Shown here: positions 1 through 64,000 of the stretch, piece after piece | Layout of the letters: each line of letters starts with the position of its first letter | How positions within the stretch are numbered: the stretch's first letter is position 1 | Assembly: GCA_019114005.1 (NCBI GenBank) | Contig: DXGH01000012.1 | Coordinates: 19,249 to 83,248, forward strand | Source of the DNA: Candidatus Acetatifactor stercoripullorum | Lineage (GTDB): Bacteria; Bacillota; Clostridia; Lachnospirales; Lachnospiraceae | DNA: 64,000 nucleotides | Direction of reading: 5' to 3' | The notes under the pieces: generated by a model | Seen by the model: only the letters and a program-made list of their open reading frames with translations | Database searches by the model: none | Told to the model about the DNA's origin: nothing | Translations under genes and position numbers: made by a program

Positions 1-9
1 GGGTTTGGA

Positions 10-1455
10 ATGAAGAAAATTCTTTTTGCTGCATCGGAGGGAGTTCCTTTCATTAAGACGGGCGGTTTGGCCGACGTAGTTGGTTCCCTGCCAAAATATA
101 TAGATAAGGAGTATTTTGACGTCAGGGTCATTCTTCCCAAATATACCTGTATGAAACAGGAAATGAAGGACAAACTGAGGTACGTCACAAATTTTTATCT
201 GGATTTCAACTGGAAGAGCGTGTATGTAGGAATTTTTGAGGCCCAAGAGGATGGCGTACACTATTACTTTATTGACAATGAAGGCTATTTTGGCGGATTC
301 AAGCCCTATTGTGACGACGTCCGCTTTGAGATCGAAAAATTTGCCTTCTTTTCAAAGGCTGTGCTTTCCGTGCTTCCGGTTATCGGCTTCCAGCCTGATT
401 TAATCCATTGTCACGACTGGCAGACGGGACTGATTCCTGTCTATTTGAAGGAACGCTTCCACGACGGCGACTTTTTCCGTAACATAAAATCAGTAATCAC
501 CATACACAACCTGAAATTCCAGGGAAAATGGGATGTAAAGACAGTGCAGAGCATCACGGGACTGCCTCCTTACTATTTCACCCCTGATAAGCTGGAGGCA
601 TACAAGGATGCGAACCTGTTAAAGGGAGGCATTGTTTTTGCGGATGCGGTGACCACTGTGAGCAATACTTATGCGGAGGAGATCAAGACACCTTTTTATG
701 GAGAGGGGCTGGACGGCCTTCTGCGTGCCAGAAGCAATTCTCTGAGAGGAATTGTAAACGGCATAGATTATGACGCTTTTAATCCGGAGACGGATCCTTA
801 TATTGCAAGACAATACAATGCCGTGAATTTCCGAAAGGAAAAGGTAAAAAACAAGAGAGCGCTTCAGGAGGAGCTTGGCTTAAAGCAGGACGACAAAAAG
901 ATGATGATCGGCCTGGTTTCCCGGCTTACGGATCAGAAGGGGCTTGATTTGATTGCCTATGTGATGGATGAGCTGTGTCAGGACGATATTCAGTTTGTGG
1001 TTTTGGGAACGGGTGAGGAGCGCTATGAAAATATGTTCCGTCACTTTGACTGGAAGTACGGAGACAAGGTATCTGCCAATATTTATTATTCTGATCCATT
1101 GTCTCATAAGATTTATGCTTCTTGTGACGCCTTCCTGATGCCCTCCCTGTTTGAGCCCTGCGGCCTGAGCCAGTTGATGGCTCTTCGGTATGGCACCATT
1201 CCCATTGTGAGAGAAACAGGTGGACTAAAAGATACGGTGGAGCCGTATAATGAATATGAGAACACGGGAACGGGCTTCAGCTTTGTCAACTACAATGCCC
1301 ATGAGATGCTGAACACCATACGCTATGCGGAACGGATTTATTATGACAGAAAGCGCGAATGGAATAAAATTGTGGACCGCGCAATGGCTGTAGATTTTTC
1401 CTGGACGGTGTCTGCGCGTAAGTATCAGGAAATGTACGACTGGCTGATAGGATAA
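10..1455 (+). CDS. glgA: Glycogen synthase (ADP-glucose type, GT5)
   Basis: Transfers glucose from ADP-glucose to the growing alpha-1,4-glucan chain in cytosolic glycogen synthesis. The 481 aa length fits the bacterial GT5 family. The N-terminal ADP-glucose binding motif KTGGLADV is at about residues 17-24. The C-terminal GT-B half carries EPCGLSQLMALRYG and the following ETGGLKDTV, as in GlgA. The window starts only 9 bases upstream, so neither the promoter nor a full ribosome binding site can be judged, and other glg genes may lie just outside. The next gene follows after 18 bases on the same strand. The family assignment is secure. Confidence 0.96.
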   Translation: MKKILFAASEGVPFIKTGGLADVVGSLPKYIDKEYFDVRVILPKYTCMKQEMKDKLRYVTNFYLDFNWKSVYVGIFEAQEDGVHYYFIDNEGYFGGFKPYCDDVRFEIEKFAFFSKAVLSVLPVIGFQPDLIHCHDWQTGLIPVYLKERFHDGDFFRNIKSVITIHNLKFQGKWDVKTVQSITGLPPYYFTPDKLEAYKDANLLKGGIVFADAVTTVSNTYAEEIKTPFYGEGLDGLLRARSNSLRGIVNGIDYDAFNPETDPYIARQYNAVNFRKEKVKNKRALQEELGLKQDDKKMMIGLVSRLTDQKGLDLIAYVMDELCQDDIQFVVLGTGEERYENMFRHFDWKYGDKVSANIYYSDPLSHKIYASCDAFLMPSLFEPCGLSQLMALRYGTIPIVRETGGLKDTVEPYNEYENTGTGFSFVNYNAHEMLNTIRYAERIYYDRKREWNKIVDRAMAVDFSWTVSARKYQEMYDWLIG

Positions 1456-1473
1456 AAGTGAGAAGTGTGAACT

Positions 1474-3135
1474 ATGAGTTACAACGGCGGCAGGAAAAAT
1501 AACTTTGTAATGCAGGCGGGAATTCTGGCCGCTGCAGGAATCATAAGCAGGATTATAGGGCTCCTTTACAGGAGCCCTTTGACGGAGGTCATCGGGGAGC
1601 TGGGGCTGGGATATTATCAGGCGGCATATGGATTTTACACCATTATTCTGCTGATTTCCTCCTACAGCATTCCCTCGGCTATCTCAAAGGTAATCGCCCA
1701 GAAGCTTGCGCTTCGGGAGTACCGCAATGCGCACAGGATTTTTCTGTGCTCTATGGCATATGTATTGGTGGTTGGCGCCGCAGCCAGCCTGTTTTTGTTT
1801 TTTGGGGCCGGTATCTTTGTAGAAGAAGCGGCTATCCCTGTGCTGCGCACCTTTGCTCCCACTATTTTTGTTTATGGTATCCTGGGCGTGCTGCGGGGAT
1901 ATTTTCAGGCACATAAGAGCATGGCCCAGACCTCGGTGTCCCAGATTTTGGAACAGATAGCCAACGCGGTGGTGAGTATAGGCGCGGCCTATCTTCTGAT
2001 TAACGGTTTTATGGGGACGATGGAGGTTCCTGCAGATACGGAGGGACAGGTAAGGAGGGCCACCTATGGCGCTGTTGGCAGCGCTATGGGCACGGGAATG
2101 GGAGTGCTTGCAGCTCTTTTGTTTATGGCGGCCATTTATGGGCTGAACCGAAAAATCATAAAGCGCAGAATCAGGAACGACAGGCACAGACACGTAGATT
2201 CCTACGGAGCGATTTTAAAGACCATAACGGCTGTGGTAACGCCCTTTATTTTAAGCACTGCCGTGTACAATCTCAGCGGGACGGTGAATAACGCAGTGTA
2301 CACGAAAATCCTTCCTGCAATGAAGGAGCTGGACACAGTGGTGCTATACTCCAACTGGGGTATTTTTTCCGGGCAGGCCATGACCATTTCCAATATTCCC
2401 ATTGCCTTTGCCTCCGCTATGGCTGCGGCCATGATCCCTTCGGTGGCACAGCTGATGGCGGCGAAGGATATCCAGGGAGCCAGGCATAAAATCGGCGTGG
2501 CGGTGAAATCTACCATGTTGATTTCCATTCCGTCGGCGGTAGGGCTTTTTGTGCTTGCAAAGCCGGTGACCTATCTTTTGTTTCCAAGGTCCGAGGAGGT
2601 TGTAAATCTGGCGGCAAGACTGCTGATGACGCTGTCGCTGTCGGTTGTGTTTTATGCGCTTTCTACGTTAAACAGCTCCATTCTTCAGGGATTGGGAAGA
2701 GTGAATGCTCCCATTGTCAATGCCTCTATTGCACTGGTGCTGCAGACGGCAGCGGCCATCGCTCTGCTCTTTTACACAGATTTGGATTTGTACAGCATGG
2801 CCATCGCCAATACGGTCTATTCCGGAGCCATGTGTATCTTAAACCAGATTTCCGTGCGGAGAGCAGTGGGCTACAGACAGGAGCTGCTAAAAACCTTTGT
2901 GATCCCCTTGATTGCCTCCCTGTTTATGGGGGGGACAGCCTGGGGCGTCTATGAGGGGCTGCTTGCGCTCACCGGCTCCATGCGGATTTCCGTGATTCCG
3001 GCTATTGGCATAGGGGCGTGTGTCTATTTTGTTCTTTTGATCGTGCTTCGGGGGGTTACGCAGAAGGAGCTTTTGGGCTTTCCCAAGGGATATCTTTTGG
3101 TGAAGGCGGCAAAGAAATGCCGCCTGTTAAAGTAA
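1474..3135 (+). CDS. SpoVB/MurJ-like polysaccharide flippase (MOP superfamily)
   Basis: Integral membrane protein of 553 aa with about 14 hydrophobic segments from residue 15 to 540. It belongs to the MOP exporter superfamily, which flips lipid-linked saccharides across the cytoplasmic membrane. The N-terminal pattern GIISRIIGLLYRSPLTEVIGE resembles SpoVB and its paralogues, which act in spore cortex or peptidoglycan precursor export. The substrate is inferred, and several paralogues per genome are usual in Clostridia, so no gene symbol is given. It follows glgA by 18 bases and converges on rqcH with only 4 bases between the stop codons; no terminator hairpin is visible there. Confidence 0.85.
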   Translation: MSYNGGRKNNFVMQAGILAAAGIISRIIGLLYRSPLTEVIGELGLGYYQAAYGFYTIILLISSYSIPSAISKVIAQKLALREYRNAHRIFLCSMAYVLVVGAAASLFLFFGAGIFVEEAAIPVLRTFAPTIFVYGILGVLRGYFQAHKSMAQTSVSQILEQIANAVVSIGAAYLLINGFMGTMEVPADTEGQVRRATYGAVGSAMGTGMGVLAALLFMAAIYGLNRKIIKRRIRNDRHRHVDSYGAILKTITAVVTPFILSTAVYNLSGTVNNAVYTKILPAMKELDTVVLYSNWGIFSGQAMTISNIPIAFASAMAAAMIPSVAQLMAAKDIQGARHKIGVAVKSTMLISIPSAVGLFVLAKPVTYLLFPRSEEVVNLAARLLMTLSLSVVFYALSTLNSSILQGLGRVNAPIVNASIALVLQTAAAIALLFYTDLDLYSMAIANTVYSGAMCILNQISVRRAVGYRQELLKTFVIPLIASLFMGGTAWGVYEGLLALTGSMRISVIPAIGIGACVYFVLLIVLRGVTQKELLGFPKGYLLVKAAKKCRLLK

Positions 3136-3139
3136 AAGA

Positions 3140-4888
3140 TCAGTCGTTTACCAAAGTCAGCGCTGAAATGTCGCATTCTGCCATAAGAGAATAATTGGTA
3201 TAGTACACTACAAAGCCAGGCTTGGCTCCAGCCGGCTTTTTAATCTGCTTTTTTTGAACATAGTCAATTTCCACCTTGTCCTGTCCCCGTCCCTTGGAAT
3301 AGTAGGCGGCCAGACTCCCAGCCTCCTCGAAGGTACGGTCAGGAAGCTCTTTTTCGCCCTCGGTCTTTACGATCACATGGGAGCCGGGAATTCCCTTTGC
3401 GTGAAACCACCAGTCGTTTCCAGAGGCAAACTGAAAGGTAAGCTGATCGTTCTGAAGATTATTTTTCCCCACATAAATATGAAAGCCGTCGCTGCTGATG
3501 TAGTGTAAGGGCCTGCTTGTGAGCTTTGCCTTTTTGGCGTTTCCTTTTTTGCGGATATAGCCGCTTTGGGCCAGCTCCTCTCTGATCTGGGCCAGATCAG
3601 CCTCGGAAAGGGCGATGTCGAGAGCCGTGCTGATGGATTCCAGATGGTCGATCTGGGATTTGACCTCCCTTGTCAGCTCCGACAAAGCCTCATAGGTTCG
3701 CTTGAGCTTTCCATATTTTTCAAAATACTTTTTTGCATTTTCCGTGGCGGTGAGATTGGGGTCCAGGGGGATGGTAACTTTTTCGTTGGTATAGTAATTG
3801 ACGGCCTCCAAAGATTTCGCCCCCGGTTTTGCGTCATAGCCGTAGGTATTTAAAAGCTCGCCCCAGATGCGGTAGGTATCTCTCTTTTGGGTATCCTGCA
3901 TCTGCTTCAGCTGCAGGTCGTATTTTTTTATATTGCGTTCCAGCGCAGTCTGCACAATACGGCGGAGGTCTGCGGATTTCTGACGGATGCGTGTCAGCGT
4001 GTTTTTTTCCGCGTAATAGCTTTCCAGCAGAGCCGACATGGAAGGATACGCCACAGTTTTGTCAGGCCCATGGGTGTACATGGAAAGGGGCAGGGCACCA
4101 AACTCTACCGGCTGAGAGCCGGTGTAAGCGATATTGGGCCCAAAGTCCTCCTCCCGGACAACGCGCACCATGTTTTCAAAGCGTTCAAAAAGCCGATGGT
4201 ATGCGGCCTCGTCCAAGGCGGCGGTGGGAAGCTCGCCGTCAATATCAGCCTCATAGCAAAGCTCCTGGGCGAGAATGGGGGAGATTCCGGTAAAGCTGCC
4301 GTAAAGGGCCTTGAACACAGGCTGGGGCTTTGCAGAAACAGCCTTCCAAAAGGTGTCATAATCTGTGGAAAGGGCGTCCAGCTTATCCTGGGTGTGGGCC
4401 ACAAAATAGGGCTTTCCGGGAAGCACCTCCCGCACACTGCTGACAGCGGCGGAAATATGCTTGATGCTGTCAATGATCCTGCCGTCCTCATCGCAGAAAA
4501 TGATATTGCTGTGCTTGCCCATAATCTCCACGATAAGGGTCTTTTTCCGCAGGTCTCCAAGCTCGTCCAAGTGCTCCACCGAAATCTGCACAATGCGCTC
4601 CAGTCCAGGCTGGGAGATGTGGGTAATGCGTCCGTTCTGCAGATGCTTGCGCAGAAGCATGCAGAAATTAGGGGCGGTCATGGGACTTTGCTTGTTGCTC
4701 TGGGTCAGATAAATCAAGGGCAGGGAAGCGTCGGCAGAAATGAAAAGCCGTTTCTGCCCGTTTCCTGTCTTTATGGTAAGGAGAAGCTCGTCGGCCTCCG
4801 GCTGGGCAATCTTATACAGCCGTCCGCCCAAAAGCTCCCGTTTCATTTCAGAAACTACGTTTGCAATAGTGATTCCGTCAAATGCCAT
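3140..4888 (-). CDS. rqcH: Rqc2/RqcH ribosome quality control protein (NFACT family, FbpA-like)
   Basis: Homologue of bacterial RqcH (formerly fibronectin-binding protein A), which binds obstructed 50S subunits and recruits tRNA-Ala to add C-terminal alanine tails. The 582 aa protein shows the family order: NFACT-N domain (starting MAFDGITIANVVSEMKRELL), a central coiled-coil region at about residues 290-440, and the NFACT-R domain with DWWFHAKGIPGSHVI near residue 490. It is transcribed divergently from yicC. A TATACT-like -10 lies upstream on the minus strand, but no good -35 was found. Confidence 0.93.
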   Translation of the reverse strand: MAFDGITIANVVSEMKRELLGGRLYKIAQPEADELLLTIKTGNGQKRLFISADASLPLIYLTQSNKQSPMTAPNFCMLLRKHLQNGRITHISQPGLERIVQISVEHLDELGDLRKKTLIVEIMGKHSNIIFCDEDGRIIDSIKHISAAVSSVREVLPGKPYFVAHTQDKLDALSTDYDTFWKAVSAKPQPVFKALYGSFTGISPILAQELCYEADIDGELPTAALDEAAYHRLFERFENMVRVVREEDFGPNIAYTGSQPVEFGALPLSMYTHGPDKTVAYPSMSALLESYYAEKNTLTRIRQKSADLRRIVQTALERNIKKYDLQLKQMQDTQKRDTYRIWGELLNTYGYDAKPGAKSLEAVNYYTNEKVTIPLDPNLTATENAKKYFEKYGKLKRTYEALSELTREVKSQIDHLESISTALDIALSEADLAQIREELAQSGYIRKKGNAKKAKLTSRPLHYISSDGFHIYVGKNNLQNDQLTFQFASGNDWWFHAKGIPGSHVIVKTEGEKELPDRTFEEAGSLAAYYSKGRGQDKVEIDYVQKKQIKKPAGAKPGFVVYYTNYSLMAECDISALTLVND

Positions 4889-4993
4889 GAAAGATTTCCT
4901 TTCTTATATGATATGGAATTCCCAAAGGCTCTTGGGCCTTTAAAACATTCTATAGTATAGCAGAAAATACACGGAAAAGAAAGCCCCTTACCC

Positions 4994-5022
4994 TTGACAC
5001 TCAGAGTAACTTAATTTACAAT
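4994..5022 (+). promoter_or_regulatory. Sigma-A-type promoter of the yicC-remA-gmk-rpoZ operon
   Basis: TTGACA (4994-4999), a 17-base spacer and TACAAT (5017-5022). It lies about 50 bases before the yicC start and is the only good promoter seen before this operon. Confidence 0.75.
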
Positions 5023-5071
5023 AAAGTGAAGTGTGCGGCAGTACAATGCCGCTGCCCGGATTGGAGCGCTT

Positions 5072-5950
5072 ATGATAAAAAGCATGACCGGCTTTGGCAG
5101 GTTTGAGACTGCAGGCAGGGACAGAAAGTTTACGGTGGAAATGAAATCCGTAAATCACCGTTATCTGGACGTAACCATCAAGATGCCGAAGAAGCTTAAT
5201 TTTTTTGAAGCCGCTATTCGCAGCGAGCTGAAAAAATATATTTCCAGAGGAAAGGTAGATTTGTTCATCAGCTATGAGGACTTTTCGGGGAGCAGCGCAA
5301 CCGTTTGCTATCACAGGGAGGTGGCTGAGGAATATTTAAGGTATCTGCGGCAGATGGCGCAGGACTTCGGGCTGGACGACGACATCAGAGTATCCATTTT
5401 GTCAAAATATCCCGAGGTTTTTACCATGGAGGAGCAGACCGAGGACGAGGAGGAGCTTTGGAAGGAACTGCAAAGGGCCATTGACGGCGCTGCCCAGATG
5501 TTTGTAAACGCCCGTGTGGAGGAAGGCGAGCGCCTGCGTCAGGATTTGCTTAAAAAGCTGGACGCTATGCAGGAGCTGGTGGATTTTGTTTCCAGGCGTT
5601 CTCCGCAGATCATAAGACAGTACCGGGAAAAGCTGGAGGAAAAGGTAAGGGAGCTTCTGGAGGACGTGTCTGTGGACGAGGACAGACTGCTCACGGAGGT
5701 GACTATTTTTGCGGACAAGGTGTGTGTGGACGAGGAGGTAGTGCGCCTGCGCAGCCACATTGAGACTACCAGAAACACTCTGCTGGAGGGCGGAAGCATT
5801 GGCCGGAAGCTGGATTTTATTGCACAGGAGATGAATAGAGAGGCCAATACCATACTCTCAAAGGCCAACGATCTGGAGATTTCAAACTGCGCCATTGAGC
5901 TTAAGACAGAGATTGAAAAAATCCGGGAACAGATTCAGAATATAGAATAG
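5072..5950 (+). CDS. yicC: YicC family protein (endoribonuclease YicC-like)
   Basis: A 292 aa cytosolic protein of the YicC/YloC family. Members have been reported as endoribonucleases that influence RNA stability; the substrate here is unknown. The N-terminus MIKSMTGFGRFE and the C-terminus (KTEIEKIREQIQNIE) are family hallmarks. The ORF track begins 39 bases earlier, but ATG 5072 is preferred because GGAG lies 5 bases upstream and the family begins at this point. It is the first gene of a tight operon with remA, gmk and rpoZ, an order conserved in many Firmicutes. Confidence 0.93.
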   Translation: MIKSMTGFGRFETAGRDRKFTVEMKSVNHRYLDVTIKMPKKLNFFEAAIRSELKKYISRGKVDLFISYEDFSGSSATVCYHREVAEEYLRYLRQMAQDFGLDDDIRVSILSKYPEVFTMEEQTEDEEELWKELQRAIDGAAQMFVNARVEEGERLRQDLLKKLDAMQELVDFVSRRSPQIIRQYREKLEEKVRELLEDVSVDEDRLLTEVTIFADKVCVDEEVVRLRSHIETTRNTLLEGGSIGRKLDFIAQEMNREANTILSKANDLEISNCAIELKTEIEKIREQIQNIE

Positions 5951-5957
5951 AGGGGCT

Positions 5958-6218
5958 ATGAACAGGCTAATTCATATCGGCTTTGGAAATATTGTAAATA
6001 CGGAAAAAATCATTGCCATTGTAAGTCCTGATTCTGCGCCCATTAAGCGTCTGGTGCAGAAGGCCAGGGAGCTTGGAACGGCTGTGGACGCCACCCAGGG
6101 ACGAAAGACAAAATCCGTACTGATTATGGAGGGCGGACAGCTTGTGCTTTCGGCGCTTTTGCCGGAAACCATTGCGGGCCGGGCCCAGTCTGGAGAGGAC
6201 GAAGGGGAAGAAACATGA
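5958..6218 (+). CDS. remA: RemA-family DNA-binding regulator (DUF370)
   Basis: Small 86 aa DNA-binding protein of the RemA family, known in Bacillus subtilis as an activator of extracellular matrix and osmoprotection genes. Starts MNRLIHIGFGNIVNTEKIIAI, the family signature, and keeps GRKTKSVLIMEGGQL. It lies 7 bases after yicC and overlaps the gmk start by four bases (ATGA), so coupled translation is likely. What it controls in this organism cannot be read from the window. Confidence 0.93.
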   Translation: MNRLIHIGFGNIVNTEKIIAIVSPDSAPIKRLVQKARELGTAVDATQGRKTKSVLIMEGGQLVLSALLPETIAGRAQSGEDEGEET

Positions 6219-6850
6219 CGGAAAAAGGGATTTTAATTGTAATTTCAGGATTTTCAGGGGCGGGCAAAGGCACCATTGTAAAAAGGCTTCTGCAGACTTA
6301 TGACAATTATGCCCTTTCTGTTTCCATGACCACAAGACCGCCCAGAGATGGAGAGCGGGAGGGTGTGGAATACTTTTTTACAGACAGGGAGCATTTTGAG
6401 GCAGAAATTGAACGTTCAGGTCTGATAGAATATGCCATGTACTGCGGCAATTATTACGGAACGCCCAGAGCCTATGTAGAGGAACAGCTGAGGGCTGGAA
6501 AGGATGTAATCCTGGAGATTGAGATTCAGGGAGCCCTCAAGATAAAGGAGCAGTTTCCGGAGAGCCTTCTGGTCTTTGTGACGCCGCCAAACGCAAAGGA
6601 ATTGGAGCGGCGTCTGGTGGGGAGAGGCACGGAAAGCCAGGAGGTCATTCAAAAAAGGCTGGCAAGGGCCAGCGAGGAGTCGGAGGGCATGGAGTCCTAT
6701 GACTATATCGTGGTAAACGACGATCTGGAAAAATGTGTGGAGGAGTTAAACTGTCTGGTGGATGCGGCCCGCAGGGCGCCTGTCCGCAGACGGGGATTTA
6801 TAAAAGAAATCAGAGACGAACTGAAAGGGTTCGCGAAAGGAGCAGAATAA
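6215..6850 (+). CDS. gmk: Guanylate kinase
   Basis: Phosphorylates GMP to GDP with ATP. 211 aa, normal for the family. The P-loop GFSGAGKGT lies at residues 13-21, followed by SVSMTTRPPRDGEREGVEYFF in the GMP-binding region. It overlaps remA by four bases at its start and rpoZ by one base at its stop (TAATG), so the operon is translationally compact. Confidence 0.97.
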   Translation: MTEKGILIVISGFSGAGKGTIVKRLLQTYDNYALSVSMTTRPPRDGEREGVEYFFTDREHFEAEIERSGLIEYAMYCGNYYGTPRAYVEEQLRAGKDVILEIEIQGALKIKEQFPESLLVFVTPPNAKELERRLVGRGTESQEVIQKRLARASEESEGMESYDYIVVNDDLEKCVEELNCLVDAARRAPVRRRGFIKEIRDELKGFAKGAE

Positions 6851-7092
6851 TGTTACATCCATCTTATTCCGATTTAATGAAGGTAGTAAACAGCGACGTG
6901 GAGCCCGGAGAGGCGCCCGTGGTAAACAGCCGTTATTCCATAGTGATGGCTACCTCAAAGAGGGCAAGACAGATTATTGCCGGAGAGGAGCCCCTGGTGG
7001 ACGGCAAGGATAAGAAGCCCCTTTCCATAGCGGTGGAGGAGCTCAATCAGGGAAAAATCAAAATTTTAGGCGACGAAGAAACACAAGAGTAG
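6850..7092 (+). CDS. rpoZ: RNA polymerase omega subunit
   Basis: Omega subunit, which promotes assembly of RNA polymerase. The ORF track gives a 119 aa frame from 6733, but the real start is ATG 6850: the preceding codons are gmk in another frame, GAAAGGAG lies just upstream, and the product then begins MLHPSYSDLMKVVN. That gives 80 aa, normal for omega. SRYSIVMATSKRARQI is the typical core helix region. Last gene of the operon before a hairpin at 7099-7131. Confidence 0.95.
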   Translation: MLHPSYSDLMKVVNSDVEPGEAPVVNSRYSIVMATSKRARQIIAGEEPLVDGKDKKPLSIAVEELNQGKIKILGDEETQE

Positions 7093-7098
7093 CTTTTT

Positions 7099-7135
7099 AG
7101 GGCTGTCGGGGGAAGTATGAGCGGCGGCCCTTTCT
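7099..7135 (+). terminator. Weak hairpin between rpoZ and rimO
   Basis: AGGGCTGTCG (7099-7108) pairs with CGGCGGCCCT (7122-7131), including G-U pairs, and is followed by TTTCTG. The T tract is poor, so this may only partly terminate; no separate rimO promoter was identified. Confidence 0.4.
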
Positions 7136-7157
7136 GCTGTCTATGGAGAAAAGTTTT

Positions 7158-8486
7158 ATGAAAATATTGTTTGTGTCATTGGGCTGCGACAAAAACCTGG
7201 TGGATTCGGAGAGGATGCTGGGGATGCTGGCAGAGAAGGGCTTTACCTTCACGGACGATGAAAACCAGGCGGATATCGTAGTGGTGAATACCTGCTGTTT
7301 CATTGGCGACGCCAAAGAGGAAAGCATAAATACACTGCTTCAGATGAGCCAGCTGAAGGAGGAAGGGCGCATTCAGGTGCTGATTGCCGCCGGATGCCTG
7401 GCACAGCGCTACCGGGAGGAAATCCAGAAGGAAATTCCCCAGGTGGACGCCGTGATAGGCACCATGGCTATTGCCGATATCGCAGATGCGGTGGAGAAAG
7501 CCCTTGGGGGAAAAGCCCGCAATTACTATGAGGATATTAATGCAAAGCCGGTGGCGGGAGGAAAGCGTGTGGTGACGACCGGCGGGCATTTTGCTTATTT
7601 GAAAATTGCGGAGGGCTGTGACAAGCACTGCACTTACTGTATTATTCCAAAGGTGCGGGGAAGCTATCGCAGCATTCCCATGGAGAGCCTGCTTAAGGAG
7701 GCAGAGCAGCTTGCCGAAGAGGGCGTAAAGGAGTTAATTTTAGTAGCCCAGGAAACCACCCTGTACGGTGTAGATTTATATGGAAAAAAGACACTGCCCA
7801 CACTGCTGGAGCGTCTGGCTGAGATCGACGGCATTTCCTGGATCAGACTGCTTTACTGCTATCCGGAGGAGATTACGGATGAGCTGGTGCAGGTCATTGC
7901 CACCCAGCCCAAGGTCTGCCATTATCTGGACATTCCCATTCAGCACGCCTCGGATTCCATTCTGCGGCGGATGGGAAGAAAAACAAGTAAAAAAGAGCTG
8001 GAAGGGCAGATCAAAAAGCTCCGGGAAAAAATTCCTGATATTTGTCTGAGAACCACGCTGATCAGCGGCTTCCCCGGGGAAACCCAGGAGGATTTTGAGG
8101 AGCTGTACCGGTTTGTGAACGAGATGGAATTTGACAGACTGGGAGTCTTTGCCTATTCCCAGGAGGAGGATACGCCTGCGGCGGTGATGCCCGATCAGGT
8201 CGAGGAGTCCGTGAAGGAAGCAAGAAGAGATGAATTGATGGAGCTTCAGCAGGAGATTGCCTTTGAGAAGGCCGAGGCCATGGTGGGACGGATACTGACT
8301 GTGATGATCGAGGGAAAGGTGGCGGACGAGGACGTATATGTGGGCAGAACCTACAAGGACGCCCCGGGCGTGGATGGATATCTGTTTGTAAACACCTCCG
8401 CCAGTCTGATGACCGGAGATTTTGTCAAGGTACAGGTGACAGGGTCCAACGAATATGATTTGATTGGAGAAATATATCATGCGTAA
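7158..8486 (+). CDS. rimO: Ribosomal protein S12 methylthiotransferase RimO
   Basis: Radical-SAM enzyme that methylthiolates an aspartate of ribosomal protein S12. Domain order: N-terminal UPF0004 domain (MKILFVSLGCDKNLVDSERM), radical SAM core with the CxxxCxxC motif CDKHCTYC, then a C-terminal TRAM domain. The LGCDKN motif and the 442 aa length favour RimO over MiaB. ATG 7158 is chosen over the upstream ATG 7143 because GGAG at 7145-7148 overlaps the upstream codon and is correctly placed for 7158. The stop overlaps the pgsA start. Confidence 0.94.
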   Translation: MKILFVSLGCDKNLVDSERMLGMLAEKGFTFTDDENQADIVVVNTCCFIGDAKEESINTLLQMSQLKEEGRIQVLIAAGCLAQRYREEIQKEIPQVDAVIGTMAIADIADAVEKALGGKARNYYEDINAKPVAGGKRVVTTGGHFAYLKIAEGCDKHCTYCIIPKVRGSYRSIPMESLLKEAEQLAEEGVKELILVAQETTLYGVDLYGKKTLPTLLERLAEIDGISWIRLLYCYPEEITDELVQVIATQPKVCHYLDIPIQHASDSILRRMGRKTSKKELEGQIKKLREKIPDICLRTTLISGFPGETQEDFEELYRFVNEMEFDRLGVFAYSQEEDTPAAVMPDQVEESVKEARRDELMELQQEIAFEKAEAMVGRILTVMIEGKVADEDVYVGRTYKDAPGVDGYLFVNTSASLMTGDFVKVQVTGSNEYDLIGEIYHA

Positions 8487-9042
8487 AATGAATTTACCAA
8501 ACAAGCTGACTATTTTTAGAATGATACTGATCGTTCCCTTTGTGGTTCTTTTGCTGGGAGGATATGCGGGATGGTTCGGTGAAAGCACTTTCATAACGGA
8601 CTTGATCTCCCTGGCCGTCTTTATCATTGCAAGCCTGACGGACTTGATTGACGGAAAGATTGCCAGGAAATATAATCTTGTGACCAATTTCGGGAAATTT
8701 ATGGACCCCCTGGCGGATAAGCTGCTTGTGTGCGCGGCTTTGATTGCTTTGGTGGAGATGGGGAGAATCCCTGCCTGGGTGGTAATCGTTATTATCAGCA
8801 GAGAATTCATTATCAGCGGCTTTCGGCTCATTGCTTCCGATAACCATGTGGTGATTGCCGCCAGCTACTGGGGGAAATTCAAAACCACCTTCCAGATGCT
8901 CATGGTGTGTCTGATGATTGCCAATCTTCCGGCACTTTCGCTGCTCACACAGATCGTTATGTGGATTGCCCTGGCGCTTACTGTGATTTCCTTGATTGAT
9001 TACCTGATTAAGAATAAAGAGGTGATGAAGGATACAAAATAG
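8479..9042 (+). CDS. pgsA: CDP-diacylglycerol--glycerol-3-phosphate 3-phosphatidyltransferase
   Basis: Membrane enzyme that makes phosphatidylglycerol phosphate. The CDP-alcohol phosphotransferase signature is complete: DLIDGKIARKYNLVTNFGKF followed by MDPLADK. The start is taken as ATG 8479, overlapping the rimO stop by 8 bases, because GGAGA lies 8 bases before it; the ORF-track start at TTG 8464 is less likely. 187 aa with about five membrane segments. Usually placed next to rimO and cinA in Firmicutes, as here. Confidence 0.93.
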   Translation: MRKMNLPNKLTIFRMILIVPFVVLLLGGYAGWFGESTFITDLISLAVFIIASLTDLIDGKIARKYNLVTNFGKFMDPLADKLLVCAALIALVEMGRIPAWVVIVIISREFIISGFRLIASDNHVVIAASYWGKFKTTFQMLMVCLMIANLPALSLLTQIVMWIALALTVISLIDYLIKNKEVMKDTK

Positions 9043-9097
9043 AGGGCAGAAAATAGAAGCAGGCGGAAGCTGTAAAAAGCGGAAAGGGAGATGTGAC

Positions 9098-10339
9098 ATG
9101 ACGGTGGAATTGGTCTGTGTGGGCACAGAGCTGCTTTTGGGAAATATTGTAAACACCAATGGGGCCTATCTTGCGGAAAAATGTGCGGAGCTTGGGCTTT
9201 CCAGCTATTTTCAGACTGTGGTGGGAGACAATGAGGAGAGATTGGGAGAAACCCTGTCCCAGGCAGTGAAACGCTCCGATATTGTAATTGTATGCGGAGG
9301 GCTTGGACCCACCGAGGACGATCTGACAAAAGAGACGGCGGCCCGGGTATTGGGAAAAGAGTTAAAGCTCTCTGAGCAGGTAAAGGAGACGATAGAGGCT
9401 TACTTTCAAAAGCGCGGAAGAAAAGCGGCCCAAAACAACTGGAAGCAGGCCATGGTTCCTGAGGGAGCCCTGGTTTTGGAAAACAAAAACGGTACTGCGC
9501 CCGGACTGATTCTGGAGGCCCAAGACTGCCGTGTGATTTTGCTGCCAGGCCCTCCGGGAGAGATGATTCCCATGTTTGAGGAGCAGGCAGTTCCCTACCT
9601 GCGCAGGCTAAGCCCTGAGGTGATCTGCTCCAAAACGGTGAAAATCTGTGGAATTCCTGAAAGTCAGGCGGAAATCATGGTGAAGGACCTGATCGATACC
9701 CAGACTAATCCCACCATCGCCACCTATGCCAAGACCGGAGAGGTGCATATCCGGGTAACGGCAAGGGCATCTGGAAAAAAGGAAGCCCAGGCGCTGATAA
9801 AGCCAGTGGTAAAGGAGCTGAAGAGGCGTTTCGGCCATGCAGTTTACAGCACAAAGGCCGGGTGCACACTGGAGCAGGCAGTGGTGGAGCTGCTTAAGAA
9901 AAAGGGGCTTACGGTAACCTGCGCAGAGTCCTGCACCGGAGGCATGCTTTCCGCAAGGCTGGTGAATGTGCCGGGCGTATCTGATGTCTACAGAACCGGA
10001 TTTGTCACCTATTCCAATGAAGCCAAGCATGAATTTTTAAAGGTGAAGAAAAGTACGTTAAAAAAGCATGGAGCCGTGAGCGCCGAGACTGCGGCCCAAA
10101 TGGCTTTGGGCGCAGCCCGCTCGGGCAAAGCCGACGTTGCGGCGGCTCTCACGGGGATTGCAGGCCCGGAGGGAGGCACAAGCAAGAAGCCTGTGGGGCT
10201 TGTATATATCGCCTGCAGCGTCAGGGGAAAAGTCATTGTAAAGCGGTATGTGTTCACCGGAAACAGGCAGAAGGTCAGAGAAGCCGCCGTGGCCAGCGCG
10301 TTGACGCTGATACGGGACTGTATCCGCTGCTATGGCTGA
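9098..10339 (+). CDS. cinA: CinA family protein (competence/damage-inducible; NMN amidohydrolase domain)
   Basis: 413 aa two-domain protein. The N-terminal MoCF/MoeA-like domain starts MTVELVCVGTELLLGNIVNTNG and contains CGGLGPTEDDLT. The C-terminal CinA domain (about 250-413) has TCAESCTGGMLSARL and ALTGIAGPEGGT; this domain deamidates nicotinamide mononucleotide in NAD recycling, while related full-length proteins hydrolyse ADP-ribose. The gene ends just before a long palindromic element; recA lies beyond it under its own SOS promoter, although cinA and recA are often co-transcribed elsewhere. Confidence 0.93.
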   Translation: MTVELVCVGTELLLGNIVNTNGAYLAEKCAELGLSSYFQTVVGDNEERLGETLSQAVKRSDIVIVCGGLGPTEDDLTKETAARVLGKELKLSEQVKETIEAYFQKRGRKAAQNNWKQAMVPEGALVLENKNGTAPGLILEAQDCRVILLPGPPGEMIPMFEEQAVPYLRRLSPEVICSKTVKICGIPESQAEIMVKDLIDTQTNPTIATYAKTGEVHIRVTARASGKKEAQALIKPVVKELKRRFGHAVYSTKAGCTLEQAVVELLKKKGLTVTCAESCTGGMLSARLVNVPGVSDVYRTGFVTYSNEAKHEFLKVKKSTLKKHGAVSAETAAQMALGAARSGKADVAAALTGIAGPEGGTSKKPVGLVYIACSVRGKVIVKRYVFTGNRQKVREAAVASALTLIRDCIRCYG

Positions 10340-10342
10340 GCC

Positions 10343-10622
10343 GATACGGTGATTTTTAAAATGCTGGGGCAGAATGTTTTATATCCAAGCCCCAGGCGGT
10401 CAGAATTGGTTGTCATCTGCAGAAGCCTTAGTTGCTCTTAGAAGTGGCAAATTTGCGATGTGAGAAAAAATCCGCATGTTTGAGCGCAGCGAGTTCGGAT
10501 TTTTTGAAACGAAATCAGCAAATTTGCCACCTCTTAGTGCAACTTGGCTTCGAAGCCGCAGCCAATCTGACTGCCTGGGGCTGGGGGAGAGCCCTTCTGC
10601 CCCGTATTTTTAAGAATGTATC
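10343..10622. repeat. Long imperfect inverted repeat (MITE-like or structured element)
   Basis: About 280 bases whose two halves are interrupted reverse complements. Matching blocks from outside in: GGGGCAGAA (10366-10374) with TTCTGCCCC (10595-10603); AGCCCCAGGC (10388-10397) with GCCTGGGGCT (10573-10582); GTGGCAAATTTGC (10444-10456) with GCAAATTTGCCAC (10518-10530); AAAAAATCCG (10465-10474) with CGGATTTTTT (10496-10505). The central loop contains TTTGAGCGCAGCGAG. No convincing coding frame (the 73 aa ORF looks fortuitous) and no clear target-site duplication. It fills most of the cinA-recA gap. Confidence 0.75.
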
Positions 10623-10662
10623 ACAAACACTTGTCCTTAAGACAGTTTTGTGATACATTTTT
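10615..10662 (+). terminator. Intrinsic terminator in the cinA-recA gap
   Basis: AATGTATCACAAA (10615-10627) pairs perfectly over 13 bases with TTTGTGATACATT (10647-10659) and is followed by T residues. The inner TGTC/GACA extends the stem. It separates the upstream transcript from recA and abuts the palindromic element. Confidence 0.75.
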
Positions 10663-10796
10663 AGTATCTGATATTTCTTAACGTTCGGGCATTTCGCCAA
10701 GAATTTCAGTGAAGCAGGAAAAAAATTTAAGGGGGGATGCCTTTGAGGGAGTTTTATGGTACATATTGTACTGTAATATAAAAGAAGAAAAAAGAG

Positions 10797-10825
10797 TTGA
10801 CAAATACGAACAAATGTTTTATCCT
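10797..10825 (+). promoter_or_regulatory. recA promoter
   Basis: TTGACA (10797-10802), a 17-base spacer and TATCCT (10820-10825). A LexA half-match sits inside the spacer and a perfect LexA box lies just downstream. Confidence 0.8.
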
Positions 10826-10847
10826 AATAAAAATAGAACGTTTGTTC
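10808..10847 (+). promoter_or_regulatory. Two LexA (SOS) boxes at recA
   Basis: Gram-positive LexA operators have the core GAAC-N4-GTTC. GAACGTTTGTTC (10836-10847) is a perfect core just past the -10. GAACAAATGTTT (10808-10819) is a near match lying between -35 and -10. Repression by LexA and induction by DNA damage follow from this arrangement. Confidence 0.8.
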
Positions 10848-10868
10848 CTGGATGAAAAGGAGACCTTC

Positions 10869-11942
10869 ATGGAAAAAGATGAAAAACTCAAAGCCCTTGA
10901 CGCGGCGTTGAGCCAGATTGAAAAGCAGTACGGAAAGGGTGCGGTTATGAAGCTGGGAGACCCTTCCGCACAGATGAATGTAGAAACGATTCCTACCGGT
11001 TCTTTGAGCCTTGATATTGCCCTTGGACTGGGCGGGATTCCCAGGGGAAGAATCATTGAGATATATGGACCTGAGTCCAGCGGAAAAACCACAGTAACGC
11101 TGCACATGATAGCGGAGGTGCAAAAAAGAGGCGGCATTGCAGGATTTATAGATGCAGAGCACGCGCTGGATCCCGTCTATGCCAAAAATATCGGGGTGGA
11201 CATTGACAATCTGTATATTTCCCAGCCGGACAACGGAGAGCAGGCGCTTGAGATTACTGAAACTATGGTGCGTTCCGGGGCCATTGATATTGTAGTGGTG
11301 GACTCTGTGGCGGCGCTGGTGCCGAAAGCCGAGATTGACGGGGACATGGGGGATTCCCATGTGGGACTGCAGGCCCGGCTGATGTCACAGGCCCTGCGCA
11401 AGCTTACAGCGGTGATCAGCAAGTCCAACTGCTGCGTTGTGTTTATCAATCAGCTGCGTGAAAAGGTGGGTGTTATGTTTGGAAACCCGGAGACCACTAC
11501 CGGCGGACGCGCCCTGAAATTTTATTCCTCTGTGCGCCTTGACGTAAGAAGAATCGAAGCGTTAAAGCAGGGCGGAGAAGTGATCGGCAACAGAACCCGT
11601 GTAAAGGTTGTAAAGAATAAAATTGCGCCTCCCTTCAAGGAAGCAGAGTTTGACATTATGTTTGGAGAGGGTATTTCCATGACGGGAGATATTCTGGATT
11701 TGGCCGCAAGCATTGATGTAGTGAACAAATCGGGAGCATGGTATGCCTATAATGGCAGCAAGATAGGCCAGGGCCGTGAAAATGCAAAGCAGTATCTGAA
11801 GGACAATCCCGAAGTGTGTCAGGAGATTGCAAAGAAGGTACGGGCTCATTTTGGACTGGACGGCGCAGGAGACCACAGCGAAGAGGCGGCTGCACAGGAG
11901 AAAAAGGAAGCTAAGCCCGCAAGGAGCAGGGCGGCGGAATAA
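10869..11942 (+). CDS. recA: Recombinase RecA
   Basis: DNA strand-exchange ATPase and LexA co-protease. ATG 10869 is chosen over the ORF-track start because AAAGGAGA precedes it, the upstream codons overlap the promoter and operator, and the product then begins [20 protein letters not shown]. 357 aa. Walker [10 protein letters not shown] is near residue 66, DNA-binding loops include [20 protein letters not shown], and the C-terminus is charged and disordered ([17 protein letters not shown]). recX follows after 11 bases, so both share the SOS promoter. Confidence 0.98.
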
Positions 11943-11953
11943 GGTCGGCAGAG

Positions 11954-12583
11954 ATGACAGTGACACAGATTGTGGAGATATCAAAGAACCGCAGTAAGGT
12001 TTATATTGATCAGGAGCTCTCCTTTGTTTTATACAAAGGAGAGCTCCGCCTTTACGGGGTGCGCCAGGGAGAAGCACTGGCCGGAGAGGATTATCAGAGA
12101 ATCATGGAGGAGGTGCTGCCCAGGCGGGCAAAGCTGCGTGCCATGAATCTGCTGAAAAACAGGGAGTATACCACTGCCAGGCTGCGTGAAAAGCTAAGGG
12201 AGGGATTTTATCCGGAGCAGGTGATTGACCAGGCTATGGAATATGTGGCTTCCTTCCGGTATACGGATGACGTGCGGTACGCAGTGGACTTTATCACCTG
12301 TCATGAAAAGGACAGAAGCCGCAGAAGAATCGAGCAGGATCTGGCAGGCAGGGGCATTGACAGAGCCACCATGGAAAAGGCATGGAAGGAGTGGGAAAGC
12401 AAGGGGGGAGAGCAGGATGAGCAGGCTATGATCCGGCGTCTGCTGGAAAAGAAGCGGTACGACCCCGAAACGGCTGACTATAGAGAAAAACAGCGGATTT
12501 ATGCCTTTTTGGGGCGGAAGGGCTTTTCCGGAGAGCAGATAAGCAAGGTTATGCGCTCCTTCCCGGAGCTGGATATGGAATAA
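11954..12583 (+). CDS. recX: Regulatory protein RecX
   Basis: 209 aa protein of the RecX family, which binds RecA filaments and modulates their activity. Internal helical repeats are visible: NLLKNREYTTARLREKLREGFYPEQVIDQAMEY, then RRRIEQDLAGRGIDRATMEKAWKEW, then a third copy ending GRKGFSGEQISKVM. Its place 11 bases after recA implies co-transcription and SOS induction. The N-terminal ~50 residues are the variable extension seen in Firmicutes RecX. Confidence 0.9.
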   Translation: MTVTQIVEISKNRSKVYIDQELSFVLYKGELRLYGVRQGEALAGEDYQRIMEEVLPRRAKLRAMNLLKNREYTTARLREKLREGFYPEQVIDQAMEYVASFRYTDDVRYAVDFITCHEKDRSRRRIEQDLAGRGIDRATMEKAWKEWESKGGEQDEQAMIRRLLEKKRYDPETADYREKQRIYAFLGRKGFSGEQISKVMRSFPELDME

Positions 12584-12598
12584 ATAATTTACAAATAC

Positions 12599-12627
12599 TT
12601 GACATAACAACTGTTTCAGTTTAAAAT
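12599..12627 (+). promoter_or_regulatory. rny promoter with a long structured leader
   Basis: TTGACA (12599-12604), a 17-base spacer and TAAAAT (12622-12627). The leader to ATG 12765 is about 130 bases and contains hairpins GCTCC/GGAGC (12665-12678) and GCTGCGGA/TCCGCAGC (12701-12722). Confidence 0.8.
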
Positions 12628-12747
12628 TTAACTGTTGTAAATTGCTTGTTAGAATGTTTTCAGCGCTCCTTTGGGAGCATGTACATACATTCTATGATAT
12701 GCTGCGGAGGATCTTCCGCAGCCACAGTGTACAATGAAAATTAAATA

Positions 12748-12760
12748 AGGAGGTGCTCCT
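12748..12760 (+). promoter_or_regulatory. Shine-Dalgarno of rny inside a tight hairpin
   Basis: AGGAG-GTG-CTCCT forms a 5-base-pair stem that includes the ribosome binding site of rny, 4 bases before ATG 12765. An upstream CTCCTTT (12667-12672) could pair with the same AAGGAG, so alternative structures are possible. Confidence 0.55.
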
Positions 12761-12764
12761 GTAG

Positions 12765-14312
12765 ATGCTTAGTTATGTGATCACAGCATTGGTCAGCATC
12801 CTTGTAACAGCTGCTATTACCGCTGTTGTAACAGCGGCTTATCAGAAAAAAGTCACGGCTGCAACCATTGGCAATGCAGAGGACAAGGCAAGGGAAATTA
12901 TTGATGAAGCGCTTAAGACTGCAGAGACAAAGAAACGCGAATCGCTGCTTGAGGTAAAGGAGGAGTCCATTCGTACCAAGAATGAGCTTGACAAGGAAAT
13001 CAAGGAACGAAGAGCAGAGGCTCAGCGCTATGAGCGCAGAGTACAGCAGAAGGAAGAGAACATCGATAAAAAGGCTGATGCCATTGAAAAGCGTGAAGCA
13101 AGTTTGGCGGCAAAAGAAGAATCCTTAAATAAGCTGAAGGATGAAGTTTCCAAACTGAATGAGCAAAGAGTACAGGAACTGGAACGAATTTCAGGTTTAA
13201 CCTCTGAACAGGCAAAAGACTACTTATTGAAAATTGTTGAAGATGAAGTAAAACATGAAACGGCTGTGATGATCAAGGAAATGGAGAGTCGCGCCAAGGA
13301 AGAAGCAGACAAAAAAGCAAAGGAGTATGTTGTGTCAGCAATTCAGAGATGCGCAGCAGATCATGTCTCTGAGACCACAATCTCCGTTGTACAGCTTCCA
13401 AACGATGAAATGAAGGGAAGGATTATTGGCCGTGAAGGACGTAATATCCGTACCCTGGAGACCATGACAGGTGTGGATTTGATTATCGACGACACACCCG
13501 AGGCGGTTATACTGTCGGGCTTTGACCCGATTCGTCGCGAGGTTGCAAGAATTGCCCTCGAAAAACTGATTGTCGATGGACGTATCCATCCCGCCAGAAT
13601 CGAAGAGATGGTGGAAAAGGCACAAAAGGAAGTAGAGGTAATGATAAAGGAAGAGGGTGAAGCAGCGACCTTGGAGGTCGGCGTACACGGTATTCACCCC
13701 GAGCTCGTAAAATTACTGGGTAAGATGAAATTCAGAACCAGCTATGGACAGAATGCGCTGAAGCATTCTATCGAGGTAGCACAGCTGTCGGGTCTGCTGG
13801 CAGCCGAGATGGGACTGGATGTAAGGCTTGCGAAAAGAGCAGGTCTGCTCCACGATATCGGCAAGTCTGTGGATCATGAGATGGAAGGCTCTCATATCCA
13901 GCTGGGCGTTGAGCTTTGCCGGAAATACAAGGAGAATGCTACCGTTATCAATGCGGTGGAATCTCATCACGGCGATGTAGAGCCCACTTCCCTGATTGCA
14001 TGTATTGTACAAGCTGCTGATACAATATCCGCTGCAAGACCGGGAGCTAGAAGGGAAACATTGGAAACCTATACTAGCAGATTAAAACAATTAGAAGATA
14101 TAACAAACAATTTCAAAGGCGTAGATAAATCTTTTGCTATTCAGGCAGGTCGCGAAATTCGTGTAATGGTGGTGCCGGAGCAGATTTCAGATGCCGATAT
14201 GGTTCTTTTGGCACGCGATATTTCCAAGCAGATTGAGGCTGAATTGGAGTATCCCGGACAGATTAAGGTAAATGTAATCCGCGAAAGCCGCGTTATTGAT
14301 TATGCAAAATAG
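12765..14312 (+). CDS. rny: Ribonuclease Y
   Basis: Membrane-anchored endoribonuclease that starts bulk mRNA decay in Firmicutes. 515 aa: one N-terminal membrane helix (residues 1-25), a long coiled coil (about 30-195), a KH domain with [15 protein letters not shown] (about 212-226), and an HD domain with [12 protein letters not shown] (about 362-373). All catalytic and RNA-binding motifs look intact. It is monocistronic: own promoter upstream and a strong terminator directly downstream. Confidence 0.98.
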
Positions 14313-14366
14313 TCAATGGGCAGCGCTGCCATGACGGTTTTTGACTTGAAAAATTTCATAGGAATC

Positions 14367-14401
14367 AAAACCGCTGTATTTTATAGGTACAGCGGTTTTT
14401 T
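14367..14401 (+). terminator. Intrinsic terminator of rny
   Basis: AAAACCGCTGTA (14367-14378) pairs with TACAGCGGTTTT (14388-14399), continuing into T residues. Confidence 0.9.
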
Positions 14402-14427
14402 ATTACAATGTAGAAATGAGGGTCAAT

Positions 14428-15774
14428 ATGCGAGAATTTAACATTATGGATTATGGGGCTGTGGCAGACGGCGTTACCAATAACGCAAAGGCCATTCAAA
14501 GGGCGGTAGATTTGTGCTGGGAGAGCGGAGGAGGAAGAGTGACGGTTCCGGCGGGAAGGTATATGAGCGGTTCCATCCAGCTCAAAAGCAATGTGGATCT
14601 GCACCTGGAGATGGGAGCGGTGCTGATTTCCAGCCTGAACAAGGAGGACATTGACGACTTTATGACCCAGGTGGACGACGACAATGAGACCACCGGCTGG
14701 GAGGGAGGCTGCTTTTTGGGCGCTATCCATGGGGAAAATATTTCTTTGTCCGGCGACGGGATGATTTACGGACAGGGAGAGAAGGTTTTCTACGATGACG
14801 GCGCAGACGGCGGGTATGCGGAAAGTCCTATGTGTGTGGCTGATTTTCGTCCCAGGCTGATTTTGTTTGAGGATGTGGAAAATCTCAGTGTGAGGGATGT
14901 AACCCTGAAGGATGCTGCCTTTTGGACACTGCATATGGCGGGGTGCCGTCATGTGCGTATTCATAATATCCGGATTCTCAATGCAGTGCGAGGGGCCAAT
15001 AATGATGGGATCGACCCGGACAGCTGTCAGGACGTTGTAATCAGCAACTGCATGATTGAATCCGGGGACGACGCCATTGTGGTGAAATCCACAAAGCCCA
15101 TGGCAGCAAGATACGGAGCCTGCGAAAATGTGGTAATCACGGGGTGTGTGCTCCATTCCCATGATTCTGCGCTGAAGGTGGGAACAGAGACGCACGGGGT
15201 AATCCGTAATATTTCCTTTGGAGACTGCATCATCAAGGACTGCTCCAGAGCAGTGGGCATCTGGGTGCGGGACGGCGGCACCGTGGAGGATATCCATGTG
15301 CATCATCTGACGGGGGCGGTGAGAAGATATGCAGACGCACCCCAGAGAAGATGGTGGGGAAAGGGGGAGCCCTTTTTTATCAGCGCCACCTACAGGAACG
15401 AAAAGAAAGATTTCCCCGGCATTATCCGGCGCGTTTCCTTTGACCATATCTACTTAAAATCCGAATCCTGTATTTTTATCGCCGGGGAGGAGGAGTGCCC
15501 TGTGGAGGATATCAGCATGGATCATGTGCGGATCGAAATGATCAGACAGGGCACACAGAAGGAAATCCCTTTTGATGAACAGCCCTCTCTTTATGGAGTG
15601 TATGCCCACGGCATTCCTTATTTTTACGGAAGGCATGTAAACGGCATGAGGGCTTTTGACTGTGTGATCAGACGTTTCGGAGAAGGATTTCCTATGTGGA
15701 CGGAGGAAGTGGAGCTGATAAATTGTAAAAAAATTGAATTTTCCTCTTGTGAAATACCGTCGCTTATAGTATGA
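14428..15774 (+). CDS. Glycoside hydrolase family 28 (polygalacturonase/rhamnogalacturonase-like)
   Basis: Right-handed beta-helix pectinase of family GH28, 448 aa, without an evident signal peptide, so it probably acts on imported pectic oligosaccharides. The start region REFNIMDYGAVADGVTNNAKAIQ is the typical pectate-lyase-like N-terminus. Active-site acids match the family: NNDGIDPDS near residue 190 and SGDDAIVVKS near 215, with SHDSALKVGTETHG after them. ATG 14428 is preferred over 14416 because GAGGG lies 5 bases upstream. It stands alone between rny and an aminotransferase. Exact substrate specificity is uncertain. Confidence 0.88.
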   Translation: MREFNIMDYGAVADGVTNNAKAIQRAVDLCWESGGGRVTVPAGRYMSGSIQLKSNVDLHLEMGAVLISSLNKEDIDDFMTQVDDDNETTGWEGGCFLGAIHGENISLSGDGMIYGQGEKVFYDDGADGGYAESPMCVADFRPRLILFEDVENLSVRDVTLKDAAFWTLHMAGCRHVRIHNIRILNAVRGANNDGIDPDSCQDVVISNCMIESGDDAIVVKSTKPMAARYGACENVVITGCVLHSHDSALKVGTETHGVIRNISFGDCIIKDCSRAVGIWVRDGGTVEDIHVHHLTGAVRRYADAPQRRWWGKGEPFFISATYRNEKKDFPGIIRRVSFDHIYLKSESCIFIAGEEECPVEDISMDHVRIEMIRQGTQKEIPFDEQPSLYGVYAHGIPYFYGRHVNGMRAFDCVIRRFGEGFPMWTEEVELINCKKIEFSSCEIPSLIV

Positions 15775-15775
15775 T
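15747..15775 (+). promoter_or_regulatory. Promoter of the aminotransferase-Nudix unit
   Basis: TTGTGA (15747-15752), a 17-base spacer and TATGAT (15770-15775), overlapping the last codons of the GH28 gene. Confidence 0.6.
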
Positions 15776-15832
15776 AGTCGGAGTGTATGATTGTATACGA
15801 TTATCCAATAAGGCATGAGAGGAAGAGAAAAC

Positions 15833-17119
15833 ATGAAAGCGTATCAGGAGCTTAGTAAGGAAGAACTGTTATCACTGCAGGCACAGCTTGCCGCGGCTTA
15901 TGAGGATGCCAAGGGAAAGGGATTAAAGCTGGATATGTCCAGAGGCAAGCCCTCCATAGCCCAGCTGAATATGGCTATGGACTTTATGGATGTGATAAAT
16001 TCTGAAAGCGATATGAGGACAGAGGACGGCGTGGACGTGCGCAATTACGGCGTTCTTGACGGCATACCGGAGTCAAAGCGTTTGATGGCCGATATTATGG
16101 GAGTGAATGCCGACAATGTGATTGTCTGCGGCAACGCCAGCCTGACGATCATGTTTGATACGGTTGCCCGCTCTATGACTCACGGCGTGCTGGGAAGTAC
16201 TCCTTGGTGCAAGCTGGATCGGGTAAAATTTCTCTGCCCTGTTCCGGGATATGACAGACATTTTTCCATTATGGAATACTTCGGCATTGAAATGATCAAC
16301 GTTCCCATGACCCCGAATGGACCGGATATGGATATGGTGGAGCGTCTTGTGGCACAGGATGAGAGCATAAAAGGAATCTGGTGCGTACCCAAATATTCCA
16401 ATCCCCAGGGATATTCTTATTCAGATGAAACGGTAAAGCGCTTTGCAGCCTTAAAGCCTGCAGCGGCGGATTTCCGTATTTACTGGGATAATGCTTATGC
16501 GGTCCACCATCTGTACGACGACAGACAGGATGAGATATTGGATATTCTTACAGAATGTGAGAAGGCAGGCAATGCCGATATGGTATATATATTCGGTTCC
16601 ACCTCAAAGGTGACCTTTGCGGGAGCAGGAATTGCGGCAGTGGCATCCTCCAAAGCCAATCTGGACGCCATCAGAAAGAGCATGACCATTCAGACCATCG
16701 GCTATGACAAGATCAACCAGCTGTGCCATGTGCGTTATTTTAAAAATTTTGAGGCCGTGAAAGCTCATATGAGAAAACACGCGGAGATTATGCGTCCCAA
16801 ATTTGAAACCGTGCTGCGTATTTTGGACAATGAGCTGGGAGGACTGGGCATTGGCCAGTGGACCAGGCCAAACGGCGGCTATTTTATTTCCTTTGACGCC
16901 ATGGAGGGATGTGCTAAGGCCATTGTGAGCAAATGCAAGGAGGCCGGCATGGTGCTCACCGGTGCAGGCGCCACCTATCCCTATGGAAAAGACCCCAAGG
17001 ACAGCAACATCCGCATAGCGCCCACCTTCCCGACCACAGAGGAAATGGAAATGGCTACAGAGCTGTTTGTGCTGTGCGTGAAGCTGGTAAGCGTAGAGAA
17101 GCTGCTTGAGGAGAAGTAG
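15833..17119 (+). CDS. Aspartate aminotransferase, PLP-dependent (AspT-like, subgroup Ic)
   Basis: Fold-type I PLP aminotransferase of 428 aa. The pattern LDMSRGKPSIAQLNMAMDF, WCVPKYSNPQGYSYS and YWDNAYAVHHL matches the class described for Corynebacterium AspT (MocR-type aminotransferase domain), which interconverts aspartate and 2-oxoglutarate with oxaloacetate and glutamate. The PLP-binding lysine is in FGSTSKVTFAGAG. ATG 15833 is preferred over 15815 because AGAGGAAGAG precedes it. It is followed one base later by a Nudix gene, so the two are co-transcribed. Confidence 0.85.
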   Translation: MKAYQELSKEELLSLQAQLAAAYEDAKGKGLKLDMSRGKPSIAQLNMAMDFMDVINSESDMRTEDGVDVRNYGVLDGIPESKRLMADIMGVNADNVIVCGNASLTIMFDTVARSMTHGVLGSTPWCKLDRVKFLCPVPGYDRHFSIMEYFGIEMINVPMTPNGPDMDMVERLVAQDESIKGIWCVPKYSNPQGYSYSDETVKRFAALKPAAADFRIYWDNAYAVHHLYDDRQDEILDILTECEKAGNADMVYIFGSTSKVTFAGAGIAAVASSKANLDAIRKSMTIQTIGYDKINQLCHVRYFKNFEAVKAHMRKHAEIMRPKFETVLRILDNELGGLGIGQWTRPNGGYFISFDAMEGCAKAIVSKCKEAGMVLTGAGATYPYGKDPKDSNIRIAPTFPTTEEMEMATELFVLCVKLVSVEKLLEEK

Positions 17120-17120
17120 G

Positions 17121-17660
17121 ATGGGAAATTTTAAGCGTATCAAGAGAGAGCTGGTGGCAAAGGGCGCCATTATCGACTATTATCAGGATACCATGCAGAT
17201 TCCAAACGGAAATATTGCAAAATGGGATTTAATTGACCACAAGGGAGCTGCGGCAGTGGTGGCTGTGAAAGAGGACGGCAGGCTGCTTATGGTCCGCCAG
17301 TACCGCAATGCGCTGGAGCGGGAAACCCTGGAGATTCCAGCCGGGGGCTTAAACGGCAGACAGGAGCCCACCGATGTGGCGGCAAAGCGGGAATTGGAGG
17401 AGGAAACGGGATATACCTGTGAAAACTTGGAGCTTTTAACCTCCATTTTTACAACAGTTGCCTTCTGCAATGAGAAAATTGATATTTATGTGGCCAGAGA
17501 TTTAAAGCCGGGGAAGCAGCATCTGGATGAAGATGAATTTATCAATGTGGAGGCATACACGGTAGGAGAGCTGAAGCAGATGATATTTGACTGTAAGATT
17601 CAGGATGCCAAAACTATTTGCGGCATTATGACCTATGCCGCAAAATATTCCGCAGACTAA
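17121..17660 (+). CDS. Nudix hydrolase (ADP-ribose pyrophosphatase-like)
   Basis: 179 aa. The Nudix box is complete: GGLNGRQEPTDVAAKRELEEETGY, the pattern G-x5-E-x7-REUxEExGU. The N-terminal layout (VAAKGAIIDYYQDTMQIPNG, then a strand with VRQYRNALERETLEIPAG) resembles NudF/YqkG-type ADP-ribose pyrophosphatases. ATG 17121, directly after the aminotransferase stop with GAGGAG upstream, is chosen over 17106. The substrate is inferred from overall family resemblance. Confidence 0.88.
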   Translation: MGNFKRIKRELVAKGAIIDYYQDTMQIPNGNIAKWDLIDHKGAAAVVAVKEDGRLLMVRQYRNALERETLEIPAGGLNGRQEPTDVAAKRELEEETGYTCENLELLTSIFTTVAFCNEKIDIYVARDLKPGKQHLDEDEFINVEAYTVGELKQMIFDCKIQDAKTICGIMTYAAKYSAD

Positions 17661-17746
17661 AAAGGGAATCATGTTTGCTTTCCACACAGCATAGAATAAA
17701 CTGTCATGTAAGGCGTGAAGGTTTATCAGACAAGGCGGTGCGGAAT

Positions 17747-18349
17747 ATGCTGCATATCTCGGGAAGAAATACAGGGTCGGGGAGACTTCCCCTTTTTGCT
17801 GTTTTTCTTACAGGAATTCTGGCGGGAATTTTTATCATGAATATAGGAAAGAGCATTTTGCTTGAAAATACGGGATTATTAGACGAATACGCATTGTATC
17901 ATATGAAATATATGACCGTAAACAGCAATGCTCTTTTTTATTATGTGTTAAAACAGAGGATGGGTACATTGCTGATTCTGGCAGTGTCAGCCACTACTTA
18001 TCTGGGGCTTGCGGTCTGCCTGGGGATGACGCTCTGGTACGGCATGGCGGCAGGGGCATTCCTGTCGGCCCTTGTGATACGCTATGGCATGAAAGGAATT
18101 TTGTTTGCCCTGACAGGTGTGATGCCCCAGTATCTCTTGTATGTGCCTGCCATGCTGGCGCTGCTTTTTTGGTGTGAAAGCCTCTGCAGAAGCATTTATT
18201 TCAGAAATACGGTTTACATGGAAGGGAATATGACTGTGCCGAAACGCCTGGTGCATTTAGCGTTCATTGTTTTGGCAGTACTGGCGGGCTGCTTTTTGGA
18301 AAGCTTTGTAAATCCCCATCTGATGTCAGGACTGCTGAAAATCTTTTAG
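17747..18349 (+). CDS. spoIIM: Stage II sporulation protein M
   Basis: Membrane protein of the SpoIID-SpoIIM-SpoIIP complex that thins septal peptidoglycan during engulfment. About 200 aa with five predicted membrane segments; the FAVFLTGILAGIFIMNI and LFYYVLKQRMGTLLIL stretches fit SpoIIM. The ORF track extends upstream to 17618, but that part overlaps the Nudix gene in another frame. ATG 17747 is the best start although only AAGGCGG is available as a weak ribosome binding site. Expression in the mother cell is expected; no sigma-E promoter was confidently read. It converges on aroF with a 5-base gap. Confidence 0.85.
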   Translation: MLHISGRNTGSGRLPLFAVFLTGILAGIFIMNIGKSILLENTGLLDEYALYHMKYMTVNSNALFYYVLKQRMGTLLILAVSATTYLGLAVCLGMTLWYGMAAGAFLSALVIRYGMKGILFALTGVMPQYLLYVPAMLALLFWCESLCRSIYFRNTVYMEGNMTVPKRLVHLAFIVLAVLAGCFLESFVNPHLMSGLLKIF

Positions 18350-18354
18350 GCGCT

Positions 18355-19383
18355 TCAGTCATATTCTGCAATATCGTAAATCAATTTTTCGGAATCCTCC
18401 CAGCCCAGGCAGGGATCGGTGATAGATTTGCCGTATACGCCGCCGCCAACCTTCTGGCAGCCTTCCTCGATATAGCTTTCAATCATAAGTCCCTTTACCA
18501 GCGTGTGGATATCTGCATTGAGCCTGCGGCTGTGCATTACCTCCTTGGCAATGCGGATTTGCTGCTCAAACTGCTTGTTGGAATTGGAATGGTTTACGTC
18601 TATCACACAGGCAGGATTTTTCAAGTCCATCTTGCCATACATTTCCAAAAGACGGTTTAAATCCTCATAGTGGTAGTTGGGAATATTGTGCCCGTGCTTG
18701 TTTGTTGCGCCCCGAAGCACCGTGTGGGCCAGATCATTTCCTGTAGTGTTTACCTCCCAGCCCCGGTAAATAAAGGAATGGGGATGCTGGGCCGCATACA
18801 CGGAATTGAGCATAACGGAAAAATCGCCGCTGGTGGGATTTTTCATGCCGGAGGCAACGTCGAAGCCGCTGACCGTCAGACGGTGCTGCTGATCCTCCAC
18901 GGAGCGGGCGCCGATGGCAACATAGGACAAAATATCCGAAACATACCGCCAGTTTTCGGGGTAAAGCATTTCGTCCGCAGCGGTGAGACCGGTTTCCTCC
19001 ATGGCTCTGATGTGCATTTTCCGCATAGCAATCAGGCCGGCCAAAAAGTCGGGCTTTTTCTCAGGATCCGGCTGATGCACAATTCCTTTATAGCCCTCCC
19101 CGGTAGTGCGCGGCTTGTTTGTGTAGATTCTGGGAATCAAAATCAGCTTATCCTTTACTTTTTCGTTTACCTTTGCCAGACGATTTACATAATCACATAC
19201 GGAATCCTCGTTGTCTGCGGAACAAGGACCTATGATTACCAGAAACTTATTGCTCTTGCCCGTAATTACGTCGCGAATTTGCGCGTCCCGCTCTTCCTTC
19301 ACTTTTACAAGGGAAGGGGGAAGCGGATATTTTTCACGAATCTCTGCCGGAGTGGGCAGCTTCTTGATAAATTCAAAACTCAT
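18355..19383 (-). CDS. aroF: 3-deoxy-7-phosphoheptulonate synthase (DAHP synthase, AroG/AroF type)
   Basis: First enzyme of the shikimate pathway, condensing phosphoenolpyruvate and erythrose 4-phosphate. 342 aa, type I-alpha family: IGPCSADNEDSVCDYV near residue 52, RIYTNKPRTTGEGYKG near 85, RGATNKHGHNIPNYHYEDL and IDVNHSNSNKQFEQQ further on. GAGG lies 7 bases before the ATG. Monocistronic under its own promoter on the minus strand. Feedback sensitivity cannot be judged. Confidence 0.95.
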   Translation of the reverse strand: MSFEFIKKLPTPAEIREKYPLPPSLVKVKEERDAQIRDVITGKSNKFLVIIGPCSADNEDSVCDYVNRLAKVNEKVKDKLILIPRIYTNKPRTTGEGYKGIVHQPDPEKKPDFLAGLIAMRKMHIRAMEETGLTAADEMLYPENWRYVSDILSYVAIGARSVEDQQHRLTVSGFDVASGMKNPTSGDFSVMLNSVYAAQHPHSFIYRGWEVNTTGNDLAHTVLRGATNKHGHNIPNYHYEDLNRLLEMYGKMDLKNPACVIDVNHSNSNKQFEQQIRIAKEVMHSRRLNADIHTLVKGLMIESYIEEGCQKVGGGVYGKSITDPCLGWEDSEKLIYDIAEYD

Positions 19384-19464
19384 TTTAATACCTCATTTCT
19401 GAGCGACTTGTTGCGAAAAGGCGACGGAGGCAGATCCTTTCCTTCGCTCTGTAAAATCCTTACT

Positions 19465-19493
19465 ATTATAGTATAGATCGGAAAAACCTGCAA
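19465..19493 (-). promoter_or_regulatory. Promoter of aroF
   Basis: On the minus strand TTGCAG (19493-19488), a 17-base spacer and TATAAT (19470-19465). The leader is about 75 bases; no T-box or terminator was seen in it. Confidence 0.75.
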
Positions 19494-19588
19494 GGCATAC
19501 AGGTGTGTATTGTCATTGTTACATAAAAAAATTGAAAAATAAGACAAAATTTTATAAAAAAATATATTTCCTTTTTCAAAATCATAGT

Positions 19589-19668
19589 GTACAATAAGCG
19601 TAGGTTTTTTAACAAAACCTCCCCTTTTTTGGACAACATCCCACCCCCAAGGGATGTTGTCTTTTTTT
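19589..19668 (+). ncRNA. Candidate small RNA of about 70 nt ending in a strong terminator
   Basis: No gene lies upstream on this strand, yet an intrinsic terminator is present. A TACAAT -10 (TACAATAAGCG, about 19589) is followed by a small hairpin AGGTTTT/AAAACCT and then GACAACATCCC (19632-19642) paired with GGGATGTTGTC (19651-19661) and seven T residues. The -35 is poor. The coding capacity is negligible. Could alternatively terminate read-through from spurious antisense transcription. Confidence 0.4.
19632..19668 (+). terminator. Intrinsic terminator, 11-bp perfect stem
   Basis: GACAACATCCC and GGGATGTTGTC form a perfect stem with an eight-base loop, followed by TTTTTTT. It reads on the plus strand only. 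Confidence 0.85.
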
Positions 19669-19783
19669 GCAATGAAAAGTCCGCAAAGCATCTGATGCCG
19701 CCGCCCCGGAAATTTACAGAGGCTGTATTATGCTGTGGGGTGCAAAAAGCCAGTCCACGTTTTCTAAATTAATAGTAGAATTT

Positions 19784-19811
19784 TTGGAAAATAATGGTAA
19801 ATTAGTATTAT
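19784..19811 (+). promoter_or_regulatory. Promoter of the first sigma/anti-sigma operon
   Basis: TTGGAA (19784-19789), 16-base spacer, TATTAT (19806-19811), about 35 bases before the sigma gene. Confidence 0.5.
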
Positions 19812-19847
19812 ACAAAAGATAGCTGAACAAAGCAGGCGGATAAGGAA

Positions 19848-20399
19848 ATGGATAAAGAAGCTGAATTTGTAAAAATGTATGAGGAGCACTATAAAACGGT
19901 GCAAAGATATGTGAGGACAATTCTCGGCAGCAGCTCTTTTTCGGAAGACGTGGTACAAGACACATTTTTGGAGGCGTGGAGGAAATTTGACATTATCAGA
20001 GAACATCCCAACCAGGGTGGATGGCTGATACGCACCGCATGCTATAAAATCCGCAACATCAGGAAAAGATTTAACAGACTGGAAACGATTTCTTTGGATG
20101 ATGGCGTGGAACCCTCCAGGGAGGATTACGCCCTGGAGACAAAGGAGCTGGATGTGATTTTGGAGAAAACGCTGAATGAGGAGGAACGTCTGCGGTTTAA
20201 GAGATATTATCTGTGGGGATACACCATTCCGGAGATTGCCAGACTGGAGGGGATTTCGGAAAACAATGCCAGAGTGAGAATCAGCCGTGTAATCCATAAG
20301 CTGAGAAAGGAAATTCTGGCGGTGAGCTTTTTGTCCTTTGCCATGAGCGGTATGCTGGAAAATCTTTGCATGCTGGTGAAAGACTTCATGATGTTTTGA
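19848..20399 (+). CDS. ECF-type sigma-70 family RNA polymerase sigma factor
   Basis: 183 aa with region 2 (residues 8-75: MYEEHYKTVQRYVRTIL, then EDVVQDTFLEAWRKF) and region 4 (about 110-160, with YYLWGYTIPEIARLEGISENNARVRISRVIHKLRKE). There is no region 1 or 3, as in ECF sigma factors. The last 25 residues are unusually hydrophobic. The next gene, 36 bases later, encodes a single-pass membrane protein with a cytoplasmic N-terminal part, the common arrangement of a sigma factor and its anti-sigma partner. The inducing signal is unknown. Confidence 0.85.
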   Translation: MDKEAEFVKMYEEHYKTVQRYVRTILGSSSFSEDVVQDTFLEAWRKFDIIREHPNQGGWLIRTACYKIRNIRKRFNRLETISLDDGVEPSREDYALETKELDVILEKTLNEEERLRFKRYYLWGYTIPEIARLEGISENNARVRISRVIHKLRKEILAVSFLSFAMSGMLENLCMLVKDFMMF

Positions 20400-20435
20400 G
20401 GTGTAAAAGGGAAATGGAGGAAGTGGATGTAGGAA

Positions 20436-21383
20436 ATGAACAGGGAGTATAAAAATCAAAAGGGTAAGGAAACAATTATTAATGAAATCAGGGAGCGGCT
20501 GCGATGGTATACCTTTGAAGCTTCCGAGGAGGACATTGACCCGAAGGAAATGGCGGCCATGGTGAAGCTCTTGGAGGTTTTAGAGGGGGAAAACAGGGAA
20601 CCTGAAGAGAGCATAAAGGAGGCTTATGCCCGCTTCCAGGCCCACCGGGACCAGTGGGAGACGGATGAGGCCGAAATTTCAGCCCTGAGAGAACAGGAGA
20701 CTTTGCACAAGGCGGAAGAAAAGGGACGCCGGAAATTTGTTCCAGGTCTTGGCAGAAAAATGGGAGCAAAGAGAAGGCTGGTTGTGGGTCTTTCTGCTGC
20801 GGCCTTATTTGTGGCAGTATTCACCGCAGGAGGAGCGGTGGGCGTCAACGCCGAGAGAAACGGCGGATTTTTCCATTGGCTGAAGCGGGATGAGACGGGT
20901 GTTACGATGATTACGTCACCGGATAATTCCAATACGCAGATTGATGTAGAAGCTTCAAAGACTTATCAAACCCTGGAGGAGGTGCCGGAGGAGTATCGCG
21001 GATATGTAATACAGGTGGGTGACCTGAATATTCTGAAAGGGTTTGTGTTAGACAGAATTGAGACTACAAGGATGAATAATAATATAACAGTCTCTTCCTT
21101 GTTTGTGCAGGAGGAAAAAGGGGACAGTTTGAAAATTGGGGTAACGGACTATGGAAGCATGATTTCTTACAATCGGCAATCCTATTTGGATGCAGAGTAT
21201 CTCTACAGCATTGAGGAGGGAGAAATGCAGTTGGATGTTTTAGTTCAGGAAGAACAGGGGGAGAAAGTGTACACTCTATACTTTTATTTAGGAAGTGGGC
21301 AATATTGTGTGCAAGGCAAAGGAGATTTGGCGTTTGTTGAGGAGGCGGCCAGGGAATATTATGCTTTTGTGTCGGGGAAATAG
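20436..21383 (+). CDS. Putative membrane anti-sigma factor with DUF4367-like extracytoplasmic domain
   Basis: 315 aa. A charged cytoplasmic N-terminal region (1-110), one membrane helix (about 115-135, LVVGLSAAALFVAVFTAGGAVG) and an extracytoplasmic domain rich in beta strands (about 150-315, containing YQTLEEVPEEYRGYVI). This layout and the position after an ECF sigma gene suggest an anti-sigma factor; the same arrangement occurs again at 44553. The N-terminal region has no recognisable zinc-binding HxxxCxxC motif. Function is inferred from context. Confidence 0.65.
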   Translation: MNREYKNQKGKETIINEIRERLRWYTFEASEEDIDPKEMAAMVKLLEVLEGENREPEESIKEAYARFQAHRDQWETDEAEISALREQETLHKAEEKGRRKFVPGLGRKMGAKRRLVVGLSAAALFVAVFTAGGAVGVNAERNGGFFHWLKRDETGVTMITSPDNSNTQIDVEASKTYQTLEEVPEEYRGYVIQVGDLNILKGFVLDRIETTRMNNNITVSSLFVQEEKGDSLKIGVTDYGSMISYNRQSYLDAEYLYSIEEGEMQLDVLVQEEQGEKVYTLYFYLGSGQYCVQGKGDLAFVEEAAREYYAFVSGK

Positions 21384-21531
21384 AAAAATTAAAAAATTTT
21401 TATTTTTTTTGTAATAAACTGCCTTTTCGGGACATATATTAAGTAGAAGGGTAAAATTGGAAGACACAATGAGGGAAGGAGGAAGAAAACCCTTCGATTA
21501 CAAAGCTACAAAAGAAAAAGGAGTACTTAGA

Positions 21532-22038
21532 ATGAACGGAAGGATCAAAAGGAGAGTGCGGAGATTTATCTGTACGGCGCTGGCAGCAATGTTTCTGGTG
21601 TCTGCTCCCTGTACACAGGCCTTGGCCGCAGAGGCGGATACAGGATATGAGGAGGTGCAGGTGCTGGAGGCTTCGGTTTATGCCTTGCCCGTGGATGAGA
21701 ACACCCCTAGCCTGCAGACGGTTTTTGGCAACTGCTTTATCAGTATCAGCGGTAGCGACAGCGGTATGTTGGTAGAGATTCAGACGGAAAGCTTCGGCGT
21801 TTCCTCTGTCATTGGGGTGAAGGATATCAAAATCCAGAAGAAGGTGTGGTATGGCTGGCAGACGGTGGCTACCTCCAGCGGCGGAGAGGTTAGCGGTGTG
21901 AGCAGAATGGGTTGCAGTATTTTGTATGAGGGTGCTGAAAAGGGCGAAACCTACAAGATCACCTGCGTACATTATGCAAATGTGAATGAATACAAGGAAG
22001 GAACCGGCGATACTGGAGCATTTGTGTATAATTATTAA
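21532..22038 (+). CDS. Secreted protein of unknown function
   Basis: 168 aa. The start is ATG 21532, preceded by AAAGGAG; the ORF track begins 75 bases earlier. A signal peptide is clear: RIKRRVRRF, then a hydrophobic stretch CTALAAMFLVSAP and a probable cleavage after QALAAEA. The mature part is about 130 residues, rich in glycine, serine and valine, with VWYGWQTVATSSGGE, and no cysteine pattern beyond two residues. I do not recognise the family with certainty. A possible ECF-like promoter precedes it (GTAATAAAC at 21411, GACATA at 21431), so it may be a target of the neighbouring sigma factor. Confidence 0.7.
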   Translation: MNGRIKRRVRRFICTALAAMFLVSAPCTQALAAEADTGYEEVQVLEASVYALPVDENTPSLQTVFGNCFISISGSDSGMLVEIQTESFGVSSVIGVKDIKIQKKVWYGWQTVATSSGGEVSGVSRMGCSILYEGAEKGETYKITCVHYANVNEYKEGTGDTGAFVYNY

Positions 22039-22240
22039 GTAAAACAAGTAAAAAGGGAAATGGGATGTCCGAAAATTTTTAAGGGGAATTTTCAGGATTT
22101 TTACATAACAGGTTTTTGATACAACAGGGACAAATGCAATTGTCTTAGTGGGTGGGAATTGTTATACGTGAATTGGGGAATTCTACGGTGGACAGATCGC
22201 AGATGGCGATGAATACATTGGTTGGGCGTAATGGCCCGGG
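22039..22240. other. Intergenic region without identified gene
   Basis: About 200 AT-rich bases between the secreted protein and the KTSC-like gene. No good -35/-10 pair, terminator or reading frame with family resemblance was found. A short frame ending YVNWGILRWTDRRWR might be debris of a lost gene but is too short to support. Confidence 0.4.
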
Positions 22241-22498
22241 TTGACAATTGTAAGGAAAGGGGCTTTTATCATTAAACATTTCAAATTTGGCGGCACACAC
22301 ATTGACACGGCGGCGTATGACGCTCAATGCGAGGTGCTGGAGGTAAGATTTTGGCGCGGCGGAGAAGTGTGGCAGTATTCCGGCGTACCGGAGGAGCTCT
22401 GGTACACATTTAAGGGAGAAGCAAGACCGGACATGTTCTATCACAGGAATATTAAGGGACGCTTTGATGAAAGAAGGATATGGACGCCAAAATATTAA
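22241..22498 (+). CDS. Small KTSC-domain-like protein
   Basis: Up to 85 aa. The core (IDTAAYDAQCEVLEVRFWRGGEVWQYSGVPEELW, then FYHRNIKGRF) matches the KTSC domain layout, found alone or next to nuclease and lysyl-tRNA synthetase-like domains; its function is not established. The only canonical start is TTG 22241, but a strong AAGGAAAGGGG lies downstream of it (22252-22262) and would suit a start at ATT 22271 or nearby. The gene stands alone; about 200 bases upstream hold no feature I can name. Confidence 0.65.
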   Translation: MTIVRKGAFIIKHFKFGGTHIDTAAYDAQCEVLEVRFWRGGEVWQYSGVPEELWYTFKGEARPDMFYHRNIKGRFDERRIWTPKY

Positions 22499-22535
22499 TT
22501 AAGCGGCAAGCTAGAGTTGTTTTTGGGGAATTGGG

Positions 22536-22578
22536 AGTGTCGCAAAATCATCAAATAAGGTGATTTTGCGGCACTTTC
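22536..22578 (+). terminator. Hairpin after the KTSC-like gene
   Basis: AGTGTCGCAAAATCA (22536-22550) pairs with TGATTTTGCGGCACT (22561-22575), 15 pairs with one G-U. The following TTTCGC is a poor T tract, so efficiency is uncertain. Confidence 0.55.
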
Positions 22579-22582
22579 GCGC

Positions 22583-22611
22583 TTGACAGGATGCCTGCAA
22601 TTTGCTACGAT
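22583..22611 (+). promoter_or_regulatory. Promoter of the Rpn nuclease gene
   Basis: TTGACA (22583-22588), 17-base spacer, TACGAT (22606-22611). It overlaps the first codons of the long ORF in the track, which argues for a downstream translation start. Confidence 0.75.
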
Positions 22612-22758
22612 AAAGTTACATATCAGGGAAGGTTCTTAACCGCTTCGGTTGCAAATCCCATGGACAAAATAATAAATAAGGCGGGATGCACGGAAGGGGA
22701 GAGAGCTTTCACCGGACCCTTTGTCTTTGCATCTGCCAAAGTACGAAAGGGGAAAGCT

Positions 22759-23604
22759 GTGGAAAAAAGAAAATTAAAAGAGCTGAATCTGCTGGATGAT
22801 TTTTTGTTCAATACCATGGTAACACATCCGGAAATCGGAGAGCAATTCTGCAGGATATTGCTGGGGGTGATACTTGGAAGAAGCCTTGGAAGATTAGAGA
22901 TCATAGCACAGAGAACTTATTATGGATGCGACACGGATTTACATGGGGCGCGGCTGGACGTGTGTCTGGAAGAGACGAAAGAGAGCGGCAGACAGGGATA
23001 TATCTATGATGTGGAGCCTGGCCTTTATGGGAGGGGCGGTGCGGCAATGGTGTATCCAAGGAGGGTGCGCTTTTATCACGCGCAGATTGATGCGGACAGC
23101 CTCAGGTCTGGTCAGGATTATGCCCTTTTGAAAAATGTGTATGTGATCGTGATTACGCCCTTTGATCCCTTTGGTTTAAACCGGATGCTTTATACGATAA
23201 GGAGAAGCTGTGAGGAAGAACCTTATATGTATTATGAGGACGGGGACCGCACCTTATTTTTATATACCAGGGGCACGAAGGGGGACCCTCCTGAGGAGCT
23301 GGCACAGCTTTTGCATTACATGGAGGACAGCACGGAAGCAAACGCGGTAAATGAAAAGCTGCGCAGGCTTCATGGAATGGTGGAAAGAGTAAAACAGGAC
23401 AGGAAGGTGGCGGTACATTATATGAAAATCTTTGAGAGAGAGCAGATGCTTTTGGAAGAGGGCAGGGAGGAAGAACGTGCCAACACGGAAAGGGAGCGCA
23501 AAAGGGCTGAGACCGCAGAACGTCAGGTTCGGGAGCTGGAGAAGGAGCTGGAGGCTTTAAGGAAGCAGATGCTTTTTCAGAATGCACACGATCAGGAAAA
23601 CTGA
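22759..23604 (+). CDS. Rpn family PD-(D/E)XK nuclease (recombination-promoting nuclease / putative transposase)
   Basis: Member of the Rpn/PDDEXK_2 family, seen in many copies in Lachnospiraceae and linked to recombination or mobile DNA. The typical start KLKELNLLDDFLFNTMV is followed by the nuclease core with DLHGARLDVCLEE and YIYDVEP (candidate D...DxE acidic residues), and a charged coiled-coil tail (about 240-281). GTG 22759 is chosen because AAAGGGGAAAG precedes it and the promoter overlaps the longer frame; this gives 281 aa. The catalytic lysine is not obvious (YDVEPG in place of the usual ExQ), so activity is uncertain. Confidence 0.8.
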   Translation: MEKRKLKELNLLDDFLFNTMVTHPEIGEQFCRILLGVILGRSLGRLEIIAQRTYYGCDTDLHGARLDVCLEETKESGRQGYIYDVEPGLYGRGGAAMVYPRRVRFYHAQIDADSLRSGQDYALLKNVYVIVITPFDPFGLNRMLYTIRRSCEEEPYMYYEDGDRTLFLYTRGTKGDPPEELAQLLHYMEDSTEANAVNEKLRRLHGMVERVKQDRKVAVHYMKIFEREQMLLEEGREEERANTERERKRAETAERQVRELEKELEALRKQMLFQNAHDQEN

Positions 23605-23612
23605 CATAGACT

Positions 23613-23774
23613 GTTTATAAGATAGGTAATTGCGAAACTCGCTCCCTGGTATCAGAAACTGGGCATAATAACCAAAATAAGGGTGACTAGCCACTGCTTC
23701 GGAACCCGTTTTTGGTTATTATGACCGGGTTCTTGACTTTGTCAGCGAGTTTCGTAAACGCCTATGTTTATAAG
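23613..23774. mobile_element. MITE-like element with 9-bp target-site duplication
   Basis: The element spans 23622-23765 (144 bases). Its ends are inverted: ATAGG...CCTAT, then GCGAAACTCGCT (23632-23643) against AGCGAGTTTCGT (23744-23755), and an inner pair CATAATAACCAAAA/TTTTGGTTATTATG. It is flanked by direct repeats GTTTATAAG at 23613-23621 and 23766-23774, as expected for a target duplicated by transposition. It has no coding capacity. It lies between the Rpn nuclease gene and a small membrane protein gene and ends about 15 bases before the latter's ribosome binding site. Confidence 0.85.
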
Positions 23775-23793
23775 AATAAGAAAGGAAAGACAC

Positions 23794-23952
23794 ATGGCAG
23801 ATATTGTGATTGTGGCGGCAATAGCCATTGCAGCGTTTTTTATCATACGAAACCAGCTCCGTCGCATCAGAAAGGGCGGCTGCGGATGTGGATGTGCAGG
23901 CTGCAGCGGATGTGGGGCGGAAAAGAAAAGAAGCCAGACACAGGACAGATAA
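23794..23952 (+). CDS. FeoB-associated Cys-rich membrane protein
   Basis: 52 aa: one N-terminal membrane helix (MADIVIVAAIAIAAFFII) followed by a basic stretch and a cysteine-rich tail GGCGCGCAGCSGCG. This is the layout of small proteins usually encoded beside FeoB, the ferrous iron transporter, but no feo gene is in the window. ATG 23794 is preferred because AAAGGAAAG precedes it. Its upstream region has been replaced by the MITE-like element, which may supply or disrupt its promoter. Confidence 0.75.
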   Translation: MADIVIVAAIAIAAFFIIRNQLRRIRKGGCGCGCAGCSGCGAEKKRSQTQDR

Positions 23953-24071
23953 AGGAAAACGAAAAAAAGGGCATTTTTCATGTCCTTTTTGTATTTTTGT
24001 CTTTCCCAAAAAAGTGGAATATGCTATACTGTTACGGAAGTATAAAAAAGAAGATCAAATTGGGAGAGACT

Positions 24072-25016
24072 ATGCCGCAAGAGAATCCTCAAGGCGCGGC
24101 AATGAGAAAAAAGCTCATTTTATTGCCGTTGTCTGTATTCACTTTGATGCTCTTTATCCTGTGCCTGATTTTGTTTGGCAGGATACAGAGTCTGAATGAA
24201 AGGCTGGATATGCTTTCCTCTCAGCTGGAAACGCTGGAGCGCACTGCACAGGAGCAGCAAAAGCAGCTGGAGGAGCTTCTTTCTTTCAGGGAGACAAAAG
24301 AGGAGGATGGGGAAGGACAAACTCAGGAACCGGAGGATGTGGAGATTTCGGGGAATGCCGTTTCCAGACAGGAGGAAGCGGCGCATAAGGTATATCTGAC
24401 TTTTGACGACGGTCCCAGTAAGCATACGGAAGAAATCTTGGAAATATTGGACAGGTATGACGTGAAGGCAACCTTTTTCGTGGTGGGAAAGGAAGGGGAT
24501 GCCTCAGAGGAAATCCTGAAAAAGATTGTTGAGGAGGGCCACACGCTGGGGATGCACTCCTACAGCCACGAGTACTCTGAAATTTATCGTTCCAAAGAGG
24601 ACTTTGCAGAAGATTTTCAGAAGATACGGGAGTATGTGTATGAGGCTGCAGGTATAGAAAGCACGGTGTATCGGTTTCCGGGTGGAAGCTCCAACAAGGT
24701 GAGCGATGTACCAATGGAGGAGCTTGCAGATTATCTGGAGAGTCAGGGAGTACGCTTTTTTGACTGGAATGTGTCTGCCGGAGACGGAGGAAGCAGAGAG
24801 CTGACGGTGGATATGGTGGTGGAAAATTGTACCAAGGAGATTGACCAGAGAAAAACATCGGTTATCCTGATGCACGATTCCGTAAATAAGAGCACGACCC
24901 TGGAGGCACTGCCTGTGATTATTGAGAACATTCTGGCGTTGGAAGATACTGTAATTTTGCCAATTACAGAGGAAACAGAGCCGGTTCAACATATAAAAAC
25001 AAAAAACAATGAATGA
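24072..25016 (+). CDS. Polysaccharide deacetylase (NodB homology, CE4)
   Basis: Membrane-anchored extracytoplasmic deacetylase of 314 aa, probably acting on peptidoglycan or another N-acetylated glycan. An N-terminal anchor (about residues 14-37) is followed by a short coiled coil and a linker, then the NodB domain from about 105. CE4 motifs are visible: TFDDGPS, MHSYSH, YRFPGGSSN, FDWNVSAGD and ILMHD. The start is ATG 24072 with GGGAGAG upstream; the ORF track's 434 aa frame runs back through an unrelated gene. The bactofilin gene follows after 18 bases. Confidence 0.92.
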   Translation: MPQENPQGAAMRKKLILLPLSVFTLMLFILCLILFGRIQSLNERLDMLSSQLETLERTAQEQQKQLEELLSFRETKEEDGEGQTQEPEDVEISGNAVSRQEEAAHKVYLTFDDGPSKHTEEILEILDRYDVKATFFVVGKEGDASEEILKKIVEEGHTLGMHSYSHEYSEIYRSKEDFAEDFQKIREYVYEAAGIESTVYRFPGGSSNKVSDVPMEELADYLESQGVRFFDWNVSAGDGGSRELTVDMVVENCTKEIDQRKTSVILMHDSVNKSTTLEALPVIIENILALEDTVILPITEETEPVQHIKTKNNE

Positions 25017-25034
25017 ATGGAGGTATAAGGTACC

Positions 25035-25919
25035 ATGGGTTTTTTCTCAGATTTGAAGGAGGACCTGTCGCAGGCGGTTAATGAATTAATGCCGGAAGAG
25101 GAACAAAATGCAGAAGGAAATGCGGAAAGGAACGGCGAGTCTGTAAAGCCTCCCCAGACGGTGGCAGAAGCGGACCAGGGAGGGCTGTCTGGCATACAGG
25201 AAACGGCGGAAGCCGTAAAGGAGGAAGCGGAGCCGGTACATACGCAGTCTTTGTATACGCAGCCTGGGCAGGGGGAAGCTGCTTTGGAAAGCGGCACATC
25301 CGGAGAGCAGAACAAAGAACCGGATTCCCAGGAAATGGATTTGGAGAGCGTGGTGGAGAAGGCGCTTGCGCCTGACACAGAAATGGAAGAACAGGCAGAA
25401 GAGGGGGCGGAAAACAGAATGGATACCTACGAACGAAAGAGTGTTTCGGACGAAACCTCTATTATCACTGCGGGAATGACCATTTCTGGCGATATCACGT
25501 CGGAAGGGTCTTTAAATGTGGTGGGAAATATCATTGGAAATATTGATATATTAGGGAAGCTAAATGTCACCGGCTATATCACGGGTAATTCCAAGGCGGC
25601 AGAGATTTATGCGGAGAGCGCGAAAATCAACGGTGAGATTGTCAGCGAGGGTGCGGTAAAGATCGGGGCAAGCTCAGTTGTTATCGGTAATATTACGGCC
25701 ACAAGCGCTTCCATTGCCGGCGCCGTAAAGGGAGATATTGATGTAAAGGGACCGGTTATTCTGGATGCGTCGGCTATTGTCATGGGAAACATCAAGTCAA
25801 AATCCGTTCAAATCAACAATGGTGCGGTGATCGAAGGTATGTGCTCTCAGTGCTATGCGGATGTCAGCCCCTCTTCCTTCTTTAAGGATTACAAAATGGA
25901 AGGCAAAAAACAGAAATAG
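25035..25919 (+). CDS. Bactofilin family cytoskeletal protein
   Basis: 294 aa. The first 130 residues are acidic, glutamate-rich and probably disordered. Residues about 135-270 form a bactofilin beta-helix: ITAGMTISGDITSEGSLNVVGNIIGNIDI and later KINGEIVSEGAVKIG. Bactofilins polymerise without nucleotide and organise local cell-wall enzymes. The position directly after a wall-type deacetylase supports a shared role in envelope shaping. The very long acidic N-terminal extension is unusual, since most bactofilins have short tails. Confidence 0.9.
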   Translation: MGFFSDLKEDLSQAVNELMPEEEQNAEGNAERNGESVKPPQTVAEADQGGLSGIQETAEAVKEEAEPVHTQSLYTQPGQGEAALESGTSGEQNKEPDSQEMDLESVVEKALAPDTEMEEQAEEGAENRMDTYERKSVSDETSIITAGMTISGDITSEGSLNVVGNIIGNIDILGKLNVTGYITGNSKAAEIYAESAKINGEIVSEGAVKIGASSVVIGNITATSASIAGAVKGDIDVKGPVILDASAIVMGNIKSKSVQINNGAVIEGMCSQCYADVSPSSFFKDYKMEGKKQK

Positions 25920-25931
25920 GAGAGTTAGAAC

Positions 25932-26627
25932 ATGCGCAGAATATTACTGAAGCTCAGCGGTGAGGCTCTTGCAGGTCCTCAAAAAAGCGGCTTTGACGAA
26001 GAAACGGTCAAGAAGGTTGCACTGCAGGTCAGGGAATTGGCTGATTCCGGCTTTCAAGTGGGAATTGTCATTGGAGGCGGTAATTTCTGGAGAGGGCGCT
26101 CCAGTGAAAATATCGACCGCACCAAGGCGGATCAGATCGGAATGCTGGCCACCGTTATGAATTGTATTTATGTGTCGGAAATCTTCCGCTCCCAGGGCAT
26201 GAGGACGGGGATTCTCACACCCTTTGTATGCGGTTCCTTTACGGAACTCTTTTCCAAGGACCGGGCGGAGTCGTATTTTGAACAGGGCATGGTGGTCTTT
26301 TTTGCAGGAGGAACAGGGCATCCTTATTTTTCCACCGATACGGGAGTAGTGCTGCGCGCGGTAGAGGTAGAAGCAGATGTTATCCTGCTGGCAAAGTCTA
26401 TTGACGGGGTGTACGATGATGATCCCAACAAAAACCCGGCGGCTAGAAAGTATGATCAGGTCACCATTGACGAAGTGATTGCCAAAAATCTGCAGGTGGT
26501 GGATATGACGGCGTCGATTCTGGCAAGGGAAAACAAGATGCCCATGTGGGTGTTTGGACTTCAGGAGGAAAACAGTATTGTAAACGCCGTGAAGGGACGG
26601 TTTACGGGAACAAAGGTTATCGTTTAA
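25932..26627 (+). CDS. pyrH: UMP kinase
   Basis: Bacterial amino-acid-kinase-fold enzyme converting UMP to UDP. 231 aa, beginning [15 protein letters not shown] with [13 protein letters not shown] in the phosphate-binding region. AGGAGAG precedes the ATG. It starts the classic pyrH-frr-uppS-cdsA-dxr-rseP order, which here follows the bactofilin gene by 12 bases. Confidence 0.97.
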
Positions 26628-26706
26628 AGCGTATGAAATCTGGCGGCAGGTAAAGAATAAAATTGGAACCGCGGTGAAACCTTCACAGCGGTGGGACGGA
26701 GGAAAT

Positions 26707-27258
26707 ATGGATACAAGACTACAGCAGTATGATGAGAAAATGAAAAAGGCATATGATTATCTGGAATCGGACTATGCCACCATCCGGGCCGGGAGAGCCA
26801 ATCCCCATGTACTGGATAAGATCAAGGTAAATTATTATGGAACGCCGACTCCTATTCAGCAGGTAGGAAATGTCACCGTTCCGGAGGCGCGGATCATTCA
26901 GATATCTCCCTGGGAGAAGTCCATGATCAAGGAGATTGAAAAGGCGATTCTGACCTCTGATCTGGGTATCAATCCCTCTAATGACGGCAATGTGATTCGT
27001 CTGGTGTTCCCGGAGCTGACCGAGGAGAGAAGAAAGGATCTTGTGAAGGAAGTAAAGAAAAAGGCGGAGGAGGGAAAGGTGGCTGTCCGCAATATCAGAA
27101 GAGATGGAAACGATGCCTTCAAGAAGCTGGCGAAAACGGAAGTCTCTGAGGATGAGATAAAGCAGCTGGAGGAGCAGCTTCAAAAGCTCACCGACAAGTA
27201 CATCAAGGATATAGACGCCTTGATGGACAGCAAATCCAAGGAAATCATGACGGTGTAA
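26707..27258 (+). CDS. frr: Ribosome recycling factor
   Basis: Splits post-termination ribosomes together with EF-G. 183 aa. The ATG at 26707 follows GGAGG; the ORF-track start at 26674 adds 11 residues absent from the family. Hallmarks: [22 protein letters not shown] and [16 protein letters not shown], and the C-terminal three-helix region rich in lysine and glutamate. Confidence 0.97.
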
Positions 27259-27363
27259 AGTCCAATCAATGCGGGGGCGGAGAATGCGAGAGCTTATCCG
27301 CTCCTTTGTGCATAACCCGAGTAGTATGTGGTTCTGTAAAAACAAGGAAAGGCATGTGGGAGA

Positions 27364-28083
27364 ATGAGCGAGGAAATAAAAGTGCCAAGGCATGTGGCGA
27401 TTATCCTGGACGGAAACGGAAGGTGGGCAAAGGCAAAGGGAATGCCCCGCAATTACGGACATGTCCAGGGGGCCAAGACAGTGGAGACCATCTGTGAGGA
27501 GGCATACAGAATGGGAATCCAATATTTGACGGTGTACGCCTTTTCCACGGAAAATTGGAACCGTCCCCAGGATGAGGTGGACGCATTGATGAAGCTTCTG
27601 CGAAACTATATGAAAACCTGCCTGAAGACGGCGGAGAAGAACCGTATGTGCGTCCGGGTGCTGGGAGAAAAGTCGAGGCTTGACGAGGATATCCGAAGCC
27701 GCATTGAGGAGCTGGAGGAGGCAACGAAGAATAACGACGGTCTTCATTTTCAGATCGCCATCAATTACGGCGGCAGAGACGAGATTCTGCGGGCTGTGAA
27801 AAAGGCTGTGCAGAAGGTAAAGGAAGGTGAACTGTCAGAGACAGGGATCAGTGAGGAGGTCTTTGCAGGCTTTCTTGACACGGCGGGGATACCGGACCCG
27901 GACCTTTTGATCCGCACCTGCAACGAACAGAGAATTTCAAACTTTCTGCTCTGGCAGCTTGCATACACGGAATTTTATTTTACCCCGGTTGCCTGGCCTG
28001 ATTTTTCAAAAGAAGAATTGGTCAAAGCGGTGGAGGCATATAATCATAGAGACAGAAGATATGGCGGCTTAAAGGAGGAATAA
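27364..28083 (+). CDS. uppS: Isoprenyl transferase (undecaprenyl diphosphate synthase)
   Basis: Makes the C55 lipid carrier for peptidoglycan and other envelope polymers by cis-condensation of isopentenyl diphosphate. 239 aa. IILDGNGRWAKAKG near residue 11 contains the catalytic aspartate; FSTENWNRP and the C-terminal DLLIRTCNEQRISNFLLWQ are conserved. The start is a little uncertain: ATG 27364 has GGGAGA very close by, while GTG 27382 has a well-spaced GAGGAAAT. Confidence 0.95.
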   Translation: MSEEIKVPRHVAIILDGNGRWAKAKGMPRNYGHVQGAKTVETICEEAYRMGIQYLTVYAFSTENWNRPQDEVDALMKLLRNYMKTCLKTAEKNRMCVRVLGEKSRLDEDIRSRIEELEEATKNNDGLHFQIAINYGGRDEILRAVKKAVQKVKEGELSETGISEEVFAGFLDTAGIPDPDLLIRTCNEQRISNFLLWQLAYTEFYFTPVAWPDFSKEELVKAVEAYNHRDRRYGGLKEE

Positions 28084-28087
28084 CCCT

Positions 28088-28912
28088 ATGTTTTGGACCA
28101 GACTTGCCAGTGGGATTGTATTGGTTTTGATAGCGCTTTTAGCCCTGGGGTTTGGAGGGATTCCCCTTGCGGCCATATTGCTGGTTATCTCGCTCATAGC
28201 CTACAGGGAGCTGACAAAGGCCCTTCGGTGTGCGTCGAAGCCAAAGGGATTAAATGGCCTTGAAATTGTGGGAATGGCGGGAATTCTGTGCTGGTATGGG
28301 GCTGTTTTCTTCTCGGGGGACACACAGCTTATGCTCATGTGCATTGTGGGAGTGTTTATGGGTCTGATGCTTGTATACGTGGTGACCTTTCCCAAATTTC
28401 AGGCCGGTCAGGTGACAGCCGCCTTTTTTTCCTTTCTGTATGCGCCGGTGATGCTGTCCTTTGTGTACCTCACTCGTATGTGCCCACAGGGAATTTATAT
28501 GGTATGGATGATTCTGATCAGCTCCTGGGGGTGTGATACCTGCGCCTATGCAGTTGGAAAGCTGATTGGAAGGAAAAAGATATTCCCGGTGCTCAGTCCC
28601 CATAAATCCTTAGAGGGCTGCATTGGCGGCGTGGCCGGAGCTGCGTTAATCGGCGGACTGTACGGATATTTTTTTGTGGAGAAAGCATTTCCCGATCAGA
28701 CGGTTGCGTGGATGATTGCCTTTATCTGCGCCGCTTCCGCAGTGATGAGCATGGTGGGAGACCTGGCGGCCTCCGCCATCAAGAGAAACCATGACATTAA
28801 GGATTACGGGCATCTTATCCCGGGACACGGCGGCATTATGGACCGCTTTGACAGTATGATAGTGACAGCGCCTATGATTTACTTTCTCACGGTGCTGATG
28901 ATTCGTTTTTAA
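28088..28912 (+). CDS. cdsA: Phosphatidate cytidylyltransferase
   Basis: Membrane enzyme forming CDP-diacylglycerol from phosphatidate and CTP, upstream of PgsA. 274 aa with about eight membrane segments. The C-terminal signature is intact: GDLAASAIKRNHDIKDYGHL then PGHGGIMDRFDS. It follows uppS by 4 bases. Confidence 0.95.
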   Translation: MFWTRLASGIVLVLIALLALGFGGIPLAAILLVISLIAYRELTKALRCASKPKGLNGLEIVGMAGILCWYGAVFFSGDTQLMLMCIVGVFMGLMLVYVVTFPKFQAGQVTAAFFSFLYAPVMLSFVYLTRMCPQGIYMVWMILISSWGCDTCAYAVGKLIGRKKIFPVLSPHKSLEGCIGGVAGAALIGGLYGYFFVEKAFPDQTVAWMIAFICAASAVMSMVGDLAASAIKRNHDIKDYGHLIPGHGGIMDRFDSMIVTAPMIYFLTVLMIRF

Positions 28913-28925
28913 TTGAGGAAATACC

Positions 28926-30071
28926 ATGAAGAGAATAGCAATATTGGGCTCCACGGGCTCTATAGGAAGACAGACGTTAGAGGTGGCAAGAAGCAACAAA
29001 GACCTTTCGGTGTCGGCGCTGGCAGCAGGCACCAATGTGGAACTGATGGAAGCGCAGATCCGGGAATTTGGGCCATCCACGGTCTGTATGTGGACACAAG
29101 AGGCGGCTTCGGACTTGAAAAGAAGAGTTGCAGATTTGGACGTGAGGGTAACCTGCGGCATGGAAGGACTGCTGGAAATTGCAGGTTTGAATGAGGTGCA
29201 GGTATTGGTTACCGCCATTGTGGGAATGATTGGTATCAAGCCTACCATTGCCGCTATTGAGGCCGGTAAGGACATCGCTTTGGCCAACAAGGAAACCCTT
29301 GTTACGGCGGGCCATATTATTATGCCCCTTGCAAAGGAACGGGGTGTTTCCATTCTGCCGGTGGACAGTGAGCACAGCGCAATTTTCCAGTCCCTGAACG
29401 GAGAACCGGCGGAGAGGGTATCCAGGTTATTTCTGACCGCTTCCGGGGGACCTTTCCGGGGGAAAACCAGAAAAGAGCTGGAAGGCATACAGGTGGAGGA
29501 CGCTCTGAAGCATCCAAACTGGACCATGGGGCGCAAGATCACCATAGACTCTTCCACGCTGGTGAACAAGGGACTGGAGGTAATGGAAGCCAAATGGCTT
29601 TTTGGAGTGGACCTGGACCGGATTGAGGTGGTAGTCCATCCTCAGAGCATAATTCATTCCATGGTGGAGTATGTGGACGGCGCCGTTATGGCGCAGCTTG
29701 GGATGCCGGATATGAAGCTTCCCATTCAATATGCTCTTTTTTATCCTGACAGAAGACCCATGGAGGGAGAGCGGGTAAACTTTTTTGAATTGGGAAATCT
29801 GACCTTTGAAAAGCCGGATACGGACACCTTTACAGGCCTTGCCCTGGCTTACAGAGCTGCCAGACTGGGAGGAAGCATGCCTACGGTGTACAATGCGGCA
29901 AATGAAAAGGCGGTGGAGCTGTTTTTGGCGCGGAAGATTTCCTATCTGCAGATACCGCAGCTGATAGAGGAATCCATGGATCAGCACAAAAACCTTCCAA
30001 ATCCAACTGTGGAGGAAATCCTTGAAACACAGCGGCAGGTTTATGAATTTATTGCAGGAAAGGTTAAGTAG
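28926..30071 (+). CDS. dxr: 1-deoxy-D-xylulose-5-phosphate reductoisomerase
   Basis: Second enzyme of the non-mevalonate (MEP) isoprenoid pathway, NADPH dependent. 381 aa. N-terminal NADPH-binding GSTGSIGRQTLEV, then ALANKETLVTAGH, DSEHSAIFQ and LTASGGPFRG in the catalytic and flexible-loop regions. Makes precursors for the UppS reaction encoded two genes upstream. Confidence 0.97.
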   Translation: MKRIAILGSTGSIGRQTLEVARSNKDLSVSALAAGTNVELMEAQIREFGPSTVCMWTQEAASDLKRRVADLDVRVTCGMEGLLEIAGLNEVQVLVTAIVGMIGIKPTIAAIEAGKDIALANKETLVTAGHIIMPLAKERGVSILPVDSEHSAIFQSLNGEPAERVSRLFLTASGGPFRGKTRKELEGIQVEDALKHPNWTMGRKITIDSSTLVNKGLEVMEAKWLFGVDLDRIEVVVHPQSIIHSMVEYVDGAVMAQLGMPDMKLPIQYALFYPDRRPMEGERVNFFELGNLTFEKPDTDTFTGLALAYRAARLGGSMPTVYNAANEKAVELFLARKISYLQIPQLIEESMDQHKNLPNPTVEEILETQRQVYEFIAGKVK

Positions 30072-30074
30072 CAG

Positions 30075-31130
30075 ATGGTAACACTGATCTTATTTATCAT
30101 AATATTTGGGGTGGTGGTTGTCTCACATGAGTTTGGACATTTTCTGCTGGCCAAGGCTAACGGGATACATGTGGTGGAATTTGCGGTGGGAATGGGCCCT
30201 ACGCTTTTTTCCTTTCAGAAAAAAGAGACCAAATATTCCCTGAAGCTGTTTCCTATCGGCGGAGCCTGTATGTTTGAAGGCGAGGACGGGCTGGAGACCA
30301 AGGAGGGGGAAATCAGTGAGGGCTCCTTTCTAAAGGCCAGTGTGTGGGGAAGAATTTCCACTGTATTTGCAGGTCCGTTTTTTAACTTTATTTTGGCTTT
30401 TATTATCGCGTTGATCATGGTCAATCTGATTGTGATCAGGGATCCGGTGGCTACGGAGGTGCTGGAAAACGGGGCGGCTGCAGAAGCGGGGCTTATGGAC
30501 GGAGACCGCATTGTTTCCCTGAACGGGGAAAAGGTTTACCTGTACGAGGAAATTCAGCTGTTTACCATGCTGTATGAGTCGGGGACTGTGGATGTGGTGT
30601 ATGAACGGGATGGGCAGCGTTACAGCACAGTGCTGACGCCCCAGTATGATGAGACCACAGGGCGGTATATGCTTGGAATCTCCAACGCGGAATTTGTGGA
30701 GCTTAAAGGGCTGGACGGTTTGAAATATGCCTGGTATGAAATGCGCTATTGTGTAAAGATGACCTATAAGAGCCTTGGGATGCTGGTAAGGGGCCAGGTT
30801 GACAGGCAGGATGTTGCGGGGCCGGTGGGCATTGCGGTGAACCTGGTGGGGAGAACCTATGAGGAGACCAAGGACGAAGGCTTTATGAATGTCCTGGTGA
30901 ATATGTTAAATATCACGCTGATGCTTTCCGTAAACCTGGGAATCTTAAATCTTCTGCCCATTCCGGCGCTGGATGGGGGCAGGCTGGTCTTTCTGCTGAT
31001 TGAGGTTATCCGCGGCAAGCCCATTCCTCCGGAAAAGGAGGGCATGGTGCATTTTATCGGCCTTATGTTTTTCATGGTGCTTATGGTATTTCTGTTCTTC
31101 AACGATTTATCCAATATTTTTCTGAATTAA
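30075..31130 (+). CDS. rseP: Site-2 protease RseP (RIP metalloprotease)
   Basis: Intramembrane zinc metalloprotease that cuts membrane anti-sigma factors or signal peptide remnants. 351 aa: HEFGH motif at about residues 17-21 in the first membrane segment, one PDZ domain (about 125-200), and the second metal-site motif LLPIPALDGGR near 290. The window encodes two membrane anti-sigma candidates, which are possible but unproven substrates. Last gene of the pyrH-to-rseP run. Confidence 0.95.
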   Translation: MVTLILFIIIFGVVVVSHEFGHFLLAKANGIHVVEFAVGMGPTLFSFQKKETKYSLKLFPIGGACMFEGEDGLETKEGEISEGSFLKASVWGRISTVFAGPFFNFILAFIIALIMVNLIVIRDPVATEVLENGAAAEAGLMDGDRIVSLNGEKVYLYEEIQLFTMLYESGTVDVVYERDGQRYSTVLTPQYDETTGRYMLGISNAEFVELKGLDGLKYAWYEMRYCVKMTYKSLGMLVRGQVDRQDVAGPVGIAVNLVGRTYEETKDEGFMNVLVNMLNITLMLSVNLGILNLLPIPALDGGRLVFLLIEVIRGKPIPPEKEGMVHFIGLMFFMVLMVFLFFNDLSNIFLN

Positions 31131-31133
31131 GGC

Positions 31134-31163
31134 GGGAGGGCGGCTGCCCTTCCCCGATTTTTC
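31134..31163 (+). terminator. Probable terminator after rseP
   Basis: GGGAGGGC (31134-31141) pairs with GCCCTTCCC (31146-31154) with one bulged T, followed by CGATTTTTCTTTTT. Confidence 0.65.
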
Positions 31164-31239
31164 TTTTTATTTCCATCAATAAAATCTTATTTTTCACAAA
31201 ATTTCACAAACAAATCAAAACAGAATAGGGAGACAAAAA

Positions 31240-32028
31240 ATGGGAGACTTTTTAACTTCCTGTTACCATAAACGGGGCGCAGGAAAAAAAGACGGAGTGT
31301 CTTTGCTTTTGCAGCAGGGAACTTGCAGGCAGACGGCATTGGCCTTTGCCTGCGTGTGCTGCGACCCGGCTGCAGCGGGAGGGGACAGGTATTTTACGGG
31401 ACAGCTTCTTTTGTGGTACCGCCGTATGGGGGCTTTGCTTTGTGCAAAAGGCAGAGGAACAGAAAGCAGGGCGGTAAAAGAAAGCCTGGAGCGGGCGCTT
31501 CGGAGGATGGATGAGGAGATTTTGGACTACAGAACAAAAATGTCTGGGAAATGTGCTGGGAAGGGCGCTGAAAAAGGCGCTGGAAAAGACATAGAAGTAT
31601 CGGGCATTTTGTGCGGAGGGGATGGCTTTTTGCTTTTTCACCGGGGAGGACAGAACATCTATCAGATCAACACCAGATTTCTGCGGCCCAATGTGAAAAA
31701 AATTGCGGGAGAAAACACGGAAGTCTGTGGAAGCGGCGGCTGCGGAGAGGGACAAGAGCGTTTCTGCATAAAACAGGGAATTTTACAGCCGGGCACCGGG
31801 GTTTTACTGGCAACGGCTTCCCTTTGCAGTAATCTGACAGAGGAGATGCTCAAGGGGTGTATGGAGATGGAGAGTCTGCGCACCCAGAGGCAGCTGGATA
31901 AGCGTCTGGGAGAGCTTGGGCGGGAGGCAGAAATACGGGCGAAGGCCGCAGAGAGAGGCAAAGGACTGGGAGCGGCGCTGGTGGTGTCCCTGGCAGAAAA
32001 GGCAGGTGGATCAAGAGATGGAAGGTGA
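31240..32028 (+). CDS. Degenerate PP2C-like protein, probable pseudophosphatase
   Basis: 262 aa, AGGGAG upstream of the ATG. The segment SGILCGGDGFLLFHRGGQNIYQIN and the later VLLATASLCSNLTEEML align by eye with the PP2C strands that normally read VGDSR and LLASDG, but the metal-binding aspartates are replaced (HRGGQ and TAS). The N-terminal part also lacks a clear DGMGG motif. A glycine/lysine repeat (GKCAGKGAEKGAGK) sits in the middle. A Hanks-type kinase follows, and kinase plus PP2C pairs are common in Firmicutes, so a regulatory pseudophosphatase is inferred. The assignment is tentative. Confidence 0.5.
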   Translation: MGDFLTSCYHKRGAGKKDGVSLLLQQGTCRQTALAFACVCCDPAAAGGDRYFTGQLLLWYRRMGALLCAKGRGTESRAVKESLERALRRMDEEILDYRTKMSGKCAGKGAEKGAGKDIEVSGILCGGDGFLLFHRGGQNIYQINTRFLRPNVKKIAGENTEVCGSGGCGEGQERFCIKQGILQPGTGVLLATASLCSNLTEEMLKGCMEMESLRTQRQLDKRLGELGREAEIRAKAAERGKGLGAALVVSLAEKAGGSRDGR

Positions 32029-32050
32029 GATAACAGGGAAAGGGGCAGAA

Positions 32051-32869
32051 ATGGAGAGAAAGCTGTACGAGAAGGGATATGAAATGCTTGACAGCGCAGG
32101 ACAGGGAGCCTTTTCCAGGGTGTACCGGGTAAGAAAGAGAGATACGGGGGGATTTTTTGCCTGTAAGGTAAGCGGCAAAAAGGAAATGCTGGCCGCAGAG
32201 GCAAAGCTGCTGGGGCAAGTGTCTCATCCCCTGTTTCCGCGCTTTTGTGACCATTGGCAGGAACAGGAAAGGGCGTTTTTGATTATGGAGTATCTTCCGG
32301 GAATGAGCCTGAAGCATCTGGTGGAAAAAAGAGGGGGGCTTTCCCCTGCGCAGACGGCCAGAATCGGCATGTCCCTTGCCCAGGGGCTGCTCTACCTTCA
32401 TGAGCGCTGTAAGCCTGTGCTTTACAGAGACTTAAACCCGGGGAATGTGCAGATATTACAGGATGGACGGGCAAAGCTTTTGGATTTGGGGTGCGCCTGT
32501 GCTTTGGGGGAAAACAGAGACCGGGCAGGAACGCCGGGTTTTGCGCCTCCGGAACAGCTGACCGGGGAAAGCCTGTCTGCTGCGGGGGATATTTACGCTT
32601 TTGGAAAAATGCTGGAATATATGCTTCAGAGCGGGAGCTTAAGCGGAAAAAAGAGCGGACGCTGCGGGGAAAGGAAATGCCGGAAAACGCTGGAGGCTCT
32701 CTTGGCGGAATGTACCAGAAGGGACCCTGAAAAAAGACCGGGAGATATGCGCTTTTGTCTGGATATGCTGTGGGAGTGCCTGGAGGAGGAAAAAAGAGGA
32801 AGGCTTCTTTGGGGATGGAAGGAAAAAACCGGATACCGGGCAGCTAAGGCTGTTTGGAAAAAGTCCTAA
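32051..32869 (+). CDS. Hanks-type serine/threonine protein kinase
   Basis: 272 aa kinase domain without a membrane segment or PASTA repeats, so not the usual PrkC. Visible motifs: glycine loop GQGAFSRVY, lysine in FACKVS, catalytic loop YRDLNPGNV (HRD as YRD, the usual lysine as asparagine), DLG in place of DFG, and APPEQ activation segment end. The substituted lysine in the catalytic loop is noteworthy but occurs in some bacterial kinases. ATG 32051 is chosen for GGAAAGGGG upstream; ATG 32018, overlapping the previous gene, is an alternative. Partner of the PP2C-like protein. Confidence 0.82.
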   Translation: MERKLYEKGYEMLDSAGQGAFSRVYRVRKRDTGGFFACKVSGKKEMLAAEAKLLGQVSHPLFPRFCDHWQEQERAFLIMEYLPGMSLKHLVEKRGGLSPAQTARIGMSLAQGLLYLHERCKPVLYRDLNPGNVQILQDGRAKLLDLGCACALGENRDRAGTPGFAPPEQLTGESLSAAGDIYAFGKMLEYMLQSGSLSGKKSGRCGERKCRKTLEALLAECTRRDPEKRPGDMRFCLDMLWECLEEEKRGRLLWGWKEKTGYRAAKAVWKKS

Positions 32870-32897
32870 AAACAGCAAAAATTGACTTGCTGTTTTT
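32868..32897 (+). terminator. Terminator of the kinase gene, overlapping the fsa promoter
   Basis: AAAAACAGCAA (32868-32878) pairs perfectly with TTGCTGTTTTT (32887-32897), loop of eight. The loop contains the start of the next promoter's -35 element. Confidence 0.75.
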
Positions 32898-32909
32898 GGA
32901 AAATATAAT
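32882..32909 (+). promoter_or_regulatory. Promoter of fsa-bcp-yaaA
   Basis: TTGACT (32882-32887), 16-base spacer, TATAAT (32904-32909). Confidence 0.75.
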
Positions 32910-32959
32910 ATACTTAAATTAATAACAACCCTATTATAATTTGAAAAGGAGTGTGAAGT

Positions 32960-33613
32960 ATGCGTTTTTTTATTGATACCGCAAAGGTGGAGGAGATCAG
33001 AAAGGCAAACGATATGGGGGTTATCTGTGGGGTTACCACCAACCCGTCCCTGATTGCAAAGGCTGGCAGAGTCTTTGAAGAGGTGATTGCCGAGATTGCC
33101 TCCATTGTGGACGGCCCTATCAGCGGCGAGGTAAAAGCCACAACTGTTGACGCAGAGGGAATGATTGCCGAGGGAAGGGCAATCGCGAAGATTCATCCCA
33201 ATATGGTAGTTAAGATTCCCATGACCGTGGAGGGATTAAAGGCTTGCAAAGTGCTTTCCGCTGAGGGTATCAAGACAAACGTTACCTTGATATTTACCGC
33301 GAATCAGGCGCTTTTGGCGGCTCGCGCCGGTGCTGCTTATGTGTCTCCCTTCCTGGGACGTCTGGATGACATCAGCCAGCGTGGCGTAGATTTGATCCGT
33401 GAAATTGCAGAAATCTTTGCTGTGGCTGATCTGGACACGGAGATTATCGCAGCCAGCGTCCGCAATCCCATTCACGTTACGGACTGCGCTCTGGCGGGAG
33501 CGGATATTGCAACGGTTCCCTATGCCGTAATCGAGCAGATGGTGAAGCATCCGCTGACGGACGCAGGCATTGCCAAATTCCAGGCAGATTACAAGGCTGT
33601 TTTCGGAGAATAA
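32960..33613 (+). CDS. fsa: Fructose-6-phosphate aldolase / transaldolase-like protein
   Basis: 217 aa, the short TalC/Fsa type of the transaldolase family. [20 protein letters not shown] and [14 protein letters not shown] open the barrel; the Schiff-base lysine is in [14 protein letters not shown] near residue 86. Members either cleave fructose 6-phosphate to dihydroxyacetone and glyceraldehyde 3-phosphate or act as transaldolases; the sequence read by eye does not decide which. GGAG precedes the ATG and bcp follows after 22 bases. Confidence 0.92.
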
Positions 33614-33635
33614 AAGGACGAAGGGAAAATAAACT

Positions 33636-34088
33636 ATGCTGGAAGCGGGAACAAAGGCGCCTGATTTTGAGCTGCCTGATCAAAATGGGGTCATGCACAC
33701 CTTGAAGGAATACAGAGGTAAGAAGGTGGTGCTGTATTTTTATCCAAAGGATAACACGCCGGGCTGTACCAGACAGGCCTGCGGCTTCGGGGAGCTGTAT
33801 CCCCAGTTTTTGGAAAAGGATGCGGTTGTAATTGGCATAAGCAGGGACAGCACAGCTTCCCACAAGAAATTTGAGGAAAAGTACAATCTTCCCTTTGTAC
33901 TGCTCTCGGACGTCAACCTTGAGGCCATACAGGCCTATGATGTATGGCAGGAGAAAAATATGTATGGCAAAAAGACCATGGGAGTAGTCCGCACCACCTA
34001 TCTGATCGATGAAGAGGGTGTGATCACAAAGGCCTTTGGAAAAGTAAAGGCAGCAGAGAATCCGGGGCAGATGCTCTCACAGCTGTAG
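33636..34088 (+). CDS. bcp: Thioredoxin-dependent thiol peroxidase (Bcp/PrxQ)
   Basis: 150 aa peroxiredoxin that reduces hydrogen peroxide and organic peroxides. Peroxidatic cysteine in TPGCTRQACGF near residue 45, with the second cysteine five residues later (CTRQAC), the usual Bcp pair. Placed before yaaA, another peroxide-stress gene, which supports an oxidative stress role for this unit. Confidence 0.94.
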   Translation: MLEAGTKAPDFELPDQNGVMHTLKEYRGKKVVLYFYPKDNTPGCTRQACGFGELYPQFLEKDAVVIGISRDSTASHKKFEEKYNLPFVLLSDVNLEAIQAYDVWQEKNMYGKKTMGVVRTTYLIDEEGVITKAFGKVKAAENPGQMLSQL

Positions 34089-34104
34089 GCGTTGGGGAAT
34101 AGGG

Positions 34105-34845
34105 ATGAGAATTATCATTTCACCGGCCAAGAAAATGAAAGTGGATACGGACACCTTTCCTGTGGAGGGAACGCCGGCATTTTTGGAAAAAACAAGGATA
34201 CTCGCACAGCTTATGGCGGACATGGACTATCAGGAGCTCAAGACCCTGTGGAGGTGCAATGACAAGCTGGCCCGCCAAAATTATGACAGGATACGCTGCA
34301 TGGATCTTACACGCAGCCTGACCCCTGCCATCATTGCCTATGAGGGGCTTCAGTATCAGCATATGTCTCCCATGGTTTTTACGGACAAGGCCCTTGCCTA
34401 CATAGGGGAGCATCTGCGGATACTGTCCGGCTTTTACGGTATTCTTTCGCCCTTTGACGGGGTTGTGCCCTATCGTCTTGAGATGCAGGCGCCGCTTGCA
34501 GTGGAGGGAGCCGGAGATTTGTATGAATTTTGGGGCAGTCTGCTGTATGAGGCTGTGTGGGACCAGGACAGAATTCTCTTAAATCTGGCCTCCAGAGAAT
34601 ATTCACGGGCCATAGAGCAGTACTTAAAGCCAGAAGATAAACTGGTGACCTGTGTGTTCGGACAGCTGGAGGGAGGACGGGTAAAGCAAAAGGGAACCCT
34701 TGCCAAAATGGCAAGGGGAGAGATGGTGCGGTTTCTTGCGGAAAATGATATTTCAGATTTGGAGGGCGTGAAAGCCTTTTCGGCTCTGGGGTATCGGTTT
34801 TCTAAGGAGCTTTCGGACGAGAAAAAAATGGTGTTTGTCATATAG
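34105..34845 (+). CDS. yaaA: Peroxide stress protein YaaA
   Basis: 246 aa, YaaA/DUF328 family: starts MRIIISPAKKMKVD, with IRCMDLTRSLTPAIIAYEGLQYQ and NLASREYSRAI. In Escherichia coli the family lowers free intracellular iron under peroxide stress; a DNA-binding helix-hairpin fold has been reported. It lies 16 bases after bcp and converges on the spore protein gene with a shared hairpin between them. Confidence 0.92.
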   Translation: MRIIISPAKKMKVDTDTFPVEGTPAFLEKTRILAQLMADMDYQELKTLWRCNDKLARQNYDRIRCMDLTRSLTPAIIAYEGLQYQHMSPMVFTDKALAYIGEHLRILSGFYGILSPFDGVVPYRLEMQAPLAVEGAGDLYEFWGSLLYEAVWDQDRILLNLASREYSRAIEQYLKPEDKLVTCVFGQLEGGRVKQKGTLAKMARGEMVRFLAENDISDLEGVKAFSALGYRFSKELSDEKKMVFVI

Positions 34846-34866
34846 GCATGGGCCTGCGCACAAAGC

Positions 34867-34917
34867 GGAAGGCGCCGCGTATCATCTGTTTTGATGATTT
34901 TGCGGCGCCTTCCATTT
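34867..34917. terminator. Bidirectional terminator between yaaA and the spore protein gene
   Basis: GGAAGGCGCCGC (34867-34878) pairs with GCGGCGCCTTCC (34902-34913), with the stem continuing through ATCATC/GATGAT. The two genes converge on it. Confidence 0.8.
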
Positions 34918-34928
34918 TGCGCAGTGTT

Positions 34929-35126
34929 TTACTTCATCTGCTCTTCCTGTTTTCTGATCATACGACGTACCATTTCTCCGCCGATAGAACCGGCCTCCTT
35001 GGAAGTCAGGTCACCGTTGTACCCCTCCTTCAGGTTTACGCCAAGCTCAGATGCAACCTCAGTCTTGAAACGATCCATTGCTGCCTTAGCTTCAGGAACT
35101 TCTACTCTATTACTTCTGCTTGCCAT
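34929..35126 (-). CDS. Small acid-soluble spore protein, alpha/beta type
   Basis: 65 aa DNA-binding spore protein that coats and protects spore DNA. The family core is clear: MDRFKTEVASELGV followed by LTSKEAGSIGGEMVRRMI, which includes the GPR protease recognition region (FKTEVASELG). GGAGGTG precedes the ATG. The leader is about 90 bases with a forespore-type promoter and a 10-bp inverted repeat. Together with spoIIM this shows that the organism forms endospores. Confidence 0.95.
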   Translation of the reverse strand: MASRSNRVEVPEAKAAMDRFKTEVASELGVNLKEGYNGDLTSKEAGSIGGEMVRRMIRKQEEQMK

Positions 35127-35173
35127 TTTGTTTCACCTCCGAATACATTCTTGTTTTTTGCAGTTTATATGAT

Positions 35174-35216
35174 CAAGATAAGTTTTGACATCACGTGTTT
35201 GCCATCACTTATCTTG
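35174..35216 (-). promoter_or_regulatory. Inverted repeat in the leader of the spore protein gene
   Basis: CAAGATAAGT (35174-35183) and ACTTATCTTG (35207-35216) are perfect complements around a 23-base loop that itself contains TGACATCA and TGCCATCA. It lies between the presumed promoter and the ribosome binding site; no T tract follows. Confidence 0.5.
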
Positions 35217-35220
35217 GTAA

Positions 35221-35249
35221 TAGTATGAACGGCAGAAAAAAAAATATGA
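35221..35249 (-). promoter_or_regulatory. Forespore (sigma-G/F-type) promoter candidate
   Basis: On the minus strand CATACTA (35227-35221) matches the sigma-G/F -10 consensus CATNNTA; TCATA (35249-35245) lies 17 bases before it as a partial -35. Confidence 0.6.
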
Positions 35250-35359
35250 TGGTAACTTTTTCATTTTTTTGTTATACTGGATGTTGCGGAATAGCATAAA
35301 ACGGAGACCGGGAAGCAAAAAGCTCACCGGAATCCCAGCCTTTGAAGGGAAGAACTACA

Positions 35360-36391
35360 ATGAAAAGGAATGAAGCAAAAATAAAAAGAAACAAAAAAGG
35401 AAACAAAATATGGATGCTGGGCCTTGCCCTGCTTGCGGCTGCTGGGCTTTTGACAGGCTGCGTGGGAAGCGGAAACACATCTGCGCAGGAAGGAGAGACG
35501 GTGCGCGTGGGATCCCTGAAAGGGCCCACCTCCATGGGACTTCTTTTTTTGATGGAGAAGGCGGAGAATGGGGAGGCGCAAAACAATTATGCGTTTCAGA
35601 CGGCGGCGTCGGCGGATGAGCTGCTGCCTCTGATGGTCAAGGGTGAGCTGGATATCGCGCTGGTTCCGGCCAATGTGGCCAGCGTGCTGTATCAAAGAAC
35701 AGAGGGCAATGTCTGTGTGATAGATATTAATACGCTGGGCGTGCTCTATGTGGTGTCCGGAGATGATTCTGTGGAGAGCATTGCCGATTTGAAAGGCAGA
35801 ACCATTTATCTGACAGGCAAAGGCACCACGCCGGATTATGCCCTGCAGTATCTTCTAAATGCCAATCAAATGACCACTCAGGACTGTGTGCTGGAGTATA
35901 AGTCCGAGGCTGCGGAGGTGGCTGCGGTGCTTGCCAAAAACCCAGACGCCATCGGCCTGCTGCCCCAGCCCTTTGTGACGTCAGCCTGCGTCCAGAATCC
36001 CGAACTGGACATTGTGCTTGATCTGAATGCGGAATGGGACAAGGTGCAGGGGGAGGACGGCAGCAGTCTGGTAACCGGAGTTACGGTTGTAAGGAAGGAA
36101 TTTCTGGAGGAGCAGGAAGAGGCGGTGCGCTCTTTCCTGGAAGAGCACAGTCAGAGTGCGGCGCAGATCAATGAGGACGTGGAAACAGGTGCGTCTTTTG
36201 CAGTTTCCCAGGGGATTGTAGCTGAGGAGGTCATTGCACAGAAGGCGATTCCCCGGTGTAATATCACCTGCATCACAGGGGAAGCCATGAAGCAGGCACT
36301 TTCCGGATATCTTGAGGTGCTTTATGGGCAGTCCCCGGAATCCGTGGGAGGAGCGCTGCCGGGAGAGGATTTCTATTATATAGGACAGTAA
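35360..36391 (+). CDS. ABC transporter substrate-binding lipoprotein (NitT/TauT/SsuA-like)
   Basis: 343 aa lipoprotein: signal peptide with lipobox LLTGC, cysteine at about residue 34. The mature domain has the type II periplasmic-binding layout of the NMT1/SsuA group (VRVGSLKGPTSMGLLFLME; GELDIALVPANVASVLYQR; DLKGRTIYLTGKGTTPDYAL). The ligand (nitrate, sulfonate, thiamine precursor or other) cannot be read from sequence. ATG 35360 is preferred over TTG 35342. The fused permease-ATPase gene follows after 3 bases. Confidence 0.88.
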   Translation: MKRNEAKIKRNKKGNKIWMLGLALLAAAGLLTGCVGSGNTSAQEGETVRVGSLKGPTSMGLLFLMEKAENGEAQNNYAFQTAASADELLPLMVKGELDIALVPANVASVLYQRTEGNVCVIDINTLGVLYVVSGDDSVESIADLKGRTIYLTGKGTTPDYALQYLLNANQMTTQDCVLEYKSEAAEVAAVLAKNPDAIGLLPQPFVTSACVQNPELDIVLDLNAEWDKVQGEDGSSLVTGVTVVRKEFLEEQEEAVRSFLEEHSQSAAQINEDVETGASFAVSQGIVAEEVIAQKAIPRCNITCITGEAMKQALSGYLEVLYGQSPESVGGALPGEDFYYIGQ

Positions 36392-36394
36392 ATT

Positions 36395-37684
36395 ATGGGA
36401 CGCAAAATTTTAATCGCCATATTTTGGCTGGCTGTGTGGCACGGACTGGCTTTGTGGGTGGACAATCCTATTCTCCTGGTCACGCCCACCCAGGCCCTTT
36501 GGCGGCTGTGGGAGCTGCTGCCGAGGGCGGATTTCTGGTGCAGTGTGGGCGCTTCCCTGCTTCGTATTTCAGGGGGCTTTTTCCTGGGGACGGCGCTTGG
36601 ACTTTTCCTGGCGGGGGCAAGTTATAAAAGCAGGCTGCTTGAGGAGGTGCTTTCTCCGGTCATGACGCTCTTAAAAGCCATACCGGTGGCCTCCTTTGCA
36701 GTGATATTGCTGATCTGGTGGGGGTCTTCCGCGCTGGCGGCGGCTATCAGCTTCTTAGTGGTGTTTCCGAATCTGTATGTTCAGACCCTGGAGGGGCTTA
36801 GGGCGGCGGATCAGAAGCTTTTAGAAATGGGGAGAGTGTTCGGACTGCCTTTTTGGAATCGTTTTTTTTATATTTACCGGCCTGCGCTGAAGCCCTTTGT
36901 GTACGGCGCAATGAAGATATCCCTGGGCATGAGCTGGAAATCCGGCGTGGCGGCAGAGGTGATCGGGATACCGGATTTTTCCATCGGAGAAAGGCTGTAT
37001 CTGTCAAAAATTAATCTGGATACGGCGGGAGTTTTTGCCTGGACGGCTGTGGTGATTCTGCTGAGCGTAGTATTTGAGAGGGCGGTTCTTTTTCTGCTTT
37101 CCTTATTTTTCAGGTGGGAGCCCTCCTGTAGAAGGTCCGCCTTAAAAAAAGAGTCCGGTACAGAGGGGAGGCTCCTCTTAAGCGGAGTATCCAAGTCCTA
37201 TGGGGAGTTATCCGTGATAAAGAACCTTTCCGCCAGCTACGGACCGGGAGAGCAGGTTCTGCTCCAAAGCCCTTCGGGCAGCGGCAAGACCACGCTGCTT
37301 TTCCTGCTGTGCGGATTGGAACAGCCGGATGAGGGCAGCATTCTGCGTCAGGGGAACTGCAGCATGGTGTTTCAGGAGGACAGGCTCTGTGAGGATTACA
37401 GTGCAGTTAAGAATGTGGAGCTGGTTACGGGGGACAGAGAGTGTGCCAAAAGAGCTCTGAGGGAGCTTTTGGAGGAGGAAGCTCTTTATAAGCCCTGCAG
37501 GGAGCTGAGCGGGGGCATGAAGCGCCGCGTGGCGCTGGTGAGGGCCCTGGAGGCGGATTCCCGGATTCTGCTTTTGGACGAGCCCTTTACGGGTATGGAC
37601 GTGCAGACCAGAGAGCGGGCCAGGGAATATGTGGAGAAAAGAAGAAAAGGGAGACTGCTTGTGATGGCAACCCACATGTACTAA
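36395..37684 (+). CDS. Fused ABC importer permease and ATPase
   Basis: 429 aa with two normally separate subunits in one chain. Residues 1-245 form a permease with about six membrane segments and the EAA-type loop (LRAADQKLLEMGRVFGLPFWNRFFYIYRPALKPF). Residues about 257-429 form an ATP-binding domain: Walker A SPSGSGKTT, Q-loop VFQEDRL, signature LSGGMKRR, Walker B and D-loop ILLLDEPFTGMD, H-switch ATHMY. The chain stops right after the H-switch, so the usual last ~30-40 residues of the ATPase are missing. It serves the lipoprotein encoded just upstream. Confidence 0.88.
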   Translation: MGRKILIAIFWLAVWHGLALWVDNPILLVTPTQALWRLWELLPRADFWCSVGASLLRISGGFFLGTALGLFLAGASYKSRLLEEVLSPVMTLLKAIPVASFAVILLIWWGSSALAAAISFLVVFPNLYVQTLEGLRAADQKLLEMGRVFGLPFWNRFFYIYRPALKPFVYGAMKISLGMSWKSGVAAEVIGIPDFSIGERLYLSKINLDTAGVFAWTAVVILLSVVFERAVLFLLSLFFRWEPSCRRSALKKESGTEGRLLLSGVSKSYGELSVIKNLSASYGPGEQVLLQSPSGSGKTTLLFLLCGLEQPDEGSILRQGNCSMVFQEDRLCEDYSAVKNVELVTGDRECAKRALRELLEEEALYKPCRELSGGMKRRVALVRALEADSRILLLDEPFTGMDVQTRERAREYVEKRRKGRLLVMATHMY

Positions 37685-37717
37685 AAATCGGTGTACTAAA
37701 AATCTTCGTAAAAATGT

Positions 37718-37746
37718 TTGTGTTTTTGCGGGTCCTATGCTATAAT
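37718..37746 (+). promoter_or_regulatory. Promoter of tig
   Basis: TTGTGT (37718-37723), 17-base spacer, TATAAT (37741-37746) with an extended -10 TGC just before it. Confidence 0.75.
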
Positions 37747-37833
37747 TCTAAAATGACTGTAATTATGTGCTGATTTTTATATGAAAGAATGAATAGATAC
37801 CCGGCACAGGGCGGTTGAAGGAGGAAATATAGA

Positions 37834-39174
37834 ATGAGTTTACAGGTAGAAAAGTTAGAGAAGAACATGGCAAAGCTGACCATCGAGGTGTCTGCGGAGG
37901 AATTGGAAAAGGCGCTGGATGAGGCTTACAGAAAAAATAAGAACAGGATCAGCATCCCGGGCTTCCGCAAGGGCAAGGCGCCCCGCAGGATGATTGAGCA
38001 GGTTTACGGCAGGGAGGTATTTTATGAGGATGCCGCCAATGCCCTGATTCCCCAGGCATATGACAGTGCGCTGGAGGAGTGTGAGGAGAGTATTGTTTCT
38101 TCACCAAAGATTGAAGTGACCCAGATCGAGGCTGGAAAGCCCTTTGTCTTTACGGCGGAGGTGGCCTTGAAGCCGGAGGTGACCCTTGGAAAATATAAGG
38201 GCGTGAAGGTGGATAAGATGGACGTGGAAGTAACCGATGAGGAAGTGGAAGCGGAAATCGGCAGAGAGAGAGAGAGCAATGCAAGGACCATTACCGTGGA
38301 GGACAGGCCGGTACAGGACAAGGATATGACGGTAATTGACTTTGAAGGCTTTGTGGACGGCGTTGCCTTCGAGGGCGGAAAAGGAGAAAACTACCCTCTG
38401 ACCATTGGCTCCGGTGCTTTTATTCCCGGTTTTGAGGAGGGATTGATCGGCGCACAGATCGGCGAAGAGGTTGAGGTGAACGTGACCTTCCCTGAGGATT
38501 ATCAGGCAAGCGAGCTTGCAGGAAAGCCCGCTGTGTTCAAGTGTACCGTTAAGGAGATCAAGGAAAAGGAGCTTCCCGAGCTCGACGATGAGTTTGCAAG
38601 CGAGGTGTCTGAATTTGACACCATGGCAGAGTACAGGGAGGATGTGAAAAAGAAGCTGGGAGACAGAAAGGCGGCTGAGGCAAAGAGCGCCAAGGAGGAT
38701 GCCGTGATAGACGCTGTCATTGCGGAAGCGCAGATGGAGATTCCTGATGCCATGCTGGAGACACAGCAGAGACAGATGGTGGATGAATTTGCCCAGAGAA
38801 TCCAGTCCCAGGGTCTTTCCATGGATCAGTATATGCAGTTTACCGGTCTTACTGCAGATAAAATGCTGGAGCAGGTAAAGCCCCAGGCCCTTAAGAGAAT
38901 CCAGTCCCGTCTTGTTATGGAGGCAGTTGCCGCTGCTGAAAAGATTGAGGCTTCCGAGGAAGAATTTGAGGAAGAGGTAAAGGTAATGGGCGAGGCTTAT
39001 CAGCTTGAGCCTGAAAAGGTAAAGGAACTGCTTGGCGAAAACGGCAAAAAGCAGGTAAAGGAAGACATCTGCATCAAAAAGGCGGTGGACTTCGTGGTGG
39101 AAAATGCCAAGGAGACAAAGGCTTCCAAGACAAAGGCCCAAAAGGCAGAGGAAGAGGCCAAAGAGGAAGCTTAA
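37834..39174 (+). CDS. tig: Trigger factor
   Basis: Ribosome-bound chaperone and peptidyl-prolyl isomerase. 446 aa: N-terminal ribosome-binding domain with the signature region GFRKGKAPRRM (near residue 45), an FKBP domain (about 160-245, VIDFEGFVDGVAFEGGKGENYPLTIGSGAFIPGFEEGL), and a long helical C-terminal domain ending in a lysine/glutamate-rich tail. Preceded by GGAGG. The clpP-clpX operon follows, as in many Firmicutes, but a strong hairpin separates them. Confidence 0.97.
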   Translation: MSLQVEKLEKNMAKLTIEVSAEELEKALDEAYRKNKNRISIPGFRKGKAPRRMIEQVYGREVFYEDAANALIPQAYDSALEECEESIVSSPKIEVTQIEAGKPFVFTAEVALKPEVTLGKYKGVKVDKMDVEVTDEEVEAEIGRERESNARTITVEDRPVQDKDMTVIDFEGFVDGVAFEGGKGENYPLTIGSGAFIPGFEEGLIGAQIGEEVEVNVTFPEDYQASELAGKPAVFKCTVKEIKEKELPELDDEFASEVSEFDTMAEYREDVKKKLGDRKAAEAKSAKEDAVIDAVIAEAQMEIPDAMLETQQRQMVDEFAQRIQSQGLSMDQYMQFTGLTADKMLEQVKPQALKRIQSRLVMEAVAAAEKIEASEEEFEEEVKVMGEAYQLEPEKVKELLGENGKKQVKEDICIKKAVDFVVENAKETKASKTKAQKAEEEAKEEA

Positions 39175-39204
39175 GCCCGCACAGAAGGACGATGGGGAGA
39201 AAGA

Positions 39205-39258
39205 CATACGGTTGTGCCCGGGAATTTCCCGGGTACAACCGTATGTATGTTAAGTTTT
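39205..39258 (+). terminator. Terminator of tig, near-perfect long stem
   Basis: CATACGGTTGTGCCCGGGAA pairs with TTCCCGGGTACAACCGTATG (39205-39245) with one mismatch; the T tract GTTTTTATT follows about 7 bases later. Confidence 0.75.
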
Positions 39259-39279
39259 TATTAAATCAGCGTTTTCTCA

Positions 39280-39308
39280 TTGAAAAAGGAAATTGAGTGG
39301 GATATGAT
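39280..39308 (+). promoter_or_regulatory. Promoter of clpP-clpX
   Basis: TTGAAA (39280-39285), 17-base spacer, TATGAT (39303-39308). No CtsR-type heptad repeat was seen. Confidence 0.7.
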
Positions 39309-39353
39309 AGAAATGGTATGGATTTTATGAATTGACAGATTGGAGGATTTGGG

Positions 39354-39953
39354 ATGGCTTTAATACCTTATGTCATTGAACAGACAAGCAAGGGTGAAAG
39401 ATCTTACGATATCTATTCAAGACTTTTAAAAGACAGGATTATTTTTTTAGGAGAAGAAGTAAATGAGACCACAGCCAGCATTGTGGTGGCGCAGATGCTG
39501 TTTTTGGAGGCGGAGGACCCGGAAAAGGACATCCACCTTTATATTAACAGCCCCGGGGGCAGCGTTACGGCGGGCATGGCTATCTACGATACCATGCGCT
39601 ATATCAAATGTGACGTATCCACAGTATGTATCGGCATGGCGGCCAGCATGGGGGCTTTTCTGCTGGCAGGGGGCGCAAAGGGAAAGCGTTTTGCCCTTCC
39701 TAACGCGGAAATCATGATACACCAGCCGCTGGGAGGAACCCAGGGCCAGGCTACGGAAATTGAGATTGCGGCAAAGCACATCTTGAAAACCAAGGAGAAG
39801 CTGAACCGTATACTGGCGGAAAACACAGGAAGAGATTATGAAACTATTTGCGCGGATACTGAGCGTGATAACTGGAAGAGCGCACAGGAGGCCTGCGAAT
39901 ACGGACTGATTGATAAGGTGATCGTCTCCCATGACGTGCAGGAGACCAAGTAA
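39354..39953 (+). CDS. clpP: ATP-dependent Clp protease proteolytic subunit
   Basis: 199 aa serine peptidase. The catalytic serine is in [16 protein letters not shown], the histidine in [19 protein letters not shown], and the aspartate in the C-terminal [26 protein letters not shown] precedes the ATG. clpX, its unfoldase partner, follows after 40 bases. Confidence 0.98.
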
Positions 39954-39993
39954 AAAGCGCAGAAAGTAAAAGTGAGGAAACAGGAGTAAATTA

Positions 39994-41256
39994 ATGGCAG
40001 GTAAAAATTCCGGTAATGATGTAAGATGTTCCTTCTGCAACAAAACCCAGAGCCAGGTGCGCAAGCTGATTGCGGGACCGGCAGGGGTATATATCTGTGA
40101 CGAGTGCGTGGATATCTGCGCCGATATTCTGGAGGAGGAGCTGGAGGAGGAAGAAGTAGAAGAGGTTCAAAATCCCGAGATCAATCTTTTGAAGCCGAAG
40201 GAGATCAAGCATTTTCTGGACGATTATGTGATTGGCCAGGAGGAGGCAAAAAAGGTTTTGTCTGTGGCGGTATACAATCATTACAAAAGAGTGACGGCGC
40301 CCAAGGATCTGGATGATGTGGAGCTGCAGAAAAGCAATATTATTATGATAGGGCCCACGGGCTCCGGCAAAACTTATCTTGCCCAGACTCTGGCAAAGAT
40401 TATCAATGTGCCCTTTGCCATTGCGGACGCCACCACCCTCACCGAGGCCGGCTATGTGGGCGAGGATGTGGAAAACATCCTGTTAAAGCTCATTCAGGCT
40501 GCGGACTATGATGTGGACCGCGCTCAGTTTGGCATCATTTATATTGATGAGATTGATAAGATCACAAAGAAGAGTGAAAATGTCTCTATTACCCGTGATG
40601 TGTCCGGAGAAGGTGTTCAGCAGGCCCTCCTGAAAATTGTGGAGGGGACTGTGGCAAGCGTTCCTCCCCAGGGAGGAAGAAAGCATCCCCATCAGGAGCT
40701 GATTCAGATCGACACCTCCAACATTTTGTTTATCTGCGGAGGGGCCTTCGACGGACTGGAGAAGATCGTGGAGTCCAGACTGGACCGCAAGTCCATTGGA
40801 TTCAACACAGAGATTTCCAAGAAGTCCGAGAAGGAGCTCAGCGATCTGCTTGCGGAGGTTACCCCGCAGGATTTGGTGAAATATGGATTGATTCCTGAAT
40901 TTGTGGGACGTGTGCCTATCTGCGTATCCCTGAGAGGACTGGATAAGGAGGCCTTGGTAAAAATACTGAAGGAGCCGAAAAACGCCTTGATCAAGCAGTA
41001 TCAAAAGCTGTTTGACATGGATGATGTGGAGCTGACCTTTGAGGAGGATGCGATACAGGCCATCGCGGAAAAAGCCTTTGAGCGCAAAACTGGAGCCCGG
41101 GGACTCCGCTCCATTATGGAGAGCGTTATGATGGATACCATGTATCAGATTCCTTCGGACGATACCATAGAGGCCTGTGTGGTTACCAAAGGAGCGGTGG
41201 AGGGGGACAGCAAGCCCCTTACCATTCACAGAGAGGCTATGAAGAGAGCGAAATAA
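39994..41256 (+). CDS. clpX: ATP-dependent Clp protease ATP-binding subunit ClpX
   Basis: AAA+ unfoldase that feeds substrates to ClpP. 420 aa: N-terminal C4 zinc-binding domain (CSFCNKTQ, then CDECVDIC), Walker [13 protein letters not shown] near residue 115, Walker [11 protein letters not shown] near 185, and the pore and ClpP-binding (IGF-type) region [11 protein letters not shown] near 265. Followed by a strong terminator. Confidence 0.98.
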
Positions 41257-41285
41257 ACATGAGACGGCAGCGTCTTATGCAGCAG

Positions 41286-41312
41286 GCGCCGCCTTTTGGG
41301 CGGCGCTTTTTT
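41286..41312 (+). terminator. Intrinsic terminator of clpP-clpX
   Basis: GCGCCGCC (41286-41293) pairs with GGCGGCGC (41299-41306), followed by TTTTTT. ysxC begins 18 bases later, so read-through or a promoter hidden here must serve it. Confidence 0.85.
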
Positions 41313-41329
41313 GACAAAAGTGAGGAAAA

Positions 41330-41929
41330 ATGATAATTAAAAGTGTAAATCTGGAGACGGTCTGCGGCATTACCAGCAAGCTGCCGGATAATGCCTATCC
41401 GGAGGTGGCCTTTGCGGGGAGGAGCAATGTGGGAAAATCTTCTCTGATTAACGCGCTGATGAACAGAAAGTCTTTGGCGCGGATCAGCTCACAGCCCGGA
41501 AAAACCCAGACCATCAATTATTACAATGTAAATGATGCCATTTACTTCGTAGATCTGCCCGGGTACGGCTATGCCAGGGTCAGCGAGAGCGTGAAGGCCC
41601 AGTGGGGAAAAATGATTGAAAATTATCTGCGCCGTTCCAAACAGCTTCGGACGGTCTTTCTTCTGGTGGATATCAGGCACGCGCCCACAAAGAACGATGT
41701 GGTTATGTATGACTGGATCTGCAGAAACGGTTATCAGCCTGTTATTATCGCCACCAAGCTGGATAAGATAAAGCGCAGTCAGATACAGAGTCAGATAAAG
41801 CTGATTAAAACTACGCTGGACGCATCAAAGGAGACTCTTATCATTCCTTTTTCGGCCCAGACCAAGCAGGGAAGAGAAGAAATCTATGAAGTGATAGAAA
41901 CATTCCTTGGGACAGAGGGTCCGCAGTAG
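41330..41929 (+). CDS. ysxC: Ribosome biogenesis GTPase YsxC/EngB
   Basis: 199 aa GTPase needed for 50S subunit assembly. G1 GRSNVGKSSLINAL near residue 32, G2 region SSQPGKTQTINYY, G3 VDLPGYGYA, G4 TKLDK and G5 PFSAQT are all present. GAGG precedes the ATG. Commonly found after the clp genes, as here. Confidence 0.96.
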   Translation: MIIKSVNLETVCGITSKLPDNAYPEVAFAGRSNVGKSSLINALMNRKSLARISSQPGKTQTINYYNVNDAIYFVDLPGYGYARVSESVKAQWGKMIENYLRRSKQLRTVFLLVDIRHAPTKNDVVMYDWICRNGYQPVIIATKLDKIKRSQIQSQIKLIKTTLDASKETLIIPFSAQTKQGREEIYEVIETFLGTEGPQ

Positions 41930-41947
41930 AGGGGAGAGTGGAGTGCT

Positions 41948-43120
41948 GTGAAGAAGTATTGCAAGGCATTGGCAAATCTGGCGATTGCCGGACTGGTGTT
42001 TCTGGCGGTTTGTTTTCTTGTGCCCAGACTGTTGATTTTTTTCGCCCCTTTTGTGGCGGGGTGGATTATTGCGCTGATCGCCGGGCCCTTTGTGCGGTTT
42101 TTTGAGGAAAAGATCAAGCTGAAGAGGAAGGTGGGCAGCGCATTTGTTATCATAGTGGTAATCGGGCTTGTGGTGCTGGTGCTGTATCTTGTTGGAGCAA
42201 AATTAGTGGAGGAGATTGTGGGTCTGATCAATTCCCTGCCGCAGATATGGGAAAGCATGGAGGAGGATTTTGCGGAAATTGGTCAAAATCTCAGTATTAT
42301 CTACAGCAGGCTGCCTGTAGATATCCAGAACACTCTCACAAGCTTTACAGATCAGATCGGCAGCTATGTGGGAGAGCTGTTTAGCCGCGCGGGTTCCCCT
42401 ACCATCGCAGCGGCAGGAAATTTTGCAAAGCGGCTCCCCACCATTATTATTGGTGTGATTATGGCTCTTTTGTCCGCTTATTTCTTTGTGGCGGAGCGGC
42501 ATCTGATCGGGGAATGGTTCCGCAAATACACGCCGGAGTCCATTCAGACCCGTTACCGTATGCTGAAGCGGGCGCTGTTAAAGGCCGTGGGCGGTTATCT
42601 GAAGGCCCAGCTGAAAATAGAAATCTGGATGTATCTGCTCTTAGTGATCGGGCTTAGTATACTTCATGTGGACTATGTGCTTTTGATTGCTCTGGGAATT
42701 GCATTTTTGGATTTGCTTCCCTTTTTTGGAACGGGAACCGTTATGGTGCCCTGGGCAATATTGAAAATTTTGAGCGCCGATTACCAGATGGCCATTGGAC
42801 TTTTGATCATATGGGGAGTGGGGCAGCTTGCCCGTCAGTTGATTCAGCCCAAGATCGTGGGAGATTCTATCGGAGTGCCGCCCATACCTACCTTGTTTCT
42901 GCTGTTTTTGGGCTATAAATTCGGAGGTGTGCTGGGGATGATTGTGGCGGTTCCCTTGGGATTAATTGTGTATACCATGTATGAGGAGGGGGTCTTTGAC
43001 ACTACCAAGAACAGCGTGATGATTCTGGTGAGCGGGATCAACCGTTTCCGCAGGCTGCAGAAGGAGGACCTGGAAGGGATTTTCAAGGACCGGAAGGAGG
43101 AAACGCATGAGGAACATTAG
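41948..43120 (+). CDS. AI-2E family transporter (PerM/YtvI-like permease)
   Basis: 390 aa membrane protein of the AI-2E exporter superfamily with about eight membrane segments. The initiation codon is probably GTG 41948 (VKKYCKALANLAIAGLVFLAVCF). Family regions include GGYLKAQLKIEIWMYLLLVIGLSIL and a proline/glycine-rich DLLPFFGTGTVMVPWAI. Some sporulating Firmicutes have a related YtvI induced during sporulation; the substrate is unknown. The stop overlaps truA by 14 bases. Confidence 0.85.
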   Translation: MKKYCKALANLAIAGLVFLAVCFLVPRLLIFFAPFVAGWIIALIAGPFVRFFEEKIKLKRKVGSAFVIIVVIGLVVLVLYLVGAKLVEEIVGLINSLPQIWESMEEDFAEIGQNLSIIYSRLPVDIQNTLTSFTDQIGSYVGELFSRAGSPTIAAAGNFAKRLPTIIIGVIMALLSAYFFVAERHLIGEWFRKYTPESIQTRYRMLKRALLKAVGGYLKAQLKIEIWMYLLLVIGLSILHVDYVLLIALGIAFLDLLPFFGTGTVMVPWAILKILSADYQMAIGLLIIWGVGQLARQLIQPKIVGDSIGVPPIPTLFLLFLGYKFGGVLGMIVAVPLGLIVYTMYEEGVFDTTKNSVMILVSGINRFRRLQKEDLEGIFKDRKEETHEEH

Positions 43121-43844
43121 GCTTCTTTTGCAGTATGAGGGGACCAGATACCAGGGCTGGCAGCGGCAGGGAAGCTCTGAAAATACCATTCAGGGCCGCC
43201 TTGAGACGCTTCTTGGCAGAATGTGCGGGGAGCCGGTGGAGCTTTCTGCAAGCGGAAGAACGGACGCGGGGGTTCATGCGCTGGGACAGGTGGCAAATTT
43301 TCGCACGAACTGCCCGATGCCCACAGGGGAAATGCTTCAGTACATAAACAGGTATCTTCCTGAGGATATTGCAGTGACGGAGGTTTCGGAGGCGGGGCCC
43401 AGGTTTCACAGCAGACTCAATGCAAAAGGCAAGCAGTATCGGTATCTGGTGTTAAACAGCAGTGTGCCGGATGTGTTTTTGCGGAGGTATTCCCTGCAGG
43501 TGGCGGAGCCTTTAAATTTGTCTGCCATGGAGCGGGGAGCCCGTTATCTTGAAGGAGAGCATGATTTTGCTTCCTTTACCTCTGCAAAGAAGGGAAAGAA
43601 ATCCACAATCAGGCGGCTGGATTCCATTTCCGTGGAGCAGGAGGGAAGTCTGATTTCCTTTACCTTTACCGGAAATGGATTTCTGCATCATATGGTGCGG
43701 ATTCTTGTGGGAACCTTGCTGGAGGCGGGGGAAGGCAAAAGGGATGCAGACAGTATCCCGGCATTGATAGAGGCCAAAAACCGACAGCTGGCCGGGGCGC
43801 TGGCTCCGTCTAAGGGGCTGACGCTGATGAAGGTTTTCTATTAA
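43107..43844 (+). CDS. truA: tRNA pseudouridine synthase A
   Basis: Forms pseudouridine at positions 38-40 of the tRNA anticodon arm. 245 aa. The catalytic aspartate is in SASGRTDAGVHALGQVANF near residue 54. Begins MRNIRLLLQYEGTRYQGWQRQ, the family start; GGAGG lies inside the end of the previous gene. Confidence 0.96.
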   Translation: MRNIRLLLQYEGTRYQGWQRQGSSENTIQGRLETLLGRMCGEPVELSASGRTDAGVHALGQVANFRTNCPMPTGEMLQYINRYLPEDIAVTEVSEAGPRFHSRLNAKGKQYRYLVLNSSVPDVFLRRYSLQVAEPLNLSAMERGARYLEGEHDFASFTSAKKGKKSTIRRLDSISVEQEGSLISFTFTGNGFLHHMVRILVGTLLEAGEGKRDADSIPALIEAKNRQLAGALAPSKGLTLMKVFY

Positions 43845-43870
43845 AAATTTTTGAAAATTTGAAACTTTTT

Positions 43871-43910
43871 GCCCTGTAAAGTAGTCTAATACTTGTACAG
43901 GGCTTTTTTT
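43871..43910 (+). terminator. Intrinsic terminator of truA
   Basis: GCCCTGTA (43871-43878) pairs with TACAGGGC (43896-43903), followed by TTTTTTT. The stem extends inward through AGTA/TACT. Confidence 0.88.
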
Positions 43911-44017
43911 GATGCTTTTTAATGAGTTTATATGCAAAAAGTTTACAAGTTTGCAGTATATTATGCCTGAAAGGGATATTACTTAATAGAAAGGCTTGCC
44001 TTAAGGCGAAAGAAAAA

Positions 44018-44566
44018 ATGACGGAACAGGAAAGAAACCATCAGGAGCTGCAACTAAAAATTGACCGGTATGGGGATATGCTGTTTAAGCTCAGCTTTCT
44101 CAAGCTGCAGAATGTGCAGGATGCCGAGGATGTGGTACAGGAGGTTTTTTATCAGTACGTGAAACGGCAGGAGTCCTTTGCGGGAGAGGAACATGAAAAG
44201 GCATGGCTGATCCATGTGGCCTTAAATGCCTGCCGCAAAATCTGGCGCAGTGCATGGAACCGGCATAGAAGCCGGGAGGAGATATGGGAGCAGGACTGCA
44301 AGGCTCTTAGCGGGAGATTTGAGGAACCTGTGCCAGGGCCGGAGGAAAGCCTGATGAATGAGGAGGAGAAGGAAATGCTGTTTCGGGCGGTGAACGCACT
44401 GCCTGTCAGATACAGAGAGGTGATTCATCTGTTTTACTATGAAGGGCTTTCCGTCAGGGAAATCGCCAGGGCCATGGGACGTAAAGAATCCACCGTCACA
44501 TCCCAGCTGACCAGGGGACGGGAGCTTTTGAGAAAATTGCTGAAGGAGGAGTATGATTTTGCGTAA
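44018..44566 (+). CDS. ECF-type sigma-70 family sigma factor (second copy)
   Basis: 182 aa from ATG 44018; the ORF-track start 43922 would add 32 residues unlike the family. Region 2: MLFKLSFLKLQNVQDAEDVVQEVFYQYV. Region 4: LPVRYREVIHLFYYEGLSVREIARAMGRKESTVTSQLTRGRELL. The ribosome binding site is weak (GCGAAAGAAA). The stop overlaps the next gene by 14 bases, typical of a sigma/anti-sigma pair. It differs from the sigma at 19848 in linker and C-terminus, so this is not a recent duplication. Confidence 0.88.
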   Translation: MTEQERNHQELQLKIDRYGDMLFKLSFLKLQNVQDAEDVVQEVFYQYVKRQESFAGEEHEKAWLIHVALNACRKIWRSAWNRHRSREEIWEQDCKALSGRFEEPVPGPEESLMNEEEKEMLFRAVNALPVRYREVIHLFYYEGLSVREIARAMGRKESTVTSQLTRGRELLRKLLKEEYDFA

Positions 44567-45371
44567 ATTTAAGGAAGCATATAAACAAGCCGTGGACAGT
44601 ATGCCCAGGTATCATATTTCCGCTGACTGCGTGACAGATGAGCTTAGACACAGGAGACTGTTGAACCGGCGGAGGCGTAAAACGGCAATGCAGGCTGCAG
44701 CGGCGGCGGTTTTGTTTCTGGCCTGTGGGGCGGGAACGGTTACGGCCATGAATTATCACAAAAGTATTTTCCGGGTGACAAAAAACGGCTTTACCGCTGT
44801 CAGCGAAGGAGCGCTGGTGACGGAAGAAGATACTTTGCCTGCGAAAGAAGCCGGTGCGGAAGCAGAAGCGGCACAAAACGCTCTGACACAGGAGCGGGAA
44901 GAGCCGCAGGTATTGGAAGCACAGACCTATGTGCCGGTGGAGTACACCTCCATAGAAGCCTTTGAGGAAGCGGAGGATATTTCCATAGCGATTCCTGACC
45001 AGGACTGGCTGGGGGGAACGCCCTTGAACGAGAGGGTCTTAGTTATGGGAGAGGGGGATCGGGTGATGCTCACCGTAAACTATGAGGAATGCTGTTTTTC
45101 CATGTCCCAGTGGGATCACAGGGATGCTACGGGATATGCCTCCAGCACTGTATTTACCGGAGAGAGTGACAATGAGCGGGAATATACCAATTCCCAGGGG
45201 CTGGAATATATGCTGTTTGACATAATGGAGGAAGGAATGGTGAGCTCCACCCATGCAGTGATTTCCGTGAACGGGCGGGACCTGCAGCTGGACTTTAGCG
45301 GTTATGATGAAGAAACCATTGAGCACATTCTAAATAATCTGGATTTGAGTATCTATTTTAAGGAAGAGTAG
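44553..45371 (+). CDS. Putative membrane anti-sigma factor (DUF4367-like C-terminus)
   Basis: 272 aa: short basic cytoplasmic segment (1-50), one membrane helix (about 51-70, AMQAAAAAVLFLACGAGTVTA), an acidic linker (about 90-135) and an extracytoplasmic domain to the end. The C-terminal half (MLTVNYEECCFSMSQWD ... ISVNGRDLQLDFSGYDEETIEHILNNLDL) resembles DUF4367. Overlaps the sigma gene and precedes a response regulator by 15 bases, so the three genes may form one signalling operon. The cytoplasmic part is unusually short for an anti-sigma domain. Confidence 0.68.
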   Translation: MILRKFKEAYKQAVDSMPRYHISADCVTDELRHRRLLNRRRRKTAMQAAAAAVLFLACGAGTVTAMNYHKSIFRVTKNGFTAVSEGALVTEEDTLPAKEAGAEAEAAQNALTQEREEPQVLEAQTYVPVEYTSIEAFEEAEDISIAIPDQDWLGGTPLNERVLVMGEGDRVMLTVNYEECCFSMSQWDHRDATGYASSTVFTGESDNEREYTNSQGLEYMLFDIMEEGMVSSTHAVISVNGRDLQLDFSGYDEETIEHILNNLDLSIYFKEE

Positions 45372-45386
45372 GGAGGTACGGCATCT

Positions 45387-46085
45387 ATGGAAAGGACAAT
45401 TTTAATCTACAACAATCGTACAGGAGTTGCGGAGGCTATCGGCTCTTTGCTGGAGGGAGAGGAAATCCGCATGCAGACCATTGAGGATGATAAGGAGCTT
45501 CACAGGAAGCTGCATACAGGGGAGTACCATTTACTGCTGGTGGATGTGGAGCTTCAGGATAAGGGCTGGAGCAGCGGCGTTGAGATGATTGGGCAGATCC
45601 GCCGGGAGAGCAGCATTCCCATTGTAGTGGTGTCAAATCAGGCGTCTGAGACCGCAAAGATTATGGCGTTAAATGCGGGCGCGGACGATTATGTGCTGGC
45701 GGACTGCAATCCTCTGGAGATCGTGGCCAGGGTGAAATCCCAGCTGCGCAGATACACGCAGCTGGTGAATATGTGCGCCAATATTGATAGAATTTATAAG
45801 GTAGACGGGCTGGAAATCAACGATATGCGCCGGACGGTGACCGTGGAGGGACGGGAGGTAAAGCTTACCCCCATCGAGTACAATATTCTGCGCCTTCTGG
45901 TGCAGCAGCGGGGAAGGGTTCTGTCCATAAGCCAGATTTATGAGAGCATATGGCATATGAGGGCCATTGGCGCGGATAATACCATTGCGGTACATATCCG
46001 GCATATCAGAGAAAAGATAGAGGCAAATCCCAGGGAGCCCCGTTACCTCAAGGTTGTGTGGGGGAACGGCTACAAGGTGGGATAA
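45387..46085 (+). CDS. OmpR/PhoB-type response regulator with atypical receiver
   Basis: 232 aa: receiver domain (1-120) and a winged-helix DNA-binding domain (about 135-232, LTPIEYNILRLLVQQRGRVLSISQIYESIW, ending YLKVVWGNGYKVG). The phosphoacceptor-like aspartate D53 is present in LLLVDVEL, but the usual N-terminal acidic pair is NN (ILIYNNRT) and the conserved lysine before the beta5-alpha5 loop is missing (DDYVLADCNP). No histidine kinase gene is nearby. Such receivers often work without phosphorylation. It shares the operon of the second sigma/anti-sigma pair. Confidence 0.87.
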   Translation: MERTILIYNNRTGVAEAIGSLLEGEEIRMQTIEDDKELHRKLHTGEYHLLLVDVELQDKGWSSGVEMIGQIRRESSIPIVVVSNQASETAKIMALNAGADDYVLADCNPLEIVARVKSQLRRYTQLVNMCANIDRIYKVDGLEINDMRRTVTVEGREVKLTPIEYNILRLLVQQRGRVLSISQIYESIWHMRAIGADNTIAVHIRHIREKIEANPREPRYLKVVWGNGYKVG

Positions 46086-46091
46086 GGAAGG

Positions 46092-46118
46092 AGACAGGTT
46101 TTCGGACCTGTCTTTTTT
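46092..46118 (+). terminator. Terminator after the response regulator
   Basis: AGACAGGT (46092-46099) and ACCTGTCT (46106-46113) with loop TTTCGG, followed by TTTTTCT. Confidence 0.85.
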
Positions 46119-46187
46119 CTGCGTGAAAAAATTTTTCTTCGGACAGTGGTTTTGCACGTTAAAAAACGTAACGTTCTGATTCAGTGA

Positions 46188-46216
46188 TTGACAAATGATA
46201 TCATTTATATTATTGT
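46188..46216 (+). promoter_or_regulatory. Promoter of traX
   Basis: TTGACA (46188-46193), 17-base spacer, TATTGT (46211-46216). The spacer holds the palindrome AAATGATATCATTT (46193-46206). Confidence 0.65.
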
Positions 46217-46234
46217 ATTAATTGACTAATACAA
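46213..46234 (+). promoter_or_regulatory. Operator-like inverted repeat overlapping the traX promoter
   Basis: TTGTATTA-ATTGAC-TAATACAA is a perfect 8+8 inverted repeat covering the -10 and the expected transcription start. The layout resembles operators of GntR-type repressors, but no such regulator gene is in the window. Confidence 0.55.
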
Positions 46235-46256
46235 CAATAGTTAAAGGAGATTGTCT

Positions 46257-47108
46257 ATGGATAGTTTACAGATCAATGAACAGGCAGGAAAAGCTGTTTT
46301 GCCTGCACCCGATACAAGGAAGAGAGGAATCAGCGGAAGCACCTTAAAGATTATTGCCATTGTCACCATGTTTATCGATCATGTGGGGGCTGCCCTGCTG
46401 GGACGGTTTTTGATGGCAAGCGGTTATATGGAGGCGGCGCTCTCGCAAAATGTGGCAGACCTGATTCTGTGGCTTGAGGAAAACGCAGTTTTATACCTGT
46501 CCTATACGGCTATGAGGATGATAGGGAGAATTGCCTTCCCCATTTTCTGCTTTTTGCTCATAGAGGGCTTTCAAAAAACCCATGATGTGAAAAAATATGC
46601 GCTGCGTCTGGGAATTTTTGCCCTGATTTCGGAGATACCCTTTGACCTGGCATTTAATGCGCAGGTATTGGAGTTTTCCTATCAAAATGTATTTTTTACC
46701 CTGTTTTTAGGCCTAGTTGCCATGATTGCTTATGACAAAATCTGGAGAGGGCGGTATTTTTCCCAAAAAGCCGGTGACCTGGCGGTAAAGCTGCTTTTAT
46801 CCGGGGCGGCCCTTTTGATCTGCTGCGGGCTGGCGGAAGCGCTCCAGACAGATTATGCGGCCATCGGAGTGTTGTGCATTACGGTGATGTATGCCTTTCG
46901 AAAGAAAAAGGCGGCTCAGATTGCTGCAGGCTGCGTGGTCTTTGCATGGGAGGTTACGGCGCCGTTGGCCTTTCTTCCCATTGGTTTTTATAACGGGCAG
47001 AGGGGACTTAAGCTGAAATACATTTTTTATCTGTTTTATCCGCTGCATCTTTTGCTGATTTACGGGGTATGTCTTTTGCTGGGCATAGCGGGCTATGCGG
47101 TGGTGTAA
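46257..47108 (+). CDS. TraX family membrane protein
   Basis: 283 aa with about eight membrane segments. STLKIIAIVTMFIDHVGAAL near residue 25 is the family hallmark. TraX of the F plasmid acetylates pilin, but chromosomal homologues in Clostridia stand apart from conjugation genes and their role is unknown, possibly membrane acyl transfer. ATG 46257 follows AAAGGAG. The gene lies 48 bases before an ABC exporter operon and could share its transcript. Confidence 0.85.
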   Translation: MDSLQINEQAGKAVLPAPDTRKRGISGSTLKIIAIVTMFIDHVGAALLGRFLMASGYMEAALSQNVADLILWLEENAVLYLSYTAMRMIGRIAFPIFCFLLIEGFQKTHDVKKYALRLGIFALISEIPFDLAFNAQVLEFSYQNVFFTLFLGLVAMIAYDKIWRGRYFSQKAGDLAVKLLLSGAALLICCGLAEALQTDYAAIGVLCITVMYAFRKKKAAQIAAGCVVFAWEVTAPLAFLPIGFYNGQRGLKLKYIFYLFYPLHLLLIYGVCLLLGIAGYAVV

Positions 47109-47156
47109 GGAAAACGGCAAAATTCTGGGAGAAAGGAATATTTAAGGAGGGAAAAT

Positions 47157-47870
47157 ATGCTTGAAGTGATTCAATTATCAAAAAAATACGGTTCCACACT
47201 GGCGGTGGACAAAGTGAGCTTTCGGGTGCCGGATGGTCGGGTGGGCATTCTTCTGGGTCCCAACGGAGCTGGAAAATCTACCGTAATCAAAAGCATTGCC
47301 GGGCTGCTGCGCTTTGAGGGGAGTATCCGCATTCAGGGGCTCAGCTCCCGGGATATGGAGGCCAAGCGTTCCTTTGCCTATGTACCGGAGATTCCCAGCA
47401 TGTACGAGGCACTGACGGTGAGGGAGCATATGGAATTTATCAAAAGGGCCTATGGGCTGAACGTGGGAGACCAGGAGACGGAAAGGCTTTTGGAGAGATT
47501 TGAGCTTTTGGACAAGCAGGATAAGCTGGGAAATGAGCTGTCCAAGGGTATGATGCAGAAGGTCAGTATCTGCTGTGCGCTTTTAGTTTCCCCTAAGGTG
47601 ATCCTGCTGGATGAACCCATGGTGGGCTTAGACCCTGCAGCCATCAAGGAGCTCAAGCAGGTGGTGCGGGAGCTGAGGGATAACGGCAGTACCGTGCTGA
47701 TCAGCACTCATATGCTGGAGATGGTCAAGGAGCTGTGGGATGTGACCTTTGTGATGGACAAGGGAAATATTCTGGGAACCTATACAAGAGAGGAAGTGGG
47801 GGATGAGGATCTGGAAGAGCTGTTTTTCCAGGTTACCGGCTCCGGAAAAGAAGAGGACAGGGTGGAGTGA
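47157..47870 (+). CDS. ABC transporter ATP-binding protein
   Basis: 237 aa ATPase of an exporter-type transporter. Walker A GPNGAGKST near residue 38, Q-loop region AYVPEIPSMYEALTVREH, signature ELSKGMMQKV (SKGM variant of LSGGQ), Walker B VILLDEPMVGLDP, H-switch ISTHM. TTAAGGAGGG precedes the ATG. The membrane subunit gene begins one base after its stop. Confidence 0.93.
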   Translation: MLEVIQLSKKYGSTLAVDKVSFRVPDGRVGILLGPNGAGKSTVIKSIAGLLRFEGSIRIQGLSSRDMEAKRSFAYVPEIPSMYEALTVREHMEFIKRAYGLNVGDQETERLLERFELLDKQDKLGNELSKGMMQKVSICCALLVSPKVILLDEPMVGLDPAAIKELKQVVRELRDNGSTVLISTHMLEMVKELWDVTFVMDKGNILGTYTREEVGDEDLEELFFQVTGSGKEEDRVE

Positions 47871-47871
47871 T

Positions 47872-49443
47872 ATGGGAGCGATTTTCTATTTATACCGGCG
47901 GATTTTTGTAAATCGTGTAAAAATGGCTTTGAAAAAGCCGATCACATATGTTTATCTGCTTTTTGTGCTGCTGTATGCAGTTATGATTCCATTCTCTCTG
48001 CAGGTTATGCTGGAGGAGTATGGGATGGATTCCCCCTCCTGGATGGCGGCAGTTCTGACTGCTTTTGCCTTTTGGGTGATACCGGGAAACCTTATTGCCT
48101 ATGCCAAAAGAAAGGGATTGATCTACCGAAAAAGCGATGTACATTTTTTGTTTTCATCGCCTGTGACGCCGAAAAAGATTCTTCTGTATGCTCATTTGAA
48201 AAATCTTGGCATACAGACCGTCTTGAATCTGGCAGTGGCAGTGCTGGGAGCCCTTCTCTTTCATGTGGGGTGGCTGCAGGTGACGGTATATTTTGTTTTC
48301 TCCATTTTGGTGGAGAATCTGCTGGAGGGGGGCATAATGCTTTTGCTCTACGGCGCTGAGTGGAAAAGTCCTAAGGTCCGCCAGATGGTGGTAAAGGGCG
48401 CCTATGCTCTGGTGGCAATGTTTGTGGCGGTGGGAATTTATTTTTATATCACTCAGGGGCTGAGTCTTGCCAGCGTTTTAAATTTCCTCAACAGCGATCT
48501 GGTGCAGATGGTTCCTGTGGCGGGATGGTATATTGCGGTGCTGCACCTGATTTTCACCGGGCCAACGGCGGTAAATCTGGCAGGAACGGCGGCCTATTTT
48601 ATTTTTCTGGCGGCGGTTCTCTGGGCGGCGTTTCGCATGCGGTGCACGGGCGCGTACTTTGAGGACGCTATGAAATTTGCGGATGATTACGAGGAGGTTT
48701 TGGTAAGCCGCAGGCAGGGCAGAACCGATAAAAGGCTTGGAAAGCGGACCAGGTACGGCACGGCCAGGGTGACCTATAAGGGAACAGGCGCAAAAGCATT
48801 GTTTTACAGGCAGCTTTTGGAATATCGCAAAAGCAGGTTCTTTATTTTTGACCTAAATACCGGGGCGGCGCTGATAGCAGGAGTGTTAATTGCGTATTTA
48901 TATCTTGCCGAGGGCGGCATGGGAGAGCTTACGCCCTTTATGATTCCGGGTGTCTCTGCCTACGTGATTTTTATTTTTACCACCTTGAGCGGGAAATGGG
49001 CAAAGGAGATAGCCTCTCCTTACACCTATCTGATACCGGACACAGCCTTCCGCAAGCTGTGGTATGCTACAGCCATACAGCACATACAGGCATTGATCAA
49101 TGGCCTGCTGCTTACGCTGCCGGGAGCTGTGGTGATGGGGATGTCGCCCCTTACGGCGGCTCTCTGTGTGGTGTTTTACGTGGTGTTAAGCGCCAATAAG
49201 CTGTATGCGCTTGCTGTGGCGGAAGCGCTCACCGGAAATATTCTGGGCAGAGTGGGCAGGCAGCTGTTTCAGCTTTTCATACAGGGGATTGTAATCGGAT
49301 TCGCTTTTTTGGGAGCCTTTGTGGGATTCCTTGCAGGGGGCCTCAATCTGGCTTATTTCCTTATGATCGTATTTTTGACATTGGCTACCGTCCTGTTTAT
49401 GCTGGCGGCAGCTCTGAATTTCTATAAGCTGGAGACGGCCTGA
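47872..49443 (+). CDS. Putative ABC exporter membrane subunit
   Basis: 523 aa from ATG 47872 with about 12 membrane segments; the ORF-track start overlaps the ATPase gene. It resembles the large two-lobed 'putative ABC exporter' membrane proteins of Clostridia, which pair with a single ATPase as here. The region AKRKGLIYRKSDVHFLFSSPVTPKKIL near residue 85 is characteristic of the group. Substrate unknown; export of a peptide or antimicrobial is a common guess but not supported by neighbours. Confidence 0.8.
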   Translation: MGAIFYLYRRIFVNRVKMALKKPITYVYLLFVLLYAVMIPFSLQVMLEEYGMDSPSWMAAVLTAFAFWVIPGNLIAYAKRKGLIYRKSDVHFLFSSPVTPKKILLYAHLKNLGIQTVLNLAVAVLGALLFHVGWLQVTVYFVFSILVENLLEGGIMLLLYGAEWKSPKVRQMVVKGAYALVAMFVAVGIYFYITQGLSLASVLNFLNSDLVQMVPVAGWYIAVLHLIFTGPTAVNLAGTAAYFIFLAAVLWAAFRMRCTGAYFEDAMKFADDYEEVLVSRRQGRTDKRLGKRTRYGTARVTYKGTGAKALFYRQLLEYRKSRFFIFDLNTGAALIAGVLIAYLYLAEGGMGELTPFMIPGVSAYVIFIFTTLSGKWAKEIASPYTYLIPDTAFRKLWYATAIQHIQALINGLLLTLPGAVVMGMSPLTAALCVVFYVVLSANKLYALAVAEALTGNILGRVGRQLFQLFIQGIVIGFAFLGAFVGFLAGGLNLAYFLMIVFLTLATVLFMLAAALNFYKLETA

Positions 49444-49487
49444 AGGGGAGCGCCCCAAGTGGGAAGGGCTGTCCGGGGAATTGTTCA

Positions 49488-49516
49488 TTGACGTAGCGGG
49501 CATTTGCGTGTAAAAT
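49488..49516 (+). promoter_or_regulatory. Promoter of the GH105 gene
   Basis: TTGACG (49488-49493), 17-base spacer, TAAAAT (49511-49516), 43 bases before ATG 49560. Confidence 0.7.
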
Positions 49517-49559
49517 TGTGATTGTAAGAGGTTACAAGACTGATTGGAGGGAAAACTGC

Positions 49560-50702
49560 ATGCAAATGCCAATTTTTGAGAAGTATATTGATGAATTAAT
49601 TGAAAAAAGCACTCTGGATATTCCGGCCTGGAATATTGAGAAGGCAAAGGAAGGAAAGGCTGTGGGCTGGAATTACATAGACGGCTGCATGATACTGGCG
49701 CTTCTGGAAATCTACCAGGCTACAGGGGAACAGAAATACTATGAATTTGCCGATGCCTTTATTGATCACAGAGTAAATGAGGATGGCACCATAAAGGGGT
49801 ATTCCGTGGAGGAGTACAATATAGACAATGTGAACGCGGGAAAAACCCTGTTTGCCCTGTATGCGCTTAACGGAAAGGAAAAGTACCGCAAGGCCATTGA
49901 TTTGATTTACAGTCAGGTGCAGAACCAGCCCAGAACCCCGGAGGGTAACTTCTGGCACAAAAAAATATACCCCAATCAGGTCTGGCTGGACGGTATGTAT
50001 ATGGGACAGCCCTTTTATATGGAGTATGAGACTAAATTTAATGGTAAGAAAAATTATCAGGATATCTTCCATCAGTTTGCAAATGTGGTAAAGAGAATGC
50101 GGGATGAAAAGACCGGACTTTACTATCACGGCTATGATGCGTCCAAGGAAATTTTCTGGTGTGACAAGGAAACGGGATTGTCTCAGAATTTCTGGCTGAG
50201 AGCCCTGGGATGGTATTCCATGGCCTTGCTGGATACCCTGGATAAGTGTGAGCCGGACGAAAGCTGCCAGAAGGATTACGACAATCTCAGACAGGTGTTT
50301 GTGGATCTTACGGATTCCATGCTTAAGTTCCAGGATGAGAGCGGTCTTTGGTATCAGCTGCCTGCTCTGGGCGGGAAGGAACCCAATTATCTTGAGACAA
50401 GCGGCAGCGCCATTATGGCATATTCCCTGTTAAAGGGCGTACGTTTAGGCTTCCTGCCGGAGTCCTACCGGGCATACGGACTGAAGGCCTTCCATGGCAT
50501 CTGCGATAAATACCTAAAGGAAAAGGACGGCAGCTTAAGCCTGGGAGGCATCTGTCTGGTGGCCGGTCTTGGACCGGCAAACAATACCAGGCGGGATGGA
50601 AGCTTTGAGTACTATATGTCCGAGCCCGTTGTGGAGGATGACGCAAAGGGAGTAGGCCCTCTGCTTTTAGCTTATACGGAAATGCGGCGTCTGGGGAATT
50701 AA
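49560..50702 (+). CDS. GH105 unsaturated rhamnogalacturonyl/glucuronyl hydrolase
   Basis: 380 aa (alpha/alpha)6-barrel hydrolase of the GH88/105 group, like YteR/YesR, which removes the unsaturated uronic acid left by pectate or rhamnogalacturonan lyases. Candidate active-site acids: Asp in [14 protein letters not shown] (near residue 85) and in [12 protein letters not shown] (near 143). [17 protein letters not shown] and [19 protein letters not shown] are typical. No signal peptide, so it is intracellular. The start ATG 49560 follows GGAGG. It overlaps the stop of the convergent mntP gene by 4 bases. Confidence 0.9.
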
Positions 50703-51259
50703 AGAATCCCCAGATGCTCCAACAGAATTTTAAGGCCCATAAGGATTAAAATAATGCCTCCGGCCAGCTCTGCCTTTGCCTTGTATTTGATTCCGAATAC
50801 ATTTCCCACCTTTACGCCGATGGAAGAGAGGAAAAAGGTGATCACGCCGATCAGGGAAATGGCGGCCACAATGTCCACCTGCAGGAAAGCGAAGGTGACG
50901 CCCACCGCCAGCGCGTCTATGCTGGTGGCCACGGCAAGCAGGAGCATAGTTTTGACATCCAGGGAAGCGTTGGCGCATTCCTCTTCTTTAGAGAGAGCCT
51001 CCTTTATCATAGAGCCTCCGATAAGGCACAAAAGGACAAAGGCAATCCAGTGGTCCACGGAAGTGATGTAACGTTCAAACTGGCTGCCAAGCAGGTATCC
51101 GATCAGGGGCATCAGCGCCTGAAACCCTCCGAACCAAAGCCCCACGATTCCGGCTTTCTTCAGGGTTACCTCCTTCATGGCCAGTCCTTTGCAGATGGAC
51201 ACCGCAAAGGCATCCATGGACAGGCCCACTGCAATGACAAAAAGACTCAGTAAACTCAT
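50699..51259 (-). CDS. mntP: Manganese efflux pump MntP
   Basis: 186 aa with six membrane segments; exports Mn2+ and protects against excess. Conserved acidic motifs: [17 protein letters not shown] in helix 1 and [15 protein letters not shown] in helix 4. It is the only gene of its unit, with AAGGAGA before the ATG and a long leader that contains a terminator, implying control by attenuation. Confidence 0.93.
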
Positions 51260-51302
51260 GACATTCTCCTTAGTCTGATATTTGGATTTGAGAAGAACCG
51301 AT

Positions 51303-51351
51303 AAAAAAACCCACGGACAACAGGCACGCCAAAATGCCTTTGTCCGTGAGT
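51303..51351 (-). terminator. Premature terminator in the mntP leader
   Basis: On the minus strand ACTCACGGACAA (51351-51340) pairs with TTGTCCGTGGGT (51320-51309), with an inner AGGCA/TGCCT stem, followed by a T tract (A run 51303-51309 on plus). It lies between the promoter and mntP, about 45 bases before the start codon. Confidence 0.8.
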
Positions 51352-51396
51352 CTCATTATCGCAAAACTGCTTCGGTAATACCAGATGAAAACATCA
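51352..51396 (-). promoter_or_regulatory. Possible metal- or ligand-sensing leader of mntP
   Basis: About 45 bases between the expected start of transcription and the leader terminator. It contains a small GATG-TTTT-CATC hairpin and a second fold ATTA...TAAT enclosing GCAGTTTTGC. I could not recognise the yybP-ykoY manganese riboswitch core here, so the class is open. Confidence 0.4.
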
Positions 51397-51401
51397 TTAT
51401 G

Positions 51402-51430
51402 TTGATACTACCACAGCCGGGGGCTGTCAA
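51402..51430 (-). promoter_or_regulatory. Promoter of mntP with palindromic spacer
   Basis: On the minus strand TTGACA (51430-51425), 17-base spacer, TATCAA (51407-51402). The spacer holds ACAGCC-CCC-GGCTGT, a 6+3+6 palindrome that may be an operator. Confidence 0.65.
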
Positions 51431-51524
51431 CTACTCCCTCACAGTGTTTATTCATCTCAGTTTTTACATGATACCCTAATTGATATTTTTTGTCAAGAAG
51501 ATTTGTAAAAAATGGGAAAATGAA

Positions 51525-51552
51525 AACCGGCATGACGAAAGCCATACCGGTT
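51525..51552 (-). terminator. Terminator of csp
   Basis: On the minus strand AACCGGTATG pairs with CATGCCGGTT around GCTTTCGT (51552-51525), followed by TTCATTTTCCC. The T tract is interrupted. Confidence 0.6.
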
Positions 51553-51576
51553 CTGCTGTGCGCCTGACGGTGCATA

Positions 51577-51792
51577 TTAAGCCACTACAGTGACATTGGT
51601 AGCACGGATCTTGCTGCTGTTCTGAGGATCGCATTCGGTGTCGAAGGTAACCTTCTGGCCTTCCTCCAGGGACTTAAAGCCCTCAGCATTGATTGCGGAG
51701 AAGTGTACGAATACTTCCTCTCCGGTGGCGTCATTGGTAATGAAGCCATAACCTTTCTGTGCATTAAACCATTTTACTGTACCGTTGTTCAT
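51577..51792 (-). CDS. Cold shock protein (CspA family)
   Basis: 71 aa single cold-shock domain, an RNA chaperone. RNP1 ([12 protein letters not shown]) and RNP2 (EVFVHFSAI) are intact. AAGGAGGTACC precedes the ATG. The leader is about 150 bases and carries an AU-rich hairpin with a T tract. Cysteine 54 and the PQNSSK loop are small deviations from the usual GPQAANV. Confidence 0.96.
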
Positions 51793-51858
51793 CTTGGTAC
51801 CTCCTTTTATTGTGCAGGCAGAGCCCGTTTTAGTGTTGGTGATTCTAAAACGTAGTGC

Positions 51859-51920
51859 AAAAAAATCACATATTTTTGTAAACCATCATCAAAGTAGCAA
51901 TGACTTACAAAAATATGTGA
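51859..51920 (-). terminator. AU-rich hairpin with T tract in the csp leader
   Basis: On the minus strand TCACATATTTTTGTAA (51920-51905) pairs perfectly over 16 bases with TTACAAAAATATGTGA (51881-51866), followed by seven T. It lies between the csp promoter and gene, so it may act as an attenuator or temperature-dependent element. Confidence 0.7.
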
Positions 51921-51951
51921 GTTCAATGACTTTCATTTAGAATACGAGTAG

Positions 51952-51981
51952 AGTATACCACTGTATTTGTCGTAATGTCAA
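51952..51981 (-). promoter_or_regulatory. Promoter of csp
   Basis: On the minus strand TTGACA (51981-51976), 18-base spacer, TATACT (51957-51952). Confidence 0.75.
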
Positions 51982-52075
51982 TGATTTTTTATGAATAATT
52001 TTCCGGCTTTTTGCAGAAAGTATGAAAAAAGCAAAACGGAGGAAAAGGTCTGCGGCGGCAGGCGTATAGAGCGGA

Positions 52076-52789
52076 ATGTACATTACAGTCAGTATGTTTA
52101 TGATCGTGGCAATTACAATGGTGTCCTTGATGGCGGGCTTCTGGGTGGGGAGAAGCCTGCGCTGGAAGCTGGCGGAGACGGAGGAAGAAAACGGCGGGCA
52201 GCCGGGAGAACAGACAGATGAGGAAAGATTTGTCCGGGAAGCGGTTTCGGCAGGAGAGGGCCGTGAGACGGTGAAAGAAGAAGGGTCCCGCACACGGTTT
52301 GTTTTTCAGGAGCGGAAAAATAAAACGGTGGAGAAGGTAATTCCCAGGGGCTGGGCCATTGGAAGTCCCTGCGCCGGAGAAGTAAGCTTTTTTTATGAGG
52401 GAAGCCGCAGAGGCGCGGTGATTCAGGCGCAAAAGGGAATGGTGTATGCGCCTGCGTCAGGAAAAATCACAAAACTGTATCCTATGGGAAATGCTTTTCT
52501 TTTGTGCGCGGAATTTGGCGTCGAGCTGCTGATCAAGGTGGGAAGCTGCAGGGATGAGATGTTCAGCATGTATTACCGGCCCCGCATTGTACAGAACGAA
52601 ATTGTAAATAAGGGTAAGCTGCTTTTGGAATTTGACCTGGAGGGACTGGAGGCAGAGAATGTGGACGCCAGCGTGTCCATCAGTGTGGAAGCGGCACAGG
52701 ACAGCCGGGAAATCCTTGTCACGGGACAGAAGTATGTCCGGGTGGGGGAAGAGGTTCTCTGGGTGAGAGATCAGAAGACCCTTGATTAA
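52076..52789 (+). CDS. Membrane-anchored EIIA-Glc-like domain protein without active histidines
   Basis: 237 aa: N-terminal membrane helix (about 5-25), a charged linker (30-85) and a PTS EIIA (glucose type) fold from about 88 to 225 (PCAGEVSFFYEG, QKGMVYAPASGKITKLYPMGNAF, FGVELLIKVG, KGKLLLEFDLEGL). The two histidines of EIIA-Glc are replaced: NHAF reads GNAF (N139) and LFVHFG reads LLIKVG (K154). It therefore should not carry phosphate and is more likely a sensory or scaffold protein. The start is uncertain: ATG 52076 has a poor ribosome binding site, while a good GGAGG at 52038 has no start codon after it. Confidence 0.75.
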   Translation: MYITVSMFMIVAITMVSLMAGFWVGRSLRWKLAETEEENGGQPGEQTDEERFVREAVSAGEGRETVKEEGSRTRFVFQERKNKTVEKVIPRGWAIGSPCAGEVSFFYEGSRRGAVIQAQKGMVYAPASGKITKLYPMGNAFLLCAEFGVELLIKVGSCRDEMFSMYYRPRIVQNEIVNKGKLLLEFDLEGLEAENVDASVSISVEAAQDSREILVTGQKYVRVGEEVLWVRDQKTLD

Positions 52790-53600
52790 GGGCGCGGCTT
52801 CGGCGGTATTCCTTGGGCGTGATATGGAATGCCTGCTGAAATTCTCTGAAAAAGGTGCGGGAGCTGCCGAAGCCTGAATCCAGCGCAATCTTGGTGACGG
52901 AGTCGTCCGTGGAGATGAGCAGATCTCTGGCGTATTCCAGACGCTTGGTATTTACATAGCATGGAAAAGTGGTATGGAATTTGTCGGAAAAAAGCCTGGA
53001 GAGGCGGAAACGGCTGACACCGAATTCCCTGGACAAAATTTCCAGGGACAGGCTTTCTGTGTAGTGGGCGTCTATGTACATAAGAATCCGCTGCTCTAAA
53101 ATTAAATCCATGGATATATTTTTGGGCTCCAATGTAAGCTTTGGAAAGAGATCCGCCAAAAGAAGCGTCAGGTACCCTTCGGCCAGGGCCAGCACGGACT
53201 TTGGGATAAGGCCCTCCTTTGTAGGAAAGTCCAGGGCCAGGCTTAAAAGTCCCTTTATAGCAGCGTTTCCGTGGCAGGAAATGGCATCGGAGGGCACAAG
53301 GCTTTTTTGAGGATTGCACTTTTGAAAATATTGCTGATAGCTGTGGCAGCAGTCGTCATCAAAAATACATAAAAGAATCCGGCTGTGGGAAACGGTTTCC
53401 AGACTGTGGAGCTGGTTTGGAAAAATAATGGCGGCGCTGCCCTCTGAAAGCAGGTACTCTGTGTGATCCACGCAGATGCGCACTTCGCCCTCCAAAAGGA
53501 CAACAAGCTCTGCCTGGCGGTGCAGATGGGCCGCAAAGGATATATTGTGGGAGGTATAAAAGCGCAGGCGCTCCGAACGATTCTGGTAAAAAATACTCAT
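52719..53600 (-). CDS. AraC family transcriptional regulator
   Basis: 293 aa: N-terminal cupin-like sensor domain (HRQAELVVLLEGEVRICVDHTEYLLSEG) and a C-terminal pair of HTH motifs (LSLEILSREFGVSRFRLSRLFSDKF; SVTKIALDSGFGSSRTFFREFQQAFHITPKEYRRS). Divergent from the GH43 gene, so it probably activates it in response to a sugar. The last ~20 codons run antisense into the EIIA-like gene, overlapping it by 71 bases. ATG 53600 is chosen over TTG 53636. Confidence 0.9.
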   Translation of the reverse strand: MSIFYQNRSERLRFYTSHNISFAAHLHRQAELVVLLEGEVRICVDHTEYLLSEGSAAIIFPNQLHSLETVSHSRILLCIFDDDCCHSYQQYFQKCNPQKSLVPSDAISCHGNAAIKGLLSLALDFPTKEGLIPKSVLALAEGYLTLLLADLFPKLTLEPKNISMDLILEQRILMYIDAHYTESLSLEILSREFGVSRFRLSRLFSDKFHTTFPCYVNTKRLEYARDLLISTDDSVTKIALDSGFGSSRTFFREFQQAFHITPKEYRRSRALNQGSSDLSPREPLPPPGHTSVP

Positions 53601-53671
53601 AAGGCTTTCTATTCTCCTGTAAGGCGAAGATCGCAAAAAATGGCATCAGAAAGGTACTGTTTCATAGGATT

Positions 53672-53699
53672 ATAATACTCTATTTTTATGGGATTTCAA
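53672..53699 (-). promoter_or_regulatory. Promoter of the araC-type gene
   Basis: On the minus strand TTGAAA (53699-53694), 16-base spacer, TATTAT (53677-53672). Confidence 0.6.
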
Positions 53700-53716
53700 G
53701 GGAAAATCACAATAAA

Positions 53717-53770
53717 TGGCATAAATATTTGGCAATATGACACGCGTTGGGGGAAAAAGGCTGTTATACT
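53717..53770 (+). promoter_or_regulatory. Probable AraC-type operator and activator-dependent promoter of GH43
   Basis: Direct repeats TGGCA at 53717-53721 and 53730-53734, 13 bases apart, lie upstream of a TATACT -10 (53765-53770) that has no usable -35. A third TGGCA is at 53641. This pattern suits activation by the divergent AraC-family protein. Confidence 0.5.
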
Positions 53771-53798
53771 TAAAAAAAAGCACCGGAAAGGAGAATGT

Positions 53799-55343
53799 AT
53801 GGACAAAACAAAGATCAAGAAAATGTGGATTGCCGATCAGGGAGACGGCACCTACATAAATCCCATATTATATACGGATTATTCGGACCCGGACGCCATC
53901 CGCGTAGGGGAGGACTTCTTTTTAATTGCTTCCAGCTTCTGCAACACACCTGCCATACCCCTTCTGCATTCCAGGGATCTGGTGAACTGGAAGGTGATCA
54001 ATTATGTGATGGACAGGCTGCCTTTTGACTATTACGACAAGCCCATGCACGGCTGCGGCACATGGGCGCCCTCCATACGGTATCATGAGGGAGTGTACTA
54101 TGTGTTTGTGCCCATGCCTGATGAAGGAATTATGATGTGCAAAACCACGGACCCCTGGGGAACCTGGAGTGAACCGGCCTATGTGAGGAAGGTGGTAGGA
54201 TGGATTGATCCCTGTCCTTTCTGGGATGAGGATGGCAGGGCGTATATGGTGTCCGCCTTTGCCAGAAGCCGCATCGGCTTTAAGAGCATGCTTTATATGT
54301 CTCCCATAGAGCCTGACTGCTCCGGGGTTTTGGACGATGGAAGGTTTATCTATGACGGACATGCCACCCAGCCCACCATCGAGGGGCCTAAGCTTTACAA
54401 GCGCAACGGATGGTACTATATTTTTGCTCCCGCAGGGGGCGTGAAGCCGGGCTGGCAGACCGTGCTGCGCTCCAGAAATATCTATGGCCCATATGAAGAG
54501 AGGATTGTGCTGCATCAGGGAGACACCCCTGTAAACGGCCCCCACCAGGGAGCCTGGGTGGATACACCGGACGGCCAGGACTGGTTTCTGCATTTTCAGG
54601 ATGTGGGAAATGCAGGCCGTATTGTGCATCTGCAGCCTATGCGCTGGGTGGACGACTGGCCTGTGATCGGCGTCAATGAAAAGGACGGCTGCGGCGAACC
54701 GGTGCTTCGTTATCAAAAACCGGATGTGGGAGCGGTTTATCCCATAGACGCTCCTGAGGACAGTGATTTCTTTGAGGGAGATACCCTGGGACTGCAGTGG
54801 CAGTGGAATGCCAACTACAAAAAAGAGTGGTACCGGCTGGGAGATGGAGGGATTACCCTGTTTGCACAGCCCTCTGATCCAAAAACACAGCTTTGCGACA
54901 TCAGCAATCTGCTGCTCCAGAAATGGCCGGCCCCGGAGTTCCAGATCACCACATGCCTGCATCTGGAGCATATGGGAGAGGGCGATGTGGCGGGCATGGT
55001 GTCACTGGGAGGACATTATACAGCCCTTTTGGTCAAAAAGGAAAAAGGGAAGCTTATCCTGCAGCAGAGAACGGGAAACTGGACGAAGGACGACGAGGTG
55101 CGCACCGATCTGGGACAGGTGGAGGAAAACACACTTTATCTTCGGATGCGGGTGGAGAAGGAAACCTATGTATCCTTTGAGATTGGCTGTGATGAGGAGC
55201 ATTTTTCAGCGGCAGGGGAAACAGTGGAGGCAGCTCCCGGACGCTGGGTTGGCGTAAAGGCAGGACTTGCAGCCATTAATGAAGGGGGCAGCGCCCCCGG
55301 AAGCATAAAGGCAGACTACTTTGTGTTTGAAGCGCTGCACTAG
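53799..55343 (+). CDS. Glycoside hydrolase family 43 (beta-xylosidase/arabinofuranosidase-like)
   Basis: 514 aa, intracellular (no signal peptide). Five-bladed propeller with the three family acids: base Asp in YSDPDAIRVG (near residue 30), Asp in GWIDPCPFWDEDG (near 132), acid Glu in TIEGPKLYKRNGWYY (near 195). A C-terminal beta-sandwich (about 330-514) matches the GH43 concanavalin-like domain. Probably cleaves xylose or arabinose from plant-wall oligosaccharides; the exact substrate is uncertain. Start ATG 53799 follows AAAGGAG. Controlled by the divergent AraC regulator. Confidence 0.9.
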   Translation: MDKTKIKKMWIADQGDGTYINPILYTDYSDPDAIRVGEDFFLIASSFCNTPAIPLLHSRDLVNWKVINYVMDRLPFDYYDKPMHGCGTWAPSIRYHEGVYYVFVPMPDEGIMMCKTTDPWGTWSEPAYVRKVVGWIDPCPFWDEDGRAYMVSAFARSRIGFKSMLYMSPIEPDCSGVLDDGRFIYDGHATQPTIEGPKLYKRNGWYYIFAPAGGVKPGWQTVLRSRNIYGPYEERIVLHQGDTPVNGPHQGAWVDTPDGQDWFLHFQDVGNAGRIVHLQPMRWVDDWPVIGVNEKDGCGEPVLRYQKPDVGAVYPIDAPEDSDFFEGDTLGLQWQWNANYKKEWYRLGDGGITLFAQPSDPKTQLCDISNLLLQKWPAPEFQITTCLHLEHMGEGDVAGMVSLGGHYTALLVKKEKGKLILQQRTGNWTKDDEVRTDLGQVEENTLYLRMRVEKETYVSFEIGCDEEHFSAAGETVEAAPGRWVGVKAGLAAINEGGSAPGSIKADYFVFEALH

Positions 55344-55381
55344 AGCTGTTTAAGAAGAGATGCTGCCCCTTTTTGGGAAGG

Positions 55382-55900
55382 CTATTCCACAATGGTGTAG
55401 GAGTTTTTCTTTTCTATGCGTCCCGGAAGAGGAGATGCGGGATATCCAAGGGCAGCCGCTCCGAAAACGGCGTGGTCAGGGCGCAGGCCAAAGCTGTCTA
55501 GTACGTCCCGGACAGCCGGTTCGTCACAGATGTCTTTTAACTGGTTGAGCCAGACAGAACCTATGCCAAGGGAGTGGGCTGCGAGAAATATATTTTCCAG
55601 AGCGCAGGCATTGTCCTCCCTGGCAAAGGGGCTTTCCTTTTCGTTGGCGGCAAGAATCAGCACGGCGGGGCGGTACATATCGTAATTTTCCCGGCCTAAA
55701 ACCTCTGCTGCGGCCTGGGCAAGCCGTTGTATTTTTTCGCGGTTTGTAATGGCGATGAACTGCCAGGTCTGCCGGTTCATGCCGCTTGGGGCGCAGACGG
55801 CGGCCTGAAGGATTTCTGTAAGCGCTTCCTCTGGAATGGGCTGCTCCGTAAAAGAACGGCAGCTTCTTCTGGTGTAAATGTTTTCCAAAACGGTGTTCAT
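55382..55900 (-). CDS. Nitroreductase family protein
   Basis: 172 aa FMN-dependent oxidoreductase. N-terminal RRSCRSFTEQPIPEEALTEIL followed by APSGMNRQTWQFI, the FMN-binding pattern of the family, and GIGSVWLNQL in the middle. Substrate unknown. It converges on the GH43 gene with a 38-base gap and diverges from the MATE gene. GGAGG precedes the ATG on the minus strand. Confidence 0.9.
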   Translation of the reverse strand: MNTVLENIYTRRSCRSFTEQPIPEEALTEILQAAVCAPSGMNRQTWQFIAITNREKIQRLAQAAAEVLGRENYDMYRPAVLILAANEKESPFAREDNACALENIFLAAHSLGIGSVWLNQLKDICDEPAVRDVLDSFGLRPDHAVFGAAALGYPASPLPGRIEKKNSYTIVE

Positions 55901-56008
55901 AAAATACCTCCTTCAAAAATATGTATCTGCCTGAAAATAGGTCGTTTCCTTCTTTATCATAGCTCTTTTTTCTGTAAATGACAATAAAGTACAAAAATAA
56001 AGGAAGGG

Positions 56009-57349
56009 ATGGGGACTATGTTATTTACGGATCAGGATTTGAAAAAGCTCATTGGCCCTTTGGTCATTGAGCAGATTTTGTCGGTTACCATCGGCATGGC
56101 GGACACCATTATGGTGGCTTCCTGCGGGGAGGCGTCTGTGTCCGGGATTTCGCTGGTGGATTCCATCAGTGTGCTGCTTGTAGGGCTTTTTGGAGCCATG
56201 GCCAGCGGAGGGGCCGTAGTGGCGGCACAGTATATGGGGAAAAAGGACAAGGAAATGGTGGGAAGGGCCTCCAACCAGCTTTTCTTAGCGGTAGGCGGCG
56301 TGGCTCTGGTGTTTATGGTGATCGCTCTGGCGGGCAACCAATTTCTGCTGAACCTGATCTACGGGGGCATAGAGGCCGACGTGATGGAGGCGGCAAGAAT
56401 TTATTTTTATATAACTGCCGTGTCCTATCCCTTTTTGGGCATTTATAATGGCGGGGCGGCTTTGTTTCGGGCTGTGGGAAACGCCAAGGTATCCATGCAG
56501 GTGGCTGTGGTGGCAAATCTGATTAATGTGGCGGGAAATGCTCTTTTGATTTATGGCTTTCAAATGGGAGCGGCGGGAGCGGCCATATCCACGCTGGCAG
56601 CCCGGGTGGTGTGCGCTGTGGTGATTTTTGCCCTGCTGAAGAAAAATAAAGAGATTCCGCTGGGAAAAAGCTGGAAGCCTGATGGAAGAATCCTAAAGAA
56701 AATTTTGTATATCGGAGTGCCAAACGGTTTGGAAAACAGTATATTTCAGATCGGAAAGCTTATGGTAAGCAGTCTCATTGCAGGCTTTGGTACGGCGTCG
56801 ATTACCGCAAACGCCATTGTGGGCAATGTGGGGAATTTTCAGCTGATTCCTGGAAATGCCATAGGTATGGCAATGATCACTGTGATCGGGCAGTGTGTTG
56901 GAGCGGGAGATGTAAAGCAGGCGGAATATTATAACAGAAAACTGATAAAGACGGCGTATCTTTATATGATCGTTCTGGGGATAGGGCTGATTGTTCTTGC
57001 CCGCCCTGTCTGCAGCCTCTATCAGCTCAGTCCGGCCACAACAAAGCTGACCGTTGAAATTCTTTTATACCACTGTATCTGCTGTATGCTGGTGCATCCT
57101 CTGGCCTTTGCACAGGCAAATTCCCTGAGGGCGGCGGGAGACGTAAAATTTACCATGGTGGTTTCCATCGCCTCCATGTGGACCTGCAGGATTGTGCTGG
57201 CTTATCTGATCGGAGGATATATGGGGCTTGGCGTTCTGGGAGTCTGGATTGCCATGACCATTGACTGGTGTGTGCGGGCGTTCTTTTTTACCACCAGGAT
57301 ACGGTCCGGAAAATGGACAGCACATATGAATGTGATTACCAACGGATAG
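56009..57349 (+). CDS. MATE family efflux transporter
   Basis: 446 aa with 12 membrane segments, two repeated halves of six. Starts LFTDQDLKKLIGPLVIEQILSVTIGMADTIMVA, typical of the DinF/NorM-like MATE proteins. Expected to export cationic drugs or metabolites with Na+ or H+; the real substrate is unknown. AAGGAAGGGATGGGG lies before the ATG. csoR-copA follows under a separate promoter. Confidence 0.92.
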   Translation: MGTMLFTDQDLKKLIGPLVIEQILSVTIGMADTIMVASCGEASVSGISLVDSISVLLVGLFGAMASGGAVVAAQYMGKKDKEMVGRASNQLFLAVGGVALVFMVIALAGNQFLLNLIYGGIEADVMEAARIYFYITAVSYPFLGIYNGGAALFRAVGNAKVSMQVAVVANLINVAGNALLIYGFQMGAAGAAISTLAARVVCAVVIFALLKKNKEIPLGKSWKPDGRILKKILYIGVPNGLENSIFQIGKLMVSSLIAGFGTASITANAIVGNVGNFQLIPGNAIGMAMITVIGQCVGAGDVKQAEYYNRKLIKTAYLYMIVLGIGLIVLARPVCSLYQLSPATTKLTVEILLYHCICCMLVHPLAFAQANSLRAAGDVKFTMVVSIASMWTCRIVLAYLIGGYMGLGVLGVWIAMTIDWCVRAFFFTTRIRSGKWTAHMNVITNG

Positions 57350-57391
57350 AAGCTTTGTGGCACGCCATGATTAGAAAATTGAAAAAAGGAA

Positions 57392-57420
57392 TTGACAAAT
57401 ACCCTGTGGGGGTATATCCT
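57392..57420 (+). promoter_or_regulatory. Promoter of csoR-copA
   Basis: TTGACA (57392-57397), 17-base spacer, TATCCT (57415-57420). A CsoR box fills the spacer. Confidence 0.8.
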
Positions 57421-57451
57421 TTTAACAAAAGGAATACCTCTATGGGGTATT
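57399..57451 (+). promoter_or_regulatory. Two CsoR-type operators
   Basis: ATACCCTGTGGGGGTAT (57399-57415) and AATACCTCTATGGGGTATT (57433-57451) both fit the GC-tract dyad of copper-sensing CsoR (ATACC...GGTAT). The first lies between -35 and -10, the second just downstream of the promoter. Confidence 0.85.
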
Positions 57452-57485
57452 TTAAAATGGGTGATTGAGAAAGGATAGGAACCGG

Positions 57486-57800
57486 ATGGAAGGAAAAAAT
57501 AAAACGGAAGAGTGCTGTTGTCATCACAAGACAACGCCAAGGCAGGAGAAGGAGCTGAAACAGCTGAAAAATCGGCTCAACCGCATGATCGGGCAGCTAA
57601 ACGGCATCAGTAAGATGCTTGACGACAACCGCTACTGCGGGGATATCCTGACCCAGGTGGCGGCGGTGGAAAGCGCCCTTCAGGCATTTGGCTATGTGGT
57701 GTTGAAGGAGCACATGGAAACCTGTGTGGTGGAGGAGATTAAAAAGGATAATGTAAAGATTGTGGATGAAGCTGTGGAGCTGATCAAAAAGCTGAAGTGA
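57486..57800 (+). CDS. csoR: Copper-sensing transcriptional repressor CsoR
   Basis: 104 aa all-helical CsoR/RcnR family repressor that leaves DNA when Cu(I) binds. The family helix LKNRLNRMIGQLNGISKMLDDNRYCGDIL carries the first ligand cysteine, and HMETC supplies the His-Cys pair (pattern C-H-C complete). A cysteine/histidine stretch ECCCHHK at the N-terminus could bind additional metal. ATG 57486 is preferred over 57465. copA follows 24 bases later, so the operon is autoregulated through the two upstream boxes. Confidence 0.92.
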   Translation: MEGKNKTEECCCHHKTTPRQEKELKQLKNRLNRMIGQLNGISKMLDDNRYCGDILTQVAAVESALQAFGYVVLKEHMETCVVEEIKKDNVKIVDEAVELIKKLK

Positions 57801-57824
57801 TCAAGGACTTAGGAGGTGTATCGT

Positions 57825-60515
57825 GTGAAGGAAAGATATCATATTTCAGGCATGACCTGTTCCGCCTGCTCCTCTCATGTGGAGAAGAGCGTAAACAAGG
57901 TGGCGGGAGTGGAGCATGCTTCCGTGAACCTTCTGACGGAGACGATGGATGTGACCTATGACGAACAGGTCATCGGAAGGCCGGATATTATAGGAGCTGT
58001 GGAAAAGGCGGGGTACGGCGCCTCTCCCATGGAGCAGGAAAAGGCCGGCGGAGGCGGCCAGGCCGCTGGGGCTTTTAAAACCCGGGAAAGCTCTGTGGGA
58101 GGCCGGGAAGGACTTAAGGAACAGGCAAAGGAGCAGGACCGGGCCATGAAATGGAGGCTTGGCATCTCTGTCGGCTTTTTGATTCCTCTTATGTATGTGG
58201 CCATGTTCCATATGTATCAGGATTGGTTTGGGCTTCCGGTTCCGGGCTTTGTGATGAATGCCTTTCACGGAAATGCCAATGCCATGAATTTTGCGCTGAC
58301 GCAGTTTTTGCTCTTACTGCCAATTTTGTATATGAACCGGAAGTTTTTTGCGGTGGGCTTTAAGACGCTTTTTCATTTAAGCCCCAATATGGACAGTCTC
58401 ATAGCCCTTGGGGCGTCTGCTGCCACGGGCTACGGAATCTTTGCCATGTACCGCATCAGCTATGGGCTGGGACATGGCGACATGGCCCTGGTGGAGCAGT
58501 ATTCCCACGATCTGTATTTTGAATCTGCAGGCATGATTTTAACGCTGATTACGGTGGGAAAATATCTGGAAAGCCGTTCTAAAGGGAAAACCAGCGAGGC
58601 TATCACAAAGCTCATGGACCTGTCGCCAAAGATGGCGGTCATCTTAACCCAGGACGGACAGGAAAAGGAGGTTCCCACGCAGCAGCTGAAACAGGGAGAT
58701 ATTTTTCTGGTAAAGCCTGGGAGTCTTGTGCCGGTGGACGGTATTGTGATAGAGGGCCGCTCCAGCATAGACGAGGCCGCCATTACCGGAGAAAGCGTTC
58801 CCGTGGAGAAGAAGGAAGGGGACAGCGTGGTTTCCGCCACCATGAATAAATCCGGATTCTTAAAGTGCAGGGCCCAGAGAGTGGGGGACGACACTACGCT
58901 GGCCCAGATCATCCGTCTGGTGGAGGAAGCCAGCGCAAGCAAGGCCCCTATCGCCCAGCTTGCGGATAAGGTGGCCGGAATTTTTGTGCCGGTAGTCATC
59001 GCCATTTCGCTGGTCACCCTTGGCGCATGGCTTGCGGCAGGAGCGGGAGCGGAATTTGCCATATCAACGGCTATCGCAGTGCTGGTGATTTCCTGTCCCT
59101 GTGCGCTGGGACTGGCCACACCTGTGGCCATCATGGTGGGAACCGGCGTAGGAGCCAGCCAAGGCATTTTGATTAAATCCGGGGAGGCTCTGCAGCGGGC
59201 CAAGGAAATTGACACGGTGGTGCTGGATAAAACAGGCACCATTACAGAGGGAAGCTTAAGCGTTATGCAGGTTAAGACGCTGGCGGCGAAGCACACAGGG
59301 GAACAGATTATCGCTCTGGCAGCCGCTTTGGAGAGTAAAAGCGAGCACCCTCTGGCGGAGGCGGTAGTAAGAGCTGCCAAGGCAGCTCCGGCAGCTAAAG
59401 CAACTCCGGCAGCCCAGGACGGCAGTCTCTATCAGGGAATTGGCGTTTCGGATTTCAATGCGGTATTTGGCCGGGGCATTGAAGGGAAGCTTGAGGCGGA
59501 CTGGATACAGCCCGGGAAATACTATGTGGGAAACAGCGCTTATCTGGCGGAAAACCATATCTCCCTGGAGGGAGAGGATGGCGCCTTGTGTCAGCCCATA
59601 GCCGACGCTATGGCGGATGAAGGCCAGACGCCCCTTTTTGTGGCGGATGAGGAACGGGTTCTGGGTATTATCGGCGTGGCCGACAGCATCAAGGAAAGCT
59701 CTCTGGAGGCCATCCAGGCATGGCATCAGATGAAGGTGAGGGTGATCATGCTCACCGGGGATAACAGACGGACGGCGGAGGCTGTGCGAAAGAAGCTTAA
59801 TCTTAAGGAGGTAGTGGCCGAGGTGCTGCCCCAGGACAAAGAAAAAAAGGTTTCCCAGCTAAAGGAGCAGGGCTGCAGGGTAGCTATGATCGGGGACGGT
59901 ATCAACGATGCTCCCGCTCTGGCAGCAGCAGATGTGGGCATGGCAATCGGAGCGGGAACGGATGTGGCGATAGAGAGCGCGGATATCATTTTGATGAAGA
60001 GCGATTTAAGAGACGCTGTTACAGCCATGCGCCTGAGCCGGGCGGTGATCCGGAATATCAAGGAAAACCTGTTCTGGGCGTTTTTCTATAACAGCATCGG
60101 AATCCCGCTTGCCGCAGGTCTTTTGTATCCGGCCTTTGAACTGCGCTTAAATCCAATGTTCGGCGCTGCGGCCATGAGTTTAAGCAGTATTTTTGTGGTA
60201 GGCAATGCACTCCGGCTGCGGGGCTTTAAAAGCTCCTTCGGCAAAAGGGAGGCAAATATAAAAAATATAGAAAAAAGGAATGAGAAAGGAAGAAAAGAAA
60301 TGACAAAGGTATTGACAGTGGAAGGCATGATGTGTGCACACTGCACCGCAAGAGTGCAGAAGGCTTTGGAGGCCGTGGAAGGTGTAAAAGAGGCAGCCGT
60401 AAGCTTAGAGGATAAGACGGCAGCAGTGCAGCTTGAAAAGGAGGTTTCCGACCAGGTCCTTACAGCGGCTGTGACAGACGCCGGCTATGAGGTAACGGAT
60501 GTGAAGATAAGCTGA
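57825..60515 (+). CDS. copA: Copper-exporting P1B-type ATPase with fused C-terminal CopZ-like domain
   Basis: 896 aa from GTG 57825 (AGGAGGTG upstream). N-terminal heavy-metal domain (GMTCSACSSHV), eight membrane segments, the CPC motif SCPCALG, phosphorylation motif DKTGT, the SEHPLAEAV motif and GDGINDAPAL. After the ATPase core a lysine-rich linker (about 805-824) leads to a second metal-binding domain (EGMMCAHCTARV). Before the ATG at 60301 there is a ribosome-binding-like AAAGGAAG, so the last domain may also be made as a free CopZ chaperone. Exports Cu(I) under CsoR control. Confidence 0.93.
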   Translation: MKERYHISGMTCSACSSHVEKSVNKVAGVEHASVNLLTETMDVTYDEQVIGRPDIIGAVEKAGYGASPMEQEKAGGGGQAAGAFKTRESSVGGREGLKEQAKEQDRAMKWRLGISVGFLIPLMYVAMFHMYQDWFGLPVPGFVMNAFHGNANAMNFALTQFLLLLPILYMNRKFFAVGFKTLFHLSPNMDSLIALGASAATGYGIFAMYRISYGLGHGDMALVEQYSHDLYFESAGMILTLITVGKYLESRSKGKTSEAITKLMDLSPKMAVILTQDGQEKEVPTQQLKQGDIFLVKPGSLVPVDGIVIEGRSSIDEAAITGESVPVEKKEGDSVVSATMNKSGFLKCRAQRVGDDTTLAQIIRLVEEASASKAPIAQLADKVAGIFVPVVIAISLVTLGAWLAAGAGAEFAISTAIAVLVISCPCALGLATPVAIMVGTGVGASQGILIKSGEALQRAKEIDTVVLDKTGTITEGSLSVMQVKTLAAKHTGEQIIALAAALESKSEHPLAEAVVRAAKAAPAAKATPAAQDGSLYQGIGVSDFNAVFGRGIEGKLEADWIQPGKYYVGNSAYLAENHISLEGEDGALCQPIADAMADEGQTPLFVADEERVLGIIGVADSIKESSLEAIQAWHQMKVRVIMLTGDNRRTAEAVRKKLNLKEVVAEVLPQDKEKKVSQLKEQGCRVAMIGDGINDAPALAAADVGMAIGAGTDVAIESADIILMKSDLRDAVTAMRLSRAVIRNIKENLFWAFFYNSIGIPLAAGLLYPAFELRLNPMFGAAAMSLSSIFVVGNALRLRGFKSSFGKREANIKNIEKRNEKGRKEMTKVLTVEGMMCAHCTARVQKALEAVEGVKEAAVSLEDKTAAVQLEKEVSDQVLTAAVTDAGYEVTDVKIS
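60301..60515 (+). CDS. Possible internal CopZ-like product
   Basis: In frame with copA. ATG 60301 opens a 71 aa protein with one HMA domain (MMCAHCTARV), the size and layout of a free CopZ chaperone. AAAGGAAGAAAAG lies just upstream and the preceding ~60 bases are A-rich, unlike the rest of copA, as if a former intergenic region had been read through. Whether it is really translated alone is unknown. Confidence 0.5.
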
Positions 60516-60652
60516 AGGGGCAACCATTAATATTTCTTTAAGATTTTTACCAGGGAATTGTGTACAGGATGCAGATATGCTAAGTTATGTGTATGCGGAC
60601 ACATCTGAAATTTGCGTAAGATCAGCGTTTAAAGCGCGGAAATGAGGTACTT

Positions 60653-61813
60653 ATGAAGAATAAGCTGTATTATCTTTTGTTTGTTGTCTACGCACTGGTG
60701 GTGGTTTTTATCCTGTATATCAACGGCGTGTTTTCCCAGGATACCTCCGGCCTTGTGAATTTGTTGATCAATGTGGGCTTCCTGGTAATCATCGGTATTT
60801 TATTTATTATATCCAGCGTCAGCTTTTCCAGGCTGAACCGCTGTACGGATGATCTGTGCGAAGCGGCGGACCAGCTGTATCAGGAGTATAAGGAAAAGGG
60901 ACAGAATCTCTGGGAGAGCTGCCGTGACAAAAAGGATTTGTTTCACGAGGAGATACTGAAAACGGCATTCTCCAAATATAAGGCCAGAATCAGCAATTAC
61001 CGCACCAAAAGGGGATATGCCGGAACCTGTGATCTGGAGGAGTATATCAACGAGGACCTTCTGGATCAGGCGGCTATGACCTATTATAACTCAGGCATAG
61101 CGGGGACCATGACGGGACTTGGCATTCTGGGAACCTTTCTGGGGCTTACCATGGGGCTTGGCTCCTTTGACGGCAATGATATTTTTACCATTTCCGATAA
61201 TGTGGGACCGCTGCTTTCCGGAATGAAGGTGGCCTTCCACACCTCGGTATACGGTATTTTCTTTTCTCTGGTATTTAACTTTGTGTACCGCAGCATTATG
61301 TCCGACGCCTACGAAAAGCTGGAGCGCTTTCTGCAGGTATTCCGCCAGTGCGCCATGCCGCCGGAAATGCCGGCAGATGAAAATGGCGCCGCCATGCTGG
61401 TGTATCAGGCGAATATGTCCCGCAGCATGAAGGAGATTGCCCAGCTTTTAAGGGGAAATGCCCTGGATCAGACAGCGGGTGTGGAGCGTATCGTTAAGGA
61501 ATTTGTGGAACAGATGCAGTCTGCACTGGGAACGGATTTCGGGCGGTTTGGAAACACGATGAGGGCCACCCAGGAGGCCCAGCAGGCTTATGCAGATAAC
61601 TGCAGGAATCTCATTGACGCTGCTACGGCGCTGGTGGAGGTCAACCGAAACGTACAGGAGACCCTGGCACAGATCATGAAGCGTCAGGAGGAGTTTGCCC
61701 AGGAGTTAAATGCCCAGAAGGAAAAACTGGAGGATACCTGTGAGAATATAAGCGATGAGGTATCCAGCCAGCTTTACACCTTTACCCAGACAAGGAGCGC
61801 CTATGAAAAATAA
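60653..61813 (+). CDS. MotA/TolQ/ExbB-type proton channel subunit (ZorA-like)
   Basis: 386 aa. Membrane segments at about 5-24, 34-54, 148-172 and 188-212, the latter two carrying the channel core (GTMTGLGILGTFLGLTMGLG; GPLLSGMKVAFHTSVYGIFFS). A long C-terminal coiled coil (about 270-386) follows. This layout, with a long tail after the fourth helix, resembles ZorA rather than short ExbB/TolQ. A MotB/ZorB-like partner overlaps by 11 bases. No ZorC, ZorD or ZorE gene is adjacent. The likely role is an ion-driven rotary or force-generating complex in the cytoplasmic membrane. Confidence 0.78.
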   Translation: MKNKLYYLLFVVYALVVVFILYINGVFSQDTSGLVNLLINVGFLVIIGILFIISSVSFSRLNRCTDDLCEAADQLYQEYKEKGQNLWESCRDKKDLFHEEILKTAFSKYKARISNYRTKRGYAGTCDLEEYINEDLLDQAAMTYYNSGIAGTMTGLGILGTFLGLTMGLGSFDGNDIFTISDNVGPLLSGMKVAFHTSVYGIFFSLVFNFVYRSIMSDAYEKLERFLQVFRQCAMPPEMPADENGAAMLVYQANMSRSMKEIAQLLRGNALDQTAGVERIVKEFVEQMQSALGTDFGRFGNTMRATQEAQQAYADNCRNLIDAATALVEVNRNVQETLAQIMKRQEEFAQELNAQKEKLEDTCENISDEVSSQLYTFTQTRSAYEK

Positions 61814-62726
61814 CAGGAAGAACAGAGAGGCTTTTGCGGAGCACAGCTTTTGGCAGTCCTATTCGGATATGATGGCAGCCCTTCTTTTGATCTTTATTTT
61901 GATCATCGCCATCACTCTGGCCATATATAAGCAGAAAACCTCCGACTTAGAGCAGACCAGACTGGACTTAAGCGCAGCACAGGAACAGCTTGACGCGACC
62001 CGGGCGGACCTGGAAAGCTCAAGAGCGGAGATTGAGCAGCAAAATAAAGAGCTGGAGGAATCTCTGGCCCAGCTGCAGCAGGCCTATGCCCAGGCTGCGC
62101 TGACACAGGAGGAGCTGGATCAGGCTTATCTGGAAATTGCAAATGCCCAGGCGGAGCTTTCCGCCACAAGGAGCGAGCTGCAGAATATAGTGGGAATCCG
62201 CACGGATTTGATCGGAGAGCTGCAGAATACCTTTGAGAATTCCAGCATGACGGTGGACGCTCAGACAGGATCCATCACCTTTTCCGCGGACGTGCTCTTT
62301 CGGTATAACAGCGCTACGCTTACATCCCAGAGCCGCAGCACCCTGCGGGAGGTCATTCCCAAATATCTGGAGGTGCTTTTACAGGATCAGTACCGGGAAT
62401 ATATTGCGGAAATTATCATCGAGGGACATACGGATACGGACGGCGGATATCTGAGCAATATGGAGCTGTCCTACAACCGGGCCAGCGCAGTGGCTAAATT
62501 CTGTCTGGATGAGGAAAACGGGCTCGGCCAGGAAAAAATAGAGCAGCTGCAGGAGCTTTTGACTGTGAACGGGCGTTCCTACAGCGAGCCTGTCTATGAG
62601 ACGGATGCGGCGGGAGCCCAGACCGGGGAAATAGATATGGCCGCCTCCCGCCGGGTGGAAATCAAGTTCCGCTTAAAGGAGGACGAAATGATCGAGAAGA
62701 TTTCTTCCATCCTGCAGCAGCAATAA
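61803..62726 (+). CDS. OmpA/MotB-domain protein (ZorB-like)
   Basis: 307 aa from ATG 61803 (AAGGAG upstream). One membrane helix (about 20-38) with the conserved ion-carrying aspartate in SYSDMMAALLLIF, a long coiled coil (about 42-135, rich in Gln, Glu, Leu, Ala), then a peptidoglycan-binding OmpA/MotB domain (about 165-295) with IIEGHTDTDGG and LSYNRASAVAKF. The coiled-coil insert is longer than in typical ZorB. Forms the stator-like partner of the overlapping upstream gene. Confidence 0.8.
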   Translation: MKNNRKNREAFAEHSFWQSYSDMMAALLLIFILIIAITLAIYKQKTSDLEQTRLDLSAAQEQLDATRADLESSRAEIEQQNKELEESLAQLQQAYAQAALTQEELDQAYLEIANAQAELSATRSELQNIVGIRTDLIGELQNTFENSSMTVDAQTGSITFSADVLFRYNSATLTSQSRSTLREVIPKYLEVLLQDQYREYIAEIIIEGHTDTDGGYLSNMELSYNRASAVAKFCLDEENGLGQEKIEQLQELLTVNGRSYSEPVYETDAAGAQTGEIDMAASRRVEIKFRLKEDEMIEKISSILQQQ

Positions 62727-62759
62727 AAGAGCCTTTATAAAAAGTTTATACTTTTGTGC

Positions 62760-62787
62760 TTGCTTTTTATCTCCTCTGTGTTATAGT
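62760..62787 (+). promoter_or_regulatory. Promoter of clpB
   Basis: TTGCTT (62760-62765), 16-base spacer, TATAGT (62782-62787). No CIRCE (TTAGCACTC-N9-GAGTGCTAA) or CtsR repeat was found near it. Confidence 0.6.
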
Positions 62788-62832
62788 AGATATAGAACAA
62801 ACAACTTAAGGCAGAGATGAGGAGGTGTGCGT

Positions 62833-64000
62833 ATGAATATTCAAAAGTTTACGCAAAAGTCCATGCAGGCAGTGGAAGGCTGCGAAAAGCTGGCTTATGA
62901 ATATGGAAATCAGGAAATTGAACAGGAGCATCTGCTGTACAGCCTTTTGACGATAGAGGACAGCTTGATTTTAAAGCTTGTTGAGAAAATGGGAATCCAA
63001 AAGGAGCATTTTGTAAACCGGGCGGAGCAGGCCCTGGGAAAATGCGTGAAGGTACAGGGAGGCCAGGTGTATATCGGCCAGCACCTGAATAAGGCGCTGA
63101 CCTATGCGGAGGATGAGGCAAAACAGCTGGGAGACGAATATGTGTCCGTGGAGCATTTATTCCTTGCCATGATCAAGAATCCCAACAAGGAGATCGCTCA
63201 GATTTTTAAGGAATATGGCATCACCAGGGAGCGTTTCCTGCAGGCGCTGTCCACGGTAAGGGGCAATCAGCGGGTTACAAGCGACAATCCGGAGGCTACC
63301 TATGACACCCTGGAGAAATATGGCCAGGATCTGGTGGAGCGGGCAAGAAATCAAAAGCTGGACCCTGTGATCGGACGAGACAGTGAAATCCGCAATGTGA
63401 TTCGGATTCTTTCCAGAAAAACAAAGAACAATCCCGTTTTGATCGGTGAGCCCGGCGTGGGCAAAACCGCCGTAGTGGAGGGGCTGGCCCAGAGAATTGT
63501 GAGAGGAGACGTCCCCCAGGGGCTGAAGGATAAGAAGATTTTTGCGCTGGACATGGGAGCCCTTGTGGCGGGAGCCAAATACAGGGGCGAGTTTGAGGAA
63601 CGTTTAAAGGCGGTGCTGGAGGACGTAAAAAACAGCGACGGACAGATTATTCTGTTTATCGACGAGCTTCATACCATTGTGGGTGCGGGCAAGACGGACG
63701 GCGCTCTGGATGCCGGGAATATGTTAAAGCCCATGCTGGCCAGAGGAGAGCTGCACTGTATCGGCGCCACTACTCTGGATGAGTACCGTCAGTATATTGA
63801 AAAGGATGCGGCGTTAGAGCGTCGGTTCCAGCCGGTTCAGGTGGATGAGCCCACGGTGGAGGACACCATCTCCATCCTGAGAGGCTTGAAGGAGCGTTAT
63901 GAGGTTTACCACGGCGTGAAGATCATGGACAATGCCCTGGTGAGCGCCGCAGTGCTTTCCAACCGTTATATCTCGGACCGGTTCCTTCCGGACAAGGCCA
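62833..64000 (+). CDS. clpB: ClpB/ClpC-type AAA+ chaperone, partial at window end
   Basis: Open to the window end: 389 codons, so absent from the ORF track. GGAGGTG precedes ATG 62833. N-terminal Clp-N repeats ([36 protein letters not shown]), then the first AAA+ domain: Walker [16 protein letters not shown], Walker [11 protein letters not shown], and [30 protein letters not shown]. The sequence around residue 180-200 ([21 protein letters not shown]) fits ClpB; the diagnostic middle domain lies beyond the window, so ClpC cannot be fully excluded. Confidence 0.9.

Follow-up and report, generated by a model that had tools for sequence, protein, structure and literature searches.

A palindromic MITE of Lachnospiraceae and its partner insertion sequence inserted next to Shine-Dalgarno tracts

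The palindromic element found in the 64,000 nucleotide stretch of Candidatus Acetatifactor stercoripullorum DNA analysed here, hereafter the window, is a MITE, as documented by its copies, by an insertion sequence (IS) with matching ends and by target-site duplications. As a MITE it is ordinary, and what is unusual is its target. A Shine-Dalgarno (SD) tract was located at a nearly constant distance from one end in most copies of both the MITE and the IS. From these sequence comparisons we consider it highly probable that the MITE is mobilised in trans by a TAGG..CCTA IS, the transpososome of which would recognise an SD-like purine tract in DNA. The features of the window are listed in Table 1.

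Table 1. Coordinates of the MITE, its flanks and the adjacent genes in the window.
Feature	Positions	Strand	Basis
MITE, non-coding near-palindrome, 142 bp	23623..23764	+	Ends TAGG..CCTA shared by copies of the same length in other genomes
Target-site duplication, left copy TGTTTATAAGA, 11 bp	23612..23622	.	11/11 identical to 23765-23775
Target-site duplication, right copy TGTTTATAAGA	23765..23775	.	Matches 23612-23622
MITE left end TAGGTAATTGCGAAACTCGCT	23623..23643	+	BLASTN, 21/21 bp against the transposase-3' end of the IS
MITE right end GTTTCGTAAACGCCTA, facing the SD	23749..23764	+	BLASTN, 15/16 against the transposase-5' end of the IS
Hairpin-tip motif GACTAGCCACTGCTTCGGA	23685..23703	+	Found on hairpins with unrelated stems in other Lachnospiraceae; stems covary
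Shine-Dalgarno tract AAGAAAGGA, putative targeting signal	23778..23786	+	SD position recurs in MITE copies and IS
FeoB-associated Cys-rich membrane protein gene (PF12669)	23794..23952	+	Pfam 39.7 bits, cut-off 27; its start codon is 29 nt away from the MITE
Rpn-family recombination-promoting nuclease/putative transposase gene, immediate upstream neighbour; shown as context	22591..23604	+	TIGR01784 47.6 bits, just under the cut-off of 52.1

The MITE and its partner insertion sequence

The window reads GTTTATAAG/ATAGG...CCTAT/GTTTATAAG, and no real open reading frame was found within the element. The original prediction described a non-coding palindrome of 144 bases, from ATAGG to CCTAT, between 9-bp target duplications. 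The palindrome and its flanking repeats are present as described, but the boundaries needed revision. Alignment of the copies gave TAGG and CCTA as the ends of the family, and the window element is therefore 142 bp long with a duplication of 11 bp, TGTTTATAAGA. A BLASTN search of the window genome revealed approximately 18 near-full copies (87-96% identical) in addition to fragments, and the palindrome is thus not a product of chance. Validated duplications were found in 54 of the 90 MITE copies having both ends in the fetched loci, and the perfect duplications across MITE copies were 9-14 bp long with a mode of 11. The duplications were AT-rich and the majority of the copies were intergenic. 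Folded as RNA, the window element formed the expected single long hairpin (-65.7 kcal/mol versus -33.0 for shuffled sequences, z = -8.8). No match to the window was obtained in Rfam at the gathering threshold, where just implausible weak matches with E up to 10 appeared. A weak promoter-like pair, TTGTCA and TATGTT separated by 18 nt, spans the right end of the MITE and the duplication at positions 23739-23768.

The original prediction further held that the element had been moved by a transposase encoded elsewhere, and proposed searching the genome for other copies and for an IS sharing the ends; both were found. The IS was traced on contig C6 of the window genome (G000:C6) via two short exact matches to the first 22 bases of the MITE. 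It reads TAGGTAATTGCGAAACTCGCT...transposase...GTTTCGCAAACGCCTA over 1742 bp up to the end of the contig, which cuts the copy on the transposase-5' side so that its target is unreadable. The MITE and this 1.74-kb IS share 21/21 bp at the transposase-3' end and 15/16 bp at the transposase-5' end, and their interiors are unrelated. Within the MITE, an inner motif, CGAAACTCGCT, was nearly identical at both ends. The adjacent Rpn gene was considered as a mobiliser and found no support, the matching ends being those of a different IS.

Lachnospiraceae IS of this kind are approximately 1.74-1.8 kb long, have the ends TAGG..CCTA and encode a single DDE transposase of some 500 aa. The C6 transposase (501 aa) harbours DUF772 and a DDE domain. 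Among 17 homologues the residues D163, D304 and E443 were invariant, and four cysteines located between the latter two (C350, C378, C398 and C402) were conserved; DUF772 was detected in all 17, DDE_Tnp_1 in 15 and DDE_Tnp_1_6 in 9. The NCBIfam IS1182 model was matched weakly by all 17 aligned transposases (best E 2e-23), and the query, at 82.1 bits, did not pass the curated cut-off of 270. The predicted structure (pLDDT 80) had the Tn5 transposase as its best fold match (E 3e-5), and no relative was found by sequence in PDB. Judged by these models, the transposase is a DDE enzyme with DUF772, distantly IS1182-like and Tn5-like in its predicted fold. Relatives were present in 25 of 397 genomes of the family and 21 of 391 genomes of the class, and no relatives of the IS were found in viral contigs. 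The transposase is also plasmid-borne in Butyrivibrio proteoclasticus B316 and Roseburia sp. 831b (L433, L434), where it is unannotated or called hypothetical.

Position and orientation relative to Shine-Dalgarno tracts

A typical insertion site consists of the 11-bp duplication, a few bases, the tract AAAGGAG(G) and a start codon about 30 nt from the element. With gene starts called by a simple script, 33 of the 34 MITE copies with validated duplications had an SD-preceded start codon no more than 90 nt from one end, and in 28 of these the distance was 25-35 nt; the same procedure applied to intergenic-like positions of the window placed a start codon at 25-35 nt in 5.8%. A second test, independent of gene calls, counted matches of at least 6/8 to AAAGGAGG at offsets of 13-19, a range picked after viewing the flanks; 37 of the 54 MITEs and 22 of the 29 IS had one, relative to 7.7% of random positions. 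The SD consensus used was the textbook one and was not fitted to the flanks examined. Only weak tracts accompanied three MITE copies with validated duplications (L258, L262 and L273), and two IS copies were without a good tract (L373 and L387). This position was invisible in the original prediction, because other copies are needed to see it.

The IS insertions were oriented. Of the readable IS flanks, 25 of 27 on the transposase-5' side contained an SD-like tract, versus 1 of 22 on the transposase-3' side (Fisher p ~1e-10), as exemplified by the flanks TAGAAGATAAATTTGAAAGGAGGAAGTATG (L392), ATGATATATGAAAAATAAAAGGAGAAAAAGCAATG (L389) and TTAGAATATACCCCAGAAAGGAGCCCTCACATG (L202). Where both IS ends were readable, the transposase-5' side was the better one in 18, with one tie. 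The MITE copies displayed no orientation bias (16 sense, 17 antisense), and we infer from the shared inner motif that the MITE inserts either way round because both its ends carry it.

All the insertions analysed are survivors, and selection may play some role in their positions. It is improbable, however, that random or AT-biased insertion followed by purifying selection, which would keep the elements in the short harmless gap before the SD, explains the pattern as a whole. Such a process would agree with the AT-rich duplications and the mostly intergenic copies, as elements inside genes would be lost, but it predicts neither orientation nor spacing and is disfavoured for that reason. It provides no reason for the 18:0 bias of the IS, and the positions are too sharp, with the start of the tract usually 13-19 nt from the end. 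Nor is it obvious that a 1.7-kb IS does less harm beside an SD than between convergent genes, and the spacing was kept also beside terminator stems and a tRNA-like gene.

These last sites, about five insertions at SD-like tracts other than SDs, bear on how the tract may be recognised. Terminator-like stems supplied the tract at L204 (an IS), L265, L235 and L291, and the insertion at L422 adjoins an SD-like tract in the 5' half of a tRNA-Ser-like sequence. A separate subset of copies, those devoid of start codons under loose ORF criteria, comprised five copies only. Since insertions adjoin SD-like tracts in terminators and a tRNA-like gene, recognition of the purine tract in DNA is favoured. 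Targeting via transcription or translation, be it through promoter melting, the nascent leader or the ribosome with its pairing of 16S rRNA to the SD, would have the attraction that SD and anti-SD are natural partners and that leaders are transcribed. It is nonetheless unlikely to be the explanation, given that the terminator stems and the tRNA-like gene are without a ribosome-loaded SD and that no consistent promoter was seen in the flanks read by eye. Insertion at a promoter -10 or transcription start was likewise rejected: a TATAAT was noticed beside the duplication at L013, but no consistent promoter emerged by eye and it was the SD spacing that was constant.

Relatives of the transposase with 32-71% identity across Clostridia displayed the same placement, with duplications of 10-12 bp and different TAG.. 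ends. Because those with 32-50% identity, in other Clostridia families, mostly followed the same rule (L409, L412, L415, L420, L426, L427 and L428), SD-adjacent insertion is likely to be an ancient trait of this transposase family. No IS targeting the SD or the ribosome-binding site was found described in the literature searched, which comprised sources other than ISfinder, TnPedia and most subscription papers.

The insertion mechanism may be depicted as follows: Transposition would be by cut-and-paste, as suggested by the Tn5-like predicted fold. The transpososome would recognise the SD-like purine tract AAAGGAG in the target DNA and make a staggered cut approximately 16 bp upstream of it; in the case of the IS, the transposase-5' end would be turned towards the tract. 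As such tracts typically are ribosome-binding sites, the elements would land in 5' leaders, sparing the reading frame and leaving SD and start codon intact. The nearly identical inner motifs of the MITE would allow either of its ends to face the tract. In the window, the FeoB-associated gene would thereby have acquired a strong hairpin 29 nt upstream of its start.

The downstream gene and the hairpin tip

In ten genus orthologues of the FeoB-associated gene, the SD is preceded by a GAGAAY..TTCTC Fur-type dyad and a hairpin is lacking, and the element was absent from relatives at approximately 70% DNA identity. No Fur-type site was found near the window's gene between positions 21900 and 24200 (21.9-24.2 kb). 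The original prediction had the insertion separating the gene from its original upstream region, which is contradicted by the local arrangement: the Fur-type promoter was already gone. With both copies of the duplication intact and the Rpn stop codon 7 nt before the left one, the promoter was lost before the MITE insertion or independently of it. The hairpin could plausibly have a direct effect on expression of the FeoB-associated gene. Another palindrome, GTGTCGCAAAATCATC..GGTGATTTTGCGGCAC, is located just upstream of the Rpn gene (22536-22575); the first of its arms was found again in L145 and L234.

Within the genus, the element's BLAST relatives have the tip GACTNGCCACYGCNTCGGA in common on differing stems. 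A pattern scan of genome contigs for the tip identified at least 108 loci, nearly all in Lachnospiraceae, the invariance of the tip being partly built in by the search pattern. Stem pairing in 35 ungapped hairpins was 0.83-1.0 versus 0.41-0.64 at most positions when the arms were randomly re-paired; as the set was pre-filtered for pairing (at least 11/14), the evidence is the contrast with re-paired arms and not the absolute figure. No match that would give the tip a function was found. The IS lacks the tip, which is therefore cargo and not a transposition signal of this IS, and our guess is that it is a bound RNA or DNA hairpin.

The same tip was also observed outside the MITE. A second palindromic family in genome G061, with unrelated ends (approximately GGCTGTCGCATGATAGC..GCTATCATGCGACAGCC), carries it at L327, L331, L335, L338, L341, L347 and L353. 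Hairpins with individual stems carry it in G082 and G436 (L325, L333, L336, L346, L330, L334, L343 and others). The latter are mostly in the sense direction, frequently with an SD immediately downstream, and are possibly cis-regulatory RNAs.

A hairpin in the 5' leader could benefit the host by insulating the SD, by protecting the mRNA or by binding a factor at its tip, and the position would then reflect function. The very stable hairpin, the near-invariant tip on covarying stems and the predominantly sense direction of the unique-stem hairpins in the two related genomes (17 versus 4) are in line with this. The MITE copies are nevertheless orientation-neutral, with 16 sense and 17 antisense, and a role as RNA regulatory element is thus unsupported as the reason for their position. 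The autonomous IS, devoid of the tip, shares the same position, and the genus relatives are without the element at the window's gene. We therefore give host benefit little credence as the cause of the position, and retain recognition of the tract in DNA by the transpososome as the preferred explanation.

Comparison with known systems and implications

Tn5 generates 9-bp duplications and has little target specificity. The likeness of the transposase to that of Tn5/IS50 is in fold only, with a DDE core in which a beta-rich insertion separates the second D from the E, at 9-11% sequence identity and a TM-score of approximately 0.33. Correia/NEMIS, ERIC, BOX and RUP elements are short non-coding near-palindromes mobilised in trans and transcribed into hairpins, and in these respects they resemble the window MITE. 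The latter differs from them in its ends and hosts, in its constant position 5' of the SD and in a tip that recurs on unrelated palindromes. REP/REPIN elements with TnpA-REP, having a GTAG/CGTC hairpin foot and a tyrosine HUH enzyme, were rejected as candidates, as the ends here are TAGG..CCTA, the partner is a DDE enzyme and duplications of 9-14 bp are present.

The IS1182 family, which includes IS1272, is similar in its DUF772 and DDE transposase and in the weak NCBIfam IS1182 matches, but the query transposase is far below the curated cut-off (82 versus 270 bits). IS1272 takes the place of inverted repeats, and no duplication results (PMC5678879), whereas the IS described here duplicates 9-14 bp next to SD tracts. 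For the whole IS1182 family, ISfinder lists direct repeats of 2-60 bp (PMC7335449). ISPsy8, ISPpu9, ISPpu10, ISRm22 and ISRm19 target REP palindromes, an insertion that is sequence-specific, directed to repeated extragenic sites and gene-sparing (PMC1525189). Sequence-specific targeting of a repeated, gene-sparing signal is what these IS have in common with the one described here; their target is a repeat element, whereas the target here is a functional signal for translation that most genes possess.

Taken at its widest, the reading is that a widespread IS of Clostridia reads the SD motif in DNA in a fixed orientation and uses ribosome-binding sites as safe harbours, and that one MITE lineage in addition carries an undescribed tip module, shared with unrelated palindromes, constant on covarying stems and probably binding a common factor; we give this combination about an even chance. 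If the SD targeting is true, the IS would be the bacterial equivalent of transposons homing to safe upstream sites, and its signal would be one that most genes have. This would account for the ability of insertion sequences to spread through compact genomes while leaving genes unbroken, predict where they land, and provide a transposase for tagging 5' leaders with the reading frame kept whole. It would also raise the question of how a transposase recognises a ribosome-binding site. Separately, the conserved tip points to a putative hairpin-binding partner in Lachnospiraceae.

Follow-up and report, generated by a model that had tools for sequence, protein, structure and literature searches.

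A yybP-ykoY-class leader RNA is very probably a manganese-sensing transcriptional ON switch of mntP in Candidatus Acetatifactor stercoripullorum

In the X. oryzae riboswitch of the yybP-ykoY class, loop L3 has the sequence ACA48UACU, in which A48 (the counterpart of A41 in L. lactis) provides the Mn2+-specific contact through its N7 (PMC6754395). In L. lactis, Mn2+ stabilises helix P1.1, preventing formation of an overlapping terminator (PMC11087558). None of the papers we searched names both yybP-ykoY and Lachnospiraceae. Here we analysed a 64,000-nucleotide stretch of Candidatus Acetatifactor stercoripullorum, hereafter the window, and conclude that the leader of its mntP gene is very probably a Mn2+-sensing riboswitch of this class that acts as a transcriptional ON switch. 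Read 5' to 3' on the minus strand, the locus comprises a promoter, the aptamer (51444-51344), an intrinsic terminator (51351-51303), a ribosome-binding site and mntP (Table 1). The original prediction of a strong terminator before mntP was borne out by the stem of about -27 kcal/mol with its U6 run and by the Pfam assignment of the gene at E 8e-53; the mntP product also matched the NCBIfam MntP model (E 1e-37), yet under that model's cut-off. The terminator, whose stem has a bulge, was missed by a simple scanner.

The upstream part of the leader differs from what had been proposed, namely a consensus promoter at 51430 and about 45 bases between promoter and terminator. The TTGACA hexamer at 51430-51425 was rejected as a -35 box: no convincing -10 follows at a suitable distance, the scanner did not list it among its promoters, and it is intact in only two of nine aligned leaders, others reading for example TTGGCA or TTAGCA. 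It lies inside the aptamer. The best promoter is found 66 bases further upstream, at 51496-51468(-), and an equivalent TTGACA-17 promoter stands upstream of the aptamer in all nine leaders of the window's clade. Because this is the promoter, the leader is about 200 nt long rather than a terminator preceded by some 45 bases, and the element runs past the right edge of the region first singled out (51430); judging from the promoter position, transcription probably starts near 51461. A cold-shock-protein-like gene (51577-51792, same strand as mntP) lies directly upstream of the promoter, and several relatives likewise have a similar coding sequence ahead of mntP (e.g. L185, L186, L188, L199).

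Once the true promoter is used, the core yybP-ykoY motifs, which had been reported as missing, are all present in the leader (GGAGUA...UCAACAUAAU...CUGG...GAGA). Without the distal half of the terminator, the RNA is predicted to fold as a four-way junction, P1 to P4, in which GGAGUA...GAGA (L1) and ACAUAAU (L3) are unpaired. The aptamer stretch alone folds moderately better than shuffled sequences (z -2.0). The ACAGCC/GGCTGT palindrome is real (51427-51413), although it does not sit in a promoter spacer as previously thought, being instead the RNA hairpin P2. Within the window's clade the short P4 is 100% paired and has one double change. By alignment, A51400 in L3 corresponds to the Mn2+-binding adenosine of the characterised aptamers (A48 in X. 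oryzae, A41 in L. lactis).

Table 1. Features of the mntP locus (window positions).
Feature	Positions	Strand	Evidence or remark
Promoter TTGACA-17-TATCAT	51468-51496	-	11/12 consensus matches (promoter scanner)
P1 (switch helix, P1.1), 5' strand CUGUGAG	51438-51444	-	pairs with 51344-51350; fold and covariation
L1, 5' side GGAGUA, invariant	51432-51437	-	unchanged in 51 relatives and in RF00080 members above the cut-off
P1.2, GUUG with UAAU	51428-51431 with 51355-51358	-	97% paired; 3/4 pairs doubly changed in relatives
P2 hairpin, ACAGCC-CCC-GGCTGT palindrome	51413-51427	-	fold and covariation in relatives
P3.1, 10 pairs	51403-51412 with 51374-51383	-	8/10 pairs doubly changed in relatives
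L3 loop ACAUAAU	51396-51402	-	alignment; PMC6754395
P3.2 hairpin GAUG-UUUU-CAUC	51384-51395	-	fold and relatives' alignment
P4 hairpin GCA-GUUU-UGC, completes four-way junction	51361-51370	-	fold
L1, 3' side GAGA, invariant	51351-51354	-	alignments with relatives and RF00080 members
P1, 3' strand CUCACGG, doubles as terminator 5' side	51344-51350	-	folding
Intrinsic terminator (expression platform)	51303-51351	-	stem -27.1 kcal/mol, then U6
Ribosome-binding site AAGGAG	51266-51271	-	sequence
mntP, manganese efflux pump, 186 aa	50699-51259	-	Pfam PF02659 (Mntp), 178.7 bits, E 8e-53

MntP was sought in 150 genomes of the family and was present in 125, and the upstream regions of more than 100 loci were read. 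The nearest named relatives of the window's MntP place the organism close to Acetatifactor (Lachnospiraceae). A recurring element was found that runs GGGAGUA, P1.2, P2, P3.1, UCAACANNNU, P3.2, UGG and P3.1', and continues with P4 or a short linker, P1.2' and GAGAC. Alignment of relatives' mntP leaders, which the original prediction had suggested as a check, yielded a conserved, covarying structure both in A4, our structure-guided alignment of 51 relatives' leaders with the window left out, and within the window's own clade. In A4, 92.5% of pair cells were standard pairs, 21 of 30 pairs were doubly changed, and covariation scored 0.556 compared with 0.250 for shuffled alignments and no more than 0.118 when partners were slid; as A4 was fitted to a related structure, its pair counts lean towards that structure. 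The RNAalifold structure of our first alignment (A2) had misplaced gaps in P3.1, and A4 was used in its place. Six leaders from the window's clade, aligned independently with MAFFT, had all 193 of 193 cells paired and eight doubly changed pairs, P4 included. We then built a covariance model, R2, from A4 without the window; its match to the window, at 51446-51341(-), scored 48.5 bits, with E 8e-11 for the 64 kb searched, A4 itself having been aligned with a model, R1, that counted the window's leader among its 47 training sequences. Across the genome at E<=10, R2 found nothing besides the mntP leader; elsewhere, 22 of the 41 genus genomes searched gave a match, as did 56 of 196 at the level of the order and 29 of 200 across the phylum.

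The Rfam model of the class, RF00080, found nothing in the window at the cut-off score, nothing in the leader at E<=10 and nothing at the leader when the whole genome was searched, the gathering score of 45 bits being a detection criterion and not a structural definition. None of the 196 order genomes passed this cut-off, 26 of them having weaker matches, and six of the 200 phylum genomes did. Four RNAs over the RF00080 cut-off also matched R2 (L282, 36.0 bits; L284, 30.5; L285, 30.8; L286, 40.4), and when aligned with the window they had GGGAGUA, UCAACAUA, CUGG and GAGAC in common with it, most differences being compensated changes within helices, altered loop lengths and a single base of L3. 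The leader of one relative aligned to RF00080 over the full model at 28.1 bits (E 2e-6). Since R2 matches RNAs that RF00080 accepts, and since the motifs are shared, the missed cut-off reflects a limit of the model and is not counter-evidence. The confident RF00080 match that had been envisaged as removing the novelty of the locus was thus not obtained, and homology is established through R2, the doubly matching RNAs and covariation. On these sequence comparisons the mntP leader is a further member of the known yybP-ykoY Mn2+ riboswitch class, with a canonical junction and canonical binding loops. The idea of a compact, divergent manganese riboswitch is therefore supported as to class by the held-out model, the shared RNAs and covariation, but the RNA is not unusually compact. 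Sub-threshold Rfam matches on the leader to ctRNA_pND324, snoU61 and microRNAs were judged to be chance.

All seven bases of the P1 3' strand (51350-51344) double as the beginning of the terminator. In transcripts ending from 51344 to 51322 the probability of P1 was 0.97-0.99, falling to 0.88 at 51316 and 0.02 at 51312, values that describe the thermodynamics of truncated RNAs without ligand and not kinetics. Folding of the entire leader is far more favourable than that of shuffled sequences (z -5.15), and with the complete terminator the fold shifts to the terminator form. In 47 of 52 leaders tested, the P1 3' strand likewise lay in a hairpin ending at a T run. Because one strand serves both P1 and the terminator, P1 stabilised by Mn2+ should prevent termination, making this an ON switch. 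By analogy with the characterised relatives, from which we infer that Mn2+ binds and which way the response runs, RNA polymerase would start near 51461 and make the aptamer first; given sufficient Mn2+, L1 and L3 would dock with the ion between them, N7 of A51400 helping to hold it. Docking would stabilise the switch helix P1 and withhold 51350-51344 from the terminator, so that mntP could be transcribed and excess Mn2+ exported. When Mn2+ is lacking, the growing terminator would capture the P1 3' strand and transcription would stop ahead of mntP. Most likely, then, ample manganese is required for mntP to be transcribed.

The aptamer stands before genes for MntP, Na/Ca-exchanger (PF01699), GDT1 (PF01169) and P-type ATPase proteins in relatives, and in several genomes it occurs two or three times, with copies ahead of genes of the Na/Ca-exchanger, GDT1 or P-type ATPase type (L121-L169). 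The presence of one aptamer before four unrelated families of cation exporters fits a cation as ligand, and MntP fits Mn2+. This also suggests that the Na/Ca-exchanger, GDT1 and P-type ATPase proteins export Mn2+ in the relatives that bear the aptamer. ABC-transporter reading frames were seen downstream of it at L126 and L141. Among the 20 nearest named mntP leaders, 12 gave no aptamer match (L184-L186, L188, L190, L192-L196, L199, L200). The aptamer seems to have been lost repeatedly from mntP leaders, and L025, L048 and L192, which retain a promoter together with broken pieces of aptamer or terminator, look like remnants.

It could be argued that the same fold is tuned to another divalent ion (e.g. 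Cd2+, Ca2+, Fe2+, Co2+/Ni2+) or to several ions, given that L3 in the window is one base off that of X. oryzae, that it varies among relatives (CAUACU, CAUAAU, CAAUCU, CACAAU), and that a streptococcal member has been reported as Mn/Ca-sensing (PMC11434433). Yet the Mn2+-selectivity adenosine is invariant in all aligned relatives, and the L. lactis L3 is more different still (UCAAUUC) and nonetheless senses Mn2+ (PMC6754395). Moreover, the gene here is mntP, and those in relatives encode MntP, GDT1, Na/Ca-exchanger and P-type ATPase proteins. We therefore regard tuning to another ion, or to several, as improbable.

More improbable still are two explanations that dispense with the yybP-ykoY class. 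A metal-responsive repressor or MerR-type activator bound to ACAGCC/GGCTGT in a promoter spacer, with an incidental terminator, would account for a perfect palindrome after a TTGACA hexamer, but the poor conservation of that hexamer (intact in two of nine relatives), the conserved promoter upstream and the behaviour of the palindrome, a covarying hairpin whose sequence and length vary, speak so clearly against it that we give it almost no weight; a protein operator at the palindrome was accordingly rejected in favour of P2. Four-way junctions also occur in NiCo riboswitches, so that a czcD-type (NiCo/Fe2+) or other known metal riboswitch might be considered. However, L1 and L3 match the yybP-ykoY motifs base by base, and neither the NiCo (czcD) Rfam family nor any other of this kind matched the leader at E<=10, which makes this reading very unlikely. 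A Mn2+-sensing yybP-ykoY riboswitch thus accounts best for the locus.

Most Lachnospirales copies in A4 (e.g. L059, L006) are without P4, having a linker of four to five bases between P3 and P1.2 and hence a three-way junction; the window's clade retains a short P4. One could speculate that the Lachnospirales aptamers, mostly P4-less, form a structural subclass whose docking and metal selectivity are unlike those of the crystallised four-way forms, with the window's clade as an intermediate or a regain, but we consider this rather unlikely. Another sub-threshold match on the window's leader, SSRC10 (Rfam RF02617), proved to be a related RNA. PMC3675131 describes SSRC10 as an sRNA of S. pyogenes that lies ahead of a putative calcium transporter. 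A member with 67.8 bits to RF02617 scored 59.9 bits with R2, and the gene after it is P-type ATPase-like; loci of this type are L291 (1498-1606), L292 and L293. RF02617 thus appears to be the terminated leader of a yybP-ykoY-type riboswitch, although SSRC10 ('sRNA 10'), unlike the window's RNA, is without P4 and is entered in Rfam as an sRNA without a clan link.

In summary, control of mntP in a gut Lachnospiraceae lineage gains a probable ligand and mechanism where Rfam reports nothing. Used at its cut-off, RF00080 misses the Mn2+ riboswitch in every sampled genome of the order, including the 56 in which R2 matches. Like the L. lactis yoaB and X. oryzae aptamers, the RNA in the window has a P1-P4 four-way junction, an L1 of GGAGUA/GAGA and the invariant adenosine in L3, a P1 strand in common with an intrinsic terminator, and a Mn2+ exporter downstream. 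It differs from them in the sequences of P1 and P1.2 and in its short P2 and P4, and its L3, ACAUAAU, differs from the ACAUACU of X. oryzae by one base. The E. coli mntP riboswitch belongs to the same class and regulates the same gene family (PMC9603457, PMC11647493) but is described as translational, whereas the expression platform in the window is an intrinsic terminator.
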